In this document: piece by piece, positions 1 through 64,000 of the stretch
Layout of the letters: each line of letters begins with the position of its first letter
Position numbering within the stretch: the first letter of the stretch is position 1
Source of the DNA: Commensalibacter papalotli (ex Servin-Garciduenas et al. 2014)
GTDB taxonomy: Bacteria > Pseudomonadota > Alphaproteobacteria > Acetobacterales > Acetobacteraceae
DNA length: 64,000 bases
NCBI RefSeq assembly: GCF_000527695.1
Contig: NZ_ATSX01000002.1
Coordinates: 310,001-374,000 of the forward strand
Direction: 5' to 3'
Translations under genes and position numbers: made by a program
The notes under the pieces: generated by a model
The model's input: only the letters and a program-made list of their open reading frames with translations
Told to the model about the DNA's origin: nothing
The model's database searches: none

Positions 1-33
1 TGAACATATTTCAAAAAAAAAAAATATCTATTG

Positions 34-65
34 CGTATCAGTAGTGTATGTATTTATATGATACG
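34..65. promoter_or_regulatory. Inverted repeat upstream of RND efflux operon
   Basis: Arms CGTATCA (34-40) and TGATACG (59-65) are exact inverted repeats separated by 18 bases, about 120 bases upstream of the efflux operon start. RND operons are commonly controlled by a TetR- or MarR-type repressor binding such a palindrome. No regulator is visible, because the window begins here. The operator role is inference. Confidence 0.3.
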
Positions 66-183
66 TTAATAAAGAGTCTTAACTGTCTCTTTTACAAGAT
101 CAAAAATAGGTAATTTATTATAGCATTTGTTGTTTTTGTAAGCAAAGATTTGTCTATATATTTAAGGGAAATAGGGAAGAGAA

Positions 184-1353
184 GTGACAATAACAGATTC
201 TTTCTTTACTAAATGGCATAAAGGATGTGCCGCATTTTGTGTTTTATTGTTACCACTTACTGCGTGTAAAGAACAAAAGCCGGCTCCAAAGCCAGCAGCT
301 AAGGCTAATTTCATATTGGCACATCCTCAGGATGTAGAGTTATTGGTCGATCTGACAGGTCGTATTACTCCAATGCGCGTATCCGAAGTACGCCCTCAGG
401 TTAATGGTTATCTTTATAAAAGATTGTTTGAAGAGGGAACGGATGTCACAAAAGATCAACAGCTTTATCAAGTTGATCCTCGTCCTTATCAAGCCGCATT
501 AGATAATGCCCAAGGCAAGTTAAATAGTGATCTTGCAACATTAAGAACTCAAACCTTAAAATTAAAACGTTACGGGCCTTTGAAAAATATGGATGCAGTT
601 AGTCGTCAAGACTATGACGACACACTAGCTGCTCAAGAAGCAACAAAAGCCATCATAGAAAGTGACCGTGCAAATGTTCGACAAGCACAGTTAAACCTGG
701 AATATACAGGGATTAATGCTACGATTTCAGGTCGTATCAGTCGCTCTATACAAACACAGGGCGCATTAATGGCAACGAACCAAACGAATCCTGTTGCGAT
801 TATCACACAATTAGATCCAGTCTTTGTCGATATTATTCAACCTACTGCAGAACAACTGCGTTTGCGCAACCGTATGGCTAATGGAAAATTAGAGACCTTG
901 CGTGGTGCTGCTCATGTGCCTGTTGATTTAATTTTAGAGGATAACTCACGTTATCCTTTGCAGGCTAATTTGTTATTTACAGAAGTTGTCAGCAATCAGG
1001 AAACGGGTTCTGTTATTCAGCGTGCTATTGTGCGTAATCCGGATAAACTCTTACTTTCTGGAATGTATGTTCGTGCAGTGATGCATGAAGGTATGGAAAA
1101 GGGATTCTTAATTCCTCAAGAAGCCGTTATGCGTGGTTTAGATGAGAAACCATACTTATACATTATTAATAAAGATAATGTAGTAGAACGCCGTGATATT
1201 GAGACTCAACGAATGCAAGAAACTTTTTGGGTTACAACCAAAGGGATAAATGCCGGTGAAAAAATCTTAGTGAGTAATCCCACATCCTACCGACCGGGGC
1301 AAAAAGTACAATCAGAAGAAGGTCGTACTCCTGTTGGTGAAGTGCCTGAATAA
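184..1353 (+). CDS. RND efflux periplasmic adaptor (membrane fusion) lipoprotein
   Basis: Periplasmic adaptor of a tripartite RND pump, linking the inner-membrane transporter to the outer-membrane channel. The 389-residue product has a lipoprotein signal with lipobox LTAC (Cys28), so it is probably anchored to the inner membrane. A biotinyl-lipoyl-like segment follows (PQVNGYLYKRLFEEGTDV, around residues 78-95), then a coiled-coil hairpin region (about 105-170) and beta-barrel/membrane-proximal domains, as in MexA/AcrA. The start is GTG, chosen because an AGGGAAGAGAA purine tract lies just upstream. It is first in a three-gene operon, with the pump gene 23 bases downstream. Substrates cannot be read from sequence; multidrug or solvent efflux is typical of the family. 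Confidence 0.93.
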   Translation: MTITDSFFTKWHKGCAAFCVLLLPLTACKEQKPAPKPAAKANFILAHPQDVELLVDLTGRITPMRVSEVRPQVNGYLYKRLFEEGTDVTKDQQLYQVDPRPYQAALDNAQGKLNSDLATLRTQTLKLKRYGPLKNMDAVSRQDYDDTLAAQEATKAIIESDRANVRQAQLNLEYTGINATISGRISRSIQTQGALMATNQTNPVAIITQLDPVFVDIIQPTAEQLRLRNRMANGKLETLRGAAHVPVDLILEDNSRYPLQANLLFTEVVSNQETGSVIQRAIVRNPDKLLLSGMYVRAVMHEGMEKGFLIPQEAVMRGLDEKPYLYIINKDNVVERRDIETQRMQETFWVTTKGINAGEKILVSNPTSYRPGQKVQSEEGRTPVGEVPE

Positions 1354-1376
1354 AAAGTAAAATTTGGAATATTTAT

Positions 1377-4300
1377 ATGTCTTTATCTCGTTTTTTTATT
1401 GATAGGCCGATTTTTGCTTGGGTAATTGCAATTCTTATCTCGCTTATGGGAATGATTGCTATTGTTACTTTACCTATTGCACAGTGGCCAAATATTGCTC
1501 CGCCGCCGATTACGTTAACTTTTACATATCCTGGCGCAACGGCTGATACGGTGCAACGTACGGTTGTTGATCCAGTTAGTCAGAATTTGTATGGGGTGGA
1601 TCATTTAGAGTATTTGTCAACAGTTGCTAATGCTGATGGTACTGCAACAATTACGTTGACTTTTGGTCAGGGAACAAATCCTGATGTTGCACAGGTTCAA
1701 GTATTGAATCGTGTTGATGTGGCGCGTTCTTTATTACCTTCTACTGTTGCTTTGCAAGGAATTCGTATTTCTAAATCAAATAAAAGTTTTATGATGATCT
1801 TTGCAATTAAAACATCAGATAATTCTTTGACTGAAGGAGCGTTAGGGGATTATTTGGCAAGTGATGTGCAAAACCCTGTGACGCGTTTAAATGGTTTGGG
1901 GGATTATACAGCGTTTTCGTCTGAATATGCGATGCGTGTATGGTTGGATCCTGATAAACTTCATAATTATCAATTAAATCCAACTGATGTTATGAATGAG
2001 ATTGCTGCTCAGAACTCTGAACAACCTTTAGGTGAATTTGGTAAGTTACCTGCTCTTGCTGATCAACGATTTGATATTTATACTGGAGGGATTAGACGTC
2101 TAGTAACACCAGAAGAATTTTCCAACATTGTTATTAAAACTCAAACAAATGGTGCGCGTATTCGTTTAAAAGACGTTGCAGATGTTGGATTAGGACCTAT
2201 GTCATACTCGCCGGTTGGGCTGTTAGATAACCAACCTGTTGCCGCATTTGGTGTTAAATTATCTCCTGGGTTTAATCAGTTAGCACTATCTGATGCAATT
2301 CATAATAAAATTCAAGAGCTTTCTAAGTATTTTCCATCTAATACAGAGTATTTATATCCGTTGGATACATCGACTTATGTTATTGAATCAATGGAAGAAG
2401 TCGTTCACACTTTGGTAGAAGCAATTATTCTGGTCATTGTTGTGATGTACGTTTTCTTACAAAACTTCAGAGCAACCTTTGTACCGACTATTGCTGTACC
2501 CGTAGTGTTATTAGGGACATTTGCGATTTTAGAAATGGCAGGTTTTTCTATTAATACATTGACAATGTTGGCGATGGTATTGGCGATTGGGTTGTTGGTG
2601 GATGATGCGATCGTTGTTGTTGAAAATGTCGAGCGTGTGATGGAAGAGGATCATTGTGATCCAAAGACGGCAACACAAAAATCAATGGATCAAATTAGTG
2701 GTGCCTTGGTAGGTATTGCTTTGGTTTTATCAGTTGTGTTTATTCCAATGGCATTTTTCAGTGGCTCAGCTGGTGTTGTTTATCGACAATTTTCTATTTC
2801 TATCGTTGCCGCAATGACGTTGTCTGTTGTGGTTGCATTGATATTTACCCCCGCATTATGTGCAACAATGTTAAAACCTCATGATCCGAATGCCAAGAAA
2901 GGGCGGTTTTTTAGATGGTTTAACAGAACTTTTGAAAAGATGGTTGCAGGGTATATTGCGGGTGTCAAAGGAATGATTCGTCATACTCGTATAGTCATGA
3001 TTGTATATCTTGGTCTAACAGGTGGAGCATTAGCAATGTTTCATATTTTGCCTGAAGGGTTTCTTCCTGATGAGGATCAAGGGGTCATATTTACACAAGC
3101 ATCACTGAGTCCAGGTTCATCTGCTGCGATGACGGCGGGTGTAAATAAACAGCTGACGGAGTATTTTTTAAAGCATGAAAAAAAATATGTTCAGTTTGTT
3201 TATACTGCGATTGGATTTAACTTTGGTGGGCAAGCGCAAAGCGCGTCTTTTGGTGTTGCTAGGTTAAAAGATTTTAATCAGCGTAGTGGAAGTTATGAAG
3301 CCTCTGCACAGGCAATAGCTGCACGTGCAATGAAGGCATTATCGGGTATCCCTGGTGCAAATGTGTTGGCTGTTCTTCCTCCTCCTGTGATGGATTTGGG
3401 GTCAGCAACAGGATTTGACTTTGAGTTATTAAATCGTGGACATTTAGATAATGCTACCTTTGGAAAAGCCAGAGATATGCTTTTAGCGAAAGCTAAAGCA
3501 GATAAACGTTTAGTGGCTGTCCGTTTAAATGGTTTGCCAGAAGCCCCTCAATACTATTTTAATATTGATCGTGATAAAGCCCATACGCAAGGTGTTAGTA
3601 TTGATTCAATTAATCAAACATTATCTATTGCTTTAGGATCTGGTGATGCTGGATTATTTAACTTACGTAATCGTGTTAAACATGTATTTGTTCAAGGAAA
3701 TATGAAATCACGTATGACACCAGACGATTTGCGCCGTTGGTTTGTTCGTAATAATAATGGGGAAATGGTACCTTTAACGTCTTTCATTACAGGTCAATGG
3801 AAAAGCACGCCTCAAAAAGTTGAAACCTATAATGGGTATCCTTCCTTTGAAATTATGGGACAAGGTGCTCGTGGCGTTAGTAATGGTACTGCCATGCAAA
3901 TTATAGAGGGTTATACCAACGAAATTGCCAAAGAGATTCATGGAATTGACTATGAATGGACAGGGATGTCTTACGAGCAGGTTAAATCTTCTGGACAAGC
4001 TGGAAAGTTATACGCTTTGTCGATCTTAGCAGTGTTCTTGTCTTTGGCGGCGTTGTATGAAAGTTGGGCTATTCCATTTGCAGTATTGTTAGTGGTACCT
4101 TTAGGTGTTATTGGTGCTGCGACAGCGACTTATTTACATGGGTTAGATAATGATATTTACTTTCAAGTTGGATTATTAACTACAGTTGGCTTGGCGGCAA
4201 AGAATGCTATTTTAATTGTTGAATTTGCTAAGGAACATTATGATAGCGGAAAATCATTGGTGGAATCGGCACTTCTTTCGGCGCAAGAACGTATTCGCCC

Positions 4301-4556
4301 TATTTTGATGACGTCTTTAGCATTTGTGCTTGGGGTAATCCCTTTAGCTATCGCTACAGGTGCTGGTGCATCTAGTCACGTTGCCATTGGTGTGGCTGTG
4401 GTTGGTGGGGTTATTACTGCAACAGTATTGGCTTTATATTTTGTGCCTATTTTCTTTATTGTTGTGTTAAAGCTCTTTAGAGTAAAACCACATTTAATTC
4501 ATAAAAACAATGCTGCAGCTCCTCAGGCTGTTACTGCGAATAAAACAGAGGAATAG
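1377..4556 (+). CDS. RND efflux pump, HAE-1 family inner-membrane transporter
   Basis: Proton-driven hydrophobe/amphiphile efflux transporter of the AcrB/MexB/AdeB family; its 1059 residues are typical. It begins MSLSRFFIDRPIFAWVIAIL, the usual first transmembrane helix. Two repeated halves each carry a large periplasmic loop between TM1-TM2 and TM7-TM8. The proton-relay aspartate pair is visible in GLLVDDAIVVVENVERVM, and the partner lysine of TM10 in LAAKNAILIVEFAKE. It lies between adaptor and outer-membrane factor genes on one transcript; the next gene starts 4 bases after its stop. The C-terminal tail is short and polar. It acts as a trimer in the inner membrane, and its drug range is unknown. 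Confidence 0.96.
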   Translation: MSLSRFFIDRPIFAWVIAILISLMGMIAIVTLPIAQWPNIAPPPITLTFTYPGATADTVQRTVVDPVSQNLYGVDHLEYLSTVANADGTATITLTFGQGTNPDVAQVQVLNRVDVARSLLPSTVALQGIRISKSNKSFMMIFAIKTSDNSLTEGALGDYLASDVQNPVTRLNGLGDYTAFSSEYAMRVWLDPDKLHNYQLNPTDVMNEIAAQNSEQPLGEFGKLPALADQRFDIYTGGIRRLVTPEEFSNIVIKTQTNGARIRLKDVADVGLGPMSYSPVGLLDNQPVAAFGVKLSPGFNQLALSDAIHNKIQELSKYFPSNTEYLYPLDTSTYVIESMEEVVHTLVEAIILVIVVMYVFLQNFRATFVPTIAVPVVLLGTFAILEMAGFSINTLTMLAMVLAIGLLVDDAIVVVENVERVMEEDHCDPKTATQKSMDQISGALVGIALVLSVVFIPMAFFSGSAGVVYRQFSISIVAAMTLSVVVALIFTPALCATMLKPHDPNAKKGRFFRWFNRTFEKMVAGYIAGVKGMIRHTRIVMIVYLGLTGGALAMFHILPEGFLPDEDQGVIFTQASLSPGSSAAMTAGVNKQLTEYFLKHEKKYVQFVYTAIGFNFGGQAQSASFGVARLKDFNQRSGSYEASAQAIAARAMKALSGIPGANVLAVLPPPVMDLGSATGFDFELLNRGHLDNATFGKARDMLLAKAKADKRLVAVRLNGLPEAPQYYFNIDRDKAHTQGVSIDSINQTLSIALGSGDAGLFNLRNRVKHVFVQGNMKSRMTPDDLRRWFVRNNNGEMVPLTSFITGQWKSTPQKVETYNGYPSFEIMGQGARGVSNGTAMQIIEGYTNEIAKEIHGIDYEWTGMSYEQVKSSGQAGKLYALSILAVFLSLAALYESWAIPFAVLLVVPLGVIGAATATYLHGLDNDIYFQVGLLTTVGLAAKNAILIVEFAKEHYDSGKSLVESALLSAQERIRPILMTSLAFVLGVIPLAIATGAGASSHVAIGVAVVGGVITATVLALYFVPIFFIVVLKLFRVKPHLIHKNNAAAPQAVTANKTEE

Positions 4557-4560
4557 GACA

Positions 4561-6093
4561 ATGGTCGTGAAAAATAAAAAAACTTGGAAGCGATCTTTGC
4601 AAGGAGCAGCAGCCTCGCTAATGCTGCTCTCTGTTACTGCGTGTACTTTGAGTCCAGAATATAAACGTCCAGCTTCTTCTGTTGCGCAAGAATGGCCCAT
4701 TGGGCCTGCTTATGGTGCGCCTTTGATGGATGGGGCAAGATTACCACAGGCGTATAATGTTGGGTGGAAAGTCTTCTTTAAAGATCCTGTATTAAGTCAG
4801 TTAATTTCTATGGCTTTGACAAATAACCGTGATTTGCGTGAAGCAATTGAAAATATTACCGCAACGCATGCCAGTTACATTCAACAAAGAGGGGAGTTAT
4901 TCCCCCAAGTTAATGCTAATGCTGGTGCTTCGTATCAAACAACTCCTGGTGGTACTACAGGTTTTGGTGGAGGCCGTGGTTATTTACATGCCAATCAGCT
5001 TTCAACAGGGTTTGGAATTTCAAACTATGAAATTGACTTGTTTGATCGTATTCGTAGTTTAACGCGTGCTGCTAGAGAACAATATTTAGCACAACAAGAA
5101 ACTACGATTTCCGTTCAAATTTCTTTGGTTAGTGAAGTTGCAAATAACTATATGGCTTGGCTTGCAGATATGAATAGTTTGCAGACCATTCAGGAAAGTG
5201 TTCGTAATCGTGAGAAAAACCTTGCTTTAGTTCAAGGAATGAATCGATATGGGCAACAAAATGCTCAGGCTGTTGCTCAGGCAGTAGAGTTGTTGCAAGA
5301 AGCAAAAAGTCAAGAGCAGACTTATTTAAAGACAGCTGCGAATGATATGAACAGCTTAACACAATTAGTTGGGCAGCCTATTCCGCAATCTTTGTTACAA
5401 CAAGCTGGTCCTAATCCTTCTTTGGATCGTTTTGTTTCAATGCCAGAGGTCGGTTCGGGTATGCCTTCTGATTTGTTAGAACGTCGCCCTGATATTCGTT
5501 TAGCAGAGCATCAGCTTAAAGAAGCGAATGCCAATGTTGGTTTTGCACGTTCTGCATTTTTCCCTTCTATTCAGTTAACTACATCAGGAGGAACTGCAGG
5601 ATCTACATTCGCACAAATGTTTGGACCTTTTTCTGCTGCTTGGAGCGTCATGCCAACAGTAACTGTACCTTTGTTGGACTGGGGTAAAAATATAGCTCAA
5701 TTAAGAGCTGCAAAAGCAAAAACACGTGCAGCAGCTGCTCATTATCAATCTGTTGTTCAAGTGGCATTTAAAGAGGTTGCAGATTCTCTTGCTGCTAGAA
5801 CAACATTAAAGCAAAAATGGCAAGCAGAATTGGAAGCTGTTAGAGCCAGTCAAAAAGATTACAATATTTCTTTGGCACGGTATAAAAATGGCATTGATAG
5901 TTTCCTACCGACTTTGGTCGCACAAAGAACCTTGTTAAATGCTAAAGTAACAGCTATTCAATCTCGTTTGCAGTATATGCAAAGTCTTTCAACATTATAT
6001 CGGACCTTGGGTGGAGGTTGGAGTGCAGAAGATGCATTCCAGAATTCTACAACGGCACAAAATACGGCTCAATCTCCTGTCATGAAGAAATAG
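4561..6093 (+). CDS. Outer membrane efflux factor, OprM/NodT family lipoprotein
   Basis: Outer-membrane channel of the tripartite efflux pump. The 510-residue product has a lipoprotein signal with lipobox VTAC (Cys28), followed by two TolC-like repeats. The family segment DLLERRPDIRLAEHQLKEAN, typical of NodT-type factors, is around residue 305. The ATG at 4561 was chosen over an upstream TTG/ATG reading because AGAGGAATAGGACA precedes it at normal spacing and the lipobox then sits at the right distance. The gene follows the pump by 4 bases and ends the operon; a strong hairpin terminator lies 28 bases after the stop. Confidence 0.94.
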   Translation: MVVKNKKTWKRSLQGAAASLMLLSVTACTLSPEYKRPASSVAQEWPIGPAYGAPLMDGARLPQAYNVGWKVFFKDPVLSQLISMALTNNRDLREAIENITATHASYIQQRGELFPQVNANAGASYQTTPGGTTGFGGGRGYLHANQLSTGFGISNYEIDLFDRIRSLTRAAREQYLAQQETTISVQISLVSEVANNYMAWLADMNSLQTIQESVRNREKNLALVQGMNRYGQQNAQAVAQAVELLQEAKSQEQTYLKTAANDMNSLTQLVGQPIPQSLLQQAGPNPSLDRFVSMPEVGSGMPSDLLERRPDIRLAEHQLKEANANVGFARSAFFPSIQLTTSGGTAGSTFAQMFGPFSAAWSVMPTVTVPLLDWGKNIAQLRAAKAKTRAAAAHYQSVVQVAFKEVADSLAARTTLKQKWQAELEAVRASQKDYNISLARYKNGIDSFLPTLVAQRTLLNAKVTAIQSRLQYMQSLSTLYRTLGGGWSAEDAFQNSTTAQNTAQSPVMKK

Positions 6094-6120
6094 TAAGTTC
6101 ATATCATTTGAATGATTAAG

Positions 6121-6152
6121 AGGCACCCTTGAGATCAAAGGGTGCCTTTTTT
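6121..6152 (+). terminator. Rho-independent terminator of the RND efflux operon
   Basis: Ten-base perfect arms AGGCACCCTT (6121-6130) and AAGGGTGCCT (6138-6147) with a 7-base loop run into six T. This is a textbook intrinsic terminator for the upstream three genes. Confidence 0.92.
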
Positions 6153-6456
6153 ATGCGAATAAAATGAATAAGATCGCGATTTATCTTGATATTTGTTGAA
6201 TAGGTTACTATAAAAAAAACATCTATGGATTATAAAAGTTGTTAAGTAGCTTTTATTTTTAACGCAGAAATTAGAATTTGTATGTGTATTACACCACCCT
6301 GATTATAAAATTGATTTTTATAAGATAATTTAGACTTTTGTCGAAATTAAATAATCTCTTTTTGTTATGTGAAAAGAGAGAGGGTATTTACTTAAATTTT
6401 TTCCAATAAAGTAGCCTGTTAAAAAGGTTATTTAGAATATTATATAGGATTCTTGT
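6153..6456. other. Intergenic region before the SulP gene
   Basis: About 300 AT-rich bases between the efflux terminator and the SulP gene. No open reading frame with a credible ribosome binding site was seen on either strand. It presumably carries the SulP promoter; ATAGGATTCTTGT just before the SulP ATG is the likely ribosome binding site. Confidence 0.5.
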
Positions 6457-7935
6457 ATGCTATTGTCCTCAACTCGACAGGACTGGCTGGGCAACATTCG
6501 TGCGGATGTTTTGGCTGGGATTGTTGTTGCTCTTGCGTTGATTCCTGAATCAATTGCTTTTTCTATTTTTGCTGGGGTAGACCCCAGTGTTGGGCTATAT
6601 TCTGCGTTTTGTATTCCCTGTGTCTTAGCCTTGTTTGGTGGTAGGCCAGCAATGATTTCTTCCTCGACGGGCTCAATGGCATTGTTGATGGGGGGATTGG
6701 TTCATGATCATGGACTTAATTATTTGCTCGTTGCTGGTATTTTAGCAGGGATCTTTCAAATTATCGCTGGATATTTAAAGCTTGGAAATTTAATGCGTTT
6801 TGTATCACATTCTGTTGTGACAGGTTTTGTAAATGCGTTAGCTATTTTAATTTTCATGGCACAAATGAGAGAAATTATGGGTGGTGGTTGGCATGTTTAT
6901 GCATTAACCCTTGGTGGACTAGCCATCGTTTATTTGTTTCCATATATAACAAAAGTGATTCCATCACCTTTGATCTGTATTTTAATTATTACTGGTATTG
7001 CAATTGGTTTGGGATGGCATGTTCCAACAGTGGGCAGTAAAGGGCATTTGCCAGATGGATTGCCAGCTTTATTGCTTCCCAATGTTCCTTTTAACTTAGA
7101 TACTTTATGGATTATTTTACCCTATTCTTTTGGCTTGGCTGCGGTTGGGCTGCTAGAAACGATGATGACAGCAACGATTGTTGATGAATTTACAGAAACG
7201 GGCAGCGATAAAAATCGTGAGTGTAAAGGTCAAGGTATTGCCAATATTATCACCAGTTTTTTTGGTGGTATGGCTGGGTGTGCGATGATTGGCCAGTCAG
7301 TAATTAATATTAAATCAGGTGGTCGTGGCCGTTTATCAACAATGGTTGCTGGGGTTTTCTTATTAATTCTGGTTGTATTTTTAAAAGATTGGGTTGCAAA
7401 GATTCCAATGGCAGCTTTGGTTGCTGTGATGATAATGGTTTCAGTCAGTACGTTTTCTTGGCAGTCTTTATTGGATTTACGCACGCATCCCTTATCAACC
7501 AGTTTTATCATGATATTAACGGTTGTTATTGTTGTAGCTACAGGAAATTTGGCATATGGCGTGTTTGCTGGGGTTTTAGTTGCATCTCTTACATTCGCAA
7601 ATAAAGTTTCTCATTTTATGATGGTGCGTTCAGACTTGTCTGGTACAACACGGATCTATTTTGTGAATGGACAGGTTTTCTTTGCTTGTGCAAAGCGTTT
7701 TATCGATAGTTTTGATTATAAAGAGAATATTAAAAATATTGTGATTGATGTAACCCATGCGCATTTTTGGGATATTAGCTCGGTTGAGGCCTTGGACAAA
7801 GTTATTATTCAATTTAGAAAGGTTGGTATTCCTGTTGAAATAAAGGGAATGAATGAAGCCAGTGCGACGATTATTGATCGTTTTGGTATTCACGATAAAC
7901 CCGAGGAAATTGAAAAAGTTATTGGGAAAGTTTAA
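6457..7935 (+). CDS. SulP family inorganic anion transporter with STAS domain
   Basis: Inner-membrane transporter of the SLC26/SulP family, which moves sulfate, bicarbonate or other small anions. The 492 residues show a long hydrophobic transport domain (roughly residues 20-385). It opens with the family motif [20 protein letters not shown] and includes the short TM3-like segment [16 protein letters not shown] cytosolic STAS domain follows (about 390-490). Length matches the bacterial family. It stands alone, flanked by terminators, so neighbours give no hint of substrate; sulfate and bicarbonate are both possible. Confidence 0.92.
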
Positions 7936-7955
7936 TTTTTTATTATTAGAATATA

Positions 7956-7998
7956 AAATAACTTATATTTGTCTCAAGTAAATATAAGTTATTTTTTT
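7956..7998 (+). terminator. Terminator of SulP gene
   Basis: Perfect 15-base arms (7956-7970 and 7980-7994) with a 9-base loop, running into a T tract to 7998, 20 bases after the SulP stop. Confidence 0.85.
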
Positions 7999-8273
7999 GC
8001 CAGTTGCATCATATTCTTTTACGGTATCAATATACTCAATTAACTTGTTGGCGGGGATTTATCCCAGAATAGCAGGAATAATCCCTTTTTTTGTAATATA
8101 ACATTACAAGCTTTGTTAAAATCCCCAACAGTTTTAAGAAAATTCCAAAACAAAGAATATTCTTAGCAGTAGAAATATATCTTATGATTGTAGAATTCTG
8201 GGATTATACAAAATTCAATATCATTACTTTGTCGTTTATGTGCATATTTATCAAGAAAAACAAATATACATTT
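7999..8273. other. Intergenic region with possible decayed coding remnant
   Basis: No intact gene. On the minus strand, short stop-bounded frames read like protein (for example PANKLIEYIDTVKEYDATGK in one frame and FWNFLKTVGDFNKACNVILQ in the next), but neither has a start with a ribosome binding site and they are out of frame with each other. This may be a degraded small gene or chance. Confidence 0.25.
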
Positions 8274-8897
8274 TTACAATGAATTATTGCTCTTTTGGTG
8301 TTTTTCAATGGATTGTTTAAGACCTTTTAAGTTCGGGCCTTTTTGTGTTTCAATATAAGTCTTTCCATTCCATCTCCATACATCAGAAGCACTGACAGAG
8401 AGATCATGCATTCCTTTGTGCGTTGCTTTTTCAACTGTAATATCGCCAGTGACAGCATCTAACACTTTAACCCATTGATTATTTCTTTTAATATATCCTG
8501 TAGTAGAACAGCCCCCTGAGCCACACAGACTGGCGGTCTGAATCTGTGTGAATAAAATCGTTTTGGGCTTTTTAGTGCTGGATAAATTTAGACTGCCAAT
8601 TAATAACAAAGGTTGTTCGTTGCGTTGAATAGCAAAATTCATATCTGATTGATTTAATAACCGTGCGGTATTTTCTAGGGCTGTTCCTGGTTGAGAGGTT
8701 AATTTAACTTTGCCTAAAGGTGCTTTTTGTGCATGTTGTGTGCTGGTTTTTTTCTTATGATGATGGGTAACAGCTTGTGCAGAAGCAGAAAATATAAATC
8801 CTGAAACTAAAAACATTACAAGATAGTGGAAGAATTTAGAGTAAGGCGCATATCGATGGTGTTTCATGGTATGTTTCATTCTAAAAAATATCGACAC
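8274..8897 (-). CDS. Secreted protein of unknown function
   Basis: Not recognised. The 207-residue product has a basic N-terminus followed by a hydrophobic stretch ending in FSASAQA, a good Sec signal peptide with a likely cleavage after AQA. The mature part is rich in His and Lys at its start (HHHKKK). It contains a conserved-looking core with two cysteines in SLCGSGGCSTTGY that could form a disulfide, and a VWRWNGKTYIETQKG motif near the C-terminus. It is probably periplasmic. The extreme GTG start is uncertain; an ATG six codons later (8879) or ten codons later (8867) is equally plausible. It is monocistronic and divergent from metX. Confidence 0.7.
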   Translation of the reverse strand: MSIFFRMKHTMKHHRYAPYSKFFHYLVMFLVSGFIFSASAQAVTHHHKKKTSTQHAQKAPLGKVKLTSQPGTALENTARLLNQSDMNFAIQRNEQPLLLIGSLNLSSTKKPKTILFTQIQTASLCGSGGCSTTGYIKRNNQWVKVLDAVTGDITVEKATHKGMHDLSVSASDVWRWNGKTYIETQKGPNLKGLKQSIEKHQKSNNSL

Positions 8898-9100
8898 TTC
8901 TTTAATATACGTGGATTTACAGTAAAGTTTTATAAATATTACAGAATATCGAAATATTAAGGTTCAAATCGTTTCTAACTTTGATAAATTATCTTAACAT
9001 GTATATTCTATCAAGAAATAAAGATATAAAGTCATCAGTTTATGATGTTTTAAAAGTCATTTTATCTTGATCGTTATTAGGGGGATAATCGTTAATATTT

Positions 9101-10288
9101 ATGGTTATATCAGAGAAACAAGAGGCGGGATGCAAAACGAATCAAGATGAATTGATTCAAAAAATGGTATTTCCAGAAGGTATATTATTAGAAAATGGAC
9201 AAAAAATAGCTCCTTTAGAAATTGCTTATCAGACTTATGGTCAGCTTTCTCAAGCAAAAGATAACGCTATTTTAATCTGTCATGCGTTGACAGGCGATCA
9301 ATATGTTGCTGGCGTTCATCCAATTACGAAAAAGCTAGGTTGGTGGAGCAAAATGGTAGGGCCTGGGCTGCCTATTGATACGAATAAATATTTTGTTATT
9401 TGTAGTAATGTTTTAGGAAGCTGTTTAGGAACAACAGGACCGCGTTCTATTAGAGAGGATATAACCCAGGCACGGCGTTGGGGTTCTGATTTTCCTGCAA
9501 TTACAATCAAAGATATGGTGAATACGCAAAAGATACTTGTTGATTCGTGGGGAATTGAGCGTTTATTTGCAGTTATTGGTGGGTCGATGGGGGGCATGCA
9601 GGTCTTGCAATGGGCAGTCAGTTACCCAGATCAAGTTTATGCGGTGATACCTATTGCTACCTCTTCTTTTCACTCCGCGCAAAATATTGCATTTAATGAA
9701 GTGGGAAGGCAGGCTATTTTCTCAGATCCCGATTGGAGGGATGGAGAGTATTGGCGTTATGGAGTATCTCCTTATCGTGGGTTAGCTGTTGCCAGAATGA
9801 TGGCGCATATTACCTACTTATCCGAGGATGCATTAAGTCGTAAATTCGGTCGTAGGTTGCAAGAAAGTTTAAAAGATTCTTCTGCTCCAATTTTTGGGGA
9901 GATGTTTCAGGTTCAAAGTTATCTACAGTATCAAGGTTCTAATTTTGTTAGGCGCTTTGATGCTAATTCTTATGTGACGATTACCCAGGCTATGGATTGG
10001 TTTGATTTATCCCAGACGCATGACGGGGATTTAGTAAAAGCCGTTGCACATGTCAAATCGAGATTTTGTGTGATTTCTTTATCATCGGATTGGTTATTTC
10101 CGACCTCAAGATCAAGAGCTATTGTTCAAGCTCTTAATCGTGTAGGTGCAAAAGTTTCTTTTGTTGAAATTGCAACGGATAAAGGTCATGATGCGTTTTT
10201 ATTAGAAGAGCCTGATTTGGATATAACTATCCAAGGATTTTTATCAGGGATTGAAGAGCAAAGGCGGTTAGAAAATTATGCGTCTTGA
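9101..10288 (+). CDS. metX: Homoserine O-acetyltransferase
   Basis: Acylates homoserine with acetyl-CoA (or succinyl-CoA in some lineages), the first committed step of methionine synthesis. The 395-residue alpha/beta-hydrolase shows the nucleophile elbow GGSMGGM (Ser near residue 162), the catalytic aspartate region [10 protein letters not shown] and the catalytic histidine in [12 protein letters not shown]. Family features [14 protein letters not shown] and [13 protein letters not shown] are present. The downstream metW overlaps its end by 11 bases, the classic metX-metW pair. A GGGGGA tract lies 15 or so bases before the ATG, rather far for a ribosome binding site, so the exact start is not certain. 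No SAM riboswitch was recognised upstream. Confidence 0.95.
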
Positions 10289-10874
10289 TCAACGCTGTAT
10301 AGTAGATATGATTAAGCCACAATCAAAAGTATTAGATATTGGTTGTGGCGATGGTTCTTTGATTGATTATTTATGTCGTCATCATCATTGTGATGCCAGG
10401 GGCATAGAGCTCGATATGTCTTATGTGACTAAGACAGTTGCCAAAGGGTTACCTGTTATTCAAGGGAATGCTGATTTTGATTTGCAACATTACCCAACAA
10501 ATGGTTTTGATTATGTGGTGTTATCCAGAACGTTACAAGCGGTGAATCATCCCAAGGAAGTTTTACAGCAAATGCTACGGATTGGTCGGCATGCGATCAT
10601 TTCTTTTCCTAATTTTGGACATTGGACATTAAGGTTGCAGCTTTTGTTAAAAGGGCGGATGCCAATGACAACAGTCTGGGGGAAATACTGGTACGAAACC
10701 CCTAATATTCATCCATGTACTATGACAGATTTTGTACATTTATGTGAAGTCGAAGGGCATCGGATTGAACGTTGGATGGCCATTGATGAACAAGGAGAGC
10801 GTGCACCGTGGCGACGTTATGTTAAGTTGGCTAACTTTTTCGGCGAGCAAGCTTTATTTTTATTGACCCGATAG
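10278..10874 (+). CDS. metW: MetW, methionine biosynthesis partner protein
   Basis: A 198-residue SAM-methyltransferase-fold protein with the motif I glycine loop [15 protein letters not shown] near the N-terminus. MetW is encoded next to metX in many proteobacteria and supports homoserine acylation; its precise biochemical role varies between reports. The gene overlaps metX by 11 bases, implying translational coupling. Its 3' end overlaps by 15 bases the convergent gene ending at 10860. Confidence 0.92.
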
Positions 10875-11306
10875 GGGAGTTGGAGAAAAACTCATTGAGG
10901 TAAAGCTACATCCTGCTTCTTGTAATTTAAAGCAATTTTGTTCATTTGTAACAAGTAGGTTTTGATTCTTTTGTATAAAGATAACCTGACATTGATGTTG
11001 ATCATCTTTTCTAGGATCAGGAATGTCTGTACGAAGAATAAATCTGTTTGCTTGTCGCTCTGTATAGCCTTGGACAAAATTGCTGCATTGAATATTTTTT
11101 ATATTTAGAACTGTATAAATTTGATTGATTGGGCGCGTTTGAATAAATAGATACCCTATTGATCCTGTTGGGCTTTTTCCAATATATAATTTTTCTGTAA
11201 CTTGACCATAAGAGGAGGTGTAAGATAGGCACAAAATACACCCCATGAGGGCATATAGTATATATTTTTTATATTGAAACAAATATATCATAATCATCTT
11301 TAGCAT
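10860..11306 (-). CDS. Small exported protein of unknown function
   Basis: Not recognised. The 148-residue product has an N-terminal hydrophobic segment (ILYALMGCILCLSYTSSYG) consistent with a signal peptide, then a mature part of about 110 residues with four cysteines that may pair in the periplasm. It is convergent with metW and overlaps its end. No good ribosome binding site precedes the first ATG, and ATG codons at residues 4 and 6 are alternatives. Signal peptide and even cysteine number argue for a real product; no homologue comes to mind. Confidence 0.6.
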   Translation of the reverse strand: MLKMIMIYLFQYKKYILYALMGCILCLSYTSSYGQVTEKLYIGKSPTGSIGYLFIQTRPINQIYTVLNIKNIQCSNFVQGYTERQANRFILRTDIPDPRKDDQHQCQVIFIQKNQNLLVTNEQNCFKLQEAGCSFTSMSFSPTPLSGQ

Positions 11307-11632
11307 AATTAACGATGTGATTTAAAAGGGTTTGTCATTAAACATATATGACGCTCTATTAAAGCGTGCAATTGGTTTTAATAAGATATTTTAAATATAA
11401 TTTTTTCTTATTCAATAATAAGTCTAAGTGTTTTGTATATCTGTTTACTTAATTAATTAATTTGATTTAAAACAAAATATAAAGCAATAAGATTACTATC
11501 TTTGTTGTTGCACTACGATACTTATTTTATGAGATATTGTTTGTAAAAGAAAAACCGTGTAAAATTATTGCATATTAAATTTTTAATAGTTATTCACTTT
11601 ATCGATAATTAAGAGTTTGGAAAATAAAAGTA
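11307..11632. other. Intergenic region, divergent promoters
   Basis: About 325 AT-rich bases between two divergent genes. One small inverted repeat, ACGCT (11351-11355) and AGCGT (11363-11367), could be an operator or weak hairpin. Nothing else with coding or structural signal was seen. Confidence 0.35.
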
Positions 11633-12586
11633 ATGGATGAACTTAATAAACCGCTAGCAGAGGAAATCCTAAGGGAAAAGCAATATTCTCCTTGGAAAAT
11701 TTCTTTTCGCGGTTGGTATACGATTATAGTGAATACAATTAAGACATTGATTAACGGTCCATCTATGTTGGTTGCGGCAGGATGTGCATTTTTTTCAACG
11801 CTTTCATTGTTTCCCACAATTAGTAGTTTGATATCAATGTATGGGTTAGTTTTTGACCCACAAACCGTTGAGCCACAATTAGAGTTTTTACAACATTTTT
11901 TGCCACCATCAGTTTATAATTTTTTACAGCAAATGATTCATAATATTGTGGATCAAACAGATTCTACATTAACGATACAATTAGGCATTTCAATTCTATT
12001 GGCTTTGTGGGCCTCTGCTGTAGGAACTAAAGGGTTAATTACAGGATTAAATGTGGCTTATGATCAAAAAGAGGCAAGAAATTTTTTTAAATTTCAGATT
12101 CTAGCATTATCTTTGACCTTTTGTGCGATTCTGGGAACATCTTTGACTTTGGCTATTGTCGTTGCGGTCCCAGCTATTGTGAAATTGTTACCGTTGAATG
12201 TTTTTTACGATATTATGAATTATTTTCCTAATCTTGATGATTACTTTCCAGTAATCAATATCGCAAGAACAGTTAGTAATATTGTTGTTATATTTTTCGT
12301 AATTTGGACATTTTCATTATTTTATCGTTTTGGACCTTGTCGCAAATTGGTTTTTTGGAGATGGATTTTGCCAGGGGCAATATTATCAACTCTTTTATGG
12401 TTGTTATCTGCTTTTGGTTTTTCTTTTTACGTTGCACATCTAGCTAATTTTACCAGTACTTATGGTCCTTTGGGCACTATTGCTGCTATTATGATGTGGT
12501 TCTGGGTTTCTTGCTATGTTATTTTGCTTGGTGCGCAGTTTAATTCAAAAATAGAGGAATATGTCATTAAAAAAGCCTCAACCTAA
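11633..12586 (+). CDS. YihY/virulence factor BrkB family inner-membrane protein
   Basis: A 317-residue polytopic membrane protein of the YihY/BrkB (formerly RNase BN) family. Six or so hydrophobic helices run from about residue 45 to 305, with the family-typical starts GPSMLVAAGCAFFSTLSLFP and, near the C-terminus, YGPLGTIAAIMMWFWVSCYVILLGAQFN. Function is not firmly established in the family; the old ribonuclease assignment was withdrawn. It is monocistronic, and its ribosome binding site is weak (AATAAAAGTA). It is convergent with rlpA. Confidence 0.9.
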   Translation: MDELNKPLAEEILREKQYSPWKISFRGWYTIIVNTIKTLINGPSMLVAAGCAFFSTLSLFPTISSLISMYGLVFDPQTVEPQLEFLQHFLPPSVYNFLQQMIHNIVDQTDSTLTIQLGISILLALWASAVGTKGLITGLNVAYDQKEARNFFKFQILALSLTFCAILGTSLTLAIVVAVPAIVKLLPLNVFYDIMNYFPNLDDYFPVINIARTVSNIVVIFFVIWTFSLFYRFGPCRKLVFWRWILPGAILSTLLWLLSAFGFSFYVAHLANFTSTYGPLGTIAAIMMWFWVSCYVILLGAQFNSKIEEYVIKKAST

Positions 12587-12609
12587 GGGAAACTAGGTGA
12601 GACTGTTTT

Positions 12610-12642
12610 AAAAAAAGGCAATCATACTTATAAGTATGATTG
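12610..12642 (-). terminator. Terminator of rlpA (perfect 24-base palindrome)
   Basis: Positions 12619-12642 form a perfect 24-base palindrome centred on TTATAA. Read on the minus strand it is followed by GCC and seven T, so it terminates rlpA five bases after that gene's stop. It may also stop the convergent YihY transcript, though less efficiently. Confidence 0.8.
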
Positions 12643-12646
12643 TTGG

Positions 12647-13210
12647 TTATTCGGGAGCCATTGCCACTTCTGTATTGTCAAGTGGGGTTATGGTTACGTG
12701 AGCAGTTCCTTTATGAACCATTCCAATTTTAGCTGCGGCCGCTTTGGATAAATCAATGATACGATTGCCTTTATAAGGGCCTCTATCATTAATCGTTACG
12801 ACAACAGCATTACCACTATCGTCAGAGCGAACTAATACTTTGGTTCCCAATGGCAGTGTCGGGTGTGCTGCGGTCATTTGTTTGCTATTAAATTGTCTGC
12901 CGGAGGCTGTTCTTGTTTTGTTATGACGCCCTCCATACCAGCTGGCAGTGCCGGTCTCGGCTTGAGTATCATCTAAATGATAGGTATTATTTTGAGATTC
13001 TGGTTCAGCATTTGCATCATTTTGAGATGAAACTTGATAATGGCGAATACGGTGTGTCTTAGCTTTTTTCTTCGGGTGCTTAATAATTTTACGAAAGGCA
13101 CTTTTGTTGGTAAGTTTATTTTCTGTATGTGCCTGCGCCGGTTGTGCAGCCTGGAATCCAATTCCAGTCATTAAGCAAAGACCTAATAATTTTGTACAAT
13201 GTCGTCGCAT
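12647..13210 (-). CDS. rlpA: RlpA-like septal/cell-wall protein (double-psi beta-barrel)
   Basis: Periplasmic protein of the RlpA family, known elsewhere as a lytic transglycosylase acting on peptidoglycan lacking stem peptides. The 187-residue product has a signal peptide (GIGFQAAQPAQA), a basic low-complexity linker, then a DPBB domain (about residues 86-178). That domain carries TASWYGGRHNKTRTASG, AAHPTLPLGTKVLV and the catalytic-type NDRGPYKGNRIIDLSKAAA. No SPOR domain is present, so it is the short form. There is no lipobox, although the name means rare lipoprotein A. Transcribed alone. Confidence 0.9.
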   Translation of the reverse strand: MRRHCTKLLGLCLMTGIGFQAAQPAQAHTENKLTNKSAFRKIIKHPKKKAKTHRIRHYQVSSQNDANAEPESQNNTYHLDDTQAETGTASWYGGRHNKTRTASGRQFNSKQMTAAHPTLPLGTKVLVRSDDSGNAVVVTINDRGPYKGNRIIDLSKAAAAKIGMVHKGTAHVTITPLDNTEVAMAPE

Positions 13211-13543
13211 TTTTCTCTCTGTTTACCTTTATAAATCCTATTGAGGATTATATCAGTAAAACTTTCTAAACTGTTATATTCATTTATTAAAGTTATAATT
13301 ATATCATAAAACAACAATATAGTGGCAAAAAAATGAATTGTTAAGGGGGTTCTTATGAAGTGTGATAAATAAGCTGTTAAAAGAACGCAGCATCAAAGCT
13401 TACAAAAATGTTAGAAAAATAATGAAACAAAGTAAAATATAGAGTTTAACCAAAGTTTAATTTGGTGTAATCTTAACAGTTGCCTATTAAATGAAGTCGT
13501 TATATTTAGTGAGGATATAATTTATCTGAAAGTGTAACTGGTG
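13211..13543. other. Intergenic region between rlpA and aroQ
   Basis: About 330 AT-rich bases carrying divergent promoters. GGGGG followed by ATG and a five-codon frame (near 13343-13370) is the only ribosome-binding-site-like signal. No gene or stable hairpin recognised. Confidence 0.35.
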
Positions 13544-13996
13544 ATGGAATTACCGCTTGTATATGTTTTGAACGGACCAAATTTGAATATGCTGGGAATG
13601 CGCCAACCTAAAATATATGGGAACGCAACCTTGGATGATGTAGAGCAAATTTGTATTCAAAATGCAGAGCAGCTTGAGATTGCAATTGATTTTCGTCAAA
13701 CGAACGACGAGGGAGAGCTAGTATCTTGGATACAAGAGTGTAGGGGTAAAGCAAAAGGGATTATTATTAATGCCGGAGCATATAGCCATACTTCTATTGC
13801 AGTTTTGGACGCGTTACTATCTGTTGAATTACCAGTTATAGAGGTACATATTTCAAATATCTATCGTCGAGAATCCTTTCGACATCATTCTTATGTTTCG
13901 CATGCAGCAACAGGAATTATCTGTGGACTAGGTCTGCAAGGATATGCCCTGGCCTTGGCTGCGATGGCTGATCTTATTCTAGAAGAGGACAATTAA
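13544..13996 (+). CDS. aroQ: 3-dehydroquinate dehydratase, type II
   Basis: Converts 3-dehydroquinate to 3-dehydroshikimate in the shikimate pathway. At 150 residues it is the usual type II size. Visible signatures are VLNGPNLNMLGMRQPKIYG (with the Tyr base), FRQTNDEGELVSWIQ, IINAGAYSHTSIAVLDAL, VEVHISN-like EVHISNIYRRE, and FRHHSYVSHAATGIICGLG. The ATG at 13544 is preferred over the GTG one codon earlier. The stop overlaps the accB start (TAATG), so aroQ-accB-accC form one operon, a common alphaproteobacterial arrangement. Confidence 0.96.
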   Translation: MELPLVYVLNGPNLNMLGMRQPKIYGNATLDDVEQICIQNAEQLEIAIDFRQTNDEGELVSWIQECRGKAKGIIINAGAYSHTSIAVLDALLSVELPVIEVHISNIYRRESFRHHSYVSHAATGIICGLGLQGYALALAAMADLILEEDN

Positions 13997-14448
13997 TGAG
14001 CAAGCTGCTCGTCGATGCCGAAGTTATTCGTGCTCTAGCTGATATTTTAACCGAAACCGGTTTAAGTGAAATTGAAATTGCAGAAAAGGATCAAAGGATT
14101 CGTGTTGCAAGAAACTTGAGTGGCAACACTGTTGTTGCTCCAGTTGGCGCAGTATCTGTTGCTGGGGATGTTCCAGCACAATCATTACAACAACCTCAGG
14201 ATTTATCTAAAGATCCTGGTGCAGTTCTAAGTCCAATGATTGGTGTTGCGTATTTAACACCTGACCCATCAGCCCCTCCTTTTGTGACTGTTGGCCAGCA
14301 CGTGCAGTCAGGACAAGTCATTTTGTTAATTGAAGCAATGAAAACATTTAATCAGATCAGAGCCCATAAAACAGGTAAGATTACAAATATTCTTGTTTCA
14401 TCAGGTGATCCTGTTGAGTATGGTGAAGCTTTGGCAGTAATTGAATAA
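13996..14448 (+). CDS. accB: Acetyl-CoA carboxylase biotin carboxyl carrier protein
   Basis: Carries biotin between carboxylase and carboxyltransferase in fatty acid synthesis. The 150-residue product has an N-terminal helical domain, a Pro/Ala/Gln-rich linker and the C-terminal biotinyl domain, with the biotinylation motif EAMKTFNQI (Lys about residue 116) and the thumb region [19 protein letters not shown]. It overlaps aroQ by one base, and its stop lies 4 bases before the accC ATG. Confidence 0.97.
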
Positions 14449-14452
14449 AATA

Positions 14453-15802
14453 ATGTTTTCAAAAATTTTAATCGCCAATCGTGGTGAAATTGCGCTTCGT
14501 GTTTTAAGAGCCTGTCGAGAGATGGGTATTAAAACAGTGGCTGTTCATTCAACAGCAGATGCAGATGCAATGCATGTTCGTCTTGCTGATGAAAGTGTTT
14601 GTATTGGACCGCCTGCGCTTAGCGAAAGCTATCTAAATAAAGCCGCTATTTTGTCTGCTGCAATGGTAACGGGCGCAGAAGCCATCCACCCTGGGTATGG
14701 TTTTTTGTCGGAAAATGCTGATTTTGCAGAGCTTGTAGAAGAACATGGGTTGGTTTTTATTGGTCCCTCTTCACAACATATCCGGACGATGGGCGATAAA
14801 ATTCAAGCTAAAACAACGATGAAGCAATTTAATGTTCCATTAGTTCCTGGGTCTCCTGGTGCATTAAAAGATATTGCTGAGGCAAAAAATATTGCTGAAG
14901 AAATTTGCTATCCTGTGTTGATTAAAGCAACAGCTGGTGGTGGTGGACGTGGGATGAAAGTTGCCCATACTGCAGCCGAACTGGAAGAAGCATGGCAGGT
15001 TGCTCGAACAGAAGCTAAAATGGCATTTGGTAATGATGAGGTTTATATGGAGAAATATCTCGATAAACCGCGTCATATTGAAATTCAAATCATGGCTGAT
15101 AAACATGGTAATGTTGTTTATCTAGGTGAGCGTGATTGTTCCTTACAACGTCGACATCAAAAAGTATTAGAAGAGGCAACTTCTCCCGCGTTAAACGATG
15201 AACAACGCAAATCTATTGGAGAAATTTCTGCCAATGCAATGCGTGAACTTGGATATTGTAACGCGGGAACCTTGGAATTTTTATACCAAGATGGTCATTT
15301 TTGCTTTATTGAAATGAATACACGTTTGCAAGTAGAGCACCCTGTTACCGAATTTATTTCTGGCGTTGATCTCGTGGCAGAACAAATTCGGGTTGCTGCG
15401 GGTGAAAAGTTGAGTGTGAAGCAAGAGGATATTAAATTGCAAGGGCACTCTATTGAGTGTCGTATCAATGCAGAGGATCCTGAAACATTTGCACCTAACC
15501 CAGGTAAGATTGCTGTTTTTCATGCTCCTGGCGGGCTCGGGGTGCGTTTAGATAGTGCTTTATATGTTGGATATTCGATTCCACCATATTATGACAGTAT
15601 GATTGCTAAATTAATTGTTCATGCTCCAGATCGCCCTTCTGCAATTGCACGTATGCAACGTGCTCTGGGTGAAATTGCGATTGATGGGGTAAAGACAACT
15701 ATTCCGTTACAGCAAAGAATTCTTGCAGATAAAGAATTCCAAGCTGGTGAATATACAATTCATTGGTTGGAAAACTTTATTGAAAAAAATAAGAAAGTAT
15801 AA
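14453..15802 (+). CDS. accC: Acetyl-CoA carboxylase biotin carboxylase subunit
   Basis: ATP-dependent carboxylation of the biotin on AccB, the first half-reaction of malonyl-CoA formation. The 449 residues begin [20 protein letters not shown]. They contain the ATP-grasp glycine loop [14 protein letters not shown], the catalytic segment [22 protein letters not shown], and [12 protein letters not shown]. The ATG at 14453 was chosen over an in-frame TTG at 14441 that overlaps accB, because it gives the standard N-terminus. It ends the operon; its last codons form one arm of the hairpin that terminates the convergent apt gene. Confidence 0.97.
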
Positions 15803-15816
15803 ACACTTTCTTATTA
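15785..15816 (-). terminator. Terminator of apt, embedded in the end of accC
   Basis: Perfect 11-base arms AATAAGAAAGT (15788-15798) and ACTTTCTTATT (15805-15815). On the minus strand the stem runs into a T tract (complement of 15783-15789), so it terminates apt. One arm overlaps the last accC codons and its stop. Confidence 0.75.
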
Positions 15817-15823
15817 CGCTTCA

Positions 15824-16375
15824 TTATTCATAGATAATTACAGAATGTAAAGGGACGTCAATTTTTTCGCGTCCCTTTAATCCTTTTAATTCAATTAACG
15901 CAGCTGCACCAACAACCTCGGCACCGACTTTGCGTAATAGCTCAATAGAGGCCTGTAAAGTACCACCTGTCGCTAATAAATCATCAACAACTACAACTCG
16001 TTGGCCTGGTTTAACAGCATCTTCTTGGATATGAAGGCAGTTTTGCCCATATTCTAAGTCATAATTCAAAGAGATTGTTTTTCCAGGAAGTTTGCCTGGT
16101 TTACGAATCATAATCATGCCACATCCAAGAGCAGATGCCAATGGAGAAGCACTAACGAATCCTCTGGATTCAATGCCAGCGACTAAATCTGGATTCCATT
16201 TAGCAACACCGTTGGCCATACGTGCAGCAGCAATTTGCCATGCATCTGCATTTCTTAATAATGTTGAAATATCATAAAATAATATTCCTTTTTTTGGATA
16301 GTCAGGAATAGAGCGAATATATTTTTTTAAATCGATTTGAGGGGGATTAAATGATTCTTGCTGTGTATCGTTCAT
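15824..16375 (-). CDS. apt: Adenine phosphoribosyltransferase
   Basis: Purine salvage: adenine plus PRPP gives AMP. With the ATG at 16375 the product is 183 residues, the family size; a GTG 21 codons upstream would give an atypical extension. The N-terminal hallmark [23 protein letters not shown], the flexible-loop region and the PRPP-binding motif [15 protein letters not shown] (about residues 122-136) are clear. GIESRGF is also present. It is transcribed alone, towards accC. Confidence 0.95.
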
Positions 16376-16468
16376 TTTTAAAGATCGTTCTTGATTAGAA
16401 AAATAATGAGGATGAAACTTTACATGTAAAAGGTTCACCCCAATTGCGCAATCAGTTTTTACAAAGAC

Positions 16469-17308
16469 TTACTTTTTGGGAGGAGAGATAAGTTGTTGCT
16501 CTTGCCATGCTTTTTGACCTTTTCGACCAATTCTCTCTAATAAAGGCATTATAAATTTAAGTAAAGAAGGTTGCATCATTAAAGGTTTTATTTGCAGTCC
16601 ACTCCATTTTGGAAGGAAATATTCTAATTTTTTTTGCCGAATAGCTTTCAGGACAGTTAAGCAAACAGCCTCGGTTGAAAGAGGGGGAGAGCAGAAGTTG
16701 AGTATAGAGCCACCACATTTCATTTCGCGATGTAGCATTTGTGTTTCAATTGCCCCAGGGAAAATAGAGGACACATAAATACGTTTGGGCCTTAGCTCCA
16801 TTGACAAAGCCAAAGCAAATCCTCGCAGGCCAAATTTACTAGCAGAATATAAAGTGCTATGTTTGAGGGGTAATATTCCCCCTAGAGAATTAATAAAAAT
16901 AATTGAGCTATTGCGTTTCATTAAAGGTAGCAACCCTTTGGTAATGAGAATGGCTCCTGTCAGATTAACTTGAATTTGATCAGCAATCATTTGATCGGTT
17001 TGCATTTCAAGAGGGCCTGGACAAATGGTTCCAGCACTATGGATTAAGACATCAATTTGTCCAAAACGAGAACGAATATCATTACATAAATAGGCAATTT
17101 CATTATTATGTGAAATATCGCATAGACAACCTGTAACTTCTTTACCATAATGTAATGAAATTTGTTCAAGTTGTTTGATATTTCTTGCGACCATAATGAT
17201 CCGATAGTGTTCATTCGACAAATGCTTGACTAGGTCTTTGCCCAAACCACCTGTTGCGCCTGTTATAATGGCAACTTTTTTTGAACGTTTAAAAAATTTA
17301 AAGCGCAT
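16469..17308 (-). CDS. Short-chain dehydrogenase/reductase
   Basis: NAD(P)-dependent oxidoreductase of the SDR family, 279 residues. The Rossmann glycine motif TGATGGLGKDLV is near residue 17, the catalytic Ser appears in INSLGG, and Tyr-Lys in YSASKFGLRGFALALSMELR. The extended C-terminal part lacks a clear membrane segment. The closest sense is the DltE/YqjQ-like classical SDR group, with substrate unknown. It is divergent from the sirtuin gene and stands alone, so context does not help. Confidence 0.88.
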   Translation of the reverse strand: MRFKFFKRSKKVAIITGATGGLGKDLVKHLSNEHYRIIMVARNIKQLEQISLHYGKEVTGCLCDISHNNEIAYLCNDIRSRFGQIDVLIHSAGTICPGPLEMQTDQMIADQIQVNLTGAILITKGLLPLMKRNSSIIFINSLGGILPLKHSTLYSASKFGLRGFALALSMELRPKRIYVSSIFPGAIETQMLHREMKCGGSILNFCSPPLSTEAVCLTVLKAIRQKKLEYFLPKWSGLQIKPLMMQPSLLKFIMPLLERIGRKGQKAWQEQQLISPPKK

Positions 17309-17434
17309 TTGACAAATCTCAGTCCTAGTAAAAATCTATTTGCTACAGCAATTGTTAAAAAGCTATTTAATGTGTTTTTTAAGTATCTGTAAATGATTAT
17401 AATAACATTATATGACATTTTCGTGGAGGAAATG

Positions 17435-18148
17435 ATGAAAAAAATAGTTATTTTAACAGGTGCTGGGGTCAGTAAAGAATCTGGTTTGGATACTTTTCGA
17501 GATGCAAATGGAATTTGGGCCAAGTATAGTATGGAGGAAGTTTGCACGCCAGAAGGATTTAAAAGAAACCCTCAAAAATTACATGAATTTTATAATAAAT
17601 TACGTAATGATTTACCCAATGTGCAGCCTAATGCTGCTCATATTGCTTTGGCAGAATTAGAAAAAGCCATTGAGCAAAAGAAAATAGATGCAGAGTTAAT
17701 CATCATTACACAAAATATTGATGATTTGCATGAAAGGGCGGGTAGTAAAAAATTATATCATATGCATGGTGAATTATATAAATTATGGTGCCGAGGATGT
17801 GATGCCAAAATCAAGTGGCAACACGATTGTTTTATAGATACGCCTTGCCCACATTGTGGTCAGCAAAAATTGCGTCCTGATATCGTATGGTTTGGGGAAA
17901 TGCCTTACGACATGGATAAAATTCAATCAGCCTTATTATCATGTGATCTTTTCGTATCGATTGGAACCTCGGGGGTTGTCTATCCAGCAGCTGGTTTTGT
18001 ACAAATGGCTTCTTCGGGGCATGCAAAAACAGTAGAATTAAACCTAGAACCTTCGGCAGGAACAACATGTTTTAATGAAAGTAAGTTGGGGCCTGCAACA
18101 CAACTTGTACCACAATTTGTAGAGCAAGTTTTAAAGGATGAAATCTAA
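17435..18148 (+). CDS. cobB: Sir2-family NAD-dependent protein deacylase
   Basis: Removes acyl groups from lysines using NAD. With the ATG at 17435 (GGAGG five to six bases upstream) the product is 237 residues. NAD-binding GAGVSKESGLDTFRDANG, QNIDDLH, the catalytic His in HMHGELYKLWC and a four-cysteine zinc ribbon (CRGCDAK...CPHCG) are all present. In CobB/SIRT5-type desuccinylases a YxxR motif follows FYN; here the segment reads FYNKLRND, so Arg is displaced by one position, and acyl preference may differ. It is followed 14 bases later by a uracil-DNA-glycosylase-family gene, probably co-transcribed. Confidence 0.92.
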   Translation: MKKIVILTGAGVSKESGLDTFRDANGIWAKYSMEEVCTPEGFKRNPQKLHEFYNKLRNDLPNVQPNAAHIALAELEKAIEQKKIDAELIIITQNIDDLHERAGSKKLYHMHGELYKLWCRGCDAKIKWQHDCFIDTPCPHCGQQKLRPDIVWFGEMPYDMDKIQSALLSCDLFVSIGTSGVVYPAAGFVQMASSGHAKTVELNLEPSAGTTCFNESKLGPATQLVPQFVEQVLKDEI

Positions 18149-18162
18149 CGGGAGATAAGTAA

Positions 18163-18738
18163 ATGAGTGCATTAGAAAAGTTATTACAAGAGGTAAGAGC
18201 TTGCCATTTTTGTGAAGGGTTACCTTTGGGGCCAAAACCTATTCTTCAAGTTGGATCTTCTAAAGCACGTTTATTGATTACTGGTCAAGCTCCAGGAACA
18301 CTGGCGCATGAAAGTGGCATTACATTTAATGATCCTTCTGGAGATCGGTTAAGAGAGTGGTTACAGATTGATCGTCAAATGTTTTATAATGATGCTTTGA
18401 TTGCAATTGTTCCGATGGGGTTTTGTTATCCTGGAAAAGGCAAAAATGGTGGCGATTTACCTCCACGAAAAGAGTGTGCACCAAGATGGAGGGATAAAAT
18501 ACTTCAACAATTACCAGAGTTGAAATTAACATTATTGGTTGGTTCTTATGCACAAAATTATATTTTGGGAAAGGGCACGGTAACTGATCGAGTTAAGAAT
18601 TATAAAGATTATTTACCTGATTTTTTCCCTCTGCCTCACCCTTCGTGGAGAACATTGGCTTGGGCAAAAAAGAATCCATATTTTCAGGAAGATATTTTAT
18701 TTGCGCTGAGGCAGAAAGTAAAAGAAATATTAAAGTAA
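18163..18738 (+). CDS. Uracil-DNA glycosylase family protein
   Basis: A 191-residue member of the uracil-DNA glycosylase superfamily (COG1573-like). It shows GQAPGTLAHESGITFNDPSG at the active-site loop and PLPHPSWRTLAW in place of the C-terminal HPS loop. NDALIAIVPMGFCYPGKGKNGGD and PPRKECAPRW match a conserved subgroup found in many proteobacteria. The four cysteines that hold an iron-sulfur cluster in family 4 enzymes are not obvious; only CHFC near the N-terminus resembles that site. The ribosome binding site is GGGAGATAAGTAA. Base-excision repair is likely, but the exact lesion is unproven. Confidence 0.88.
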   Translation: MSALEKLLQEVRACHFCEGLPLGPKPILQVGSSKARLLITGQAPGTLAHESGITFNDPSGDRLREWLQIDRQMFYNDALIAIVPMGFCYPGKGKNGGDLPPRKECAPRWRDKILQQLPELKLTLLVGSYAQNYILGKGTVTDRVKNYKDYLPDFFPLPHPSWRTLAWAKKNPYFQEDILFALRQKVKEILK

Positions 18739-18742
18739 AAGC

Positions 18743-18792
18743 ATTATCTTACAAAAAATACATATAGTAAATTTTGTAAGATAATCATTTTT
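18743..18792. terminator. Bidirectional terminator between the UDG-family gene and marC
   Basis: Perfect 14-base arms 18743-18756 and 18772-18785 (ATTATCTTACAAAA and its complement) between two convergent genes, with T-rich sequence on the right side. Confidence 0.75.
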
Positions 18793-18798
18793 AAGAAT

Positions 18799-19515
18799 CT
18801 ACGGTTGATGGAAAATAGGCATTAAGAACCCTTGTATGCCAGTACCAACAATTTGTACACCAATACACAGTAAAACAAGTGCAGCTAATCGTGATAAAAT
18901 ACGTGCTCTGGATTTTCCAAGTACTTTCATGATTTTATCACAAAATGTATATGCTAAAAGAATAATAAGACATACAAAGATAACCGCCAAAAGCAATCCA
19001 CTGTAAAAGTTAAATATTTTGGTAATATTTTCAGCAGGTCTGTAAGAGCTTAGTGAAATAGCGACTGCGATACAGCCTGGGCCAATTGTAAAAGGCATGG
19101 TCAATGGAAAGAATGCCGCATCCAATCCATTAGGTAACGCCATCGTACGTCCACCCTGTTCAGCTTCTTTTTGTTTACGATCGGCATTTTGTTCAGGCGC
19201 ATTGAGTAATGACCATGCTCGAACTGCAATGACTAATCCCCCAGCAATACGAACTGCGTGAAGACTAATTCCAAAAAAACGAAGCGCAAATTCACCAATA
19301 AATATTGAAAATGCTAATATCATAAAGGCATAGATTGCAATTTTTTTGGCTAAAAGTCGACGTTCTGCATCCTCTCGTTCTTCAGTGACTTGATAAAAAA
19401 TGAGACAAGAGCCAAGCGGATCAGCAATAGGAATTAATGCAAGAAATGCAAATAAAAAACTGCCAGAAACGCTTGTAAAAGTATGTAATAAGGGAAGAGA
19501 TTCAGTAAGATGCAT
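18799..19515 (-). CDS. MarC family integral membrane protein
   Basis: A 238-residue inner-membrane protein of the MarC (UPF0056) family with six hydrophobic helices. Family marks are LIPIADPLGSCLIFYQVT near residue 28 and LPLTMPFTIGPGCIAVAISL-like sequence near 130. MarC was once linked to antibiotic resistance; later work did not support this, and the function is unknown. Transcribed alone, towards the UDG-family gene. Confidence 0.9.
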   Translation of the reverse strand: MHLTESLPLLHTFTSVSGSFLFAFLALIPIADPLGSCLIFYQVTEEREDAERRLLAKKIAIYAFMILAFSIFIGEFALRFFGISLHAVRIAGGLVIAVRAWSLLNAPEQNADRKQKEAEQGGRTMALPNGLDAAFFPLTMPFTIGPGCIAVAISLSSYRPAENITKIFNFYSGLLLAVIFVCLIILLAYTFCDKIMKVLGKSRARILSRLAALVLLCIGVQIVGTGIQGFLMPIFHQP

Positions 19516-19598
19516 AATTTTACTTTGATGTCATAAAATGGAAAAATATTATTTGGTTATATTTTTCCATGTTGTTCTTGAATATTTTCTCTTATAGA

Positions 19599-22079
19599 TC
19601 ACTTTTTTTCAGATGCAAGGGATTCTTCGGGTGCGGGTTTCTCCACGGGATCTTTTGTGGTAATTTTGCTTATTTCATTTAGATATTCTGATAAAATATC
19701 GCTTTTTACCCCATCTGTACTGCTGGTTGGATTAACATAACAGGTAATAGAAATAACCAAAGCAATTTCAGTAATACTGTCAACCAATACGCTAGGTTTG
19801 GGGGTTTCAACGACTTCAGGATGATTATTCATAATATCTAAAATAAGTAATTTGGCTTGTTCCATCTGTTTTGGAGCAATAACAGGTAGTTTGATGGAAA
19901 TTAGTCCCATATGGCGGCTTCGTGTTGAATTTTGAACTGATGTTGTAATAAGTTGAGAATTTGGAACAATTAGGGTTGAAAAGTCACTAAGTTGTATTTC
20001 TGTTGCACGAACTTTAATACTTTTAACCGTTCCCTTAACTCCTCCAACGGTAACCGTATCCCCAAGGCGGACAGGTCGCTCTGCTAATAAAATTAAGCCA
20101 GAAACAAAGTTTTGAACAATAGCTTGTAAACCAAAACCAATACCTACGGATAATGCACTGACAATCCATGTAATATTTTGTGTTGTTACCCCTAGGGTAG
20201 ATAAAATAACAACAGCAACAATAATCCAGCAGCAATAATTAAAAATAGTATCAATTGAATTACGTGTTGCATGATCTAGGGTTGTTTTAGGAAATAATTT
20301 CTCATTAAGCCAGTTCCGGATAAGACGAATACAGTAAATACTTACTATAAATATAACAAATGCCTGAGCGATAGAGCCAAAGGAAATTGTTATATTTCCT
20401 ATTTGTTGTGTTTGTAAAATAAGAGATAAATGTTGGGCAAATAAGACAAGGTCAAAGTTTCCAGGTGATACGAATGATGCAATAATCAGTAACACTGTTA
20501 AGACTGTAATTGCCCCGGTGATTACTGTTGCAAGTTGCTCCATACTTTGAGGCTTAATACCTAATAATCGTATTTTTTGTCCAACCCAACGATCAGGATC
20601 AAAAAATAAGTTCGTGATATCAATGAGCAGAATTTTTAATAGGGTTAAGGTGCTGAATACAAGAGCAACCCAGTTTAACCAGACAGCCATTGAAAAACCA
20701 AGATAGATGTAGCCTGTAAGTACTGTAATGACACAAATAATACAAAAAATAGGCAGAGCAATAGCAACAAAGAAAAATCCCAACCCAGGACTAGCTCCTG
20801 TAGTTAATCGTTCAGAGCCTATTTGGCGCAATTTAATTGGAATAGCTAAGAATAATAATGCAGCAGTAATTGTGAAAAACCCATTACATAATTGTTGTGC
20901 AAAAACACTAACTCCACTGGTAGTATTAATATAATTAACAACGCCTAACATGAACACGATTGCTGCATATATGATTGGTAAAATATTAATGGCTTTTGCA
21001 GTTTTATCGCCAATAGGCAATAATCTCCATTGAGGGCTTTTGACAGCTAAAAAACCACGATATAATCCTAAAATAAATCCACAAAAATAAAGTTGGTGAA
21101 TAATATGCTGTGAAAATTCAAAGGCAGAATGATTGACACTATCTTGATACCCTAATGATGTAAAAATAACAGTGGCAGACACACCTGCGGTAATAGAAGA
21201 TAATATAGCAGCACATAATGTCATCAAACTGCGCCTGAGGCGTGTAGGGGGTATTATTTTTTCCACAAGTTTTGTGATTAACTTTTCGGTAAGAGGGCGA
21301 GCCAAAAAGATAATGAGTAATGCCCCTAAAATCCCTCCAAGCATTTGTAAACGACTTGATGTTCCATTACTCCATGTTTGGGAAAATAAACTGCTAAAAT
21401 CTGTATATATATTAGAGATGCGTGTTTGATCAGCTTGATGATACAGACCTATTTGATGCCAAAAATCGCCAGATAGTGGGGACGGAAGATGTGTAAAAAG
21501 TTGGACTTGTTGAATATTTTCTATGGATTGTTGTATTTGAGAAATTTGGCTATTTGCTTCGAGTTGAATAATGGTTGCTTGTTGAATTTTTGATTGCAAG
21601 TCATGGCGGTTTTTAACTAAGGATTGTTGATAGTTGTTAACTTCTAAGTTGTCGTTATCAACAGGTTTTTTTTTATCATCTGGTTTAGGAGTGGTTGCAT
21701 CTGTTGTTGAATCATTTGTAGATTTTAACGTTTGAAGAGCTTGAGTATATCCAGCCAAGCGAGGCTGTAACATTTTAATCAGATCGCTTGCTGTAATTGA
21801 AATATCTTGGACTTGGCTTAAAAGATTTTTAAACGCATTACGATCTTCTGATTTTTCCATAGACTGCAATGTTTTGCTGATATTTCTAAGCTTTTTGGTC
21901 ATTGCGTCGAGTTGGGGTTGTGTGGTGGTATCAGGAGTATTAACAAAAATAGAAGGAGTAGCAGCAGAAGAATTTTTTTTTGTTGTATCTGTTGCAGTGT
22001 TCTGAGCATAGCTGGAATTCAAACTAGTGATACCCAACATAACCGAAATAATCAAAAAAGAACGTATAATCAGCTTCAT
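19599..22079 (-). CDS. DUF3772 / MscS-type mechanosensitive channel
   Basis: Large (826-residue) mechanosensitive-channel protein. A signal peptide ends in SSYAQ. A periplasmic helical domain rich in Gln/Ser/Thr follows (about residues 40-210; coiled-coil-like, DUF3772 type), then about ten membrane helices (about 240-600). The MscS pore and beta domain near the C-terminus shows VSALSVGIGFGLQAIVQNFVSG, the pore-helix signature, followed by LLAERPVRLGDTVTVGGVKG. It probably protects against hypo-osmotic shock. AGGAAG eight bases upstream supports the start. The tail after residue 805 is Glu/Lys/Pro-rich. Confidence 0.9.
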   Translation of the reverse strand: MKLIIRSFLIISVMLGITSLNSSYAQNTATDTTKKNSSAATPSIFVNTPDTTTQPQLDAMTKKLRNISKTLQSMEKSEDRNAFKNLLSQVQDISITASDLIKMLQPRLAGYTQALQTLKSTNDSTTDATTPKPDDKKKPVDNDNLEVNNYQQSLVKNRHDLQSKIQQATIIQLEANSQISQIQQSIENIQQVQLFTHLPSPLSGDFWHQIGLYHQADQTRISNIYTDFSSLFSQTWSNGTSSRLQMLGGILGALLIIFLARPLTEKLITKLVEKIIPPTRLRRSLMTLCAAILSSITAGVSATVIFTSLGYQDSVNHSAFEFSQHIIHQLYFCGFILGLYRGFLAVKSPQWRLLPIGDKTAKAINILPIIYAAIVFMLGVVNYINTTSGVSVFAQQLCNGFFTITAALLFLAIPIKLRQIGSERLTTGASPGLGFFFVAIALPIFCIICVITVLTGYIYLGFSMAVWLNWVALVFSTLTLLKILLIDITNLFFDPDRWVGQKIRLLGIKPQSMEQLATVITGAITVLTVLLIIASFVSPGNFDLVLFAQHLSLILQTQQIGNITISFGSIAQAFVIFIVSIYCIRLIRNWLNEKLFPKTTLDHATRNSIDTIFNYCCWIIVAVVILSTLGVTTQNITWIVSALSVGIGFGLQAIVQNFVSGLILLAERPVRLGDTVTVGGVKGTVKSIKVRATEIQLSDFSTLIVPNSQLITTSVQNSTRSRHMGLISIKLPVIAPKQMEQAKLLILDIMNNHPEVVETPKPSVLVDSITEIALVISITCYVNPTSSTDGVKSDILSEYLNEISKITTKDPVEKPAPEESLASEKK

Positions 22080-22244
22080 GAATATGCTTCCTGATAGGAA
22101 AAGAAAAAAAGGTATTTGTATGAGTTAATATAAAATTTAATTGAAAATGACTGCAGTTATTTAAATGGTCTTTTAACTCTTGTTACAAAAACCATAAATT
22201 ATCTGAGTAAAAAATCAAGCTTGTTTGTGATATTTGTTCAAAGA

Positions 22245-23486
22245 TTAATCAGTTTTTAAATTATCCAACCGATCAACTTTGCGTAAAGAAGGAAATAAGA
22301 CTATCCAGAAACAGGCAATGATAATGGTGCCTATTCCACCTATAACAACGCTATTGACTGGGCCTACAACTTCAGCAAGCATTCCACTTTCAAATTCGCC
22401 TAATTGATTAGAAGATCCAATAAAGACCATATTAACCGCAGAAACACGTCCTAACATATCATTAGGGGTTAAAAGTTGAATTAATGTGCTACGCACAACA
22501 ACGCTGATGACATCCGCCCCCCCCAAAGCGGCTAGACAGATAACAGATAAAGTTAAATTAGTTGAAAGACCAAAAATAATCGTAGCTATGCCAAAGATAA
22601 AAACAGCAACAAACATTTTTTTACCCGCATTACGTTGGATTGGGTATTTGGTTAAATAAGTTGCAATTAACAAAGCACCAATTGCAGAGGATCCTTTTAA
22701 AATCCCCAATCCAACAGGCCCACAATGAAGGATGTCTTTGGCATAAATAGGCAGCATAGCGGTGGCTCCACCTAATAAAACTGCAAATAAATCTAGTGAG
22801 ATAGCGCCTAATACGCGAGGTCGAGAAAAAATAAAACTAATACCTCCAAAAAGATTTTTAATAGATAAAGGCATGGGTGTTTTTTGGATGGGTTTAAATT
22901 GAATGGTAAATGTTGCGATGGCAGCTAATAAAAAACTGACTGTGCAAACGATATAAGTCAGATCAGCACCAAATCCATATAAAATCCCTCCAACCGCTGG
23001 GCCTAAGATCGAAGCGGTTTGAAATAAAGAGGACGAAAGAGCTGTGGCTTGAGGGAAATAATTTGTTGGAACAATATTAACTAAAAATGTTTTCTGACAC
23101 GGCATTTCAAAAGACCGTGCACAACCAAATAAAATCAAGATTATATACATTAAAGTCGGGGTTAATTTATTATGAAAAGACTCCCATGCTAAAATTATGG
23201 CACAGAGTGCCTCGATAATGAGGCAGATCACGACAATATTTTTACGATTAAACCGATCCGACATATGTCCTGCTGGTAAAACCAAGATCAGCAAAGGAAA
23301 AAACATTGCCAATCCAACGAATCCAAGGGCGGCGGCACTGTGGGTCAGGTCATAGATTTGCCATCCCATAGCAACGGATAAGGTTTGCAAAGCAAGAGAG
23401 GAAAAAGTACGACCAAAAATAGCTGCTAACAGACCTGGATATTGGATGAGTTGTTTAAAAGTGGGGGTATTTGAAGGAATGTTCAT
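22245..23486 (-). CDS. MFS transporter, EntS/MFS_3-type exporter
   Basis: A 413-residue major facilitator with 12 predicted helices. It has the family motif A-like loop GHMSDRFNRKNIVVICLI after TM2 and a second, MLGRVSAVNMVFIGSSNQLG, in the C-terminal half, both typical of the enterobactin-exporter/macrolide-efflux type (MFS_3). Substrate unknown. It is divergent from the small gene at 23616. No siderophore genes lie nearby, so siderophore export is not supported by context. Confidence 0.88.
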   Translation of the reverse strand: MNIPSNTPTFKQLIQYPGLLAAIFGRTFSSLALQTLSVAMGWQIYDLTHSAAALGFVGLAMFFPLLILVLPAGHMSDRFNRKNIVVICLIIEALCAIILAWESFHNKLTPTLMYIILILFGCARSFEMPCQKTFLVNIVPTNYFPQATALSSSLFQTASILGPAVGGILYGFGADLTYIVCTVSFLLAAIATFTIQFKPIQKTPMPLSIKNLFGGISFIFSRPRVLGAISLDLFAVLLGGATAMLPIYAKDILHCGPVGLGILKGSSAIGALLIATYLTKYPIQRNAGKKMFVAVFIFGIATIIFGLSTNLTLSVICLAALGGADVISVVVRSTLIQLLTPNDMLGRVSAVNMVFIGSSNQLGEFESGMLAEVVGPVNSVVIGGIGTIIIACFWIVLFPSLRKVDRLDNLKTD

Positions 23487-23615
23487 TAATAAAATAACTA
23501 AATAGAGAGGTATATTTTTGTAAAATTGATATCATAGTTTAATTTTACTATATAGACAATAATATCTATATTTAGTATTATATAGAAAATAATATAACTA
23601 TATATATGAATTTAG

Positions 23616-23942
23616 ATGAAACAATTTACTAAAATTACAGAGCTTGCTCAATATACTAATGAACAACTAGAACGAGGCGGTGGGTTGTTTGGACCTAGCC
23701 CTGAGAATGAGGCAGGGCAGAAATTTTGGCTAAAAAGTAATGATCAGTCTTTAGCTGAAAATACAATTCTGTTAGAAACATTAAAGCTCTTTATGAAAAG
23801 AATATATGCTCAAGAACACTCTGAAGAAGAAAGTATAAAGTTTTTTGATCAACTGATTTGCCAAGCTTTTTATAATGCACAATTATATCCAGGTGATGTT
23901 TTTGCTGGGGAAAAGCTACTAAAAAATATTATCGATTCATAG
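23616..23942 (+). CDS. Conserved-looking small cytosolic protein, unknown function
   Basis: Not recognised. The 108-residue acidic protein has no signal or membrane segment. Helix-rich composition, an N-terminal GGGLFGPSPENEAGQKFW stretch and a C-terminal QAFYNAQLYPGDVFAGEKLL stretch look like constrained sequence rather than a chance frame. It is followed 68 bases later by yigZ on the same strand, so the two may be co-transcribed. Confidence 0.65.
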   Translation: MKQFTKITELAQYTNEQLERGGGLFGPSPENEAGQKFWLKSNDQSLAENTILLETLKLFMKRIYAQEHSEEESIKFFDQLICQAFYNAQLYPGDVFAGEKLLKNIIDS

Positions 23943-24010
23943 GACATAGCTAGTTTATAGATATATCATAGCGCATTTTATTTTGCTTTGTTCTATGTTA
24001 CTAAATTATT

Positions 24011-24607
24011 ATGAGTGATAATACGATTTATCGATTGATTGAACCTTATCAATATGAGCAAGAGATTAAAAAAAGTATCTTTCTTGCTCATGCAGTTCCT
24101 GTTGCGTCTGAAGAACAAGCACAGGAGTGGTTGCAAAAGTTGAGGGTGCCAGAGGCAACACATAATTGTTGGGCATATCGAATTGGACAGAAATATCGCA
24201 GTGATGATGATGGAGAGCCCTCTGGAACAGCAGGTCGTCCTATTTTACAAATTATTGAAAAACAAAATTTTGATCAGGTTTTGATTTTAGTGATTCGATG
24301 GTTTGGTGGGATAAAACTGGGGGCTGGGGGATTAATTCGTGCTTATGGTGGCACAGCGGCGGAATGTTTGCGGCAAGCACCCCGTGCAGAATATATTCCA
24401 CAAAAAACAGCAAGCATTTTATGTTCTTTTTCCGATCATGCTTTACTCAAAGCGCGGATAGTCGAATATGATGCCCAAATTATTAGTGAAGAGTTTGGTG
24501 CAGAAGTAGAAATGAAAATTACTGTCCCCGAAGATACTTATGTAGCATTATATGATCGTGTTTTAGACCTTACACGGGGACAGGCTGTGATTATAGAAGA
24601 CGGTTAA
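24011..24607 (+). CDS. yigZ: YigZ, IMPACT family protein
   Basis: A 198-residue member of the IMPACT/YigZ family. The N-terminal UPF0029 domain carries ATHNCWAYRIG, DDDGEPSGTAGRPIL and VIRWFGGIKLGAGGLIRAYG (residues about 50-120). A ferredoxin-like DUF1949 domain follows. Members are linked to translation control or ribosome-associated roles, but bacterial function is unsettled. Its end overlaps the convergent tldD end by 4 bases. Confidence 0.93.
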   Translation: MSDNTIYRLIEPYQYEQEIKKSIFLAHAVPVASEEQAQEWLQKLRVPEATHNCWAYRIGQKYRSDDDGEPSGTAGRPILQIIEKQNFDQVLILVIRWFGGIKLGAGGLIRAYGGTAAECLRQAPRAEYIPQKTASILCSFSDHALLKARIVEYDAQIISEEFGAEVEMKITVPEDTYVALYDRVLDLTRGQAVIIEDG

Positions 24608-26055
24608 AGATCAGTTCCACCAACGGTTAGGCCAGACATTTTCAATGCAGGTTGACCAACACCAACAGGAACGCCTTGTCCTGCTTTACCACAAGTACCA
24701 ACCCCTCTATCGAGTTCCATCTTATTCCCAATCATGGTAATTTTAGTCAAGGCATCAGGGCCATTACCAATCAAGGTTGCCCCTTTAACGGGATGAGTTA
24801 CCTTACCATTTTCGATGAGATAGGCTTCTGATGTAGAGAACACAAATTTACCAGAGGTAATATCGACTTGCCCACCACCAAAATTAACCGCATAAATACC
24901 ACGTTTTGTGTTAGAAATCATATCATCAAGTGATGCATCACCAGCCAGCATAAATGTATTTGTCATTCGAGGAATAGGGGTATAGGCAAAAGATTGCCTG
25001 CGACCATTGCCTGTAGATTGTTTATTCATTAATCGAGCATTTAAACGATCATAAATAAAACCTGTTAAAATACCATCCTCGATCAATGTTGTGCGCTGAG
25101 TTGGGGTGCCTTCATCATCAATGCTGAGGCTACCACGACGTTGATTAATTGTACCATCATCAATAACGGTTACACCAGGAGCAGCAATCCGTTGTCCCAT
25201 CAGACCAGCAAACGCAGAGGTCCCTTTGCGGTTAAAATCACCTTCCAGTCCATGACCAATGGCTTCATGAAGTAAAATACCAGGCCATCCTGCGCCTAAA
25301 ACCACGTCCATTTCCCCAGCAGGGGCAGGTTTGCTTTGTTGGTTTACTAAAGATTGATGTAAAGCCTCATCAACTGCGGCCTTCCAAAGAGATTCTTGGG
25401 TAATTTCATCATATCCATAACGCCCACCACATCCATAAGAACCAATTTCTCTACGTCCATCTTCTTCGGTAATTACAGATACATTTAAACGCACCAACGG
25501 ACGAATATCAGCTGTTCTAAATTGATTGGCACGGATAATTTGAATAGCCTGCCATTCCCCAGAAATAGAGGCGCTGACTTGCACAACACGGTTATCTTTG
25601 CTGCGTGCATAATTATCAATTTCGTGAAGTAAATGTGCTCTGGCAGAAAAGCTTCCTTGTTGCAAAGGATTTTCTGGATGATAAAGACGCTGGTTTGTTG
25701 CAATGGGATTTTCCGACATTGTGCCACTGCGTCCCATTTTAAGTTGACTGACGGTTTCACCTGCACGTTTTAAGGCTTGATCATTAAGCTCATTTGAATG
25801 TGCAAAGCCTGTTTCTGTCTCTAGAACTGATCGTAATCCAAAACCTGAGGTAATATCGGTCGTTGCCGTGCGAATAGTCCCATCATCAATAGAGATCATC
25901 TCACTTTCACAATATTCCAGAAATAACTCCCCATCATCCATACCGTTTAATGTGTCATGAACAGATTTTTCAGTTTGCTCACGATCCAGTTGGCTGGATG
26001 AACCATTGAAAAATAACTCATCTGTCATAGCAAGCGCATTAATAGGGTCAGTCAT
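24604..26055 (-). CDS. tldD: Metalloprotease TldD
   Basis: A 483-residue zinc metalloprotease subunit. TldD works with TldE (PmbA) to process peptides such as modified microcins and CcdA. The metal site is LLHEAIGHGLEGDFN (HExxxH, near residue 262), with the C-terminal CGKAGQGVPVGVGQPALKM conserved. No tldE is seen in the window, as is common since the two are often unlinked. It follows ctaA by 33 bases on the same strand, so it may share its transcript. Confidence 0.95.
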   Translation of the reverse strand: MTDPINALAMTDELFFNGSSSQLDREQTEKSVHDTLNGMDDGELFLEYCESEMISIDDGTIRTATTDITSGFGLRSVLETETGFAHSNELNDQALKRAGETVSQLKMGRSGTMSENPIATNQRLYHPENPLQQGSFSARAHLLHEIDNYARSKDNRVVQVSASISGEWQAIQIIRANQFRTADIRPLVRLNVSVITEEDGRREIGSYGCGGRYGYDEITQESLWKAAVDEALHQSLVNQQSKPAPAGEMDVVLGAGWPGILLHEAIGHGLEGDFNRKGTSAFAGLMGQRIAAPGVTVIDDGTINQRRGSLSIDDEGTPTQRTTLIEDGILTGFIYDRLNARLMNKQSTGNGRRQSFAYTPIPRMTNTFMLAGDASLDDMISNTKRGIYAVNFGGGQVDITSGKFVFSTSEAYLIENGKVTHPVKGATLIGNGPDALTKITMIGNKMELDRGVGTCGKAGQGVPVGVGQPALKMSGLTVGGTDL

Positions 26056-26088
26056 GAAGATTACCTTTATGATAAAAGAATAGAGTGA

Positions 26089-27132
26089 TTAGGCCGAGAT
26101 TTGTTTTGATACTCGTGTTCGATGTAGGGCGATAATTAAGGTTGTCAATAGAATAACTGCAAATGCTTGATGTACAGTTCCCGCCCATACAGGCACAACC
26201 AGTAATAATGTTGTAACACCCAAAGCATATTGAATAAGAACCGCCCAACCCATCATCATAATCGAGTCTTTAATAGATTTTGAAGATCCTGACTTTAGGC
26301 CAATAAACAAAGTTACAAAGATCATGATCACAGTTATCGTTGCCAATAGGCGATGATTAAATTGAATAGCCGCAATATTCTCTATAAAATTAACTAAAAA
26401 TGGAGATAGAGAGGCATAATCAGTTGGAACCAGATGGCCATTCATTAGTGGAAATGTATTAAAAGAATGCCCAGCATGTGTTCCAGCGGTAAATCCACCA
26501 GCAACAATTGTGAAGCAAATTAAAACGATATCAATCCATAATAAGGTTCGAATAGATTTTGTTGTAATTTTATCTAGACTTTGGTCTGGTTCTGGATTTC
26601 TTACGTTTAAACCTGTCCATAAAATAGCGATATATAGCGCAATAGCACAGGATAAATGTAATACAAGTCGAACGGGTTCAACGGCGGTGCTATTTGCTTC
26701 AAATCCAGAATGCACCATAAACCAACCAATTCCCCCTTGTAATCCACCCAAAACAATGAAAAGACACATTAATAGAGCTAGTTTTTTAGTGATTGCACCT
26801 TTGATAATAAAGTAAATCAAAGGGATAAGAATAACAAATCCAATGAGCCTACCCAGGAAACGGTGGCTCCATTCTGCCCAAAAAATCTGTTTAAATCCAT
26901 CTAGACCAAAACCATTATTTAGGATTTGATATTGCGGAATGGTTTTATAGAGCTCAAATTGCCTTACCCATTCAGAATGGCTTAATGGAGGCAACATCCC
27001 CGTAACAGGTTTCCAATCCATGATGGATAATCCTGATCCTGTAAGACGGGTATATCCTCCAAGGGCAATCATGCAAAGCAGCATGAAACAAATAAAAAAT
27101 AACCAGTTTGATATGGATTTATTGTATTGCAT
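26089..27132 (-). CDS. ctaA: Heme A synthase, COX15/CtaA family
   Basis: Oxidises the methyl group of heme O to give heme A for aa3-type oxidases. The 347 residues have eight membrane helices, opening with [20 protein letters not shown] and then [18 protein letters not shown], the first heme-ligand histidine region. [15 protein letters not shown] and [14 protein letters not shown] carry later histidines. The presence of heme A synthase implies an aerobic respiratory chain with an aa3-type (or related) oxidase. Upstream of tldD on the same strand; divergent from the VTT-domain gene. Confidence 0.94.
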
Positions 27133-27262
27133 GGCTAGAGAATTATCTTCATAAGGGTTATAAGAGATCGTTTATATAAAAAAATATCCTTATTTGATTT
27201 TTAGTCTTATAAACAATTTTTAGCAAGTCGAGCTTTTTTAAATAATAATTTAAAGATAGGTC

Positions 27263-27955
27263 ATGAATAGTCAATTACAGTCAACAAAACAGCTTTCATT
27301 GATCAAACAATTTTATAAACCTGTATTAATGGTGGTTGGAATTGCTCTGGTTGCTTTTTTTGCACGATATTTTCATGGGTTGGATTTTTTTCTTAGTGAC
27401 CATCATATGCTGCAAAGAGGTGCCAAGGGACAGATTATATTCTTGCTGATTGCGATTTTGATGTGTGCAATAGGGTTTCCACGGCAAGTTGTGTGCTTAA
27501 CAGCTGGGGTTGTCTATGGATTTTGGCTGGGTTTTTTATATGCTACGATTGCTACGATTGTGGGGGCGATAACAACATACAGTTGGGCTTTGTGGCTGGG
27601 TAAAGATTGGGGCGCAAAATATTTGGCACATTCTAAATTAAAAAAAATAAATAATTTTATTCGTAAAAACCCATTTAATGCGGTGCTTATGTGTCGTTTA
27701 ATGCCTATTGGCTCGTCTGTTGTTTTAAATACTACTGCGGGTGTAGTTGGAATTGGTTGGCTTCCTTTTTTAGGGGCAACTTTTTTAGGAAGTATGCCAC
27801 AAACGATTGTTTTCGTGTTGCTTGGTGGTGGGGTCAGAATTGGCCATACAGGGCAAATTGTTATGAGTGCGATTTTATTTATAGCCTCTGCGGGTTTAGG
27901 TGTATTTTTGATGAAGCGTTCTTTTTCCAAGAAAAATGACTTGTTAATCCGTTAG
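27263..27955 (+). CDS. TVP38/TMEM64 (VTT domain) membrane protein
   Basis: A 230-residue polytopic protein of the SNARE-associated/VTT (DedA-like) family. The core domain (about residues 60-200) has GFPRQVVCLTAGVVYGFWLG and, in the second half, LMPIGSSVVLNTTAGVVGIGWLPFLGATFLGSMP, the typical two re-entrant motifs with G...P. Such proteins are implicated in lipid scrambling or undecaprenyl-phosphate handling. The GST gene follows 51 bases later on the same strand. Confidence 0.9.
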   Translation: MNSQLQSTKQLSLIKQFYKPVLMVVGIALVAFFARYFHGLDFFLSDHHMLQRGAKGQIIFLLIAILMCAIGFPRQVVCLTAGVVYGFWLGFLYATIATIVGAITTYSWALWLGKDWGAKYLAHSKLKKINNFIRKNPFNAVLMCRLMPIGSSVVLNTTAGVVGIGWLPFLGATFLGSMPQTIVFVLLGGGVRIGHTGQIVMSAILFIASAGLGVFLMKRSFSKKNDLLIR

Positions 27956-28006
27956 ATTCCTTTTTATAGTGATGGGATGGCTTTTTTTAAAAAGGAAAAA
28001 CTGATA

Positions 28007-28618
28007 ATGAAATTATATACCAAACCTGGTGCATGTTCTACTTCTGGTCATATTGCTTTATATTGGGCTAAAGCAAAATTTGAAGCTGAAAATGTTACCC
28101 CAGAACTGTTACAAGATCCAGAATTTTTAAAGTTGAATCCTATGGGGCAAATTCCCGTTCTGGTTGATGGAGATTTTGTTTTAACGCAAAATGTTGCTAT
28201 TTTAAGCTATATTGCGGAATCTTTTCCTGAAGCTAAATTATTAGGAGATGGCAGTTTAAAACAAAAAGCTGAAGCTCTGCGCTGGCTTGCATTTGTAAAT
28301 GCTGATGTGCATCCTGCTTTTGCGCTGATTTTTGGTGGAAAAAAATATAGTTCTGACGAGACGGTGATCGCTGCTTTGGATAAAGGTGCACGTACACGTT
28401 TACAAAAATTATATACACAAGCGAACGATCAATTAAATGGTAAAGAGTGGATTGCAGGTTTTCGCAGTGTTGCTGACCCTTATTTATTCATGACATTAAC
28501 GTGGGCGAAACGTTTGAAAATAGATTTATCGGCTTTGACAAATTTGCAAAAATTTGAAGAGAGAATGGAAAAAGATTCAGGCGTCATTGCAGCGTTTAAA
28601 GCTGAAGGTCTGATTTAG
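28007..28618 (+). CDS. Glutathione S-transferase, beta-class-like
   Basis: A 203-residue glutathione transferase. Residues 1-80 form the thioredoxin-fold domain, with TKPGACSTSGHIALYWA holding the Cys/Ser typical of bacterial beta-class enzymes and NPMGQIPVLVDGDFVLTQNVAIL holding the cis-Pro glutathione site. The helical domain follows. The ATG at 28007 (AAAAAGGAAAAACTGATA upstream) gives the standard N-terminus; an in-frame ATG ten codons earlier (27977) would give an extended one. Role: conjugation or thiol/peroxide detoxification. Confidence 0.92.
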   Translation: MKLYTKPGACSTSGHIALYWAKAKFEAENVTPELLQDPEFLKLNPMGQIPVLVDGDFVLTQNVAILSYIAESFPEAKLLGDGSLKQKAEALRWLAFVNADVHPAFALIFGGKKYSSDETVIAALDKGARTRLQKLYTQANDQLNGKEWIAGFRSVADPYLFMTLTWAKRLKIDLSALTNLQKFEERMEKDSGVIAAFKAEGLI

Positions 28619-28640
28619 GATTTAAATTTTGGACGATGAT

Positions 28641-29762
28641 ATGACTGATTACTTGCCTTTTTCACCTATATTTCGATTGAATCCACCTCATTTTGATTCA
28701 GAGGTGACAGTGATCAGAGAAATTCATGATGATAAAGAATGGGTAAAACCAGATTTTTCGTTTTCATATCGTCGTTTACAACAATTTTCGCTACCAGATG
28801 AGTGGGATAACGAATTTCCCTGCAAACATATCGCTTATAATTTTTTGTTTAAAGATGCTGTTATTAGTTCTGAAAGCGGACTATTGCAAACGAAAAGTGG
28901 ACGGATGGTTGCGGACAGTTTTGACCATGCGCAATCAGCCTTGGACTTGTTTAAATACGCCAATAAACAAAGAGAGATTGCGATTTTAAAACCTAAAAAA
29001 AAGTTGTTAGGGTGTTGGCTGTCCTTATTATCTTCTAATCAAGATAATTATTATCATTGTTTGATTATGAATATAGGAAAGCTTTTTCAAATTAATTCCT
29101 CAGAAGCGGAAATGATGGATGGCATTCTGATCCCTTATCATTTAACAGATGTTGAATCCCGTGCATTTAAGCTTGCGATTAACCAAGTTTTTGGGGATCG
29201 GAATATTGATATTGTCAGAGTACAATGGGGACAGTCCTTTGAGGTGGAAAAAGTCATTTTCCCTTGGAAAGCGGTGAGTGTATTTGCTGGATATACGCAT
29301 TCTGGTGTGATTTCTTTTTTTCGAGAAATTTCCTCTTCGTTATACACAGAGGGTATTTCTTTTCCAAAACGTTTTTATATTGATCGCAGGGAAGCTTGTA
29401 ATCGTAAGTTGCATAATGAAGATGAACTTGTTTCTTTTTTAGAACAAAATGGTTTTGCAATTATTCAGTTAGAATATTTATCATTTGATGAACAGGCCTT
29501 ATTATTTGCTCATGCAGAATATATTATTGGTGCTCATGGTGCAGGCCTTGCGAATACAGTTTTTTGTAAGCCAGGTACAAAAATTATAGAATTAATGCCT
29601 CATACATTGTTAAGATGGTGTTATCGACAAATTGCTATGGTTGCAGATTTATCTTATGAATGCGTGATTACACGCAGTAATTCTGAAGCTGAAAATAAGC
29701 CACCAGCATGGGGATCACATATTATTTCTATCCCTGATATGCTGGATGCGTTAAATCACTAG
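28641..29762 (+). CDS. Glycosyltransferase family 61 protein
   Basis: A 373-residue GT61 (DUF563) glycosyltransferase. The family-defining C-terminal block is clear: ERFYIDR-like RFYIDRREACNRKLHNED, then LSFDEQALLFAHAEYIIG and AHGAGLANTVFCKPGTKIIE. An upstream YYHCLIMNIGKLF matches the His-containing motif. It probably adds a sugar to an envelope polysaccharide. The ATG at 28641 is preferred to a TTG four codons upstream. It converges on, and overlaps by 4 bases, the SGNH-like gene of the acyltransferase pair. Confidence 0.88.
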   Translation: MTDYLPFSPIFRLNPPHFDSEVTVIREIHDDKEWVKPDFSFSYRRLQQFSLPDEWDNEFPCKHIAYNFLFKDAVISSESGLLQTKSGRMVADSFDHAQSALDLFKYANKQREIAILKPKKKLLGCWLSLLSSNQDNYYHCLIMNIGKLFQINSSEAEMMDGILIPYHLTDVESRAFKLAINQVFGDRNIDIVRVQWGQSFEVEKVIFPWKAVSVFAGYTHSGVISFFREISSSLYTEGISFPKRFYIDRREACNRKLHNEDELVSFLEQNGFAIIQLEYLSFDEQALLFAHAEYIIGAHGAGLANTVFCKPGTKIIELMPHTLLRWCYRQIAMVADLSYECVITRSNSEAENKPPAWGSHIISIPDMLDALNH

Positions 29763-30799
29763 GGTTGGCTCTGTCCCAAAATTTTGCTTTCATTATTAGG
29801 AAGCTCTTGGTGATGTAAAACGGCTTGAAGAATTCCATTCATGACCATTTCTGCAGTAAAGTCACGATAATGGATAGGATCCCAAAAGCTGGTGCGTTTT
29901 TGTGTAAAATGATTGGGTAAGGCAAAATCTATAGCGATCATATTGGGTGTTTTTTTGGCAAGATTGCCTAAATTTGCTTTACATGCTTTCCAACTGACAT
30001 CTGTCCATCCACCTGAATTTCCGTAAAACTCTTCAGAGAAAGGAGGGATAATAATGATTTTAGCAGTTTCTTTGGGAAGTTTATTGATCATATGTTGTAA
30101 TCTGGGCAAAGCAGGCTGAACAGGGGTCCTCCCATTAGGTAAAGAGTTGTCAGCTTGAACCCATTCAGAAAAGGTTTTATTGACTTTTTGAGGATCGTAA
30201 ACAAAAGATGCTGGTAATAAAGGGGTATATCCATCTGACCCATAACGTTGTTTTTTAAAACCAATAAGCCAAGCAAATTGATTAGCTGCTTCTTGAAGCG
30301 CGTATTGGTTAGCCATTTTTAAATAGCCTATCCATGGTGAGCCTTCATACATCCAAAGAGGCAAAGGCCTGCTTGCATATTCTGGATCTCCAAAACACCA
30401 AATATTGTCAGTATTAAATATAACCATTTTTGGATGGGAATGATGCATTAAAAAAAGATTATAAATCTTTTCTTGCTCCCATGGTGTAGAGGCATTCATG
30501 GATAAATTGACGAAATGTGTATTAAAAGCTTTATCAAGAATTTGAGGTTGTAAAGGGCGACTGGTAGAGGTGCCAATAATTGCGGAATCAAATTCCTGGT
30601 TTATTGCTAGTGCAGGAAAGCTATATCTTGCATTGGTTGAGATTGGAATTCGATGAAATGGAGGAGAAAAGGGTAACATCCCCCATGGATCAACGATAAT
30701 GATAAATAACCAGATTAAAAAGATAGGCCCTATTGTAAAACCTAAGAAAAACAAAGCAAATTTTCGCCAAGAATTAAAAACGGAAGTAGATGAAGGCAT
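29759..30799 (-). CDS. SGNH-hydrolase-like membrane-anchored partner of MBOAT acyltransferase
   Basis: A 346-residue protein with one N-terminal membrane anchor (FALFFLGFTIGPIFLIWLF) and a periplasmic domain. An AIIGTSTSRPLQP block resembles the SGNH nucleophile loop, and DPIHYRDFTAEMV near residue 310 matches the D-x-x-H catalytic block. Genes of this type sit next to MBOAT acyltransferases and complete acyl transfer to exported polysaccharide, as AlgJ/AlgX or DltD do. The ATG at 30799 lies 26 bases inside the end of the MBOAT gene, with GGGGGA upstream, implying translational coupling. The specific polymer is unknown. Confidence 0.75.
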   Translation of the reverse strand: MPSSTSVFNSWRKFALFFLGFTIGPIFLIWLFIIIVDPWGMLPFSPPFHRIPISTNARYSFPALAINQEFDSAIIGTSTSRPLQPQILDKAFNTHFVNLSMNASTPWEQEKIYNLFLMHHSHPKMVIFNTDNIWCFGDPEYASRPLPLWMYEGSPWIGYLKMANQYALQEAANQFAWLIGFKKQRYGSDGYTPLLPASFVYDPQKVNKTFSEWVQADNSLPNGRTPVQPALPRLQHMINKLPKETAKIIIIPPFSEEFYGNSGGWTDVSWKACKANLGNLAKKTPNMIAIDFALPNHFTQKRTSFWDPIHYRDFTAEMVMNGILQAVLHHQELPNNESKILGQSQP

Positions 30800-32153
30800 C
30801 AGGAATGCGTCCCCCAATCAAAAGAATAAAATAAGCCGAAGCAATACCTCCGATAATGGCAATCCATTTAGAAGGGCGTAAGTAATTATTGATTAAATTC
30901 TGACTAGAGGGACAAAATAATACGAGTAGGATAGCAAGATAAAAGACGATATTATGACGGATATTATAGGTACCAAATCCATTCATACCAATCATAGATT
31001 GCCAGATATGGGACGCTGTTGAAAAATTTTCTGCACGAAAGAGCACCCAACTAAATGATAAGAATAATAGTGTAATAATCCATGAAATGTGTCGAGGGAA
31101 ACTGAAAGGTACTACTTTTTTCCATGCATGGTTGATAGTTAATCCAATGCCGTGCATACCTCCCCATGCGACAAAACTCCACCCAGCACCATGCCATAAT
31201 CCAGCAAGTAACATCGTGGTAATAAGATTAGCACTTTGTCGAATAGGACCACATCGGTTTCCCCCTAATGGAATATAAAGATAATCTCTTAGGAAACGTG
31301 ATAAAGTCATATGCCAACGCCGCCAGAATTCTTGTAAATTATGTGATTGATAGGGGGCATTGAAATTATAAGGAAGTTGCAATCCGAATAATAATGCGGT
31401 GCCAATTGCCATATCGGAATAGCCTGAAAAATCAAAAAAGATTTGTAAACTATAAGCGATCGCTGCAACCCACCCTTCGGTCATGTTCAAGATTTGCCCC
31501 GAAGCTGCCTGATCAAATAAAGGATTGCAGGTCATGGCAATACTCTCGGCAATTCCTGCTTTTTTGACCAAACCAATCAGGATTAAGCAAAGACCTTTAC
31601 TGATATTTTCCCACAGTTGAGGATTAATAGGATTCTTTTCAAACTGAGGAATAATTTCGTTATGACGAACGATAGGACCAGAAATCAGTTGAGGAAAGAA
31701 AGTAACAAATTCAAAAAAATCAATAAGATTATAAATATGCTTATTGCCACGCCTAAGGTCGACTAAATAGGAAATTTTTTGAAAAACAAAAAAGGAAATC
31801 CCTAAAGGCATGATGATATTCCAAGTGGTATGGTGAATACCAAAGAGATCATCGATATTTTCAGCAAAGAAATTGGCGTATTTAAAGAATCCCAACATCG
31901 CAAGGTTTAAAATTACCCCACCCGTTAGCCAGCCTTTTTGTATATTCTTGCCATATTGACAGGCAATAATCCAGTTGACAAAAGTAAGCAAAACTAGAAA
32001 AGGTACAAAATGCCAGTTCCATATTCCATAAAAGAGTAATGAAGCTGAAATTAACACCAACTGCCTTAAAATTTTGATTTTTACACAATTATAAAAAGCA
32101 ATCAAAACCAATGGTAAAAATAAGATTAAAAATGCTTGGGTGCTAAATAACAT
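30774..32153 (-). CDS. MBOAT family O-acyltransferase (AlgI-like)
   Basis: A 459-residue membrane-bound O-acyltransferase. About ten helices are seen. The AlgI/PatA-type motifs are DFSGYSDMAIGTALLFG, PYQSHNLQEFWRRWHMTLSRFLRDYLYIPLGG (around residues 265-305) and AGLWHGAGWSFVAWGGMHG, which holds the invariant active-site His. It transfers acyl groups across the inner membrane, usually acetyl onto a surface or secreted polysaccharide. Together with the overlapping SGNH-like gene and the convergent GT61 gene it forms an envelope polysaccharide modification locus. thiM lies 27 bases upstream on the same strand. Confidence 0.92.
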   Translation of the reverse strand: MLFSTQAFLILFLPLVLIAFYNCVKIKILRQLVLISASLLFYGIWNWHFVPFLVLLTFVNWIIACQYGKNIQKGWLTGGVILNLAMLGFFKYANFFAENIDDLFGIHHTTWNIIMPLGISFFVFQKISYLVDLRRGNKHIYNLIDFFEFVTFFPQLISGPIVRHNEIIPQFEKNPINPQLWENISKGLCLILIGLVKKAGIAESIAMTCNPLFDQAASGQILNMTEGWVAAIAYSLQIFFDFSGYSDMAIGTALLFGLQLPYNFNAPYQSHNLQEFWRRWHMTLSRFLRDYLYIPLGGNRCGPIRQSANLITTMLLAGLWHGAGWSFVAWGGMHGIGLTINHAWKKVVPFSFPRHISWIITLLFLSFSWVLFRAENFSTASHIWQSMIGMNGFGTYNIRHNIVFYLAILLVLFCPSSQNLINNYLRPSKWIAIIGGIASAYFILLIGGRIPDAFIYFRF

Positions 32154-32180
32154 TTGACCGCTTTGTGAATGTAAAGAAGA

Positions 32181-33008
32181 TTAGCCTTCTTTTGCGAGTT
32201 GAATTTTTGCATAATGTAGCAGTTGCTCTTCATTTAAAAGATAAAGCGTATCAAGTAAAGCGATTTGCAAACTTCCTGGTCCTTTGGCTTGTTTCATGGC
32301 GATATCCCCTGCTGTGCCAATTAAAACCATGGCATGTGCAGAGGCCGCCAGCGCATCAGGCTCTATTGCCAAACAGGCAGCGGTAATGGCCGAAGCACTA
32401 CATCCAACACCAGTGACTTTGGTCATCATGACGTGACCATTTTTAACTTGAATCGTTTGATGACCGTTGGTGATATAATCTGTTTGTCCACTGATGGATA
32501 CTATGGTTTGACAGGATAATGCTAGTTTTTTAGCGGCATCTAAAGCGTGCTCAGGCTGGTCTTTACTATCCACTCCATGTCCAGTATGATGTGTTACTTG
32601 TTTTGTATAATAATGATACAAAGCAATAATTTCTGAAGCATTGCCACGAATAGTCGTAGGGTGGTAGTTTAGGAGTTCGACAGCTATTTGTGAACGATAT
32701 GTACAAGCCCCAACACCAACAGGGTCCATGACCCATGGAATCTGATGTTCAGATGCTGTTTTAACTGCAAGTAATATGGCTTGGGCTTGTGGAGCCGATA
32801 TGGTTCCAAGATTGATAACCAATGCTTTGGCCTTCTGCACAAACTCTTGCACTTCTTCCTTGGCATTAATCATTGCAGGAGAAGCCCCCAGCGATAGTAA
32901 TATATTCGCGGTGAACTGCATAACAACCATATTGGTAATATTATGAATCAAAGGGTTGTTTTGACGGATTTTCAGTAAAGTTTGTGCAACATGAATGGGT
33001 GTGAACAT
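32181..33008 (-). CDS. thiM: Hydroxyethylthiazole kinase
   Basis: Phosphorylates 4-methyl-5-(2-hydroxyethyl)thiazole for thiamine salvage. The 275-residue ribokinase-like fold has NPLIHNITNMVVMQFTANI near the N-terminus, WVMDPVGVGA, TIRGNASEI and the nucleotide/catalytic block TGVGCSASAITAACLA (Cys near residue 202). No other thiamine genes and no recognisable TPP riboswitch are seen here, so this looks like stand-alone vitamin scavenging. It shares strand and a 27-base gap with the MBOAT gene. Confidence 0.94.
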   Translation of the reverse strand: MFTPIHVAQTLLKIRQNNPLIHNITNMVVMQFTANILLSLGASPAMINAKEEVQEFVQKAKALVINLGTISAPQAQAILLAVKTASEHQIPWVMDPVGVGACTYRSQIAVELLNYHPTTIRGNASEIIALYHYYTKQVTHHTGHGVDSKDQPEHALDAAKKLALSCQTIVSISGQTDYITNGHQTIQVKNGHVMMTKVTGVGCSASAITAACLAIEPDALAASAHAMVLIGTAGDIAMKQAKGPGSLQIALLDTLYLLNEEQLLHYAKIQLAKEG

Positions 33009-33150
33009 TGATAAAAGCTTTAAATGACAAATAGAAAAGTTATTTTTCTTGAGTTATATTATTTGTAAAGAAAAACGCTTTGTTTTTAAAGTGTATTTAA
33101 TGAAAATATTTTATTTTGTGTGTTTAAATAAATAAGTAAGGATATTTATT

Positions 33151-33900
33151 GTGGATCTAGGTTTAAAAAATAAAAAAATAGTTATTAGCGGTGGATCCAA
33201 AGGCATTGGGTTTGCGATTGCACAACAATTTATTGCTGAGGGTGCCGAAGTTTATATTTGCGCACGCCAACAAAAAGGAATTGATGAAGCGGTTGCGGCT
33301 TTGGGTAACAAAGCACGTGGAGCAGTCGTTGATATATCTGACCCTAAGCAAATCAAAACTTGGATTGATCAAGCGCATAAAGAAATGGGCGGTATTGATA
33401 TTGTTGTTTCTAATGTCAGCGCTCTTGCCTCTGGTTCTGACTTGGAAACTTGGAAAAAAGCTGCTGATATTGATTTGTTTGGTAATATTGCTTTGATGAA
33501 TGCGACCGTTCCTTATCTAACTAAACAGAAAAGTGGAAATATTATTATTATTTCTACGGTTTCTGCGGTTGAAATAGATGGGTTCTCTGAACCTTATGGT
33601 TCATTAAAAGCGGCATTAAATCATTACGGAAAATCTCTGGCGTTGAGATTAGCAAATGACAATGTGCGTGTGAATATGGTTTCCCCTGGAAATGTTTATT
33701 TTAAAGGAGGAATTTGGAATAAAATTGAAACAGAAAATCCAGATTTCTTCCAAGAATGCCTTAAGAAAAATCCTATGGGTAAAATGGTTACAGCAGAAAG
33801 CGTTGCGTCCAGTGTTTTATTCTTGGCCAGCCAACAAGCTGAATTTATTACAGGGTCGAATTTAGTAATTGATGGTGGTTTAACAAAAAAAGTATTCTGA
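33151..33900 (+). CDS. Short-chain dehydrogenase/reductase
   Basis: A 249-residue classical SDR. GGSKGIGFAIAQQF is the coenzyme loop, SNVSA replaces the usual NNAG, TVSAVEIDGFSEPYGSLKAAL holds Ser and YxxxK (here Y-G-S-L-K), and the C-terminal FITGSNLVIDGG is standard. The start is GTG, preceded by AAGTAAGGATATTTATT. Substrate unknown, and no operon partner. Confidence 0.88.
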   Translation: MDLGLKNKKIVISGGSKGIGFAIAQQFIAEGAEVYICARQQKGIDEAVAALGNKARGAVVDISDPKQIKTWIDQAHKEMGGIDIVVSNVSALASGSDLETWKKAADIDLFGNIALMNATVPYLTKQKSGNIIIISTVSAVEIDGFSEPYGSLKAALNHYGKSLALRLANDNVRVNMVSPGNVYFKGGIWNKIETENPDFFQECLKKNPMGKMVTAESVASSVLFLASQQAEFITGSNLVIDGGLTKKVF

Positions 33901-34045
33901 TATTTGATATAAAAAATTGGTGCTGTTGTTCTTTTTTACGGTAGCTTTGATTGGTAAAATAAGTAATTTTATTACTTGTCTTGAAGATAATAAAATGAGT
34001 ATGGTTCAACAAATATAGCTGTAAATAATTAGGTGAGATTTAGAT

Positions 34046-34969
34046 ATGGAAAATTCTTCTCAGGTTAGAAAAATTGTTACTTTCTTAAAATCACATCCTA
34101 ATCAACGTTTTACGGCCAGAGAAATCGCCGAAGCATTAATTGCACAATATCCTGAATTTTATACGTTGAAACGTCAAAATAGCCGCCAAAAATTTGTGAC
34201 AGATGCGGCTTTCGTAAATCAAATTGTTGCTGAAATTGGATCTCGTGCAACAACAATGCTGTCGAAATATCCAGTAATAGAAATCCAAAATCAGCCAAGA
34301 CCAAGGAAGTATTGGTTTTCTTTTGGTTTAACGGATGTTGAATTTACTCTTCCTGAACAAGATGTTGAAGAACAAGAGGAGGAGTTACAATCAAAAACGG
34401 TAATATTATCTGAAAAAGAAATGTACTCTTTGTTGTGTCAATATTTGGAGCAAATGGGATTAATTACCAAACGTTTAGATGAAAAAAGATCTAAGAATAG
34501 TAAAGGAAAGCATGCGAATAAATGGTTACATCCTGATATTGTGGCAATGCAACCTATCCCTGATCAATGGGATTATTTTGTTCAAAGCTGTGTGCAAGCA
34601 GGGGGTGGGGATATGCTGCATCTTTGGGCGTTTGAAGTAAAAAAGACAATTACAATGTCAACAATCAGAGCGGATTTTTTTCAAAGTGTTAGTAACTCTA
34701 GTTGGGCAAATTATGGATATTTAGTTTGTGCTGCTATTGAGGGGAAAGATACAGAGGAAGAATTACGGATGTTATGTTCTTTGCATGGGATTGGTGTGAT
34801 TAATTTAATTACAGAAAATCCGTCAGAAAGCAGTATTTTAATTCCTGCTCATTTTAAAGAAAAACCAGACTGGCGTTCTATTAATCGTTTGGTTCAAGAG
34901 AATAAAGATATGGAAGATTTTATTAAACATGTTGCGAATTACTATAGAAGTGGTTTGCTTATTAAGTAA
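34046..34969 (+). CDS. HrgA-like protein, possible DNA-binding/restriction-related
   Basis: A 307-residue protein resembling HrgA of Helicobacter, a gene reported to replace a restriction enzyme gene at a restriction-modification locus, and related COG2958 proteins. The N-terminal 90 residues look like a winged-helix (VRKIVTFLKSHPNQRFTAREIAEALI), followed by an acidic linker. The C-terminal half has KWLHPDIVAMQPIPDQW and LHLWAFEVKKTITMSTIRADFFQSVSNSSWANYGYLV. There D...EVKK resembles a PD-(D/E)xK nuclease-type core, which is my inference. No methyltransferase is next to it, so it is an orphan. Confidence 0.7.
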   Translation: MENSSQVRKIVTFLKSHPNQRFTAREIAEALIAQYPEFYTLKRQNSRQKFVTDAAFVNQIVAEIGSRATTMLSKYPVIEIQNQPRPRKYWFSFGLTDVEFTLPEQDVEEQEEELQSKTVILSEKEMYSLLCQYLEQMGLITKRLDEKRSKNSKGKHANKWLHPDIVAMQPIPDQWDYFVQSCVQAGGGDMLHLWAFEVKKTITMSTIRADFFQSVSNSSWANYGYLVCAAIEGKDTEEELRMLCSLHGIGVINLITENPSESSILIPAHFKEKPDWRSINRLVQENKDMEDFIKHVANYYRSGLLIK

Positions 34970-34992
34970 TACGCAACATGATAAATATAGCT

Positions 34993-35787
34993 TTAATGCA
35001 TATGAAGGATAGGAATATTTAAATATTTTAGTAAATCAACTGTTTTACTGCCAAAAATCATATTATATAAAGAGTGATTTTCAAATGCACCCATAAATAA
35101 AATATCAATACATTGTTCTTGTACGGTACGAATAACAGTATCTTCAATATTTCCCCCTCCTAAGATAAAAGAGGAAATCACTTTATATCCAGCTTGTTCT
35201 AAGGTTTTATGTGCCCAGTTGAGCTCTTCTTGGCGTCCTTCAGTTTGCTTTCCTGACATAACCAAATACAACGGAATAGATGAAAACAGTTTTTTTTCTG
35301 CTAAATATTGAACCAAACGTTTAGAAATATTACTGCCACTAAAAGCCAACATGCTATTTTGTGGTGCTTTAAATTCTTCAGCAATTGTCAAAATGGGCTT
35401 GTGAAGTGTGCGGATAATTTGTGTTAAACTATTTCCAATAATCTCTTGATGTTTTTGCGTGTCTTCTCCACGGCGACCCAGAATTAGTAATTCTATATTG
35501 GCTTCATACTCAATAATTTTATCTTTAAAATATCCATATTCCTCGTGAATCTCGACAAGGGAAGGGTCTATTCCTGTTGCCAAAGCACGTTCATAATAAG
35601 TGTTTAAAAGCACTCTACGAGGTGTTTTTTTATTAACATCAATCTGACTTGACGGTACAGGGCAATCGCCAATATGCAGCAATTCCAAGGGTTGCTTTAT
35701 TGAATTAGCAATCCAAGCTGCATAATCTGTAACATAGGCAGAATAGGTAGATTGATCAATACAAGCAACGATTTTAGTGTTTTCCAT
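34993..35787 (-). CDS. Universal stress protein with two Usp domains
   Basis: A 264-residue tandem UspA-type protein. Domain 1 (about 1-140) ends ELLILGRRGEDTQKHQEIIGNSLTQIIRTLHKPIL. Domain 2 (about 145-264) ends IDILFMGAFENHSLYNMIFGSKTVDLLKYLNIPIL. The G-x2-R/E..G-S/N-x-loops suggest nucleotide binding in at least the first domain. Transcribed alone, divergent from nothing obvious and convergent with the HrgA-like gene. Confidence 0.88.
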   Translation of the reverse strand: MENTKIVACIDQSTYSAYVTDYAAWIANSIKQPLELLHIGDCPVPSSQIDVNKKTPRRVLLNTYYERALATGIDPSLVEIHEEYGYFKDKIIEYEANIELLILGRRGEDTQKHQEIIGNSLTQIIRTLHKPILTIAEEFKAPQNSMLAFSGSNISKRLVQYLAEKKLFSSIPLYLVMSGKQTEGRQEELNWAHKTLEQAGYKVISSFILGGGNIEDTVIRTVQEQCIDILFMGAFENHSLYNMIFGSKTVDLLKYLNIPILHMH

Positions 35788-35922
35788 AAAGATATTCCTA
35801 CCCCTTTATTATTGGTGCTATTGTTACCTATAAAGCAAAAAAGAATCAAATATAATCATCATCTGTATCGTAAAATTACTCAAGTGTGATTTTTAATTAA
35901 TCATATCCAAATTTATCATTAA

Positions 35923-35956
35923 AAAAGGTTATTTATATTTCTATAAATAACCTTTT
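35923..35956 (-). terminator. Terminator of the first polyol permease gene
   Basis: Perfect 15-base arms (35923-35937 and 35942-35956) with a 4-base loop. On the minus strand the stem runs into a run of T, just after the permease stop at 35962. Confidence 0.85.
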
Positions 35957-35961
35957 AAGTT

Positions 35962-37248
35962 TTAAGTCATTTTGTAATCAATACCCGGTTGTTTCAAACG
36001 GATGAAATAGGTCAATATGGCGGCAAAATAATATAAAAGCCCATAGATAATGAAAACACCATAATTACCAAAACCAATAAAGTAAATGACAGATACCAAC
36101 GCATTACCCAGGAATTGGCTAAGCCCTCCTCCAAGATTTTGAATAGAAACAGCAGCGCCTTTTCTTTCAGGGGCTAACATTGGAAAAATGGCTCCCATAG
36201 GAACAAAGGAGGTAATAGTAAGTGCAAAGAAAAGCATTGCGGCAATACTGGCATAAATATTACCTGGGAATAATGTGGGGATATAGTATAGTAGAATTGT
36301 CGCGGTTCCACATCCAACAAAACCCGCCCAGCGCATTTGCTTTAACCAACCAATACGATCCCCGATAATGCCCCATAAAACGTTACTAAAAGGTTGCAAA
36401 GGATAAATGAAAATACTGATTAATTGCCATTGATGTAAGGTAAATTGTCCACCATCATTTGCGGTCATAAAGTTTGGTAATACTACTGTTAAGACACCAA
36501 ATAAAGAGAAGTTACAGATGGCTCTGATTACTAATGCAATAGCCAGATCTCTACTGCGGAAAACAAGTGTTAAATCACTGACAATATCACTCATTCGTTC
36601 GCCAAGAGATGGCTTTACTGTGTGTTGAACCTCAGTTTTATTTTCTGGTGGCGTTTTTAAAAAGAAAATTGTAATTGCAGCACCAGCAGAAGCCCAAATT
36701 AATGCTTGCCAAAGAGTAAACTCAGCTCCCATCTTTTCAACAAAGAAATAAGGAATACCATATCCTATAATTCCATAGCCAATTGTAAACATTGACCAAA
36801 TCCAACCTACGGCAGATGCAAGTTGATTATCAGGTGTTTCTTTGACTACCCAATAAAAGAAACCATAAAAGAATAAAGGATAAGCAAATCCTCTAAGTCC
36901 ATAAAAAATAAAAATAGCATAATAGTTTTGAGGAACAATACCAAACTGCATAAAGGCAGCATGCAGAACAATCCACATGATCACGCCGATAACCATGATT
37001 CTTTTAGCACCAAAGGTTTCTGCAAAAACCCCTGATAACCAACTGGAAATAGCTGCTGTTAATCCATAAATAGAAAAGATTAAGCTGCCCTTATCTTCAG
37101 CCACACCTAAGTCATGATGAATATAATGGGCCAAGAAACTTTGTTCAAAGCCATCTCCAGCCATAAATAGGGCAACGGCAATATATCCCCAAAAAAGGGA
37201 AACAGGCATGCCGATGACCATACGGGATTTTGCTTGGGAATTGCTCAT
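35962..37248 (-). CDS. MFS polyol permease, RbtT/DalT-like
   Basis: A 428-residue major facilitator. It strongly resembles ribitol/arabinitol permeases of enteric bacteria: LFWGYIAVALFMAGDGFEQ at TM1, a SWLSGVFAETFGAKRIMV loop after TM2, and YGLRGFAYPLFFYGFFYW at TM4. The ATG at 37248 is preferred to an upstream TTG, although neither has a strong ribosome binding site. It follows the xylitol-dehydrogenase-like gene on the same strand, but a terminator separates them, so its expression may be set lower or separately. Substrate inferred as a polyol; which one is not decidable from sequence. Confidence 0.88.
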   Translation of the reverse strand: MSNSQAKSRMVIGMPVSLFWGYIAVALFMAGDGFEQSFLAHYIHHDLGVAEDKGSLIFSIYGLTAAISSWLSGVFAETFGAKRIMVIGVIMWIVLHAAFMQFGIVPQNYYAIFIFYGLRGFAYPLFFYGFFYWVVKETPDNQLASAVGWIWSMFTIGYGIIGYGIPYFFVEKMGAEFTLWQALIWASAGAAITIFFLKTPPENKTEVQHTVKPSLGERMSDIVSDLTLVFRSRDLAIALVIRAICNFSLFGVLTVVLPNFMTANDGGQFTLHQWQLISIFIYPLQPFSNVLWGIIGDRIGWLKQMRWAGFVGCGTATILLYYIPTLFPGNIYASIAAMLFFALTITSFVPMGAIFPMLAPERKGAAVSIQNLGGGLSQFLGNALVSVIYFIGFGNYGVFIIYGLLYYFAAILTYFIRLKQPGIDYKMT

Positions 37249-37285
37249 TTGTGATGTCCACAAAAAATATTGGGTAAAAAGGGAG

Positions 37286-37319
37286 GAAAAAGCCCGTATA
37301 ATAAAATTATAACGGGCTG
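37286..37319 (-). terminator. Terminator between polyol dehydrogenase and permease
   Basis: Arms AGCCCGT (37291-37297) and ACGGGCT (37312-37318), extended by an inner AT stem. On the minus strand the stem is followed by five T (complement of 37286-37291). It would end most transcripts of the dehydrogenase before the permease gene. Confidence 0.8.
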
Positions 37320-37345
37320 TTTATCGAAGCAAAAGAGAAAGTTAC

Positions 37346-38389
37346 TTATTCAGCAACTTTGATCATCAACTTGACATCAGTTGGTTGTGCAGATGCTGCA
37401 CGTTCAAAGGCTTCAATTGCTTTTGATAATGGGTAAATACCAGACATAAGTGGTTTTAAGTTTACTTTTCCAGATGCAATCAAATTGACTGCACGATCAT
37501 AAACATGTGCATAACGGAATATTGTTTCCATATGAATTTCTTTACTTTGTGCAGTAACGAAATCAAAAGGAACTTTATCTACAGGCATACCAACAAATAC
37601 AATGGTTCCGCCAGGTCTGGTGCAAGCAAGAACGGTATCGTATGCTGATGGGTGGCCTGATGCTTCAAAAGTCACATCAACACCCCAACCTTTACCACAT
37701 TCAGCAGTGATTTTATCTTCCAAAGATTCTTTAGTAATATTAACAGGGATAATTCCCTCATACTGTCCAGCAATTTCAAGTTTAGGCGCTGCAACGTCTG
37801 AAATAAATACTTTGCTAGCACCAGAAGCAAGCGCGCCTATTGCGGTTAAAATTCCAATAGGTCCACACCCAACAACTAAACAAATGTCACCAGGTTTAAT
37901 TTTAGCCTTAACACAAGCATGAACACCAATTGCAAAAGGTTCTACAAAAGCACCTTCTTCAAAAGAAACATTGTCTGGTAGTTTAAAAGTAAATGCGGCT
38001 GGATGAACAACAGTTTCTGTTAAACATCCATGAATAGGAGGGGTCGCCCAAAAAGATACATCTGGATCAACATTATATATGCCTAATTTTGCAGCTTTTG
38101 ACAAAGGATTGGGAATACCAGGTTCCATACATACACGGTCGCCAATTTTAAGAGTGGTAACATTTTTACCAATCTCAATAATTGTTCCCGAAGCTTCATG
38201 ACCAAGTATCATAGGTTCATTAACAACAAAAGGCCCAATTTTACCATGTGTATAATAATGAACATCACTGCCACATACACCAACAGTATTAATTTTGATT
38301 TTAACATCATTAGGCCCAACGTGGCCGGGCAAATCAATGTCACGAATACTTAGGTTGCCTTTGCTTTCTAAAACAAGAGCTTTTGCCAT
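37346..38389 (-). CDS. Xylitol/sorbitol-type polyol dehydrogenase (MDR family)
   Basis: NAD-dependent, zinc-containing medium-chain dehydrogenase, 347 residues, oxidising a polyol to the ketose (xylitol to D-xylulose or sorbitol to fructose type). Catalytic zinc ligands are in [10 protein letters not shown] and LGHEASG. The coenzyme loop is [10 protein letters not shown], with FISD after it (Asp, so NAD rather than NADP). The structural zinc loop that normally holds four cysteines reads [20 protein letters not shown] with none, as in bacterial xylitol dehydrogenases. An ideal AGGAGG lies 6 bases before the ATG. It belongs to the polyol island; the 40-codon gene lies upstream on the same strand. 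Confidence 0.9.
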
Positions 38390-38622
38390 AAAAACCTCCT
38401 AAAAGAAGAGAAAAATATCTATGTTCTAGCGATAGCACCATCTATATTTATTGAACAATCACAAAAAAGTGATTATTTCCAAGCAAAAAGATAATCGATA
38501 TTTAAAATTATTTTTATCAGTTATTTATATTCAATAAATTTAAGAGATTTTTCATAGTGGTTATGTATGGTAAAATAATTCTTGCTTTCAAAACATATAT
38601 GCACAAATTATTTCATAATTTA

Positions 38623-38638
38623 TTTTAACTTTTAAAAC
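38623..38638. promoter_or_regulatory. Possible operator half-site upstream of polyol dehydrogenase
   Basis: TTTTAACTTTTAAAAC contains on its minus strand the same GTTAAAA word seen three times near rpiB (39930, 39947, 40158). It lies about 235 bases upstream of the dehydrogenase. The sequence is so AT-rich that chance is a real possibility. Confidence 0.2.
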
Positions 38639-38683
38639 TATGTAATACATTATGTTTTGCCTATGTTTGTAAATTAACTTTAA

Positions 38684-38806
38684 TTATTCCCAAGTCATAA
38701 ACAAATTAATCAAGAATTCGGGGTCGTCCAGCATTGGTTTTATTAAAATCATTACTGCACTAATCGCACAAACTTTTAACCAGTTTTTAAGTTTGAGAAT
38801 ATGCAT
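38684..38806 (-). CDS. 40-residue putative membrane miniprotein
   Basis: Short gene with an ideal signal: AGGAGG, five bases, ATG (minus strand, 38806). The 40-residue product starts MHILKLKNWLKVCAISAVMI and is followed by LIKPMLDDPEFLINLFMTWE. It has a basic N-terminus, one hydrophobic stretch of about 12-15 residues, then an acidic patch and a second hydrophobic patch, suggesting a small membrane-associated protein. An inverted repeat TTAGG-7-CCTAA lies just upstream. It sits inside the polyol island, upstream of the polyol dehydrogenase. I do not recognise it; a regulatory miniprotein or a type I toxin are both possible. Confidence 0.6.
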   Translation of the reverse strand: MHILKLKNWLKVCAISAVMILIKPMLDDPEFLINLFMTWE

Positions 38807-38827
38807 TCCCGCCTCCTATGATAATTA

Positions 38828-38844
38828 TTAGGTTATTACCCTAA
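38828..38844. promoter_or_regulatory. Inverted repeat upstream of the 40-codon gene
   Basis: TTAGG (38828-38832) and CCTAA (38840-38844) are inverted repeats 7 bases apart, some 20 bases before the 40-codon gene. Operator or 5'-leader hairpin; unproven. Confidence 0.3.
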
Positions 38845-39080
38845 CAAATTGACTATATTTAATTTTTCAACATAGCTCTATGTGTATATAGTTTATTTCG
38901 TGTTCAACAATCTTTCTGGATAGTCTTGATATTTATATATTCTTTAAAAAGAACAATAACGGATTTATATATCGTATAGATCTGTTAAGTTTACTATAAC
39001 ATTTTCAGAAAGAGGAACAATTATTCTTTTGAAAATAGTGGTCAAAATGACGTGATATTCATTTTTAATAGGGGCTAATG
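38845..39080. other. Intergenic region in the polyol island
   Basis: AT-rich divergent promoter region between the 40-codon gene and the DUF1971 gene. Apart from the short inverted repeat at its left edge, no gene or structure was recognised. Confidence 0.35.
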
Positions 39081-39383
39081 ATGAGTAATCAAGATGAAAA
39101 TTTAATATGTTATAAAATGCTTTCTGTTTGGACAGCAGATACCTTACCAGAAGCCTTCAAAAATCGACATAATACTAAATCTGGAACGTGGGCTAAGTTA
39201 CAGATCTTGTCAGGCGATTTAACAATGGAATTTATGTTAGGGGATGGAACAGTTACGAATCGTATTAAATACTCTACTCTACAACAGCCCCCTTTGATCA
39301 AGCCAAAGCAATATCATCGTATTGCGGCATATAGTAATAATATACGATGCCAGCTTTCTTTTTATGCAAAAGAAGATTCTTGA
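39081..39383 (+). CDS. DUF1971 (TehB/YeaR-like) cupin protein
   Basis: A 100-residue small cupin of the DUF1971 family. LPEAFKNRHNTKSGTWAKLQ, LSGDLTMEF and PPLIKPKQYHRIAAYSNNIRCQLSFY match the YeaR/TehB-N-terminal type. Members are small metal-binding or sensing barrels with no firm reaction. AGGGG lies six bases before the chosen second ATG (the first ATG is one codon upstream). It is convergent with rpiB across a hairpin terminator. Confidence 0.85.
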   Translation: MSNQDENLICYKMLSVWTADTLPEAFKNRHNTKSGTWAKLQILSGDLTMEFMLGDGTVTNRIKYSTLQQPPLIKPKQYHRIAAYSNNIRCQLSFYAKEDS

Positions 39384-39395
39384 TAATGAAAATAT

Positions 39396-39431
39396 CTTAG
39401 CCATTCTTAAACTTAAATAAGAATGGCTAAG
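39396..39431. terminator. Hairpin between DUF1971 gene and rpiB
   Basis: Perfect 14-base arms CTTAGCCATTCTTA (39396-39409) and its complement (39418-39431) with an 8-base loop, between two convergent genes. The flanking T tract is weak (ATATTTTC on the minus side), so termination is probable in the rpiB direction. Confidence 0.65.
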
Positions 39432-39454
39432 GATTGACTATGAAGAAAATTAAA

Positions 39455-39913
39455 TTATGAAGATATTGCTTTTTTTTCGTAATAATTAATACGGTCTACT
39501 TTTGGTGCAGAGCTACCACCAGAGAATTCAGAATCCAACCATGCTTTAACTACCATTTTTGCTAATTCAGGACCTACAACTCTTTCCCCTAATGTAATAA
39601 TTTGTGCATTATTGCTTTTTCTTGCTCGTTCGGCGGAAAATGTATCATGGCATTGTGCCGCACGAATGCCAGGAATTTTATTCGCTGTAATTGCCATGCC
39701 AATGCCTGTTCCACAGACTAAAATTCCACGTTCATGTTTGCCCTCTTTGATAGCTTGTCCAACAGACCATGCAATATCAGGATATAAATTAGATTCACGA
39801 CTTGCATCAGTGCTGTAATCTACAACTTTTATACCGATAGATTCTAACCATTCTACCAAAGTATTTTTTAAACTAACTGCAGCGTCATCACAACCAATTG
39901 CAATAGGTAACAT
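39455..39913 (-). CDS. rpiB: RpiB/LacA-family sugar-phosphate isomerase
   Basis: A 152-residue aldose-ketose phosphate isomerase of the RpiB family. IGCDDAAVSLKNTLVEWL is the N-terminal phosphate-site region, GILVCGTGIGMAITANKIPGIRAAQCHD holds the catalytic Cys (CGTGIG), and SNNAQIITLGERVVG follows. In Brucella and Mycobacterium tetritol pathways a member of this family (EryI/DerI) turns D-erythrulose 4-phosphate into D-erythrose 4-phosphate. The neighbours here make that the leading alternative to ribose 5-phosphate isomerase. The start is supported by AAGGAAAAAAAATA. Divergent from the erythritol-dehydrogenase-like gene, with operator-like repeats between. Confidence 0.9.
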   Translation of the reverse strand: MLPIAIGCDDAAVSLKNTLVEWLESIGIKVVDYSTDASRESNLYPDIAWSVGQAIKEGKHERGILVCGTGIGMAITANKIPGIRAAQCHDTFSAERARKSNNAQIITLGERVVGPELAKMVVKAWLDSEFSGGSSAPKVDRINYYEKKAISS

Positions 39914-39929
39914 TATTTTTTTTCCTTAG

Positions 39930-39968
39930 GTTAAAAGTTTTAACAAGTTAAAATGTTTAAACGCGTTT
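39930..39968. promoter_or_regulatory. Tandem operator-like palindromes upstream of rpiB
   Basis: GTTAAAAGTTTTAAC (39930-39944) is a perfect palindrome with a G centre. GTTAAAATGTTTAAAC follows at 39947 with the same phase plus two, i.e. 17 bases later. Next comes AAACGCGTTT (39959-39968), a perfect palindrome with the CG centre typical of LacI-type operators. They lie 17-55 bases upstream of the rpiB ATG. A related GTTAAAATCGTTCAA lies at 40158, just before the divergent dehydrogenase gene. Binding protein unknown. Confidence 0.45.
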
Positions 39969-40187
39969 TCAAAAATTATCACGAAGAATTTAAATATAAC
40001 ACATAGAAAATATAGGAATTTTACGTAATCAATATCTTAAGTCAATGAAAACATCTCCTATTTACCCTTGTTGTTCCAATAGTCTTAAAAGTCAAATCAC
40101 ATGTATTTTATTTGTATTAAAAACTAAATTACTCAATGATGCAAAGTTGGAATTAAAGTTAAAATCGTTCAAGAAAGAGTAATAGCG

Positions 40188-41303
40188 ATGACAGAAAGTA
40201 AAATTGGCCCAGTAGCTAAATTGGACAACATCCCTAAAACAATGCGTGCAATTGTTGCTTATGCCCCTCATGATTATCGTTTTGAAGAAGTGCCTGTTCC
40301 TGAAATTGGTCCAAATGAAATTTTAGTCAAAATCGAAGCGTGTGGCATCTGCGCAGGCGATGTGAAATCTTTCGAAGGGGCTCCAAGTTTTTGGGGGGAT
40401 GATAAACAACCTGCATATATTAAGGCTCCGATGATTCCTGGCCATGAATTTATTGGACATGTGGTTGCTTATGGTGAAGGGGTCAAAGATTTTAAGTTAA
40501 ATGATCGTATTACATCTGAGCAAATTGTTCCTTGCTGGGATTGCCGTTTTTGTAATCGTGGTGAATATTGGATGTGTGAAAAACACGATTTGTACGGTTT
40601 CCAATATAATGTAAATGGTGGAATGGCTGAATATATTAAAATTCCTAAAGAGGGAATTAACCACCATGTTCCAGATGATCTTCCAATGAACAAAGCTATT
40701 TTGATTGAACCTTATGCTTGTTCTTTACATGCTGTTCAACGTGCTAGTGTTAAACTAGGTGATTTTGTTGTTCTTTCAGGGGCGGGAACCCTTGGTCTCG
40801 GAATGATTGGTGCGATTAAAAAGTCTGGCCCAGATAAACTGGTTGTTCTTGATCTTAGCGAAGAACGTCTTGCAATTGCAAAACAGTTTGGTGCTGATAT
40901 TGTAATGAACCCAGCTAAAGAAGATGTTGTTCAAAAAATTAAAGATATGACCGAAGGTTATGGTTGTGACATTTATATTGAAGCAACAGGTGCCGGTAAA
41001 TCTGTGGAGCAAGGATTGGCAATGATCCGTAAATTGGGTCGTTTTGTTGAATTCTCTGTGTTCAAAGATCCAGTGGCTGTGGATTGGAGCATCATTAGTG
41101 ATCGTAAAGAATTGGATGTATTAGGATCTCATCTTGGACCTTATTGTTATCCAATGACGATCAAAGGCATTCAAAATGGTGATTTCCCAACCGAGGGTGT
41201 GGTTACGCATGTTTTTCCATTGGAAAAATATCAGGAAGCCTTTGACATCATGAAAAAGGGTGTTGGCTCTTTGAAAGTCGTTTTAGATCCAAACATGAAA
41301 TAG
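40188..41303 (+). CDS. Erythritol/L-threitol dehydrogenase-like zinc alcohol dehydrogenase
   Basis: A 371-residue zinc-dependent medium-chain dehydrogenase. Catalytic ligands are CGICAGDVKSF and PGHEFIGHVV; the structural zinc has all four cysteines (CWDCRFCNRGEYWMC). The coenzyme loop is LSGAGTLGLGMIGAI, with VLD after it, favouring NAD. The pattern YRFEEVPVPEIGPNEILVKI and ICAGDVKSFEGAPSFWGDD closely recalls the erythritol/L-threitol dehydrogenase (EltD) of Mycobacterium smegmatis, which oxidises erythritol to D-erythrulose and L-threitol to L-erythrulose. It heads the operon with permease, SDR and DhaK/DhaL. The substrate assignment is by motif memory and context, not tested. Confidence 0.85.
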   Translation: MTESKIGPVAKLDNIPKTMRAIVAYAPHDYRFEEVPVPEIGPNEILVKIEACGICAGDVKSFEGAPSFWGDDKQPAYIKAPMIPGHEFIGHVVAYGEGVKDFKLNDRITSEQIVPCWDCRFCNRGEYWMCEKHDLYGFQYNVNGGMAEYIKIPKEGINHHVPDDLPMNKAILIEPYACSLHAVQRASVKLGDFVVLSGAGTLGLGMIGAIKKSGPDKLVVLDLSEERLAIAKQFGADIVMNPAKEDVVQKIKDMTEGYGCDIYIEATGAGKSVEQGLAMIRKLGRFVEFSVFKDPVAVDWSIISDRKELDVLGSHLGPYCYPMTIKGIQNGDFPTEGVVTHVFPLEKYQEAFDIMKKGVGSLKVVLDPNMK

Positions 41304-41312
41304 CATTTTTTT

Positions 41313-41347
41313 GATTAAAAGCTTGGTGTTTACACTAGGCTTTTATC
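41313..41347 (+). other. Intercistronic RNA hairpin between dehydrogenase and permease
   Basis: Stem of about 15 base pairs: AAAAGCTTGGTG pairs with CACTAGGCTTTT around a TTTA loop (with G-U pairs), extended by GAT/ATC across a bulged T. It lies 9 bases after the dehydrogenase stop and 18 before the permease ATG, with no T tract after it. It therefore looks like an mRNA stabilising or partial-attenuation element rather than a full terminator. Confidence 0.6.
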
Positions 41348-41365
41348 AAGATTAAGGAAGAATGT

Positions 41366-42640
41366 ATGTCCAATTTAATTAACAAAATTTTTGTCTCTCC
41401 TAAATTAATGCTTGGCTATTTCGGGGTGATGATTTTTATGGCTGGTGAAGGTTTAGAGCTAAACTGGTTGCCAGAATATTTGCAGCAATCTGGTCATATG
41501 ACTCAGGCTCAAACAGGTTTAATTTATACGATTTATGGATTGATGGTTGCCATTTCATCATGGTTTTCTGGTGTTTTAGCTGAGATCTATGGCGTTAGAC
41601 GCGTAATGTTTATTGGACTGATTTTGTTTTATGTTGGTTCATTCTTCTTTTTAACTTTTGGAATGCCTACGCATAATTTATATTGGATTATTCCTACTTA
41701 TGCGATCAGAGGATTGGCTTATCCATTATTTGCTTATGGTTTCTTGGTTTGGGTTGCTTATGAAGCACCTGCTGAAAAATTAGGATCAGCAGTAGGTATT
41801 TTCTGGTTTATGTATTCTGGAGGGGTTGCAGTCATTGGTACTGGATACTCTAACGTTATGTTAAACTATTACCATATTTCACATTTGCATGTTCTATGGA
41901 CAGCATTGATTTTTGTTACCATTGGTGCTGTTGTTGCTTTGGCATTAAGTGGTGGAGATAAAAATAGTGAAAACAAGAAAACAGAAAAAGCTTCTTTTTC
42001 TTATTTGTTAAATGGATTAACAATTTTAACCAAAAAACCAAAAGTCGCTATGGGTGGTATTGTTCGTATGATTAATACGAGTGCAGCCTATGGTTTTCCA
42101 GTATTTATTCCTGCATTATTGATTGCCGAACATTATGATAAAGATGTGTGGTTATCAGTGGTAACTTGGCTTTGGATGGTAAATGTTATCTTTAATTTAT
42201 TATGGGGTATTATTGGCGATAAATTAGGATGGCGTAACGTTGTGATGTGGTTTGGTTGTGTAGGCTGTGCGATTACAACTTTCCTATTCTACTATGCAAT
42301 CGAGGCTCATGCTTCAGTGTTAACAATTACATTAATTGCCAGTGTATATGGTTGTTTCCTTGCTGCATTTGTTCCATTGTCTGCGATTATGCCAATGTTG
42401 GCGCCTAAAGATAAAGGTGCAGCAATGTCTATCCTAAACTTTGGTGCTGGGATGAGTTATTTCTTTGGATATTTTATCGTAACACTATTTATTGCTTCTG
42501 TTGGTAATGCAGGCGTTATTTATATCTATACAGTTTTGTATTTAGTTGCAGCATGCTTAATGGTTTTCGTAAATGTTGGTCAACCTAAAACTGATAGTGT
42601 TGAGCACGAAGTTGCTGTTGCTGTTAAAGAAGCATTATAG
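41366..42640 (+). CDS. MFS polyol permease, RbtT/DalT-like (second copy)
   Basis: A 424-residue major facilitator of the same subgroup as the permease at 35962. It shows LGYFGVMIFMAGEGLELNWL at TM1, SWFSGVLAEIYGVRRVMF after TM2 and YAIRGLAYPLFAYGFLVWVA at TM4. The second half contains WGIIGDKLGWRNVVMWFGCVG. Similar motif order but clearly diverged sequence argues for different substrates or affinities. It is second in the dehydrogenase-permease-SDR-DhaK-DhaL operon, so its cargo is most likely the same polyol oxidised by those enzymes. Confidence 0.88.
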   Translation: MSNLINKIFVSPKLMLGYFGVMIFMAGEGLELNWLPEYLQQSGHMTQAQTGLIYTIYGLMVAISSWFSGVLAEIYGVRRVMFIGLILFYVGSFFFLTFGMPTHNLYWIIPTYAIRGLAYPLFAYGFLVWVAYEAPAEKLGSAVGIFWFMYSGGVAVIGTGYSNVMLNYYHISHLHVLWTALIFVTIGAVVALALSGGDKNSENKKTEKASFSYLLNGLTILTKKPKVAMGGIVRMINTSAAYGFPVFIPALLIAEHYDKDVWLSVVTWLWMVNVIFNLLWGIIGDKLGWRNVVMWFGCVGCAITTFLFYYAIEAHASVLTITLIASVYGCFLAAFVPLSAIMPMLAPKDKGAAMSILNFGAGMSYFFGYFIVTLFIASVGNAGVIYIYTVLYLVAACLMVFVNVGQPKTDSVEHEVAVAVKEAL

Positions 42641-42676
42641 TTTATTTTATAGTTGATTATTTAAGGAGTATCGTTG

Positions 42677-43432
42677 ATGTCTAAGAAAGAAATGTTTGAT
42701 TTAGCTGGTAAAGTTGCTGTTATTACAGGTGGTGGTGCAGGAATTGGGAATGAGATTGCTCATGCTTATCTTGCTAAAGGTGTAAAAGTTGCTCTATTAG
42801 ATCGTGCAGATAACATTGCAGATATCGCCAAAAACTTAGGCGCAGATAAAGCGATTGGTATTCAGCTTGATGTCACCAGTAAAGATCAAATTACGAAAGC
42901 AGTAAAAGCTGTTGTCGATCATTATGGCTGTATTGATATTTTGGTAAATTGTGCTGGTGTTGCGTTATTAGATGCTGCTGAAAATATTAGCGAAGATATG
43001 TGGAATGCAACGATTAATATTAATTTAACAGGCACATTTCTTGTTTGCCAAGCAGTGGGTAATGTGATGTTAAAACAAGGGCATGGTTCTATTATTAACC
43101 TTGCCTCTCAAGCTGGTGTGGTTGCTTTGCCTAATCATGTCGCTTATTGTGCAAGTAAGGCTGGTGTGATTGGTCTTACTCAAGTATTATCATTGGAATG
43201 GGGGCCATCCAATATTAATGTAAACTCTATTTCCCCTACGGTTGTTTTAACTGAACTCGGTAAAAAAGCATGGGCAGGTAAAATTGGTGAAGAATTTAAG
43301 GCAAAAATTCCATCACGTCGTTTTGCTGAACCTGAACAAATTGCAGCAGCAGCTGTTTACTTGGCGAGTAGTGAAGCATCCATTATTAATGGCGCTAATT
43401 TAGTTATCGATGGTGGTTTTACAGTCCAGTAA
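42677..43432 (+). CDS. GolD/DthD-type short-chain polyol dehydrogenase
   Basis: A 251-residue SDR. GGGAGIGNEIAHAYL is the coenzyme loop with LLDRAD after strand 2 (Asp, so NAD). Catalytic Ser is in NLASQAGVVAL and YCASKAGVIGLTQVLSLEW holds Tyr-Lys. SPTVVLTELGKKAWAG and RFAEPEQIAAAAVYLAS match the GolD/DthD group, which oxidises D-threitol, D-arabitol or related polyols at C2. The ATG at 42677 was chosen over a TTG one codon earlier, with GGAG upstream. Next to the EltD-like gene it suggests that two stereoisomers of a tetritol are handled. Confidence 0.88.
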   Translation: MSKKEMFDLAGKVAVITGGGAGIGNEIAHAYLAKGVKVALLDRADNIADIAKNLGADKAIGIQLDVTSKDQITKAVKAVVDHYGCIDILVNCAGVALLDAAENISEDMWNATININLTGTFLVCQAVGNVMLKQGHGSIINLASQAGVVALPNHVAYCASKAGVIGLTQVLSLEWGPSNINVNSISPTVVLTELGKKAWAGKIGEEFKAKIPSRRFAEPEQIAAAAVYLASSEASIINGANLVIDGGFTVQ

Positions 43433-43470
43433 TATCACAGTGGTATTTCTCTAATTAAAGTGAATGAATT

Positions 43471-44475
43471 ATGAAATTAAATAGAATTATTAACGATCCT
43501 GATCTTGTAGTCGAAGATGCAATTGAAGGTTATGTTGCTGCTCATCCAGAGCTTTTCGCAAAAACAGATCACGAAAGAGTATTGAAATACCCTGCTATTC
43601 CTCAAAAGGGAAAAGTCGGGATTGTAACTGGTGGTGGTTCAGGTCATGAACCTGCATTCTTGGGCTATGTTGGTAAAAATATGGTTGATGCTGTGGCTAT
43701 TGGTGAAATCTTTTCTTCACCAACAGCAGGAGCGTTCCTTGATGCAATGAAAGCATCTGATGGTGGTGCTGGTGTTGCATGTCTTTATGGGAACTATGCT
43801 GGCGATAATATGAATGTTAAAATGGCAGTTAAGAAAGCTGCTGCTGCTGGTATTACGGTTAAGACTGTTGTTGCAAATGATGATGTTGCTTCTGCTCCAA
43901 TTACAGAAAGGGAAAAACGTCGTGGTGTTGCTGGCGAAATCCTAATGTGGAAAGTTGGTGGTGCGGCTGCTGCGGCTGGATATGATCTTGATGGTGTTAT
44001 TGCTGCTGCACAAAAAGCTATTGATAATTGCCGTTCCATTGGTGTTGGTTTAAGTTCTTGTATTATTCCTGCTGTGGGTCATCCAAACTTCAATATTGAT
44101 AATGGTATGATGGAAGTTGGTATTGGACATCATGGTGAACCAGGGATTAACGTTGTTCCTTTACAACCTGCCAAAGAAATGGCTCATACAATGTTAGAGC
44201 CAATTTTAAAAGAAGGAATCTTTGAAGCAGGTTCTGAAGTTGTTGTATTAGTTTCTGGTTTGGGTGCGACCCCTACAATGGAACTTTATATTTATTATGC
44301 TGAAGTTGATCGTATTTTAAAAGAAAAAGGCGTAAAAGTTCATCGTAGTTATGTTGGAAATTATTTCACCTCCCTTGAAATGATGGGTGTTACGCTTTCT
44401 ATGATGAAACTAGATGACGAGTTGAAGAAACTTGTTGATGCTCCTGTTCATTCTCTTGGTATGGTTCAAGGTTAA
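43471..44475 (+). CDS. dhaK: Dihydroxyacetone kinase subunit DhaK (possible erythrulose kinase)
   Basis: A 334-residue substrate-binding subunit. The covalent substrate histidine is in GIGHHGEPG (near residue 220), the general base Asp in YAGDNMNVKMA, and VTGGGSGHEP is the substrate pocket. DhaK holds dihydroxyacetone or, in DerK/LerK-type relatives, erythrulose for phosphorylation. No DhaM (the PTS phosphoryl donor) is in the island, so an ATP-using DhaK-DhaL pair is plausible. dhaL starts 4 bases after its stop. Surrounding tetritol dehydrogenases favour erythrulose over dihydroxyacetone. Confidence 0.93.
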   Translation: MKLNRIINDPDLVVEDAIEGYVAAHPELFAKTDHERVLKYPAIPQKGKVGIVTGGGSGHEPAFLGYVGKNMVDAVAIGEIFSSPTAGAFLDAMKASDGGAGVACLYGNYAGDNMNVKMAVKKAAAAGITVKTVVANDDVASAPITEREKRRGVAGEILMWKVGGAAAAAGYDLDGVIAAAQKAIDNCRSIGVGLSSCIIPAVGHPNFNIDNGMMEVGIGHHGEPGINVVPLQPAKEMAHTMLEPILKEGIFEAGSEVVVLVSGLGATPTMELYIYYAEVDRILKEKGVKVHRSYVGNYFTSLEMMGVTLSMMKLDDELKKLVDAPVHSLGMVQG

Positions 44476-44479
44476 TAAA

Positions 44480-45124
44480 ATGTCTGAAGTTGTTGTTATT
44501 AAAAATGGTGTTGATATTGTTGATGATTTGATCAATGTAATTGTTAGTAATCGTGATTACTTAAGTGAGATCGATGGTGCTATTGGGGACGGAGATCATG
44601 GAATTAATATGGCTAAAGGATTCAATATTTGTAAGAAACGTATTGATGGCAAAGAATTAACATTATCTGAAGCTTTGGCAGAACTAAGTGATTCCTTAAT
44701 GGAAGGAATTGGCGGTTCTATGGGGCCTTTATATGGCTGTATCTTTACGGGTTGGTCAGATAGCATTCAAGGTAAAACTGAGCTAACCAAAGAAGATGTT
44801 CAAGCTATGTTGGCTAATGGAATAAGTGAGTTACAAGATATCAGCCCAGCTCAAAAAGGTGATAAATGTTTGGTTGATACACTTTTTCCTGCCGTTGAAA
44901 GTTTTGAACAAGCTGTCAAAGATGGTAAAAGCTTTAAAGAAGCATTAACTATTATGAAAAATGCCGCCGCCAAAGGTCGTGATTCAACTAAGGATCTTGT
45001 TGCTAAGATTGGTCGTGCTAGCCGTTTAGGTGAGCGCTCTAAAGGCGTGCTAGATGCTGGTGCAGCTTCATGTTGTTTATTGGTTACTCAGTTAGCTGAC
45101 AGCCTTGAATCAAAGATGAATTAA
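44480..45124 (+). CDS. dhaL: Dihydroxyacetone kinase nucleotide-binding subunit DhaL
   Basis: A 214-residue nucleotide-binding subunit. Mg/nucleotide motifs are IDGAIGDGDHGINMAKGF (three Asp/His ligands), GGSMGPLYG, and a C-terminal GERSKGVLDAGAASCCLLV. The ATG at 44480 gives the standard N-terminus; a reading frame 16 codons longer overlaps dhaK and is unlikely. The gene is last in the polyol operon and followed by a clear terminator. In PTS types DhaL carries tightly bound ADP; in ATP types it binds exchangeable ATP. Sequence inspection cannot separate these two. Confidence 0.93.
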   Translation: MSEVVVIKNGVDIVDDLINVIVSNRDYLSEIDGAIGDGDHGINMAKGFNICKKRIDGKELTLSEALAELSDSLMEGIGGSMGPLYGCIFTGWSDSIQGKTELTKEDVQAMLANGISELQDISPAQKGDKCLVDTLFPAVESFEQAVKDGKSFKEALTIMKNAAAKGRDSTKDLVAKIGRASRLGERSKGVLDAGAASCCLLVTQLADSLESKMN

Positions 45125-45154
45125 TTTTTAGGTTAAATATTAATTTATAAGTTG

Positions 45155-45190
45155 AAAACCGTGCTCTTTTACTGAAAAGCACGGTTTTTT
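45155..45190 (+). terminator. Terminator of the polyol operon
   Basis: AAAACCGTGCT (45155-45165) pairs with AGCACGGTTTT (45178-45188), followed by a T run to 45190. Thirty bases after the dhaL stop. Confidence 0.92.
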
Positions 45191-45306
45191 ATGAAATTTT
45201 GTATTTCTTACAAACAAAAAAAATTACTGATGGTGTAGTCTATTAAAATAAAGTAATTTTTTATATATAAAAAATTCTTCTTCTGAAAAAACATAGAAGA
45301 TTTTGT

Positions 45307-46857
45307 TTAAAAATTAATCGTTGATCTTAATCCGAAAACGGCTTCATTTTGGATACGTTTATATGATCCTTCCTCTAGATTTAAACCTCCACCAGGGTTG
45401 AAAATATATTGAAAGTCAGGTTTTATTTCCCACCAAGGAGTTGCTTGGATTTGCCAAGCAAGCTCTATGTGATGCTCAGTTTTTCGTATGCGCCAGGTTG
45501 GGTCATTTAAACGGCGATAATCTCTGTCATATTGTCTTGCACGGTCACTCATTCGACCAAATCCCCACCCTAAACCAAGAGAATCGTCTTCTCTGCCAAA
45601 AATACCTTTATAAACAATACCTCCGTCACCACCAAGGTTAACTGGGCTTCGATCTCCTGGTGAGGTTTGAATACGCCCAAACAAACCTATAGAGTGTTTT
45701 TTATCATGGTTACGCCAAATCATTTGATCTGCGATTCCGTAAACAGACCAGCTGTTATTATGCATATATTTTGTCTGATCTGTATCTGATGCGGCTAATA
45801 ATAATCTTTGTGCATTATATCTTTGATCAGGAAAGCCAGCACTATCAAAATAAGCGCCTAATTTATAAGTTCCAGGGTAGCCATAAGATTTACTATCATC
45901 TTTTTCATCCGCTGGTGCTGGGTTCAAATGGTATTGCAGTTCATTAATAATGAAAACCCCTGTCGTAAAATTGAAACGGGTACCAGAAAGATGTTTTGAC
46001 TGTGGATCACAAGTAAAAGGACCAGAAGGGTTACAAAAAGAAACATCATTTGGATTATCGTTGGTAATAGCGAATAAATTAGTCCAGTTTTCATTGGGTT
46101 GAAAAGCAAAACGAATACCTGGAGCAGCTAAAGGATACGCAACACCACCACTATAAGTATCAAGGGAGCTGACCATTGACCATCCAAAAGAGGAGTTCAT
46201 AAAAAGAGCGGCATAATCACTGATATTAAATTCTTGGTCAAGGGCAAGTTTACCAATTCTAACGGTAAATTTATCATCCCAAAATCCTTGCTGATACCAG
46301 AGTTCCCATAACCGAGTAGAACGATCCGCTTCAGTACCACTGATAGGGTTGAAGTTGGCTATATTTTCTCCTGTAAATGAACGTCCTCTGATTTGCATAG
46401 TGCTGATATTAAAAAGCCCATGTTTAAAACCAAGCACTTTTTCTGGATCCCAGTTGAGGGTCAATGTCGTCATACCCTCATAAGCAGCACCCTGTTTGAT
46501 ACCACCATATGGGTTCCCCCAAACTTCATTAACATCAACCGCAGTAAAGGTAATACCGTATTGGGCTAACCAAGGTCGAACACCCCACATGCTTTTAAGT
46601 AACATATCGTCATTTTCAGGATGTTGGCCCGTATCTTGGTCTAACACTTTTGCTGGGGGAGGCGTTTTTTTTGTCGGGTCGCCACTGCTTGAATTTGATG
46701 AAGGGGCAGCATTTTGATCAAGCAAGGGTGAGGAACGAGCCGCATCTGCTTGTTGACCGAAAAGCGAAAGGCTTAACGTGGTATAAATAGACAAGAAAAG
46801 TAATCTCTTACTATATATAGAACGTGTGTATAAGAAATGATTTAACGTGTTGAGCAT
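45307..46857 (-). CDS. Carbohydrate porin, OprB family
   Basis: A 516-residue outer-membrane beta-barrel with an N-terminal signal (ends QQADAA) and a Pro/Ser/Asp-rich linker. The OprB domain starts near residue 90 with GVRPWLAQYGITFTAVDVNEVWGNPYGG and ends in an aromatic terminal strand, FGLRSTINF, as expected for porins. KLALDQEFNISDYAALFMNSSFGW and GYPGTYKLGAYFDSAGF match the family. It would admit sugars or polyols across the outer membrane. It faces away from the polyol operon but borders it, so a shared physiological role is possible. Confidence 0.9.
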   Translation of the reverse strand: MLNTLNHFLYTRSIYSKRLLFLSIYTTLSLSLFGQQADAARSSPLLDQNAAPSSNSSSGDPTKKTPPPAKVLDQDTGQHPENDDMLLKSMWGVRPWLAQYGITFTAVDVNEVWGNPYGGIKQGAAYEGMTTLTLNWDPEKVLGFKHGLFNISTMQIRGRSFTGENIANFNPISGTEADRSTRLWELWYQQGFWDDKFTVRIGKLALDQEFNISDYAALFMNSSFGWSMVSSLDTYSGGVAYPLAAPGIRFAFQPNENWTNLFAITNDNPNDVSFCNPSGPFTCDPQSKHLSGTRFNFTTGVFIINELQYHLNPAPADEKDDSKSYGYPGTYKLGAYFDSAGFPDQRYNAQRLLLAASDTDQTKYMHNNSWSVYGIADQMIWRNHDKKHSIGLFGRIQTSPGDRSPVNLGGDGGIVYKGIFGREDDSLGLGWGFGRMSDRARQYDRDYRRLNDPTWRIRKTEHHIELAWQIQATPWWEIKPDFQYIFNPGGGLNLEEGSYKRIQNEAVFGLRSTINF

Positions 46858-47201
46858 CAGCGTTGATCTTATATGTAAATGAAATTAATAATCATTAACA
46901 ATAATTAATGACGTTAAGTTTTGTCAATTTATATATTAGACCAGTTAATAACATTATATTAATGATGTGATATTTTTATCTTGTTCAATTTTTGAAGGTG
47001 CTGCTTGGGTACGTTTAAGCATATTTTTTAAAAGATAAATGTGAATATTGTATATGCTTAGAGTAAATTAAAATGACTATTAAATTTTGTAGAATTTTGA
47101 TAAAGATCAACTTGAGTTGGCGTGTCAGATTCCAACATTAAAGTACATTATTTAACGTTAGAATCTGCAGATATAGGGTTTAATTATTTATCAATTTTAT
47201 A
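46858..47201. other. Intergenic region between porin and hisC
   Basis: About 340 AT-rich bases. An AT-rich run with partial symmetry (46886-46912) near the porin start might be regulatory, and a 14-pair hairpin lies at 47126-47167. No credible open frame with a ribosome binding site was seen. Confidence 0.35.
47126..47167 (-). terminator. RNA hairpin downstream of hisC
   Basis: On the minus strand CAGATTCTAACGTT pairs fully (two G-U pairs) with AATGTTGGAATCTG across a 14-base loop, 35 bases after the hisC stop. On the plus strand the two G-U pairs become mismatches, so the element favours minus-strand RNA. There is no T tract; it may be a rho-type or processing end. Confidence 0.5.
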
Positions 47202-48275
47202 TTAAATATCAAGATTACAAATATATTGAATTTCATGAACTAATTGTTTGCATTCTTCTTCGGTTCCAACGGTAATACGCAGCCAATTCTTAATCCGAGG
47301 TGTATTAAAATGCCGCACCAAAATATTTTTTTCTCTAAGTCGTGATGCAAGAGTAGCTCCTGAAATATTAGGATGAGATGTAAAAATAAAGTTAGCTTGT
47401 GATTCTAGTATTTTAAACCCAATCTTTCTAAGTGATTGTATCAGATGACTTCTATTGGCAATTATACGTTGGGCATTATGAACAGACCATTCAATGTCTT
47501 TGACAGCCTCTGTTGCGGCGGTTTGTGCCAAACGATCTAATGGATAAGAGTTAAAGCTGTCTTTAATGCGTCTGATACCCTCAATTAAATCTGGATTACC
47601 AACAGCGTATCCAACCCTTAAACCAGCCAAGGCATAAAACTTGGAAAAAGTTCTGATGACTAATAAATTAGGAAATTGCTTTACTAAAGAGACCACGGAT
47701 TCCCCGCCAAAATCTATATATGCTTCATCCACAATGACGACTTGATTACGGTGTTTCCTTAAATATTCTTGAATTAATTGAGGGTTTAATAAAACACCAG
47801 TAGGGGCATTAGGATTGGTTATGACAATACCAGCGCAATCTTTATCGGCATAATCTTGTAAATTAATTTCAAAATCTTCTGTTAGTGGAATTGTATTAAA
47901 AGCAATGTTAAATAAATTACAGTAAACAGGATAAAAGCTATAGGTAATATCAGGAAATAAAATGGGCTTATCGTGCTTTAATAGAGCAAAAAAAGCAAAG
48001 CCTAGAACTTCATCTGAACCGTTTCCTGCAAAAATATAATCTGTGTCTACATTATGTAATTTGGCTAGTTCTGAGCAAAGTTGATTCGAGGTTGGGTCTG
48101 GATACAGCTTTAGATGATCGGTAAGGGCTTCTTTTAAGACGTTTAATACTTTTGGAGACACACCATAGGCGTTTTCATTCGTGTTTAATTTAATTAGGTT
48201 TGTTACTTTGGGTTGTTCCCCTGGGGTATAAGGAACAATATCATTAACAAAAGGGCTCCAATAAGGATTAGTCAT
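47202..48275 (-). CDS. hisC: Histidinol-phosphate aminotransferase
   Basis: A 357-residue PLP enzyme of aminotransferase class I/II that forms histidinol phosphate in histidine synthesis. Motifs are NTNENAYGVSPKVL, AGNGSDEVLGFAF, ITNPNAPTGVLL, VIVDEAYIDFGG and the PLP lysine in TFSKFYALAGLRVGYAVG (near residue 212). In related bacteria a second copy can serve aromatic amino acid transamination, so phenylalanine/tyrosine synthesis is an alternative. Followed (upstream in sequence) by the ankyrin gene 34 bases away on the same strand, probably an operon. Confidence 0.93.
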   Translation of the reverse strand: MTNPYWSPFVNDIVPYTPGEQPKVTNLIKLNTNENAYGVSPKVLNVLKEALTDHLKLYPDPTSNQLCSELAKLHNVDTDYIFAGNGSDEVLGFAFFALLKHDKPILFPDITYSFYPVYCNLFNIAFNTIPLTEDFEINLQDYADKDCAGIVITNPNAPTGVLLNPQLIQEYLRKHRNQVVIVDEAYIDFGGESVVSLVKQFPNLLVIRTFSKFYALAGLRVGYAVGNPDLIEGIRRIKDSFNSYPLDRLAQTAATEAVKDIEWSVHNAQRIIANRSHLIQSLRKIGFKILESQANFIFTSHPNISGATLASRLREKNILVRHFNTPRIKNWLRITVGTEEECKQLVHEIQYICNLDI

Positions 48276-48309
48276 TTTAGTTTCCTAGATTAGTAATTTT
48301 TAAATAAAG

Positions 48310-48840
48310 CTAGTTCTGTTGTTTTAATAATTGAATTAGTTCGATATCGCCTTGGCTCTCGGCAAGTTTGATAGGGGTCGTTCCTTCACCATCCTCGTGA
48401 TGAGGATTAGCGCCTGATTGTAATAAAAGTTTAATCATATCTTTGCGCCCAAACAGAATGGCGAACATTAATGCTGTACGTTTAAGGTTGTTTTCAGCGT
48501 TAACGTCTGCTCCAGCTTTGATCAAAAGCTCGGCAATCGGGATATAGCCTTTAAACGCAACGCCCGTCAAAGCGGTGGCGCCTTTATTGTCGAGTATATT
48601 GGGATCTGCACCATGATCGAGTAATAATTGTACGGCTTGTGTATGATTATGATAACTTGCCAATATAAGGGCTGTGTGTCCTTCATGATTTTGGTGGTTT
48701 ATATCCATACCTGCTCTGATAAACTCTGTCAGAAGTTCTATTTCTCCTTGACGTGCTGTATCAAAATAGAGTGCTTCAATTTGCTCTGGGGTAAAAGTTG
48801 GTTTTTGAGATGACGCAGGCTTATCTGAATTGGAGGTCAT
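48310..48840 (-). CDS. Ankyrin repeat protein
   Basis: A 176-residue soluble protein made of about four ankyrin repeats (residues about 45-170). Units such as EGHTALILASYHNHTQAVQLLLDHGADPN, KGATALTGVAFKGYIPIAELLIKAGADVN and GEGTTPIKLAESQGDIELIQLL are seen. There is no signal peptide, so it is probably cytosolic and mediates protein-protein contact. Length and context resemble the small ankyrin proteins next to catalase or hisC genes in alphaproteobacteria. It shares strand with hisC. Confidence 0.9.
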   Translation of the reverse strand: MTSNSDKPASSQKPTFTPEQIEALYFDTARQGEIELLTEFIRAGMDINHQNHEGHTALILASYHNHTQAVQLLLDHGADPNILDNKGATALTGVAFKGYIPIAELLIKAGADVNAENNLKRTALMFAILFGRKDMIKLLLQSGANPHHEDGEGTTPIKLAESQGDIELIQLLKQQN

Positions 48841-49062
48841 GGTTATCCCCTCGTTTTATAAATAAAAGAATATTTTTTTTATTTTATCGAGATAGTTTGA
48901 AAAGAAAAGTTAATCCTTGATTTTTTTTGTTTTTAATTCTTGTTCAAGTTTGTCCCGTTGAATTTCGGTTTTATGGGTTAAGTAATAAGCGTCGTTATGA
49001 TAACAAGCAAAATCAATTCCTAAAATTATTAGTGCTGAAACAAGACAGATAATCCAATAAAA

Positions 49063-49323
49063 GTGTTGGAATTTTCTCTGTTGATATTTTTTTATTTTGC
49101 CATTGGTCTTTTTACTTGCAATATTCCTGTTCCTTTAGTGGGGATGTTTTTTGGTGCCCCTTCGGTTATGATAGGGGCAATTATACTAGCCTTGATACTT
49201 ACACTAGAGATGTGCTTGCAAAGAGATTGTAAGGTCGATTACCAAGAGTCCATGGATGCTTTTTGTTATTTGGGTATTATTATTGCGTTTTATATCATTT
49301 TTCTTCTTCTCTACTATTGGTGA
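49063..49323 (+). CDS. Small membrane protein of unknown function (tentative)
   Basis: An 86-codon frame with about three hydrophobic helices (LLIFFYFAIGLFT, VMIGAIILALILTLEM and YLGIIIAFYIIFLLLYYW). The composition looks like a true small membrane protein. The start is GTG or TTG (49063 or 49066) with no clear ribosome binding site (AATCCAATAAAA precedes), and the antisense strand is also open through part of it. Confidence is therefore moderate. Confidence 0.45.
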   Translation: MLEFSLLIFFYFAIGLFTCNIPVPLVGMFFGAPSVMIGAIILALILTLEMCLQRDCKVDYQESMDAFCYLGIIIAFYIIFLLLYYW

Positions 49324-49678
49324 TTTTTTTAAATTATTATCGCTATGAATATGGATTGTGGACGAGTTTAATTCTTAAGTGTTAAAGATTGTTTATTATA
49401 TTGATACAGTAATTATAAGTTTTTAACGCTTTGATCTAAAATTAATAATCCTTTTTATTTGGGCGTATAGTGTTTTTTTTTACCAAAAAAATAATGGTCT
49501 CTATTGTTTTTAAATGGTCATTTTGTTTTTTTTAACTCCCAACTTTTTGTGATATAAAGAGATGATAATCTAATTTAGTAAAGAATTTTGGTTTTCTTTT
49601 TTTAAATGCGTATTAAGATCATGTATTAATTGCTCTATGATTGATTAGGGTAAAAGACTTTATTTAGGAGAGATTTGA
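49324..49678. other. Intergenic region upstream of transketolase
   Basis: About 355 very AT-rich bases. It presumably carries the promoter of the tkt block; the tkt ribosome binding site TTTAGGAGAGATTTGA ends it. No ORF or stable hairpin was seen. Confidence 0.4.
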
Positions 49679-51751
49679 ATGAATATTGATGAACTTTGTA
49701 TTAATACAATTCGTGGTTTAGCGATTGACCAAGTACAGGCTGCCAATTCTGGGCATCCTGGAACACCAATGGGTTTGGCACCAGCTGCATATGCGCTGTG
49801 GAATAACGTGTTAAATTATGATCCAGCAAACCCATTATGGCCAGCACGCGATCGTTTTGTGCTTTCTGGTGGTCACGCTTCTGCATTATTATATTCAATG
49901 ATTCATTTAGCTGGAATTCACAATGTTACCCATGATGGTAAAGTTGAGCAAAAGCCAGCATTGACTCTACAAGATTTAGAACAGTTTAGACAGTTTAATT
50001 CAAAAACTCCTGGTCATCCAGAATATCGTCATACAGCTGGTGTTGAAACAACCACAGGACCTTTGGGACAAGGGTTGGCAACTTCTGTAGGGATGGCCAT
50101 TGCACAAAAATGGTTGGCCTCAAGATATAATCAACAAGGTTTTCCTTTGTTTGATTATCACATCTATACCTTCTGTGGTGATGGTGATTTAATGGAAGGA
50201 ATTTCTTATGAAGCTGCTTCTGTTGCTGGTCATTTAAAACTTGGAAATTTGGTTTGGGTTTACGACCGTAACCGCATTTCTATTGAAGGTAATATTAACA
50301 TTGCCTTTACAGACGATGTTGCAAAACGCTTCAAAGCCCAAGGTTGGCATATTCATGAAGTGAAAGATGCCAATAACATTGCAGACTTCCAAGCAAAATT
50401 ACATGAAGCACGTCAAGCATCTGATGCACCAAGTTTGGTTATCTTAGATAGTATCATTGGGTATGGTTCTCCTAACAAAGCTGGTACACATGGTGTTCAT
50501 GGTGAACCTCTTGGACCAGATGAAGTTAAGGCAACTAAAAAAGTATATGGTATGCCTGAAGATAAAACATTCTATGTTGCAGATGGCGTCAAAGAACATT
50601 TTGCTGCTGGCATTGGTAAACGTGGTGCGGAAGCAAGCCAAAAATGGAATGCATTATTTGCTGAATATAAAACAAAGCATCCAGAACTTGCTCAAGAAAT
50701 TGAAGATATTATTCATCATCGTTTACCAAAAGGGTGGGACAAAGATATTCCAGTTTTTGAGGCTGATCCAAAAGGGGTTGCTTCTCGTGCAAGTTCTGGA
50801 AAAGTATTGAACGCAATTGCTAAAAACATTCCTTGGATGGTTGGTGGGTCTGCTGACCTTGCACCTTCAAATAAAAGCTGGTTAGAATTTGCTGACGCAG
50901 GTGTATTCCAAAGCCCTGATTATCCAGAAGGTAATGGCACTTTTTGTGGTCGTAATATTCATTACGGTGTTCGTGAACACGCAATGGGTGCAATCGCCAA
51001 TGGTATCGCATTAAGTGGTCTTAGAACTTACGCTGCTGGATTCTTTATTTTCTCTGATTATATGAAAAACCCAGTTCGCTTGGCTTCTATTATGGGCTTG
51101 CCGATTGTTTATGTATTTACACATGATAGTATTGGTGTTGGCGAAGATGGTCCGACCCATCAACCTATTGAACAATTAGCACATTTCCGTGCAACTCCAG
51201 GGATTCGTACAATTCGACCAGCGGATGCAAATGAAGTTGTAGAAGCATGGAAACTGGCAATGGGACAAGATTATAATCATGCTCATCCTGTTGTTTTGGC
51301 ATTAAGCCGTCAAAATTTACCCACTATTGATCGTTCTAAATACGCCTCTGCTGCAGGGTTACACAAAGGGGGTTATGTTGTTGCTTGTTGTGGTGAGTTG
51401 CCTGAAGTGATCTTGATTGCATCTGGCAGTGAAGTTGGGCTGGCGATGGAAGCATATGAGGTATTGATTAAAGAAGGTCAAAAAGCTCGTGTTGTTTCTA
51501 TGCCTTCATGGGAAATCTTTGAAGAGCAACCACAATCTTATCGTGACGAAGTATTACCTCCACATATCACGGGTCGTGTTGCGATCGAACAGGGATCTCC
51601 AATTGGTTGGGACCGTTATGCAGGTCCAACTGGAGCCATCATTGCAATGCGCAGTTTTGGGGCTTCTGCACCTTATGATAAATTACGCGAACATTTCGGT
51701 TTTACAGTAGAAAATGTTCTTAAAGTTGCTAGAGAGCAGCTTAAAAAATAG
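49679..51751 (+). CDS. tkt: Transketolase
   Basis: TPP-dependent two-carbon transfer between pentose phosphates, glyceraldehyde 3-phosphate and erythrose 4-phosphate. The 690 residues show the N-terminal TPP motif YTFCGDGDLMEGISYEAASVAG, GHPGTPMGLAP and ETTTGPLGQGLATSVG. The middle PYR domain has YGVREHAMGAIANGIAL and THDSIGVGEDGPTHQP, and the C-terminal domain follows. It heads the block tkt-tal-pgi-gnd on one strand and has its own terminator. It would receive erythrose 4-phosphate from the polyol island. Confidence 0.97.
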   Translation: MNIDELCINTIRGLAIDQVQAANSGHPGTPMGLAPAAYALWNNVLNYDPANPLWPARDRFVLSGGHASALLYSMIHLAGIHNVTHDGKVEQKPALTLQDLEQFRQFNSKTPGHPEYRHTAGVETTTGPLGQGLATSVGMAIAQKWLASRYNQQGFPLFDYHIYTFCGDGDLMEGISYEAASVAGHLKLGNLVWVYDRNRISIEGNINIAFTDDVAKRFKAQGWHIHEVKDANNIADFQAKLHEARQASDAPSLVILDSIIGYGSPNKAGTHGVHGEPLGPDEVKATKKVYGMPEDKTFYVADGVKEHFAAGIGKRGAEASQKWNALFAEYKTKHPELAQEIEDIIHHRLPKGWDKDIPVFEADPKGVASRASSGKVLNAIAKNIPWMVGGSADLAPSNKSWLEFADAGVFQSPDYPEGNGTFCGRNIHYGVREHAMGAIANGIALSGLRTYAAGFFIFSDYMKNPVRLASIMGLPIVYVFTHDSIGVGEDGPTHQPIEQLAHFRATPGIRTIRPADANEVVEAWKLAMGQDYNHAHPVVLALSRQNLPTIDRSKYASAAGLHKGGYVVACCGELPEVILIASGSEVGLAMEAYEVLIKEGQKARVVSMPSWEIFEEQPQSYRDEVLPPHITGRVAIEQGSPIGWDRYAGPTGAIIAMRSFGASAPYDKLREHFGFTVENVLKVAREQLKK

Positions 51752-51767
51752 TGGATTAGATGAAAAG

Positions 51768-51800
51768 AGCCCTCTTTACAATAGCTAGAAAGAGGGCTTT
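51768..51800 (+). terminator. Terminator of tkt
   Basis: AGCCCTCTTT (51768-51777) pairs with AAAGAGGGCT (51789-51798) followed by TTTAAT. Seventeen bases after the tkt stop, so tal probably has its own promoter or depends on readthrough. Confidence 0.85.
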
Positions 51801-51870
51801 AATATTTGTAATATGACATAATTAGTACATAATTTGTTTTATAAGTTAACTTTAAAAGGAAAAAATTCAA

Positions 51871-53007
51871 ATGGCTGAAAATCCTCTTGTTCAACTTGAA
51901 AAATATGGACAATCTCCGTGGTTAGATTTTATTCAACGTTCTTTTACTGCGAATGGCAGTCTTAAAAAATTGGTTGATGAAGATAACCTTAAAGGGGTTA
52001 CTTCTAACCCAGCAATTTTTGAAAAAGCAATGGGTCATGGAACAGAATATGATCCACAATTCAAAGAATTAATTGCATCTGGCTTGACTGATGTTCCAAC
52101 ATTATATGAAACAGCCGCGATTGAAGATATCCGCAATACATGTAAAGTAATGTTTCCTGTGTGGGAAAAAACCAAAGGCGTTGATGGATATGTAAGCCTG
52201 GAAGTGTCTCCTTATATTGCGATGGATGGTCAAAAGACAATCGAAGAAGCACGTCGTTTATGGAAACAAGTTGCTGAAAAAAATCTGATGATTAAAATTC
52301 CAGCAACAGCACCCTGTATTCCTGCGATTGAAACAGCAATTTCTGAAGGCATTAACGTTAATGTCACTTTGTTGTTCTCTTTGGATGCTTATAAAAATGT
52401 TTTAGAAGCCTATATTGCTGGTTTAGAAAAACATCTAGCCAAAGGTCATCATATTGGTCATATTTCCAGTGTTGCCTCATTCTTTGTAAGTCGTATTGAT
52501 ACAGCAATTGATAAAGAAATCGATACCCGTGTTGCTGCTGGTGACAAAGATAGTGCAGCATTAAAAGCTGTTCGTGGTAAAGTCGCCCTTGCGAATGCGA
52601 AAATGGCTTATCAACATTATCTTGAAGTTTTAAAAACAGATCGTTGGAAAAAGCTTGCTGCTGCTGGTGCTAAACCACAACGTTTATTGTGGGCAAGTAC
52701 TGGATGTAAAGATAAATCTTTCCCTGACACAATCTATGTTGATGAGTTGATTGGTCAAGATACCGTGAATACAATTCCTCCTGCAACAATGGATGCTTTT
52801 CGCGATCATGGAACGGCTTCTCAAACACTAGATAAGGATGTTGAGGGAGCTAAAAAAATATTATCAGAAGCTCAACGTTTAAATTTAAATTTAGCAGGTG
52901 TAACAGATAAATTGTTAGCTGATGGTGTTGCTCAATTTGCAACTGCATTTGATCAACTGTTGGGTTCTGTTAAAGAAAAACTAGAAACTTTACAAAGTGG
53001 GAAATAA
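51871..53007 (+). CDS. tal: Transaldolase
   Basis: Class I aldolase moving dihydroxyacetone between sedoheptulose 7-phosphate and erythrose 4-phosphate. The 378-residue (long, TalB-like bacterial subfamily) product has GVTSNPAIFEKAM, the Schiff-base lysine in NLMIKIPATAPCIPAIE (near residue 141), GHISSVASFFVSRIDTAIDK and RLLWASTGCKDKSFPDT. In acetic acid bacteria such as Gluconobacter this domain is usually fused to glucose-6-phosphate isomerase; here a stop codon separates it from the pgi gene. Confidence 0.95.
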   Translation: MAENPLVQLEKYGQSPWLDFIQRSFTANGSLKKLVDEDNLKGVTSNPAIFEKAMGHGTEYDPQFKELIASGLTDVPTLYETAAIEDIRNTCKVMFPVWEKTKGVDGYVSLEVSPYIAMDGQKTIEEARRLWKQVAEKNLMIKIPATAPCIPAIETAISEGINVNVTLLFSLDAYKNVLEAYIAGLEKHLAKGHHIGHISSVASFFVSRIDTAIDKEIDTRVAAGDKDSAALKAVRGKVALANAKMAYQHYLEVLKTDRWKKLAAAGAKPQRLLWASTGCKDKSFPDTIYVDELIGQDTVNTIPPATMDAFRDHGTASQTLDKDVEGAKKILSEAQRLNLNLAGVTDKLLADGVAQFATAFDQLLGSVKEKLETLQSGK

Positions 53008-53011
53008 TTTA

Positions 53012-54733
53012 ATGCAGGACGAACAATTAATTCAAATGCAATCTGCATTACCAGCAGATCATCAAAAAGCCGTGCAAGAAGGCCTAAACGCTTGGGATAA
53101 AGAGGGTAAAGTCAAAAAAATCTGGGCGCGTGATGCTTCTGTGTGGACAGGAAAAGATGAAAGTAAATGGCTTGGGTGGTTAGATATTGTTGATGAACAA
53201 GTTGGTGACCTTGCAACCCTTGAGGCTTTTCAAAACGAAGTTAAAGCCAGAGGTTTTACGGATGTTTTATTGCTTGGAATGGGAGGGTCTAGTCTTGGGC
53301 CAGAAGTTTTAGGTGAAGTATTTGGTCATCAAACAGGTTTCCCAACTCTGCATGTGTTGGATAGTACAGACCCACAACAAGTTTTTACCTTTCAACAAAA
53401 AGTAGATCTAGGGAAAACGTTATTCATTGTTTCTTCTAAATCTGGTGGAACATTAGAGCCAAACATTTTAAAAGCTTATTTCTATAATGAAGCTAAAAAA
53501 GTTGTTGGTGATAAGGTCGGAAGCCATTTTGTGACTGTAACTGATCCTGGTTCTCATATGGAAGATGTTGCTAAACAAGACGGTTTTTGGAAAATCTTTT
53601 ACGGTAAAAAAGATATTGGTGGACGTTATTCTGTCTTATCTAATTTTGGTATTATCCCCGCAGCAGCAGCTGGACTACCACTAAGGGCTTTGTTACAATC
53701 TGCTCATAAAATGCAAAAAGCATGTGCCGCAGAAACTTCTTTGACTCAAAATCTTGGTCTCCAGTTGGGCGCTATCTGGGGAACAGCGGTTGCACAATTC
53801 AAAAGAGATAAATTTACCATTATTGCTTCTCCTGCCATTAACTCTTTGGGTGCTTGGTTGGAACAGTTGCTTGCTGAATCAACAGGTAAGATTGGTAAGG
53901 GTATTGTTCCAATTGATGAGGAAACTCTGACAACCCCAGATCATTATGGTAATGATCGTTTGTTTGTGTATTTGCGTTTAAATGGTAATGTTGATGCAGC
54001 TCAAGATAAAGCATTAGAAGCTTTAAAAGCAGCTGGTCATCCAGTGGTTACCTTGAATTTACAAGATAAGAACCAAATTGCACAAGTTTTCTATCAAACC
54101 GAATTCGCAACGGCAGTCGCTGGTTCCTTTATTAGAATTGATCCATTTGATCAACCTGATGTTGAAGCAAGTAAAATCGAAACCAAAAAAATTACCACAG
54201 CTTATAATGAGCATGGTAAGTTACCAGATATTACCCCTGTGGTTCGTGATGGTAATTTTGAAGTATATGCAGGTAAAGTTGAAGTTGAAAAATTACAAAA
54301 TGCTTCTTCTTTGACAGATGCTTTAAAAACATTATTTTCTCAGGTTCAAACTGGGGATTATGTTGGTGTATTGGCTTATATCGAACGTGATCTTGCAACG
54401 CGTGATTGGATTCAAAAAATTCGTTTGGCTATTCGTGACAAGAAAAAAGTTGCAACAGCTGCGGAATTTGGTCCTCGTTTCTTACACTCTACAGGCCAAG
54501 CCTATAAAGGTGGGCCAAAAACAGGTGTATTCTTGCAAATCACTGTTGATGATGTCAAAGATTTGCCAGTTCCAGCAGAAAAATATACATTTGGAATTGT
54601 AAAAGAGGCACAAGCTCGTGGTGATTTTGATGTTTTGTCAGAACGTGATAGAAGAGTGATCCGTATTCATGTCAAAGGGGATATGAAAGCGGGCTTGGAA
54701 ACTTTGAGCAAGACTATTTTAAGCGCTTTGTAG
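53012..54733 (+). CDS. pgi: Glucose-6-phosphate isomerase
   Basis: Interconverts glucose 6-phosphate and fructose 6-phosphate. With the ATG at 53012 the product has 573 residues; a GTG at 52997 overlapping tal is an alternative. SIS-domain motifs are LLGMGGSSLGPEVLGEVF, FIVSSKSGGTLEPNILKAY and GGRYSVLSNFGIIPAA, with ALGAWLEQLLAEST-like NSLGAWLEQLLAESTGKIG downstream. The protein is of the type normally seen as the C-terminal half of a Tal-Pgi fusion. AGTGGGAAAT serves as ribosome binding site, inside the end of tal, so translation is probably coupled. Confidence 0.95.
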   Translation: MQDEQLIQMQSALPADHQKAVQEGLNAWDKEGKVKKIWARDASVWTGKDESKWLGWLDIVDEQVGDLATLEAFQNEVKARGFTDVLLLGMGGSSLGPEVLGEVFGHQTGFPTLHVLDSTDPQQVFTFQQKVDLGKTLFIVSSKSGGTLEPNILKAYFYNEAKKVVGDKVGSHFVTVTDPGSHMEDVAKQDGFWKIFYGKKDIGGRYSVLSNFGIIPAAAAGLPLRALLQSAHKMQKACAAETSLTQNLGLQLGAIWGTAVAQFKRDKFTIIASPAINSLGAWLEQLLAESTGKIGKGIVPIDEETLTTPDHYGNDRLFVYLRLNGNVDAAQDKALEALKAAGHPVVTLNLQDKNQIAQVFYQTEFATAVAGSFIRIDPFDQPDVEASKIETKKITTAYNEHGKLPDITPVVRDGNFEVYAGKVEVEKLQNASSLTDALKTLFSQVQTGDYVGVLAYIERDLATRDWIQKIRLAIRDKKKVATAAEFGPRFLHSTGQAYKGGPKTGVFLQITVDDVKDLPVPAEKYTFGIVKEAQARGDFDVLSERDRRVIRIHVKGDMKAGLETLSKTILSAL

Positions 54734-54746
54734 TTTAAAACAGAAA

Positions 54747-54775
54747 GTGTCTTGTGGGATTAATCTTCAAGGCAC
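54747..54775 (+). other. RNA hairpin between pgi and gnd
   Basis: GTGTCTTG (54747-54754) pairs with CAAGGCAC (54768-54775) including one G-U, then TTCATTTT. It is either a weak terminator or a processing element between pgi and gnd. Confidence 0.5.
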
Positions 54776-54811
54776 CTTCATTTTATGATGTTAATTTAAA
54801 GGAAAATTATT

Positions 54812-55795
54812 ATGAAATTAGGTATGTATGGTTTGGGCAGAATGGGTGGCAATATGGCTGTTCGTTTGGCTCGTCATGGTCATGAAGTTGTTTTATTAAA
54901 CCGTACTCGTGCAGTCAGTGATAAAATTCATGCTGAAGCACCTAAAAGCGCTGTTGTAGATGATTTAGAAGCATTGGTTGCAGCACTTCCTTCTCCTAAA
55001 GTGATTTGGGTGATGTTACCATCTGGTGATGTTACTGAAAAAGCCATTGAAACGCTTGGTAATATGCTTAGCAAAGGCGATATCGTTATTGATGGTGGTA
55101 ACACATGTTACAAAGATGATGTTCGTCGTGCGAAGATCTTACATGCAAAAGGTATTCACTATGTTGATGTTGGAACCTCTGGTGGGGTTTGGGGTCTAGA
55201 ACGTGGTTATTGTATGATGTATGGTGGAAATCAAGAAGCTGTAGATCATATTGACCCTATTCTTGAATCTTTGGCACCTGGGATTGGGGATATTCCTCGT
55301 ACAAAAAACCGTGGTTCAAATTTAAACCCACGTGCGGAAAAAGGATATCTACATTGCGGTCCAGCAGGTTCTGGTCACTTTGTGAAAATGGTTCATAATG
55401 GTATTGAATACGGAATGATGCAAGCCTATGCAGAAGGGTTTGACATTATGCGTATGAAAGGGTCTGATCGTTTACCAGAAGAACAACGTTTTGATTTAAA
55501 TATGGCTGATATCGCTGAAGTATGGCGTCGCGGTAGTGTAATTCCTTCATGGTTATTGGATCTTTGTGCTGATGCATTGGCTGTTGATGGTGACCTTTCT
55601 AAATTCCAAGGGGACGTTGCTGACACAGGTGAAGGTCGTTGGACGATTGAAGCTGCAATCGAAGAAGCTGTTCCTGCGCCAGTTATTACAGCTGCGTTAT
55701 TTACTCGTTTCCGTTCACGTTCAGGAAACACATATGCTGAAAAAATGTTATCAGCAATGCGTTTTGGCTTTGGCGGACACGTAGAAAAAAAATAA
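54812..55795 (+). CDS. gnd: 6-phosphogluconate dehydrogenase, short (GndA/YqeC-like) type
   Basis: Oxidative decarboxylation of 6-phosphogluconate to ribulose 5-phosphate. The 327 residues belong to the short, mostly NAD-preferring class found in acetic acid bacteria. Visible are [19 protein letters not shown] with LLNRTR after strand 2, [31 protein letters not shown], and the catalytic lysine block [22 protein letters not shown]. It belongs to the tkt-tal-pgi-gnd block and ends with a terminator. Confidence 0.95.
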
Positions 55796-55820
55796 AATTT
55801 TTGTAAGTATTTCTGCAATA

Positions 55821-55854
55821 AAAGCTTTAATCGTAAAGGTTAAAGCTTTTTTTT
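55821..55854 (+). terminator. Terminator of gnd
   Basis: AAAGCTTTAA (55821-55830) pairs with TTAAAGCTTT (55840-55849), with eight T from 55847. About 25 bases after the gnd stop. Confidence 0.9.
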
Positions 55855-56197
55855 ATGCCATTTATTTCTTTTGAGCTTATAAAAATATAATTTAATAATT
55901 TTTGGATGTTTTCTAAATTTTTTTTAAGCAAAGTAAACAATTTGTTATACATTCTCTGCGATATTCTAATATAGAATAACGTTTAAACAGTCATTACACG
56001 GTTATAATTAAGGATTAAAAGGTGAAGAATTTATGAACCAATAATCATATTTTCTTAGTTTAAGTATAAAACATAATTATACTTCTCACTCGGTATTTTA
56101 TAAATATCGTAATAAAAAAAATTAATAATTTTATCATTCAAGAAACAAAATAATGAATAGACATGAGTAGTGTCTGTTCATAGATGGAGGTCATGGT
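55855..56197. other. Leader region of the pyruvate:ferredoxin oxidoreductase operon
   Basis: About 340 bases between the gnd terminator and the iron-sulfur flavoprotein. Mostly AT-rich promoter sequence. A 9-pair hairpin (56155-56163 with 56171-56179) sits just upstream of the ribosome binding site. No ORF recognised. Confidence 0.4.
56155..56179 (+). promoter_or_regulatory. 5'-leader hairpin before the FeS flavoprotein gene
   Basis: GAATAGACA pairs with TGTCTGTTC (one G-U) around a 7-base loop, ending 18 bases before the ATG and close to the GGAGG ribosome binding site at 56186-56190. It could affect translation; unproven. Confidence 0.35.
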
Positions 56198-57829
56198 ATG
56201 ACAATCAAACAACATGATATGAGTCCCCGTATCAATATGGAGAAAAAGGACTTTGCAGGGCCAATTCGAACAGTAGTCCCTGTATATAATCATCATTTAC
56301 CTCCCTGTAACCATGCTTGTCCAGCTGGTGAGGATATTCAAGGATGGCTTTCATTAGCGCAAGCGGGCAAATTCCAAGCTGCTTGGGAACATATTCTGAT
56401 GAATAACCCAATGCCAGCAGTGCATGGACGTGCTTGTTACCATCCCTGTGAAGATTCATGTAATCGTGGTGATTTGGATGGTTCTATTACTATTCATGCT
56501 GTTGAGCGATTTTTGGGTGATATGGCGAATGCTAGCGGTTGGAAAGTCCCCGTTGCAGACAATCAAAATAGCAAAAAAATCTTGATTATCGGTGCGGGGC
56601 CGGGTGGTTTATCTGCAGCTTATCATTTGCGTCGTATGGGGCATGAAGTTGAAATCAGAGAAGCGTTTTCAATTCCTGGTGGAATGATGCAATACGGCAT
56701 TCCAGCTTATCGTTTACCTCGTGATATTTTAAAGCAAGATATAGATCGTATTGTCGAGATGGGCGTAAAGATTGTATGTAATCATCGTGTCAAAGATTTA
56801 GAGCAAGAAAAGAAAGGGGGGAATTTTGACGCAGTATTCCTTGGAATTGGTGCGGGCAAGCCTTCTTTGATTGATATTCCGACGCAAGAAGGGGCCCATG
56901 TATTATCAGCAGCTGAATTTTTACATGATGTCAGCGCAGGAAACCAACCTAAAGTTGGTGCAAATGTTTTGGTGTATGGGGCAGGCAACACCGCTATGGA
57001 TGCTGCACGTTCAGCTTTTCGTATGGGTGCCAAGACTGTTAAAATCATTTTCTTTTGGGATCGCCCTCATATGGAAGCACATGATTTTGAAATCGTTGAT
57101 GCGGATGCCGAGGGAACTCAATTTAAATGTATGAGTACCATTGCGTCCATTGAAAAAGATAAAGTTGTCTTGAGAAAAATGGTTGTTGGTGATACAGGTC
57201 GCCCAGAACCGACAGAAGAATTCGAAGACATGCCAATGGATACTGTGATTATGGCATTAGGACAAAGACCAGAAAGTAGCTTTCTTAGTAAGGTCTCTGG
57301 AATCGAATTAAATCCAGATGGAACGATTGTGGTTGGTAAAGATATGATGACGGGTGCCGAGGGTATTTTTGCTGGTGGTGATGCCATTCGTGGGCCACGC
57401 AGTGTAACCACTGCGGTAGGATTAGGGAAAAAGGCGGCTAGATTTATAAATGGTTGGTTAAGTGCGAACGCCTATCAAATTCCATCGAAAAATCCAATTT
57501 CATACTATAAAGATTTACACTTGCCTTTGTTAGCAGAAACACCACAAATCATTCAAAAAGAATTGCCTGTTGATGAACGGATTGGTTTCAAAGAAACGTT
57601 AATCGGCTTTTCAGAAAATGAAGCCGTGTATGAAGCACAACGATGCTTGTCTTGTGGGAATTGTTATGAGTGTGACAATTGCTTGGCAGCATGTCCAGAG
57701 CAAGCATTAACAAAATTAGGCCCAGGAAATGGGTATGAAGTCAATATGGATCGTTGCACAGGGTGTTCTGCTTGTTTTGAAACATGCCCATGTCAAGCAA
57801 TCGATATGGTTACAGAACAACGGGTATAA
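56198..57829 (+). CDS. FAD/NAD(P)-binding iron-sulfur oxidoreductase (GltD-like, ferredoxin domains)
   Basis: A 543-residue flavoprotein. The N-terminal DPD-domain-II-type region has iron-sulfur cysteines (CNHACPAGEDIQGW and CYHPCEDSCNRGDLDG). FAD site: ILIIGAGPGGLSAAYHLRRMG (about 125). NAD(P) site: VLVYGAGNTAMDAARSA (about 260). A C-terminal double [4Fe-4S] segment follows (CLSCGNCYECDNCLAACP and CTGCSACFETCPCQAID). The gene lies 19 bases before nifJ, so it probably shuttles electrons between ferredoxin reduced by pyruvate oxidation and NAD(P)H. This is family-context inference; the reaction direction is not known. GGAGG lies 7 bases before the ATG. Confidence 0.9.
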   Translation: MTIKQHDMSPRINMEKKDFAGPIRTVVPVYNHHLPPCNHACPAGEDIQGWLSLAQAGKFQAAWEHILMNNPMPAVHGRACYHPCEDSCNRGDLDGSITIHAVERFLGDMANASGWKVPVADNQNSKKILIIGAGPGGLSAAYHLRRMGHEVEIREAFSIPGGMMQYGIPAYRLPRDILKQDIDRIVEMGVKIVCNHRVKDLEQEKKGGNFDAVFLGIGAGKPSLIDIPTQEGAHVLSAAEFLHDVSAGNQPKVGANVLVYGAGNTAMDAARSAFRMGAKTVKIIFFWDRPHMEAHDFEIVDADAEGTQFKCMSTIASIEKDKVVLRKMVVGDTGRPEPTEEFEDMPMDTVIMALGQRPESSFLSKVSGIELNPDGTIVVGKDMMTGAEGIFAGGDAIRGPRSVTTAVGLGKKAARFINGWLSANAYQIPSKNPISYYKDLHLPLLAETPQIIQKELPVDERIGFKETLIGFSENEAVYEAQRCLSCGNCYECDNCLAACPEQALTKLGPGNGYEVNMDRCTGCSACFETCPCQAIDMVTEQRV

Positions 57830-57848
57830 GGTAAGGGATAATATATAA

Positions 57849-60800
57849 ATGTCTAAGACAATTATGGATGCGAATACAGCGGTTGCGCATATTGCCTATC
57901 GTGTTAATGAAGTTTGTGCAATTTTCCCAATTACCCCTTCGTCCCCGATGGCAGAGGATATTGATGATTGGGCTGCAAAAGGCAAAAAAAATATTTGGGG
58001 AAATATCCCATTCGTTCAACAAATGCAAAGTGAAGGCGGTGCTGCAGGGGCAGTTCACGGAGCTTTACAATCCGGTGCATTGACAACAACATTTACAGCG
58101 TCTCAAGGGCTGTTATTGATGTTGCCAAATATGTATAAAATTGCAGGTGAATTAACATCAACCGTTTTCCATGTTGCAGCACGTTCTATTGCGACTTCTG
58201 CTTTGTCGATTTTTGGTGACCATTCCGATGTGATGGCTGCAAGAATGACTGGTTTTGCGTTGCTTTGTTCTGATTCTGTTCAAGAAGCACATGATTTATC
58301 GTTAATTGTTCATGCAGCAACATTAAAAGCGCGTGTTCCGTTTATTCATTTCTTTGATGGTTTCAGAACTTCGCATGAGCTCAATACACTCGATATGATT
58401 TCTGATGACATCATCGAGAAAATGATTGATGATGATTTGGTTGCAGCCCACCGCGAACGCGCGCTAAGCCCTGAGAACCCTTTTATTCGTGGAACAGCAC
58501 ATAATCCAGATACATTCTTCCAAGCACGTGAAGCCGTTAATCCTTATTATAATAAAACGGCTGAAATTGTAGAAGAATATATGGCACGTTTTAAAAAATT
58601 AACGGGTCGTCATTATGATTTGGTTGAATATATCGGCGATCCAAATGCTGAATATGTTGTTGTATTGATGGGCTCGGCTGCGGAAACAGCTGAGCAAACT
58701 GTTGCAAAGTTACGTGAAAATGGAGAATCTGTTGGTATTTTAAAAATTCGCTTATACCGTCCATTTCCTGCACAGCAAGTATTGGCAGCTTTACCAAAGA
58801 CTGTAAAACGTATTGCTGTAATGGATCGTACCAAAGAATCTGGTGCAATTGGTGAACCTTTATATCTTGATATGATTGCGACCTTGGCAGAAGCAGTTGC
58901 CAGAGGAAATCGTGAACATTTACCATTAATTATAGGTGGACGTTATGGATTGTCATCTAAAGATTTCACCCCAGCGATGGTTAAAGCAGTTTACGATGAA
59001 TTAAAAGTCGAAAAACCGCGTCATGGTTTCACCGTTGGTATTAAAGATGATTTAACTTTTACAAGTTTGGATTATGATCCTGCATTTAATATTGAGAAAT
59101 CAGATACAAAACGTGCAATGTTCTTTGGACTAGGCTCAGACGGGACTGTTGGTGCGAATAAGAATAGTGTTAAAATTATTTCTGAAGATGTAGGACAATA
59201 TGCCCAAGGGTATTTTGTTTATGATTCTCGTAAAGCAGGAGCGCAAACAGTTTCTCATTTACGTTTTGGTCATGAACCAATCAAAGCAGCGTATTTGGTA
59301 CAGCAGGCTGATTTTGTAGGGTGTCATCAATTTCATTTCTTATATCGTCAAGATATTTTGGAAAATGCTGCGGACAATGGCACATTTTTATTGAATTCTC
59401 ATTATAGTGCAGAGGAAGTCTGGCAACATTTACCACGCTTAACACAACAGCGTATTATTGAGAAAAAATTAAAATTCTTTGTTGTGGATGCTTCTAAAGT
59501 TGCTCAAGAAGTTGGTCTTGGGATGCGGACAAATACGATCCTGCAAACCTGTTTCTTCGCGATTTCTGGTGTGCTGCCTCGTGATGAAGCGATTGATTAT
59601 ATTAAAAAATCAATTCATAAAACCTATTCTGCCAAAGGTGATGCAGTGGTTCAAAAGAACTATAAGGCTGTTGATGCAGCTTGCGATCATTTATTTGAGG
59701 TCAAGGTCCCAGAATATGCATCCAGTAACTTAGCGCAAGAAAATCCAGTTCCAGCGAATGCCCCTAAATTTATCCATGATGTGATTGTACCCATGTTCTC
59801 TGGTCGTGGTGAAAGTTTGCCAGTCAGTCTTTTACCAGCTGATGGAACATTTCCTTCTGGAACTGCGGCATATGAAAAACGCAATATTTCTGACTTTGTC
59901 CCTGAATGGCGTGAAGATTTGTGTATTCAATGTGGTCAATGTGGATATGTTTGCCCTCATAGTGTGATCCGTGCAAAAACTTACGATAAAAAAGAATTAG
60001 AAAATGCACCAGAGGATTTTAAAACAGCTCCTGTAAATGCACGTGGATATCCAAATACAAACTTTACGTTGCAGTTTTATGTAGAGGATTGCACAGGCTG
60101 TACTTTATGTGTCAGTGTTTGTCCAGCAAGTAGCCCAACAGAACCTGATGTTCGTGCGATTAATATGACAGCAAAAGAAACTTTGTTAGATCGTGAAAAG
60201 CGTAATTTAAATTTCTTTAATACCCTTCCAGTGAATGATCGCAGCAAGATTAATTTCTCTAACGTTCGTGGTGTGCAGTTCCTTGAACCGTTATTTGAGT
60301 TCTCTGGTGCTTGTGCAGGATGTGGTGAAACTCCTTATTTAAAAGTATTAACTCAATTATTTGGTGATCGTTTACAAGTCGCAAATGCAACAGGGTGTTC
60401 TTCTATTTATGGTGGAAACATGCCTGTCACTCCGTGGGCGATGAATAAAGAAGGAAAAGGACCAGCTTGGTCTAATTCACTTTATGAAGATAATGCTGAA
60501 TTTGGATTAGGCTTTAGGGTAGCTGCGGATAAGCAATTGGAGGTTGCTTCCAATTTATTATTGAAAATAAAAGATGTTGTGGGAGAAGAGTTGGTTAATG
60601 CTATTCTTACATCTAATCAAGTTCATGAATCAGAAATCAGAGCACAACGTTTACGTGTAGGAGAGTTGAAAACAAGATTAGCTCAGATTAATGATAAAAA
60701 TGCTAAACGCTTATTGACATTAGCCGATCATTTTATCCGCCGTAGTATTTGGATTGTTGGTGGTGATGGTTGGGCTTATGATATTGGGTATGGCGGTTTA

Positions 60801-61427
60801 GATCATGTGCTTGCCTCTGGTCAGAATGTAAATATCTTGGTGATGGATACAGAAATGTATTCCAATACTGGAGGACAAGCTTCAAAGGCTTCTCCATTTG
60901 GTTCAGTCGCTAAATTTGCATCTGCGGGTAAAGAAACTGTTCGTAAAGACTTGGCTCTGATGGCAATGACTTATGATAATGTCTATGTAGCCCAAGTTGC
61001 AATGGGTGCAAGCCCTCAGCACACATTAGATGTATTCCGTCAAGCAGAGGCATATGATGGTCCATCGTTGATTGTTGCGTACAGCCATTGTATTGGTCAA
61101 GGATTGGATATGCGTCAAGGGTTGGTGCAACAAGGGTTGGCTACAGATTCTGGATATTGGCCTTTGTTTAGATTTGATCCAATGATGCGTAAAATTGGTA
61201 AAAATCCATTCCAACTTGATTCTCCGAAACCTTCTATTCCATTAAAACAATATGCTGGAAATGAAATTCGTTATCGTAACTTGGCACGAGTACGTCCAAA
61301 CGAGGCAGAGGAAATAATGGATATGGCGCAACAAGCTGTATTACGTAAATACAAACAATATGAAGCGCTTGCAGCTATTGAAGGTAGCGAAGCCAATCCC
61401 GTTGTTTTTGGACTTAAAACACGTTAA
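57849..61427 (+). CDS. nifJ: Pyruvate:ferredoxin (flavodoxin) oxidoreductase, single chain
   Basis: Oxidises pyruvate with CoA to acetyl-CoA and CO2, reducing ferredoxin or flavodoxin. The 1192-residue chain carries all expected domains in order: N-terminal PYR domain (AIFPITPSSPMAEDIDDWA and FTASQGLLLMLPNMYKIAGE), domain II/CoA region, a linker region, and a 2[4Fe-4S] ferredoxin domain (CIQCGQCGYVCPHS near 691, CTGCTLCVSVCPASSP near 747). The TPP domain follows, with the third cluster (CAGCGETPYLK near 820, NATGCSSIYGG), GDGWAYDIGYGGLDHVLASG and TEMYSNTGGQASK. The family is oxygen-sensitive as a rule. It is paired with the preceding flavoprotein gene. Confidence 0.95.
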   Translation: MSKTIMDANTAVAHIAYRVNEVCAIFPITPSSPMAEDIDDWAAKGKKNIWGNIPFVQQMQSEGGAAGAVHGALQSGALTTTFTASQGLLLMLPNMYKIAGELTSTVFHVAARSIATSALSIFGDHSDVMAARMTGFALLCSDSVQEAHDLSLIVHAATLKARVPFIHFFDGFRTSHELNTLDMISDDIIEKMIDDDLVAAHRERALSPENPFIRGTAHNPDTFFQAREAVNPYYNKTAEIVEEYMARFKKLTGRHYDLVEYIGDPNAEYVVVLMGSAAETAEQTVAKLRENGESVGILKIRLYRPFPAQQVLAALPKTVKRIAVMDRTKESGAIGEPLYLDMIATLAEAVARGNREHLPLIIGGRYGLSSKDFTPAMVKAVYDELKVEKPRHGFTVGIKDDLTFTSLDYDPAFNIEKSDTKRAMFFGLGSDGTVGANKNSVKIISEDVGQYAQGYFVYDSRKAGAQTVSHLRFGHEPIKAAYLVQQADFVGCHQFHFLYRQDILENAADNGTFLLNSHYSAEEVWQHLPRLTQQRIIEKKLKFFVVDASKVAQEVGLGMRTNTILQTCFFAISGVLPRDEAIDYIKKSIHKTYSAKGDAVVQKNYKAVDAACDHLFEVKVPEYASSNLAQENPVPANAPKFIHDVIVPMFSGRGESLPVSLLPADGTFPSGTAAYEKRNISDFVPEWREDLCIQCGQCGYVCPHSVIRAKTYDKKELENAPEDFKTAPVNARGYPNTNFTLQFYVEDCTGCTLCVSVCPASSPTEPDVRAINMTAKETLLDREKRNLNFFNTLPVNDRSKINFSNVRGVQFLEPLFEFSGACAGCGETPYLKVLTQLFGDRLQVANATGCSSIYGGNMPVTPWAMNKEGKGPAWSNSLYEDNAEFGLGFRVAADKQLEVASNLLLKIKDVVGEELVNAILTSNQVHESEIRAQRLRVGELKTRLAQINDKNAKRLLTLADHFIRRSIWIVGGDGWAYDIGYGGLDHVLASGQNVNILVMDTEMYSNTGGQASKASPFGSVAKFASAGKETVRKDLALMAMTYDNVYVAQVAMGASPQHTLDVFRQAEAYDGPSLIVAYSHCIGQGLDMRQGLVQQGLATDSGYWPLFRFDPMMRKIGKNPFQLDSPKPSIPLKQYAGNEIRYRNLARVRPNEAEEIMDMAQQAVLRKYKQYEALAAIEGSEANPVVFGLKTR

Positions 61428-61444
61428 CTTTTTTATTAAATTTT

Positions 61445-61478
61445 AGCGCTCTCATATCTATAGATATTGAGAGCGTTT
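61445..61478 (+). terminator. Terminator of nifJ operon
   Basis: CGCTCTCA (61447-61454) pairs with TGAGAGCG (61468-61475), with a further inner TATCTA/TAGATA stem, followed by a short T run. Twenty bases after the nifJ stop. Confidence 0.8.
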
Positions 61479-61562
61479 ATGTGTTTATTAATATATTTTG
61501 GTTTTGAGGATATTGATATAAGATAGTTTAGGCAGATAAAATAGCAGAAAGAAATTAAAGAG

Positions 61563-62678
61563 ATGATTATATATCATTTAACAATTGCAGCCCCATTCGG
61601 AGCAAATTTAAATATTTTAAAACAGCAATCAATTGATAACGGTTTTCAGTTTATAAATATATCAGGGAATTATCAGAGAGGTAAGGTTGGAGTTTGTCAA
61701 AAAATTGCTATAACACAAGCTTTTTTAAACAATGATTATCTGCATGAAGATTCAATTGTTCTGTTTACAGATGGTTATGATGTAAATATTAATGATCACT
61801 ATAGTGTAATTTTAAATAAATTTTTGTCATATGAATGCGATATGATGTTTAATGTTGATAAAAATTTTTGGCCTCCTGTAAAAATATCTGGTGTAATTGG
61901 TACAGTAGATAGAAATGATATTCTAGAATTTTTTAAGCAAAAAACAGATACTCCGAATAAATATCTAAATAGTGGTGTTTATATGGGATATGTTGGTAGC
62001 CTTCGTAAAATGATTAATTTTTGTTATGAGGCATCTCAGAAAACAGGTAGATTAGATGACCAGGAACTTATGCAGTATTTTGCTTACGAAAATCAAGATG
62101 TGAATATTAAATTAGATTATTATGATGAGCTATTTTCTGCCTTTAATTATTCTGTTGATGACTTTTCTTACGACGGGATGATATTAAAAAACCATCATTA
62201 CGGTACAAAGCCGTCTGTTTGGCATGGAAATGGTGATAAATCAGCAATTGTTGGGTTTAATAACATTGCAAAGATTAACAGAGATGGAAATCTACCACGT
62301 TATTTATCTTGTATACAAGAAAATGGTAAATTCTTAGCGTATCCTCATGGTGGAAAGTTTGTTTTTACAGATAAAATTAATGATGATTTATGTTTTGTTA
62401 TACAAAACGGGCAAAAAACCAAGATGTGTTTATTGACAAGTAAGGGATATATTCTTTCTTTTCATCCTGACAACTCTTATTATCCCAAAAATTACATTAG
62501 AAATTGGGAGGCTCTCACTATTGATTCTGAGAATATAATTCAAACAAATCATAATGTCCCTTTAAAAGATATAGTTGGTAATTGTGATTCTTTGGAGCTC
62601 ATAGATGTGCCTTTCCGAGTTATGATGCATGTAAATGATGCTCTTTTGGAAACTATTGTTAATATGGGATGGAGTTAA
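61563..62678 (+). CDS. PLOD-like glycosyltransferase with C-terminal beta-trefoil-like region
   Basis: A 371-residue protein. The N-terminal 240 residues resemble the glycosyltransferase domain of collagen lysyl hydroxylase/galactosyltransferase (PLOD) proteins and viral relatives. DGYDVNIN is the metal-binding acidic motif, NSGVYMGYVGSLRKMI the acceptor-side loop, LDDQELMQYFAY another acidic motif, and SVWHGNGDKS the histidine segment. The C-terminal 130 residues repeat phrases like ENGKFLAYPHGGKFVF and SKGYILSFHPDN, hinting at a beta-trefoil/fascin-like fold (my inference). No sugar gene neighbours are present. It has terminators on both sides and seems more AT-rich than nearby genes, so lateral transfer is possible. 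Confidence 0.75.
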   Translation: MIIYHLTIAAPFGANLNILKQQSIDNGFQFINISGNYQRGKVGVCQKIAITQAFLNNDYLHEDSIVLFTDGYDVNINDHYSVILNKFLSYECDMMFNVDKNFWPPVKISGVIGTVDRNDILEFFKQKTDTPNKYLNSGVYMGYVGSLRKMINFCYEASQKTGRLDDQELMQYFAYENQDVNIKLDYYDELFSAFNYSVDDFSYDGMILKNHHYGTKPSVWHGNGDKSAIVGFNNIAKINRDGNLPRYLSCIQENGKFLAYPHGGKFVFTDKINDDLCFVIQNGQKTKMCLLTSKGYILSFHPDNSYYPKNYIRNWEALTIDSENIIQTNHNVPLKDIVGNCDSLELIDVPFRVMMHVNDALLETIVNMGWS

Positions 62679-62722
62679 TTTTACTTACAATTATATTTAT
62701 GTTGTTTTTTGTTACTAAAAGA

Positions 62723-62751
62723 TTGAGCATATAATTTATTGATATGCTTAA
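62723..62751 (+). terminator. Hairpin after the PLOD-like glycosyltransferase
   Basis: TTGAGCATAT (62723-62732) pairs with ATATGCTTAA (62742-62751) with one G-U. No clear T tract follows. Confidence 0.4.
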
Positions 62752-62784
62752 TAGTGATCTATTAAATATTGTTACAAGGAGAGT

Positions 62785-63633
62785 ATGTTGGGTAATTTAG
62801 ATAATCATAGAATTGATAAAAAACCGTCTAATAAAATTAAATTACTTGTTTCAGATATTGATGGAACGCTAATAACGGATGATAAAAGAATAACACCAGA
62901 AGCACTGACAGCAGTTCAAAAATTAAAAGAAGCAGGCATTCATTTATGTTTGGTCAGTAGCAGGCCGCCTCAAGGGATTCAAATGTTTTTTAAGGATTTG
63001 AATATTGTAACCCCTTTTGCTGCGTTAAATGGTGGCGAAATTATTGGGAATGATGGATCTGTTGCCTCTAGTATGGCTATGAAGACCCAGGATGCTGATG
63101 AGGTCTGTGAGTTATTACAAAAAAATGATGTTAAAGCATGGATTTTTGGGGGATTTGATTGGGTTGTTTTTGATAGGAATGATCCCTTTATTTCTCATGA
63201 AAAGGCTGTTGTTGGTGGTGATCCTGAAATTATTGATCATATTAGCCAATATAAAAATCGTATTGTTAAAATTGAGGGTGTTTCAAGTAATACAGCGTTA
63301 TTAGACAAATTGGCTGATCAAATTAATCAAAAATATCCTGACACGGTCAAAGCATTGCGCTCATCGGACCATTATTTAGATATTACCCATCCCAAAGCAA
63401 ACAAAGGATTTGCTGCGATTGAGTTAGGCAAACAATATGGAATTGATATTTCGGAAATTGCTTGTATCGGAGATATGGATAATGACATTCCTATGTTAGA
63501 GATCGCAGGTTTAGCAATTGCTATGGGGCAATCCAGCGAACGTGTTTATCGTCATGCACATTTTCAAACGAAAAGTAATGAAGACAATGGCTGGGCTTAT
63601 GCGGTAGAGAATTTTATTCTTCCCAGAGCCTAA
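62785..63633 (+). CDS. Cof-type HAD-IIB family sugar phosphatase
   Basis: A 282-residue HAD-superfamily hydrolase. Motif I is LLVSDIDGTLITDDK (nucleophile Asp), motif II is VSSRPPQGI, and the Cof-type cap follows (about 85-200). Motif III is HPKANKGFAAIELG and motif IV is CIGDMDNDIPMLEIAG. It probably dephosphorylates a sugar phosphate or FMN/PLP-like compound; specificity is not readable. The RBS AAGGAGAGT is very close to the ATG. It lies upstream of pgl on the same strand. Confidence 0.92.
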   Translation: MLGNLDNHRIDKKPSNKIKLLVSDIDGTLITDDKRITPEALTAVQKLKEAGIHLCLVSSRPPQGIQMFFKDLNIVTPFAALNGGEIIGNDGSVASSMAMKTQDADEVCELLQKNDVKAWIFGGFDWVVFDRNDPFISHEKAVVGGDPEIIDHISQYKNRIVKIEGVSSNTALLDKLADQINQKYPDTVKALRSSDHYLDITHPKANKGFAAIELGKQYGIDISEIACIGDMDNDIPMLEIAGLAIAMGQSSERVYRHAHFQTKSNEDNGWAYAVENFILPRA

Positions 63634-63718
63634 GGCGTCTTTATTCTATAGAATATCGTGTTAGATCTCGCTATGATAAAGTTTATTTAATCGTAAAAAT
63701 ATTTAAAAAGGACTGGTT

Positions 63719-64000
63719 ATGAATGATAAAATAGAAAATACAGGGGAAAAGGGTCATACTGCGCAGACAGGATATGTGCTTGTTTTATCCGATGCAACGG
63801 CTCAAGCTGATTACTTGGCCAGTTCTATTTTACATCATGCCGAAGAAAAACAAGATGGGCCCTTATGTATTGCATTATCAGGTGGTTCTACGCCTAAAAG
63901 ATTATATGAGTTATTAGGTAGCTCTGAATATGCAGACCGGATGCCATGGCATAAAATTCATTTGTTTTTCGGAGATGAAAGAATGGTTCCCCATACAGAT
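63719..64000 (+). CDS. pgl: 6-phosphogluconolactonase, N-terminal part (cut by window edge)
   Basis: The first 94 codons of a gene running off the window. The sequence GGSTPKRLYELLGSSEYADR and HKIHLFFGDERMVPH are hallmarks of the DevB/Pgl glucosamine-6-phosphate isomerase-like fold. It hydrolyses 6-phosphogluconolactone in the oxidative pentose phosphate pathway, fitting the nearby gnd, tkt and tal. AAAAAGGACTGGTT precedes the ATG at good spacing. Confidence 0.88.
   Translation, partial: MNDKIENTGEKGHTAQTGYVLVLSDATAQADYLASSILHHAEEKQDGPLCIALSGGSTPKRLYELLGSSEYADRMPWHKIHLFFGDERMVPHTD

Follow-up and report, generated by a model that had tools for sequence, protein, structure and literature searches.

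Tetritol pathways and the layout of the locus

The tetritol pathway of Mycobacterium smegmatis, reportedly described by Huang in 2015, is said to consist of EltD, DthD, LerK, LerI, DerK and DerI. EltD oxidises erythritol to D-erythrulose (PMC10733421). Tetrose transporters and kinases were termed still enigmatic in 2025 (PMC12780249). We analysed a window of 64,000 nt, the whole stretch 310,001-374,000 of NZ_ATSX01000002.1 (GCF_000527695.1), from Commensalibacter papalotli, a small insect-type acetic acid bacterium; coordinates below are window-relative. An initial annotation had placed a tetritol route to erythrose 4-phosphate here, and its six genes were all found in place and intact. The features are as follows.

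39455-39913, minus strand: RpiB-like isomerase gene; Asp10 and Ser100 at the RpiB His10 and His99 positions, catalytic Cys67 retained
40099-40115, no strand assigned: candidate operator ACATGTATTTTATTTGT, a near-palindromic, genus-conserved box, single copy in the rpiB/ZnDH intergenic region
40188-41303, plus strand: EltD-like zinc dehydrogenase (ZnDH), 371 aa, with EltD motifs; predicted to convert erythritol to D-erythrulose
41366-42640, plus strand: RbtT/DalT/CsbX-family MFS permease (TIGR00897, 469 bits); predicted tetritol importer
42677-43432, plus strand: GolD/DthD-family SDR (NF005309, 374 bits); predicted D-threitol dehydrogenase
43471-44475, plus strand: DhaK-type substrate-binding kinase subunit with GNYAGD (Lys104 replaced by Gly) and GHHGEPG; predicted D-erythrulose kinase subunit
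44480-45124, plus strand: DhaL-type nucleotide-binding kinase subunit, 214 aa (TIGR02365, 167.7 bits)
about 45155-45190, plus strand: probable rho-independent terminator, a strong hairpin and T-run (fold -18.6 kcal/mol)

The rpiB-like gene is divergent from the five-gene plus-strand run (40188-45124), in which two starts were corrected, that of DhaL to the ATG at 44480 instead of the TTG at 44432 and that of the SDR to the ATG at 42677. Because the gaps between the five genes are short (62, 36, 38 and 4 bp) and are followed by the hairpin and T-run, these genes likely form a single operon. A promoter scan returned fewer sites than in shuffled sequence. The transketolase/transaldolase block that had been described 4 kb away does exist, as tkt/tal/pgi at 49679-54733, but it lies outside the operon, separated from it by OprB, HisC and ankyrin genes on the opposite strand, and looks like a housekeeping set. 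On the other side, the neighbouring genes at 35962-38389 code for a second RbtT and for a dehydrogenase of the xylitol type.

We propose, with a probability of roughly 0.72, that the island is a tetritol-growth operon leading from erythritol or D-threitol through D-erythrulose and D-erythrulose 4-phosphate to erythrose 4-phosphate; the six-gene set very probably converts four-carbon sugar alcohols such as erythritol to a central sugar phosphate. The permease would import erythritol and/or D-threitol, which the ZnDH and the SDR, respectively, would oxidise to D-erythrulose with NAD(P)+. DhaK and DhaL would then phosphorylate D-erythrulose at C4, and since DhaM is missing, DhaL is predicted to bind and exchange ATP. 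The divergently encoded RpiB-family enzyme would convert D-erythrulose 4-phosphate to D-erythrose 4-phosphate, which would enter the non-oxidative pentose phosphate pathway.

The M. smegmatis pathway has the same reaction logic and protein families. With M. wolinskyi as proxy for M. smegmatis, the ZnDH was 49% and the SDR 56% identical to the mycobacterial proteins, and both sets contain a GNYAGD DAK-type kinase and an Asp10 + Ser99 RpiB. The window kinase differs in being encoded by two genes, in belonging to a distinct clade (only 38% identity) and in its GHHGEPG motif, while the isomerase (46%) lies outside the curated DerI lineage. Moreover, the window has an MFS permease and no LerI, whereas M. 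smegmatis has an ABC importer and LerI. We regard the proposed window route as a variant of the M. smegmatis pathway that has a kinase clade and an isomerase lineage of its own. The ery pathway of Brucella and rhizobia likewise ends in an RpiB-family isomerase yielding erythrose 4-phosphate, but there erythritol is phosphorylated first (EryA), followed by EryB, EryC and the TIM-like EryH. Neither a TIM-like EryH nor a LerI-type isomerase for the L-erythrulose branch, already reported as lacking, was found in the whole genome, which has exactly one TIM-family gene and two RpiB genes. The route had been called near-complete; its D-erythrulose branch looks complete.

The ZnDH shares the FWGD insertion, EQIVPCWxCRFC, HDLYGF and VDWSIISD with the EltD-like protein of M. 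wolinskyi, and at the sequence level it has the features of an EltD-like erythritol dehydrogenase. The SDR exceeded the NF005309 (GolD/DthD) cut-off of 286 bits, and the permease exceeded the TIGR00897 (RbtT/DalT/CsbX) cut-off of 375 bits. RbtT-family permeases carry pentitol names, which counts against a tetritol reading.

Kinase class and isomerase residues

A tree of 88 DhaK domains was deeply split (clade support 0.997), and the window DhaK, with Gly at the position of Lys104 in DHA kinases, fell outside the Lys104-type clade, which contains E. coli, L. lactis, the organism's own fused DHA kinase and 29 others. The M. wolinskyi kinase encoded beside EltD and RpiB lies on the same side as the window DhaK and also has GNYAGD. 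RpiB genes were present within 7 kb of 31 of the 57 Gly-type kinases versus 0/30 Lys-type ones, while TIM-family genes were present within 7 kb of none of the 36 kinases of the window's His-His class versus 7/21 of the other Gly-type class. DhaK scored below the TIGR02363 equivalog cut-off (349 versus 406 bits), and DhaL above the TIGR02365 cut-off (138.3 bits). DhaM is absent, as had been noted, the lone EIIA-man match genome-wide being below cut-off. The separate DhaK and DhaL genes, also pointed out earlier, are not peculiar to this organism, as the clade occurs both split and fused across Acetobacteraceae. PTS-dependent DhaKLM likewise has separate DhaK and DhaL, and the window kinase retains its covalent-substrate His and active-site Asp but differs from it in the missing DhaM, in Gly for Lys104 and in its association with Ser99 RpiB. 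A separate fused DHA kinase is encoded elsewhere in the genome (712 bits to the Citrobacter DHA kinase). The window kinase, like its counterparts in many relatives, is probably mislabelled as a DHA kinase.

Ser occupied the His99 position in all 31 kinase-linked RpiBs, the window's included, and His10 was replaced in 30 of them. By contrast, the second, housekeeping RpiB of the genome keeps both His10 and His99. Where a genome has this kinase without rpiB next to it, a Ser99 RpiB was encoded elsewhere in 14 of 15 cases, versus 0/18 genomes with Lys-type kinases only (P 2e-8). The window isomerase fell below the cut-off of NF051858, the NCBIfam model of rhizobial DerI, D-erythrulose-4-phosphate isomerase (175.5 versus 240 bits), a point against the proposed route; the housekeeping RpiB scored 112.9, and the RpiBs in L222 and L226 exceeded the cut-off with 240.2 and 240.7. 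It did pass the generic RpiB equivalog TIGR01120 (149 versus 138.65 bits), though without the ring-opening His99. His99 is required for furanose ring opening (PMC3755991), and the H99N change lowered kcat 26-fold (PMC4783025). The Asp10 + Ser99 pattern is also common to the M. wolinskyi and C. immitis proteins, and shorter-chain substrates were proposed for the latter from its crystal structure (PMC3212906). An RpiB-family enzyme without the ribose-ring-opening His would therefore suit open-chain substrates. As judged from these residues, the window enzyme may act on an open-chain tetrulose phosphate, and its ribose-phosphate isomerase label is probably wrong, as in many relatives.

Conservation and spread of the operon

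The gene arrangement is kept in 6/7 same-genus genomes (the present one included), in a sister genus and on enterobacterial plasmids. Among Acetobacteraceae genomes, this DhaK occurred in 43/299 overall and in 28/28 of those with a close ZnDH (P about 1e-28, kinship ignored), and the two genes lay within about 4 kb of each other in 27 of the 28 genomes having both. The operon genes co-occur beyond chance. Several Acetobacteraceae have this kinase without a neighbouring dehydrogenase or rpiB, which speaks against the proposed route. A candidate PQQ dehydrogenase gene adjoining the DhaKL-ZnDH pair in genus g85 was rejected, the neighbour encoding a TonB receptor instead.

The plasmids Salmonella pSA20021456.1, Raoultella pKPYL1 and E. 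coli pEM20-18-50_2 have the same order, rpiB divergent from ZnDH-MFS-(SDR)-DhaK-DhaL, with ZnDH and DhaK 75-78% identical to the window's. Unlike the window operon, they include a SorC-type regulator and tal (Salmonella) or tkt and tal (Raoultella, E. coli), and the latter two lack the SDR. This plasmid operon is apparently uncharacterised so far. Orthologous operons also carry a Tkt/Tal-related ORF (Sphaerotilus) or glpX (Pseudalkalibacillus). Also against the proposed route, this genus lacks the SorC regulator found with the operon in other bacteria. The genome's single SorC-type regulator was considered as the regulator of the operon and rejected; it is only 25-31% identical to the cognate regulators (49-79% among themselves), and its gene sits in a different polyol locus.

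Alternative substrates and wider meaning

The intermediate might instead be L-erythrulose, formed for example from erythritol by a periplasmic quinoprotein polyol dehydrogenase of the kind frequent in acetic acid bacteria. These bacteria are known to produce L-erythrulose from erythritol. Mycobacterial LerK also accepts both enantiomers (PMC10733421). However, L-erythrulose 1-phosphate requires the TIM-family LerI ahead of DerI, and both the single TIM gene and the lack of TIM genes near kinases of this class speak against this branch, which we consider unlikely. We hold it slightly less probable still that the locus serves an ordinary glycerol/DHA route, with the dehydrogenases making DHA, DhaKL making DHAP and RpiB incidental. 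The DhaK and DhaL family names fit such a route, as does GolD, whose Listeria namesake is called a glycerol dehydrogenase, but the kinase falls outside the DHA kinase clade, has Gly in place of Lys104, co-occurs with Ser99 RpiB, and has tkt/tal within its orthologous operons. The genome's single TIM, its lack of DhaM, its additional housekeeping RpiB and its separate DHA kinase of the Citrobacter type make both the L-erythrulose branch and simple DHA utilisation unlikely. A pentitol route would have the permease and dehydrogenases act on ribitol, D-arabitol or xylitol, with DhaKL as the kinase of the resulting pentulose and RpiB as the isomerase of the pentose phosphate. It would suit the RbtT/DalT family and the genes at 35962-38389 but is very improbable given the lost ring-opening His, the EltD-specific motifs, another locus in this genome where an RbtT permease is found together with SDRs and a gene of a sugar kinase family, and the fact that we know of no DhaK-type pentulose kinase.

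The genomic tests all favour the tetritol route over glycerol/DHA or pentitol use; the initial reading towards erythrose 4-phosphate gains support from the kinase class, isomerase residues, lack of LerI, separate DHA kinase, EltD motifs and tkt/tal in orthologous operons. More broadly, we think it rather probable that the GNYAGD/GHHGEPG DhaK clade comprises uncharacterised ATP-dependent D-erythrulose kinases, split or fused and obligatorily linked to Ser99-type RpiB. Together with the TIM-linked class, this clade would mean that acetic acid bacteria have two tetrulose routes side by side. It would also have reached Enterobacteriaceae by way of plasmids, some of them conjugative, and its members and their isomerases would all currently be listed under DHA kinase and ribose-phosphate isomerase. 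The abstract of a 2023 paper describes erythritol catabolic pathways as missing from human gut microbes (PMC10190533), whereas plasmids from Klebsiella, Raoultella, Salmonella and E. coli carry a predicted tetritol operon. Two simple residue tests, DhaK Lys104 to Gly and RpiB His99 to Ser, tell the predicted tetrulose enzymes apart from DHA kinase and ribose-phosphate isomerase and would put annotations right across many genomes, and insect-associated acetic acid bacteria gain a predicted use of erythritol.

Gene content and layout of the island

The initial annotation had placed a near-complete tetritol route at 39455-45124. All six genes were found intact there, and family scans bore out its family calls (TIGR00897 permease, NF005309 SDR, Dak1, Dak2 and RpiB).

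Genes of the island (window positions)
39455-39913, minus strand: rpiB-like gene, intact; RpiB family match
40188-41303, plus strand: zinc dehydrogenase (ZnDH), intact
41366-42640, plus strand: RbtT-type permease, intact; TIGR00897, 469 bits
42677-43432, plus strand: SDR, intact; NF005309 GolD/DthD, 374 bits
43471-44475, plus strand: dhaK, intact; Dak1/Dak2 family scan
44480-45124, plus strand: dhaL, intact; Dak1/Dak2 family scan

The five plus-strand genes are closely spaced (gaps of 62, 36, 38 and 4 bp), and dhaL is followed by a hairpin and T-run, suggesting that ZnDH-permease-SDR-dhaK-dhaL form one operon. A 17-bp near-palindrome (window version ACATGTATTTTATTTGT) occurs in single copy in the rpiB-ZnDH intergenic region of those members of the genus that were examined. 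A cognate SorC-type regulator is absent from the genus; the only SorC-family protein of this 2.33-Mb genome (window G+C 37%) was rejected as a candidate, being distant (25-31%) and located in another polyol locus. That locus (L234, G000:C4:198001-212000) also encodes an RbtT-type permease 50% identical to the window's, two SDRs and a below-cut-off glycerol-kinase-like gene. Upstream of rpiB lies a 101-aa small ORF (39078-39383), genus-conserved at 53-68%. Adjoining the island, a second polyol module (35962-38389) encodes a zinc dehydrogenase of xylitol type together with a further permease of the RbtT family (452 bits).

Kinase class

In the DHA kinases from E. coli, L. lactis, C. freundii and yeast, the KNYxGD motif invariably contains Lys (Lys104 in E. 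coli; Lys-type). The window DhaK reads GNYAGD (Gly-type), as does the kinase adjoining EltD and RpiB in M. wolinskyi, our stand-in for the Mycobacterium smegmatis pathway, and it retains Asp109, the catalytic residue, and the His that binds substrate covalently. A tree built from 88 DhaK domains groups the Lys type into one clade (support 0.997) and puts the window DhaK on the opposite side. This genome also encodes a separate fused DHA kinase with a full-length match to Citrobacter DHA kinase (712 bits).

In the window's His-His class (Gly-type with GHHGEPG), 20/36 kinases had an RpiB gene no more than 7 kb away; the counts were 11/21 for other Gly-type and 0/30 for Lys-type kinases (Gly versus Lys, Fisher P 4e-8, a guide value only, as rows are related and include a few duplicates). 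An adjacent TIM-family gene accompanied 0/36 His-His versus 7/21 other Gly-type kinases. The TIM-linked sets, whose RpiBs reached the curated DerI cut-off in 2/3 cases tested, look like the LerK-LerI-DerI branch. This genome has a single TIM gene. The window kinase class would not need LerI, which fits D-erythrulose 4-phosphate as its product.

Seven Acetobacteraceae loci (L222, L224, L225, L226, L227, L228 and L194) combine a Gly-type DAK, fused except in L194, where it is split, with genes for a TIM-like protein and a Ser99 RpiB; the L222 and L226 RpiBs exceed the DerI cut-off. These sets are predicted to provide a LerK-LerI-DerI route for L-erythrulose. On S. meliloti pSymB (L229), a window-class DhaK/DhaL pair and a Gly-Ile pair lie in tandem, with several unlabelled genes upstream. 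In the Pseudalkalibacillus operon (L099 12561-14704), the kinase has the His-His motif yet does not group with the main His-His clade, which may mean that this motif evolved twice.

Isomerase residues and dehydrogenases

With its O4 esterified, erythrose 4-phosphate is unable to close into a furanose ring. The window RpiB has Ser at the His99 position (E. coli numbering; Ser100 in the window protein) and Asp at position 10, as do the M. wolinskyi and C. immitis proteins. In RpiB, His99 opens the ribose 5-phosphate furanose ring, and E. coli H99N leaves Km unchanged while lowering kcat 26-fold (PMC3755991, PMC4783025). For C. immitis RpiB, crystallographers proposed a shorter-chain substrate on account of the Asp/Ser residues (PMC3212906). 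PDB 3QD5, the Coccidioides immitis RpiB carrying this Asp10/Ser99 signature, probably isomerises a tetrose phosphate and not ribose 5-phosphate.

Ser99 was present in 31/31 RpiBs adjoining Gly-type kinases. As a test, we examined genomes with a window-type kinase but no adjacent rpiB, and 14/15 encoded a Ser99 RpiB elsewhere, against 0/17 RpiBs from 18 genomes with Lys-type kinases only. The second RpiB of this genome has His99. Pseudalkalibacillus RpiB (L099) has Ser99 and retains His10.

The window ZnDH matched none of the curated equivalogs (best threonine dehydrogenase, 226 versus a cut-off of 458). By score it is much nearer the M. wolinskyi EltD-like protein (49% identity, 419 bits) than any solved structure (best 192 bits). 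The two proteins have in common an insertion, FWGD, as well as the motifs EQIVPCWxCRFC, HDLYGF and VDWSII; a Providencia protein named erythritol/L-threitol dehydrogenase carries these features slightly changed. EltD converts erythritol to D-erythrulose (PMC10733421). For the SDR, M. wolinskyi has a GolD/DthD-family relative at 56% identity.

Distribution and overall assignment

The arrangement is kept in 6/7 genomes of the genus, including this one, and in a sister genus, where a SorC-type regulator follows dhaL. Among 299 Acetobacteraceae genomes, 43 encode a DhaK at least 61% identical to the window's and 28 a close ZnDH; all 28 also have the close DhaK. Other genera have partial sets (DhaK-DhaL with RpiB, SDR or ZnDH), in some with DhaK and DhaL fused.

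The nearest relatives found outside the family are enterobacterial plasmids, ordered tal-rpiB <> ZnDH-MFS-SDR-DhaK-DhaL-SorC in Salmonella and tkt-tal-rpiB <> ZnDH-MFS-DhaK-DhaL-SorC in Raoultella and E. coli. Pseudalkalibacillus has ZnDH-MFS-rpiB-dhaK-dhaL-glpX, and in Sphaerotilus a fused kinase precedes an ORF matching Tkt and Tal. These neighbours point to entry of the operon product into the non-oxidative pentose phosphate pathway, a route that DHAP would not need. Among 5,426 E. coli genomes, the orthologous operon, predicted to serve tetritol use, occurred once; its plasmid carriers (L097, L098, L102) are IncFIB/IncFII, IncI1 and IncHI1B, two of them typed conjugative. A Halomonas sp. 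PA16-9 plasmid (L100) carries tkt and a fused kinase split over several frames, probably through sequencing errors.

The small genome, the low G+C and neighbouring genes of Acetobacteraceae type are in keeping with Commensalibacter. A comparative genomics paper on that genus (PMC10149009) does not mention dihydroxyacetone, and a full-text search for Commensalibacter with erythritol found no relevant paper. The tetritol-route assignment stands, supported by the kinase class, RpiB residues, dehydrogenase motifs and tkt/tal-bearing orthologous operons. From sequence we infer each enzymatic step, and the island as a whole as the D-erythrulose branch without LerI, a case now stronger and more specific. 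The pathway itself is already known, and the island remains a variant of it; the novelty lies in recognising a distinct kinase clade, its paired isomerase signature and its spread.
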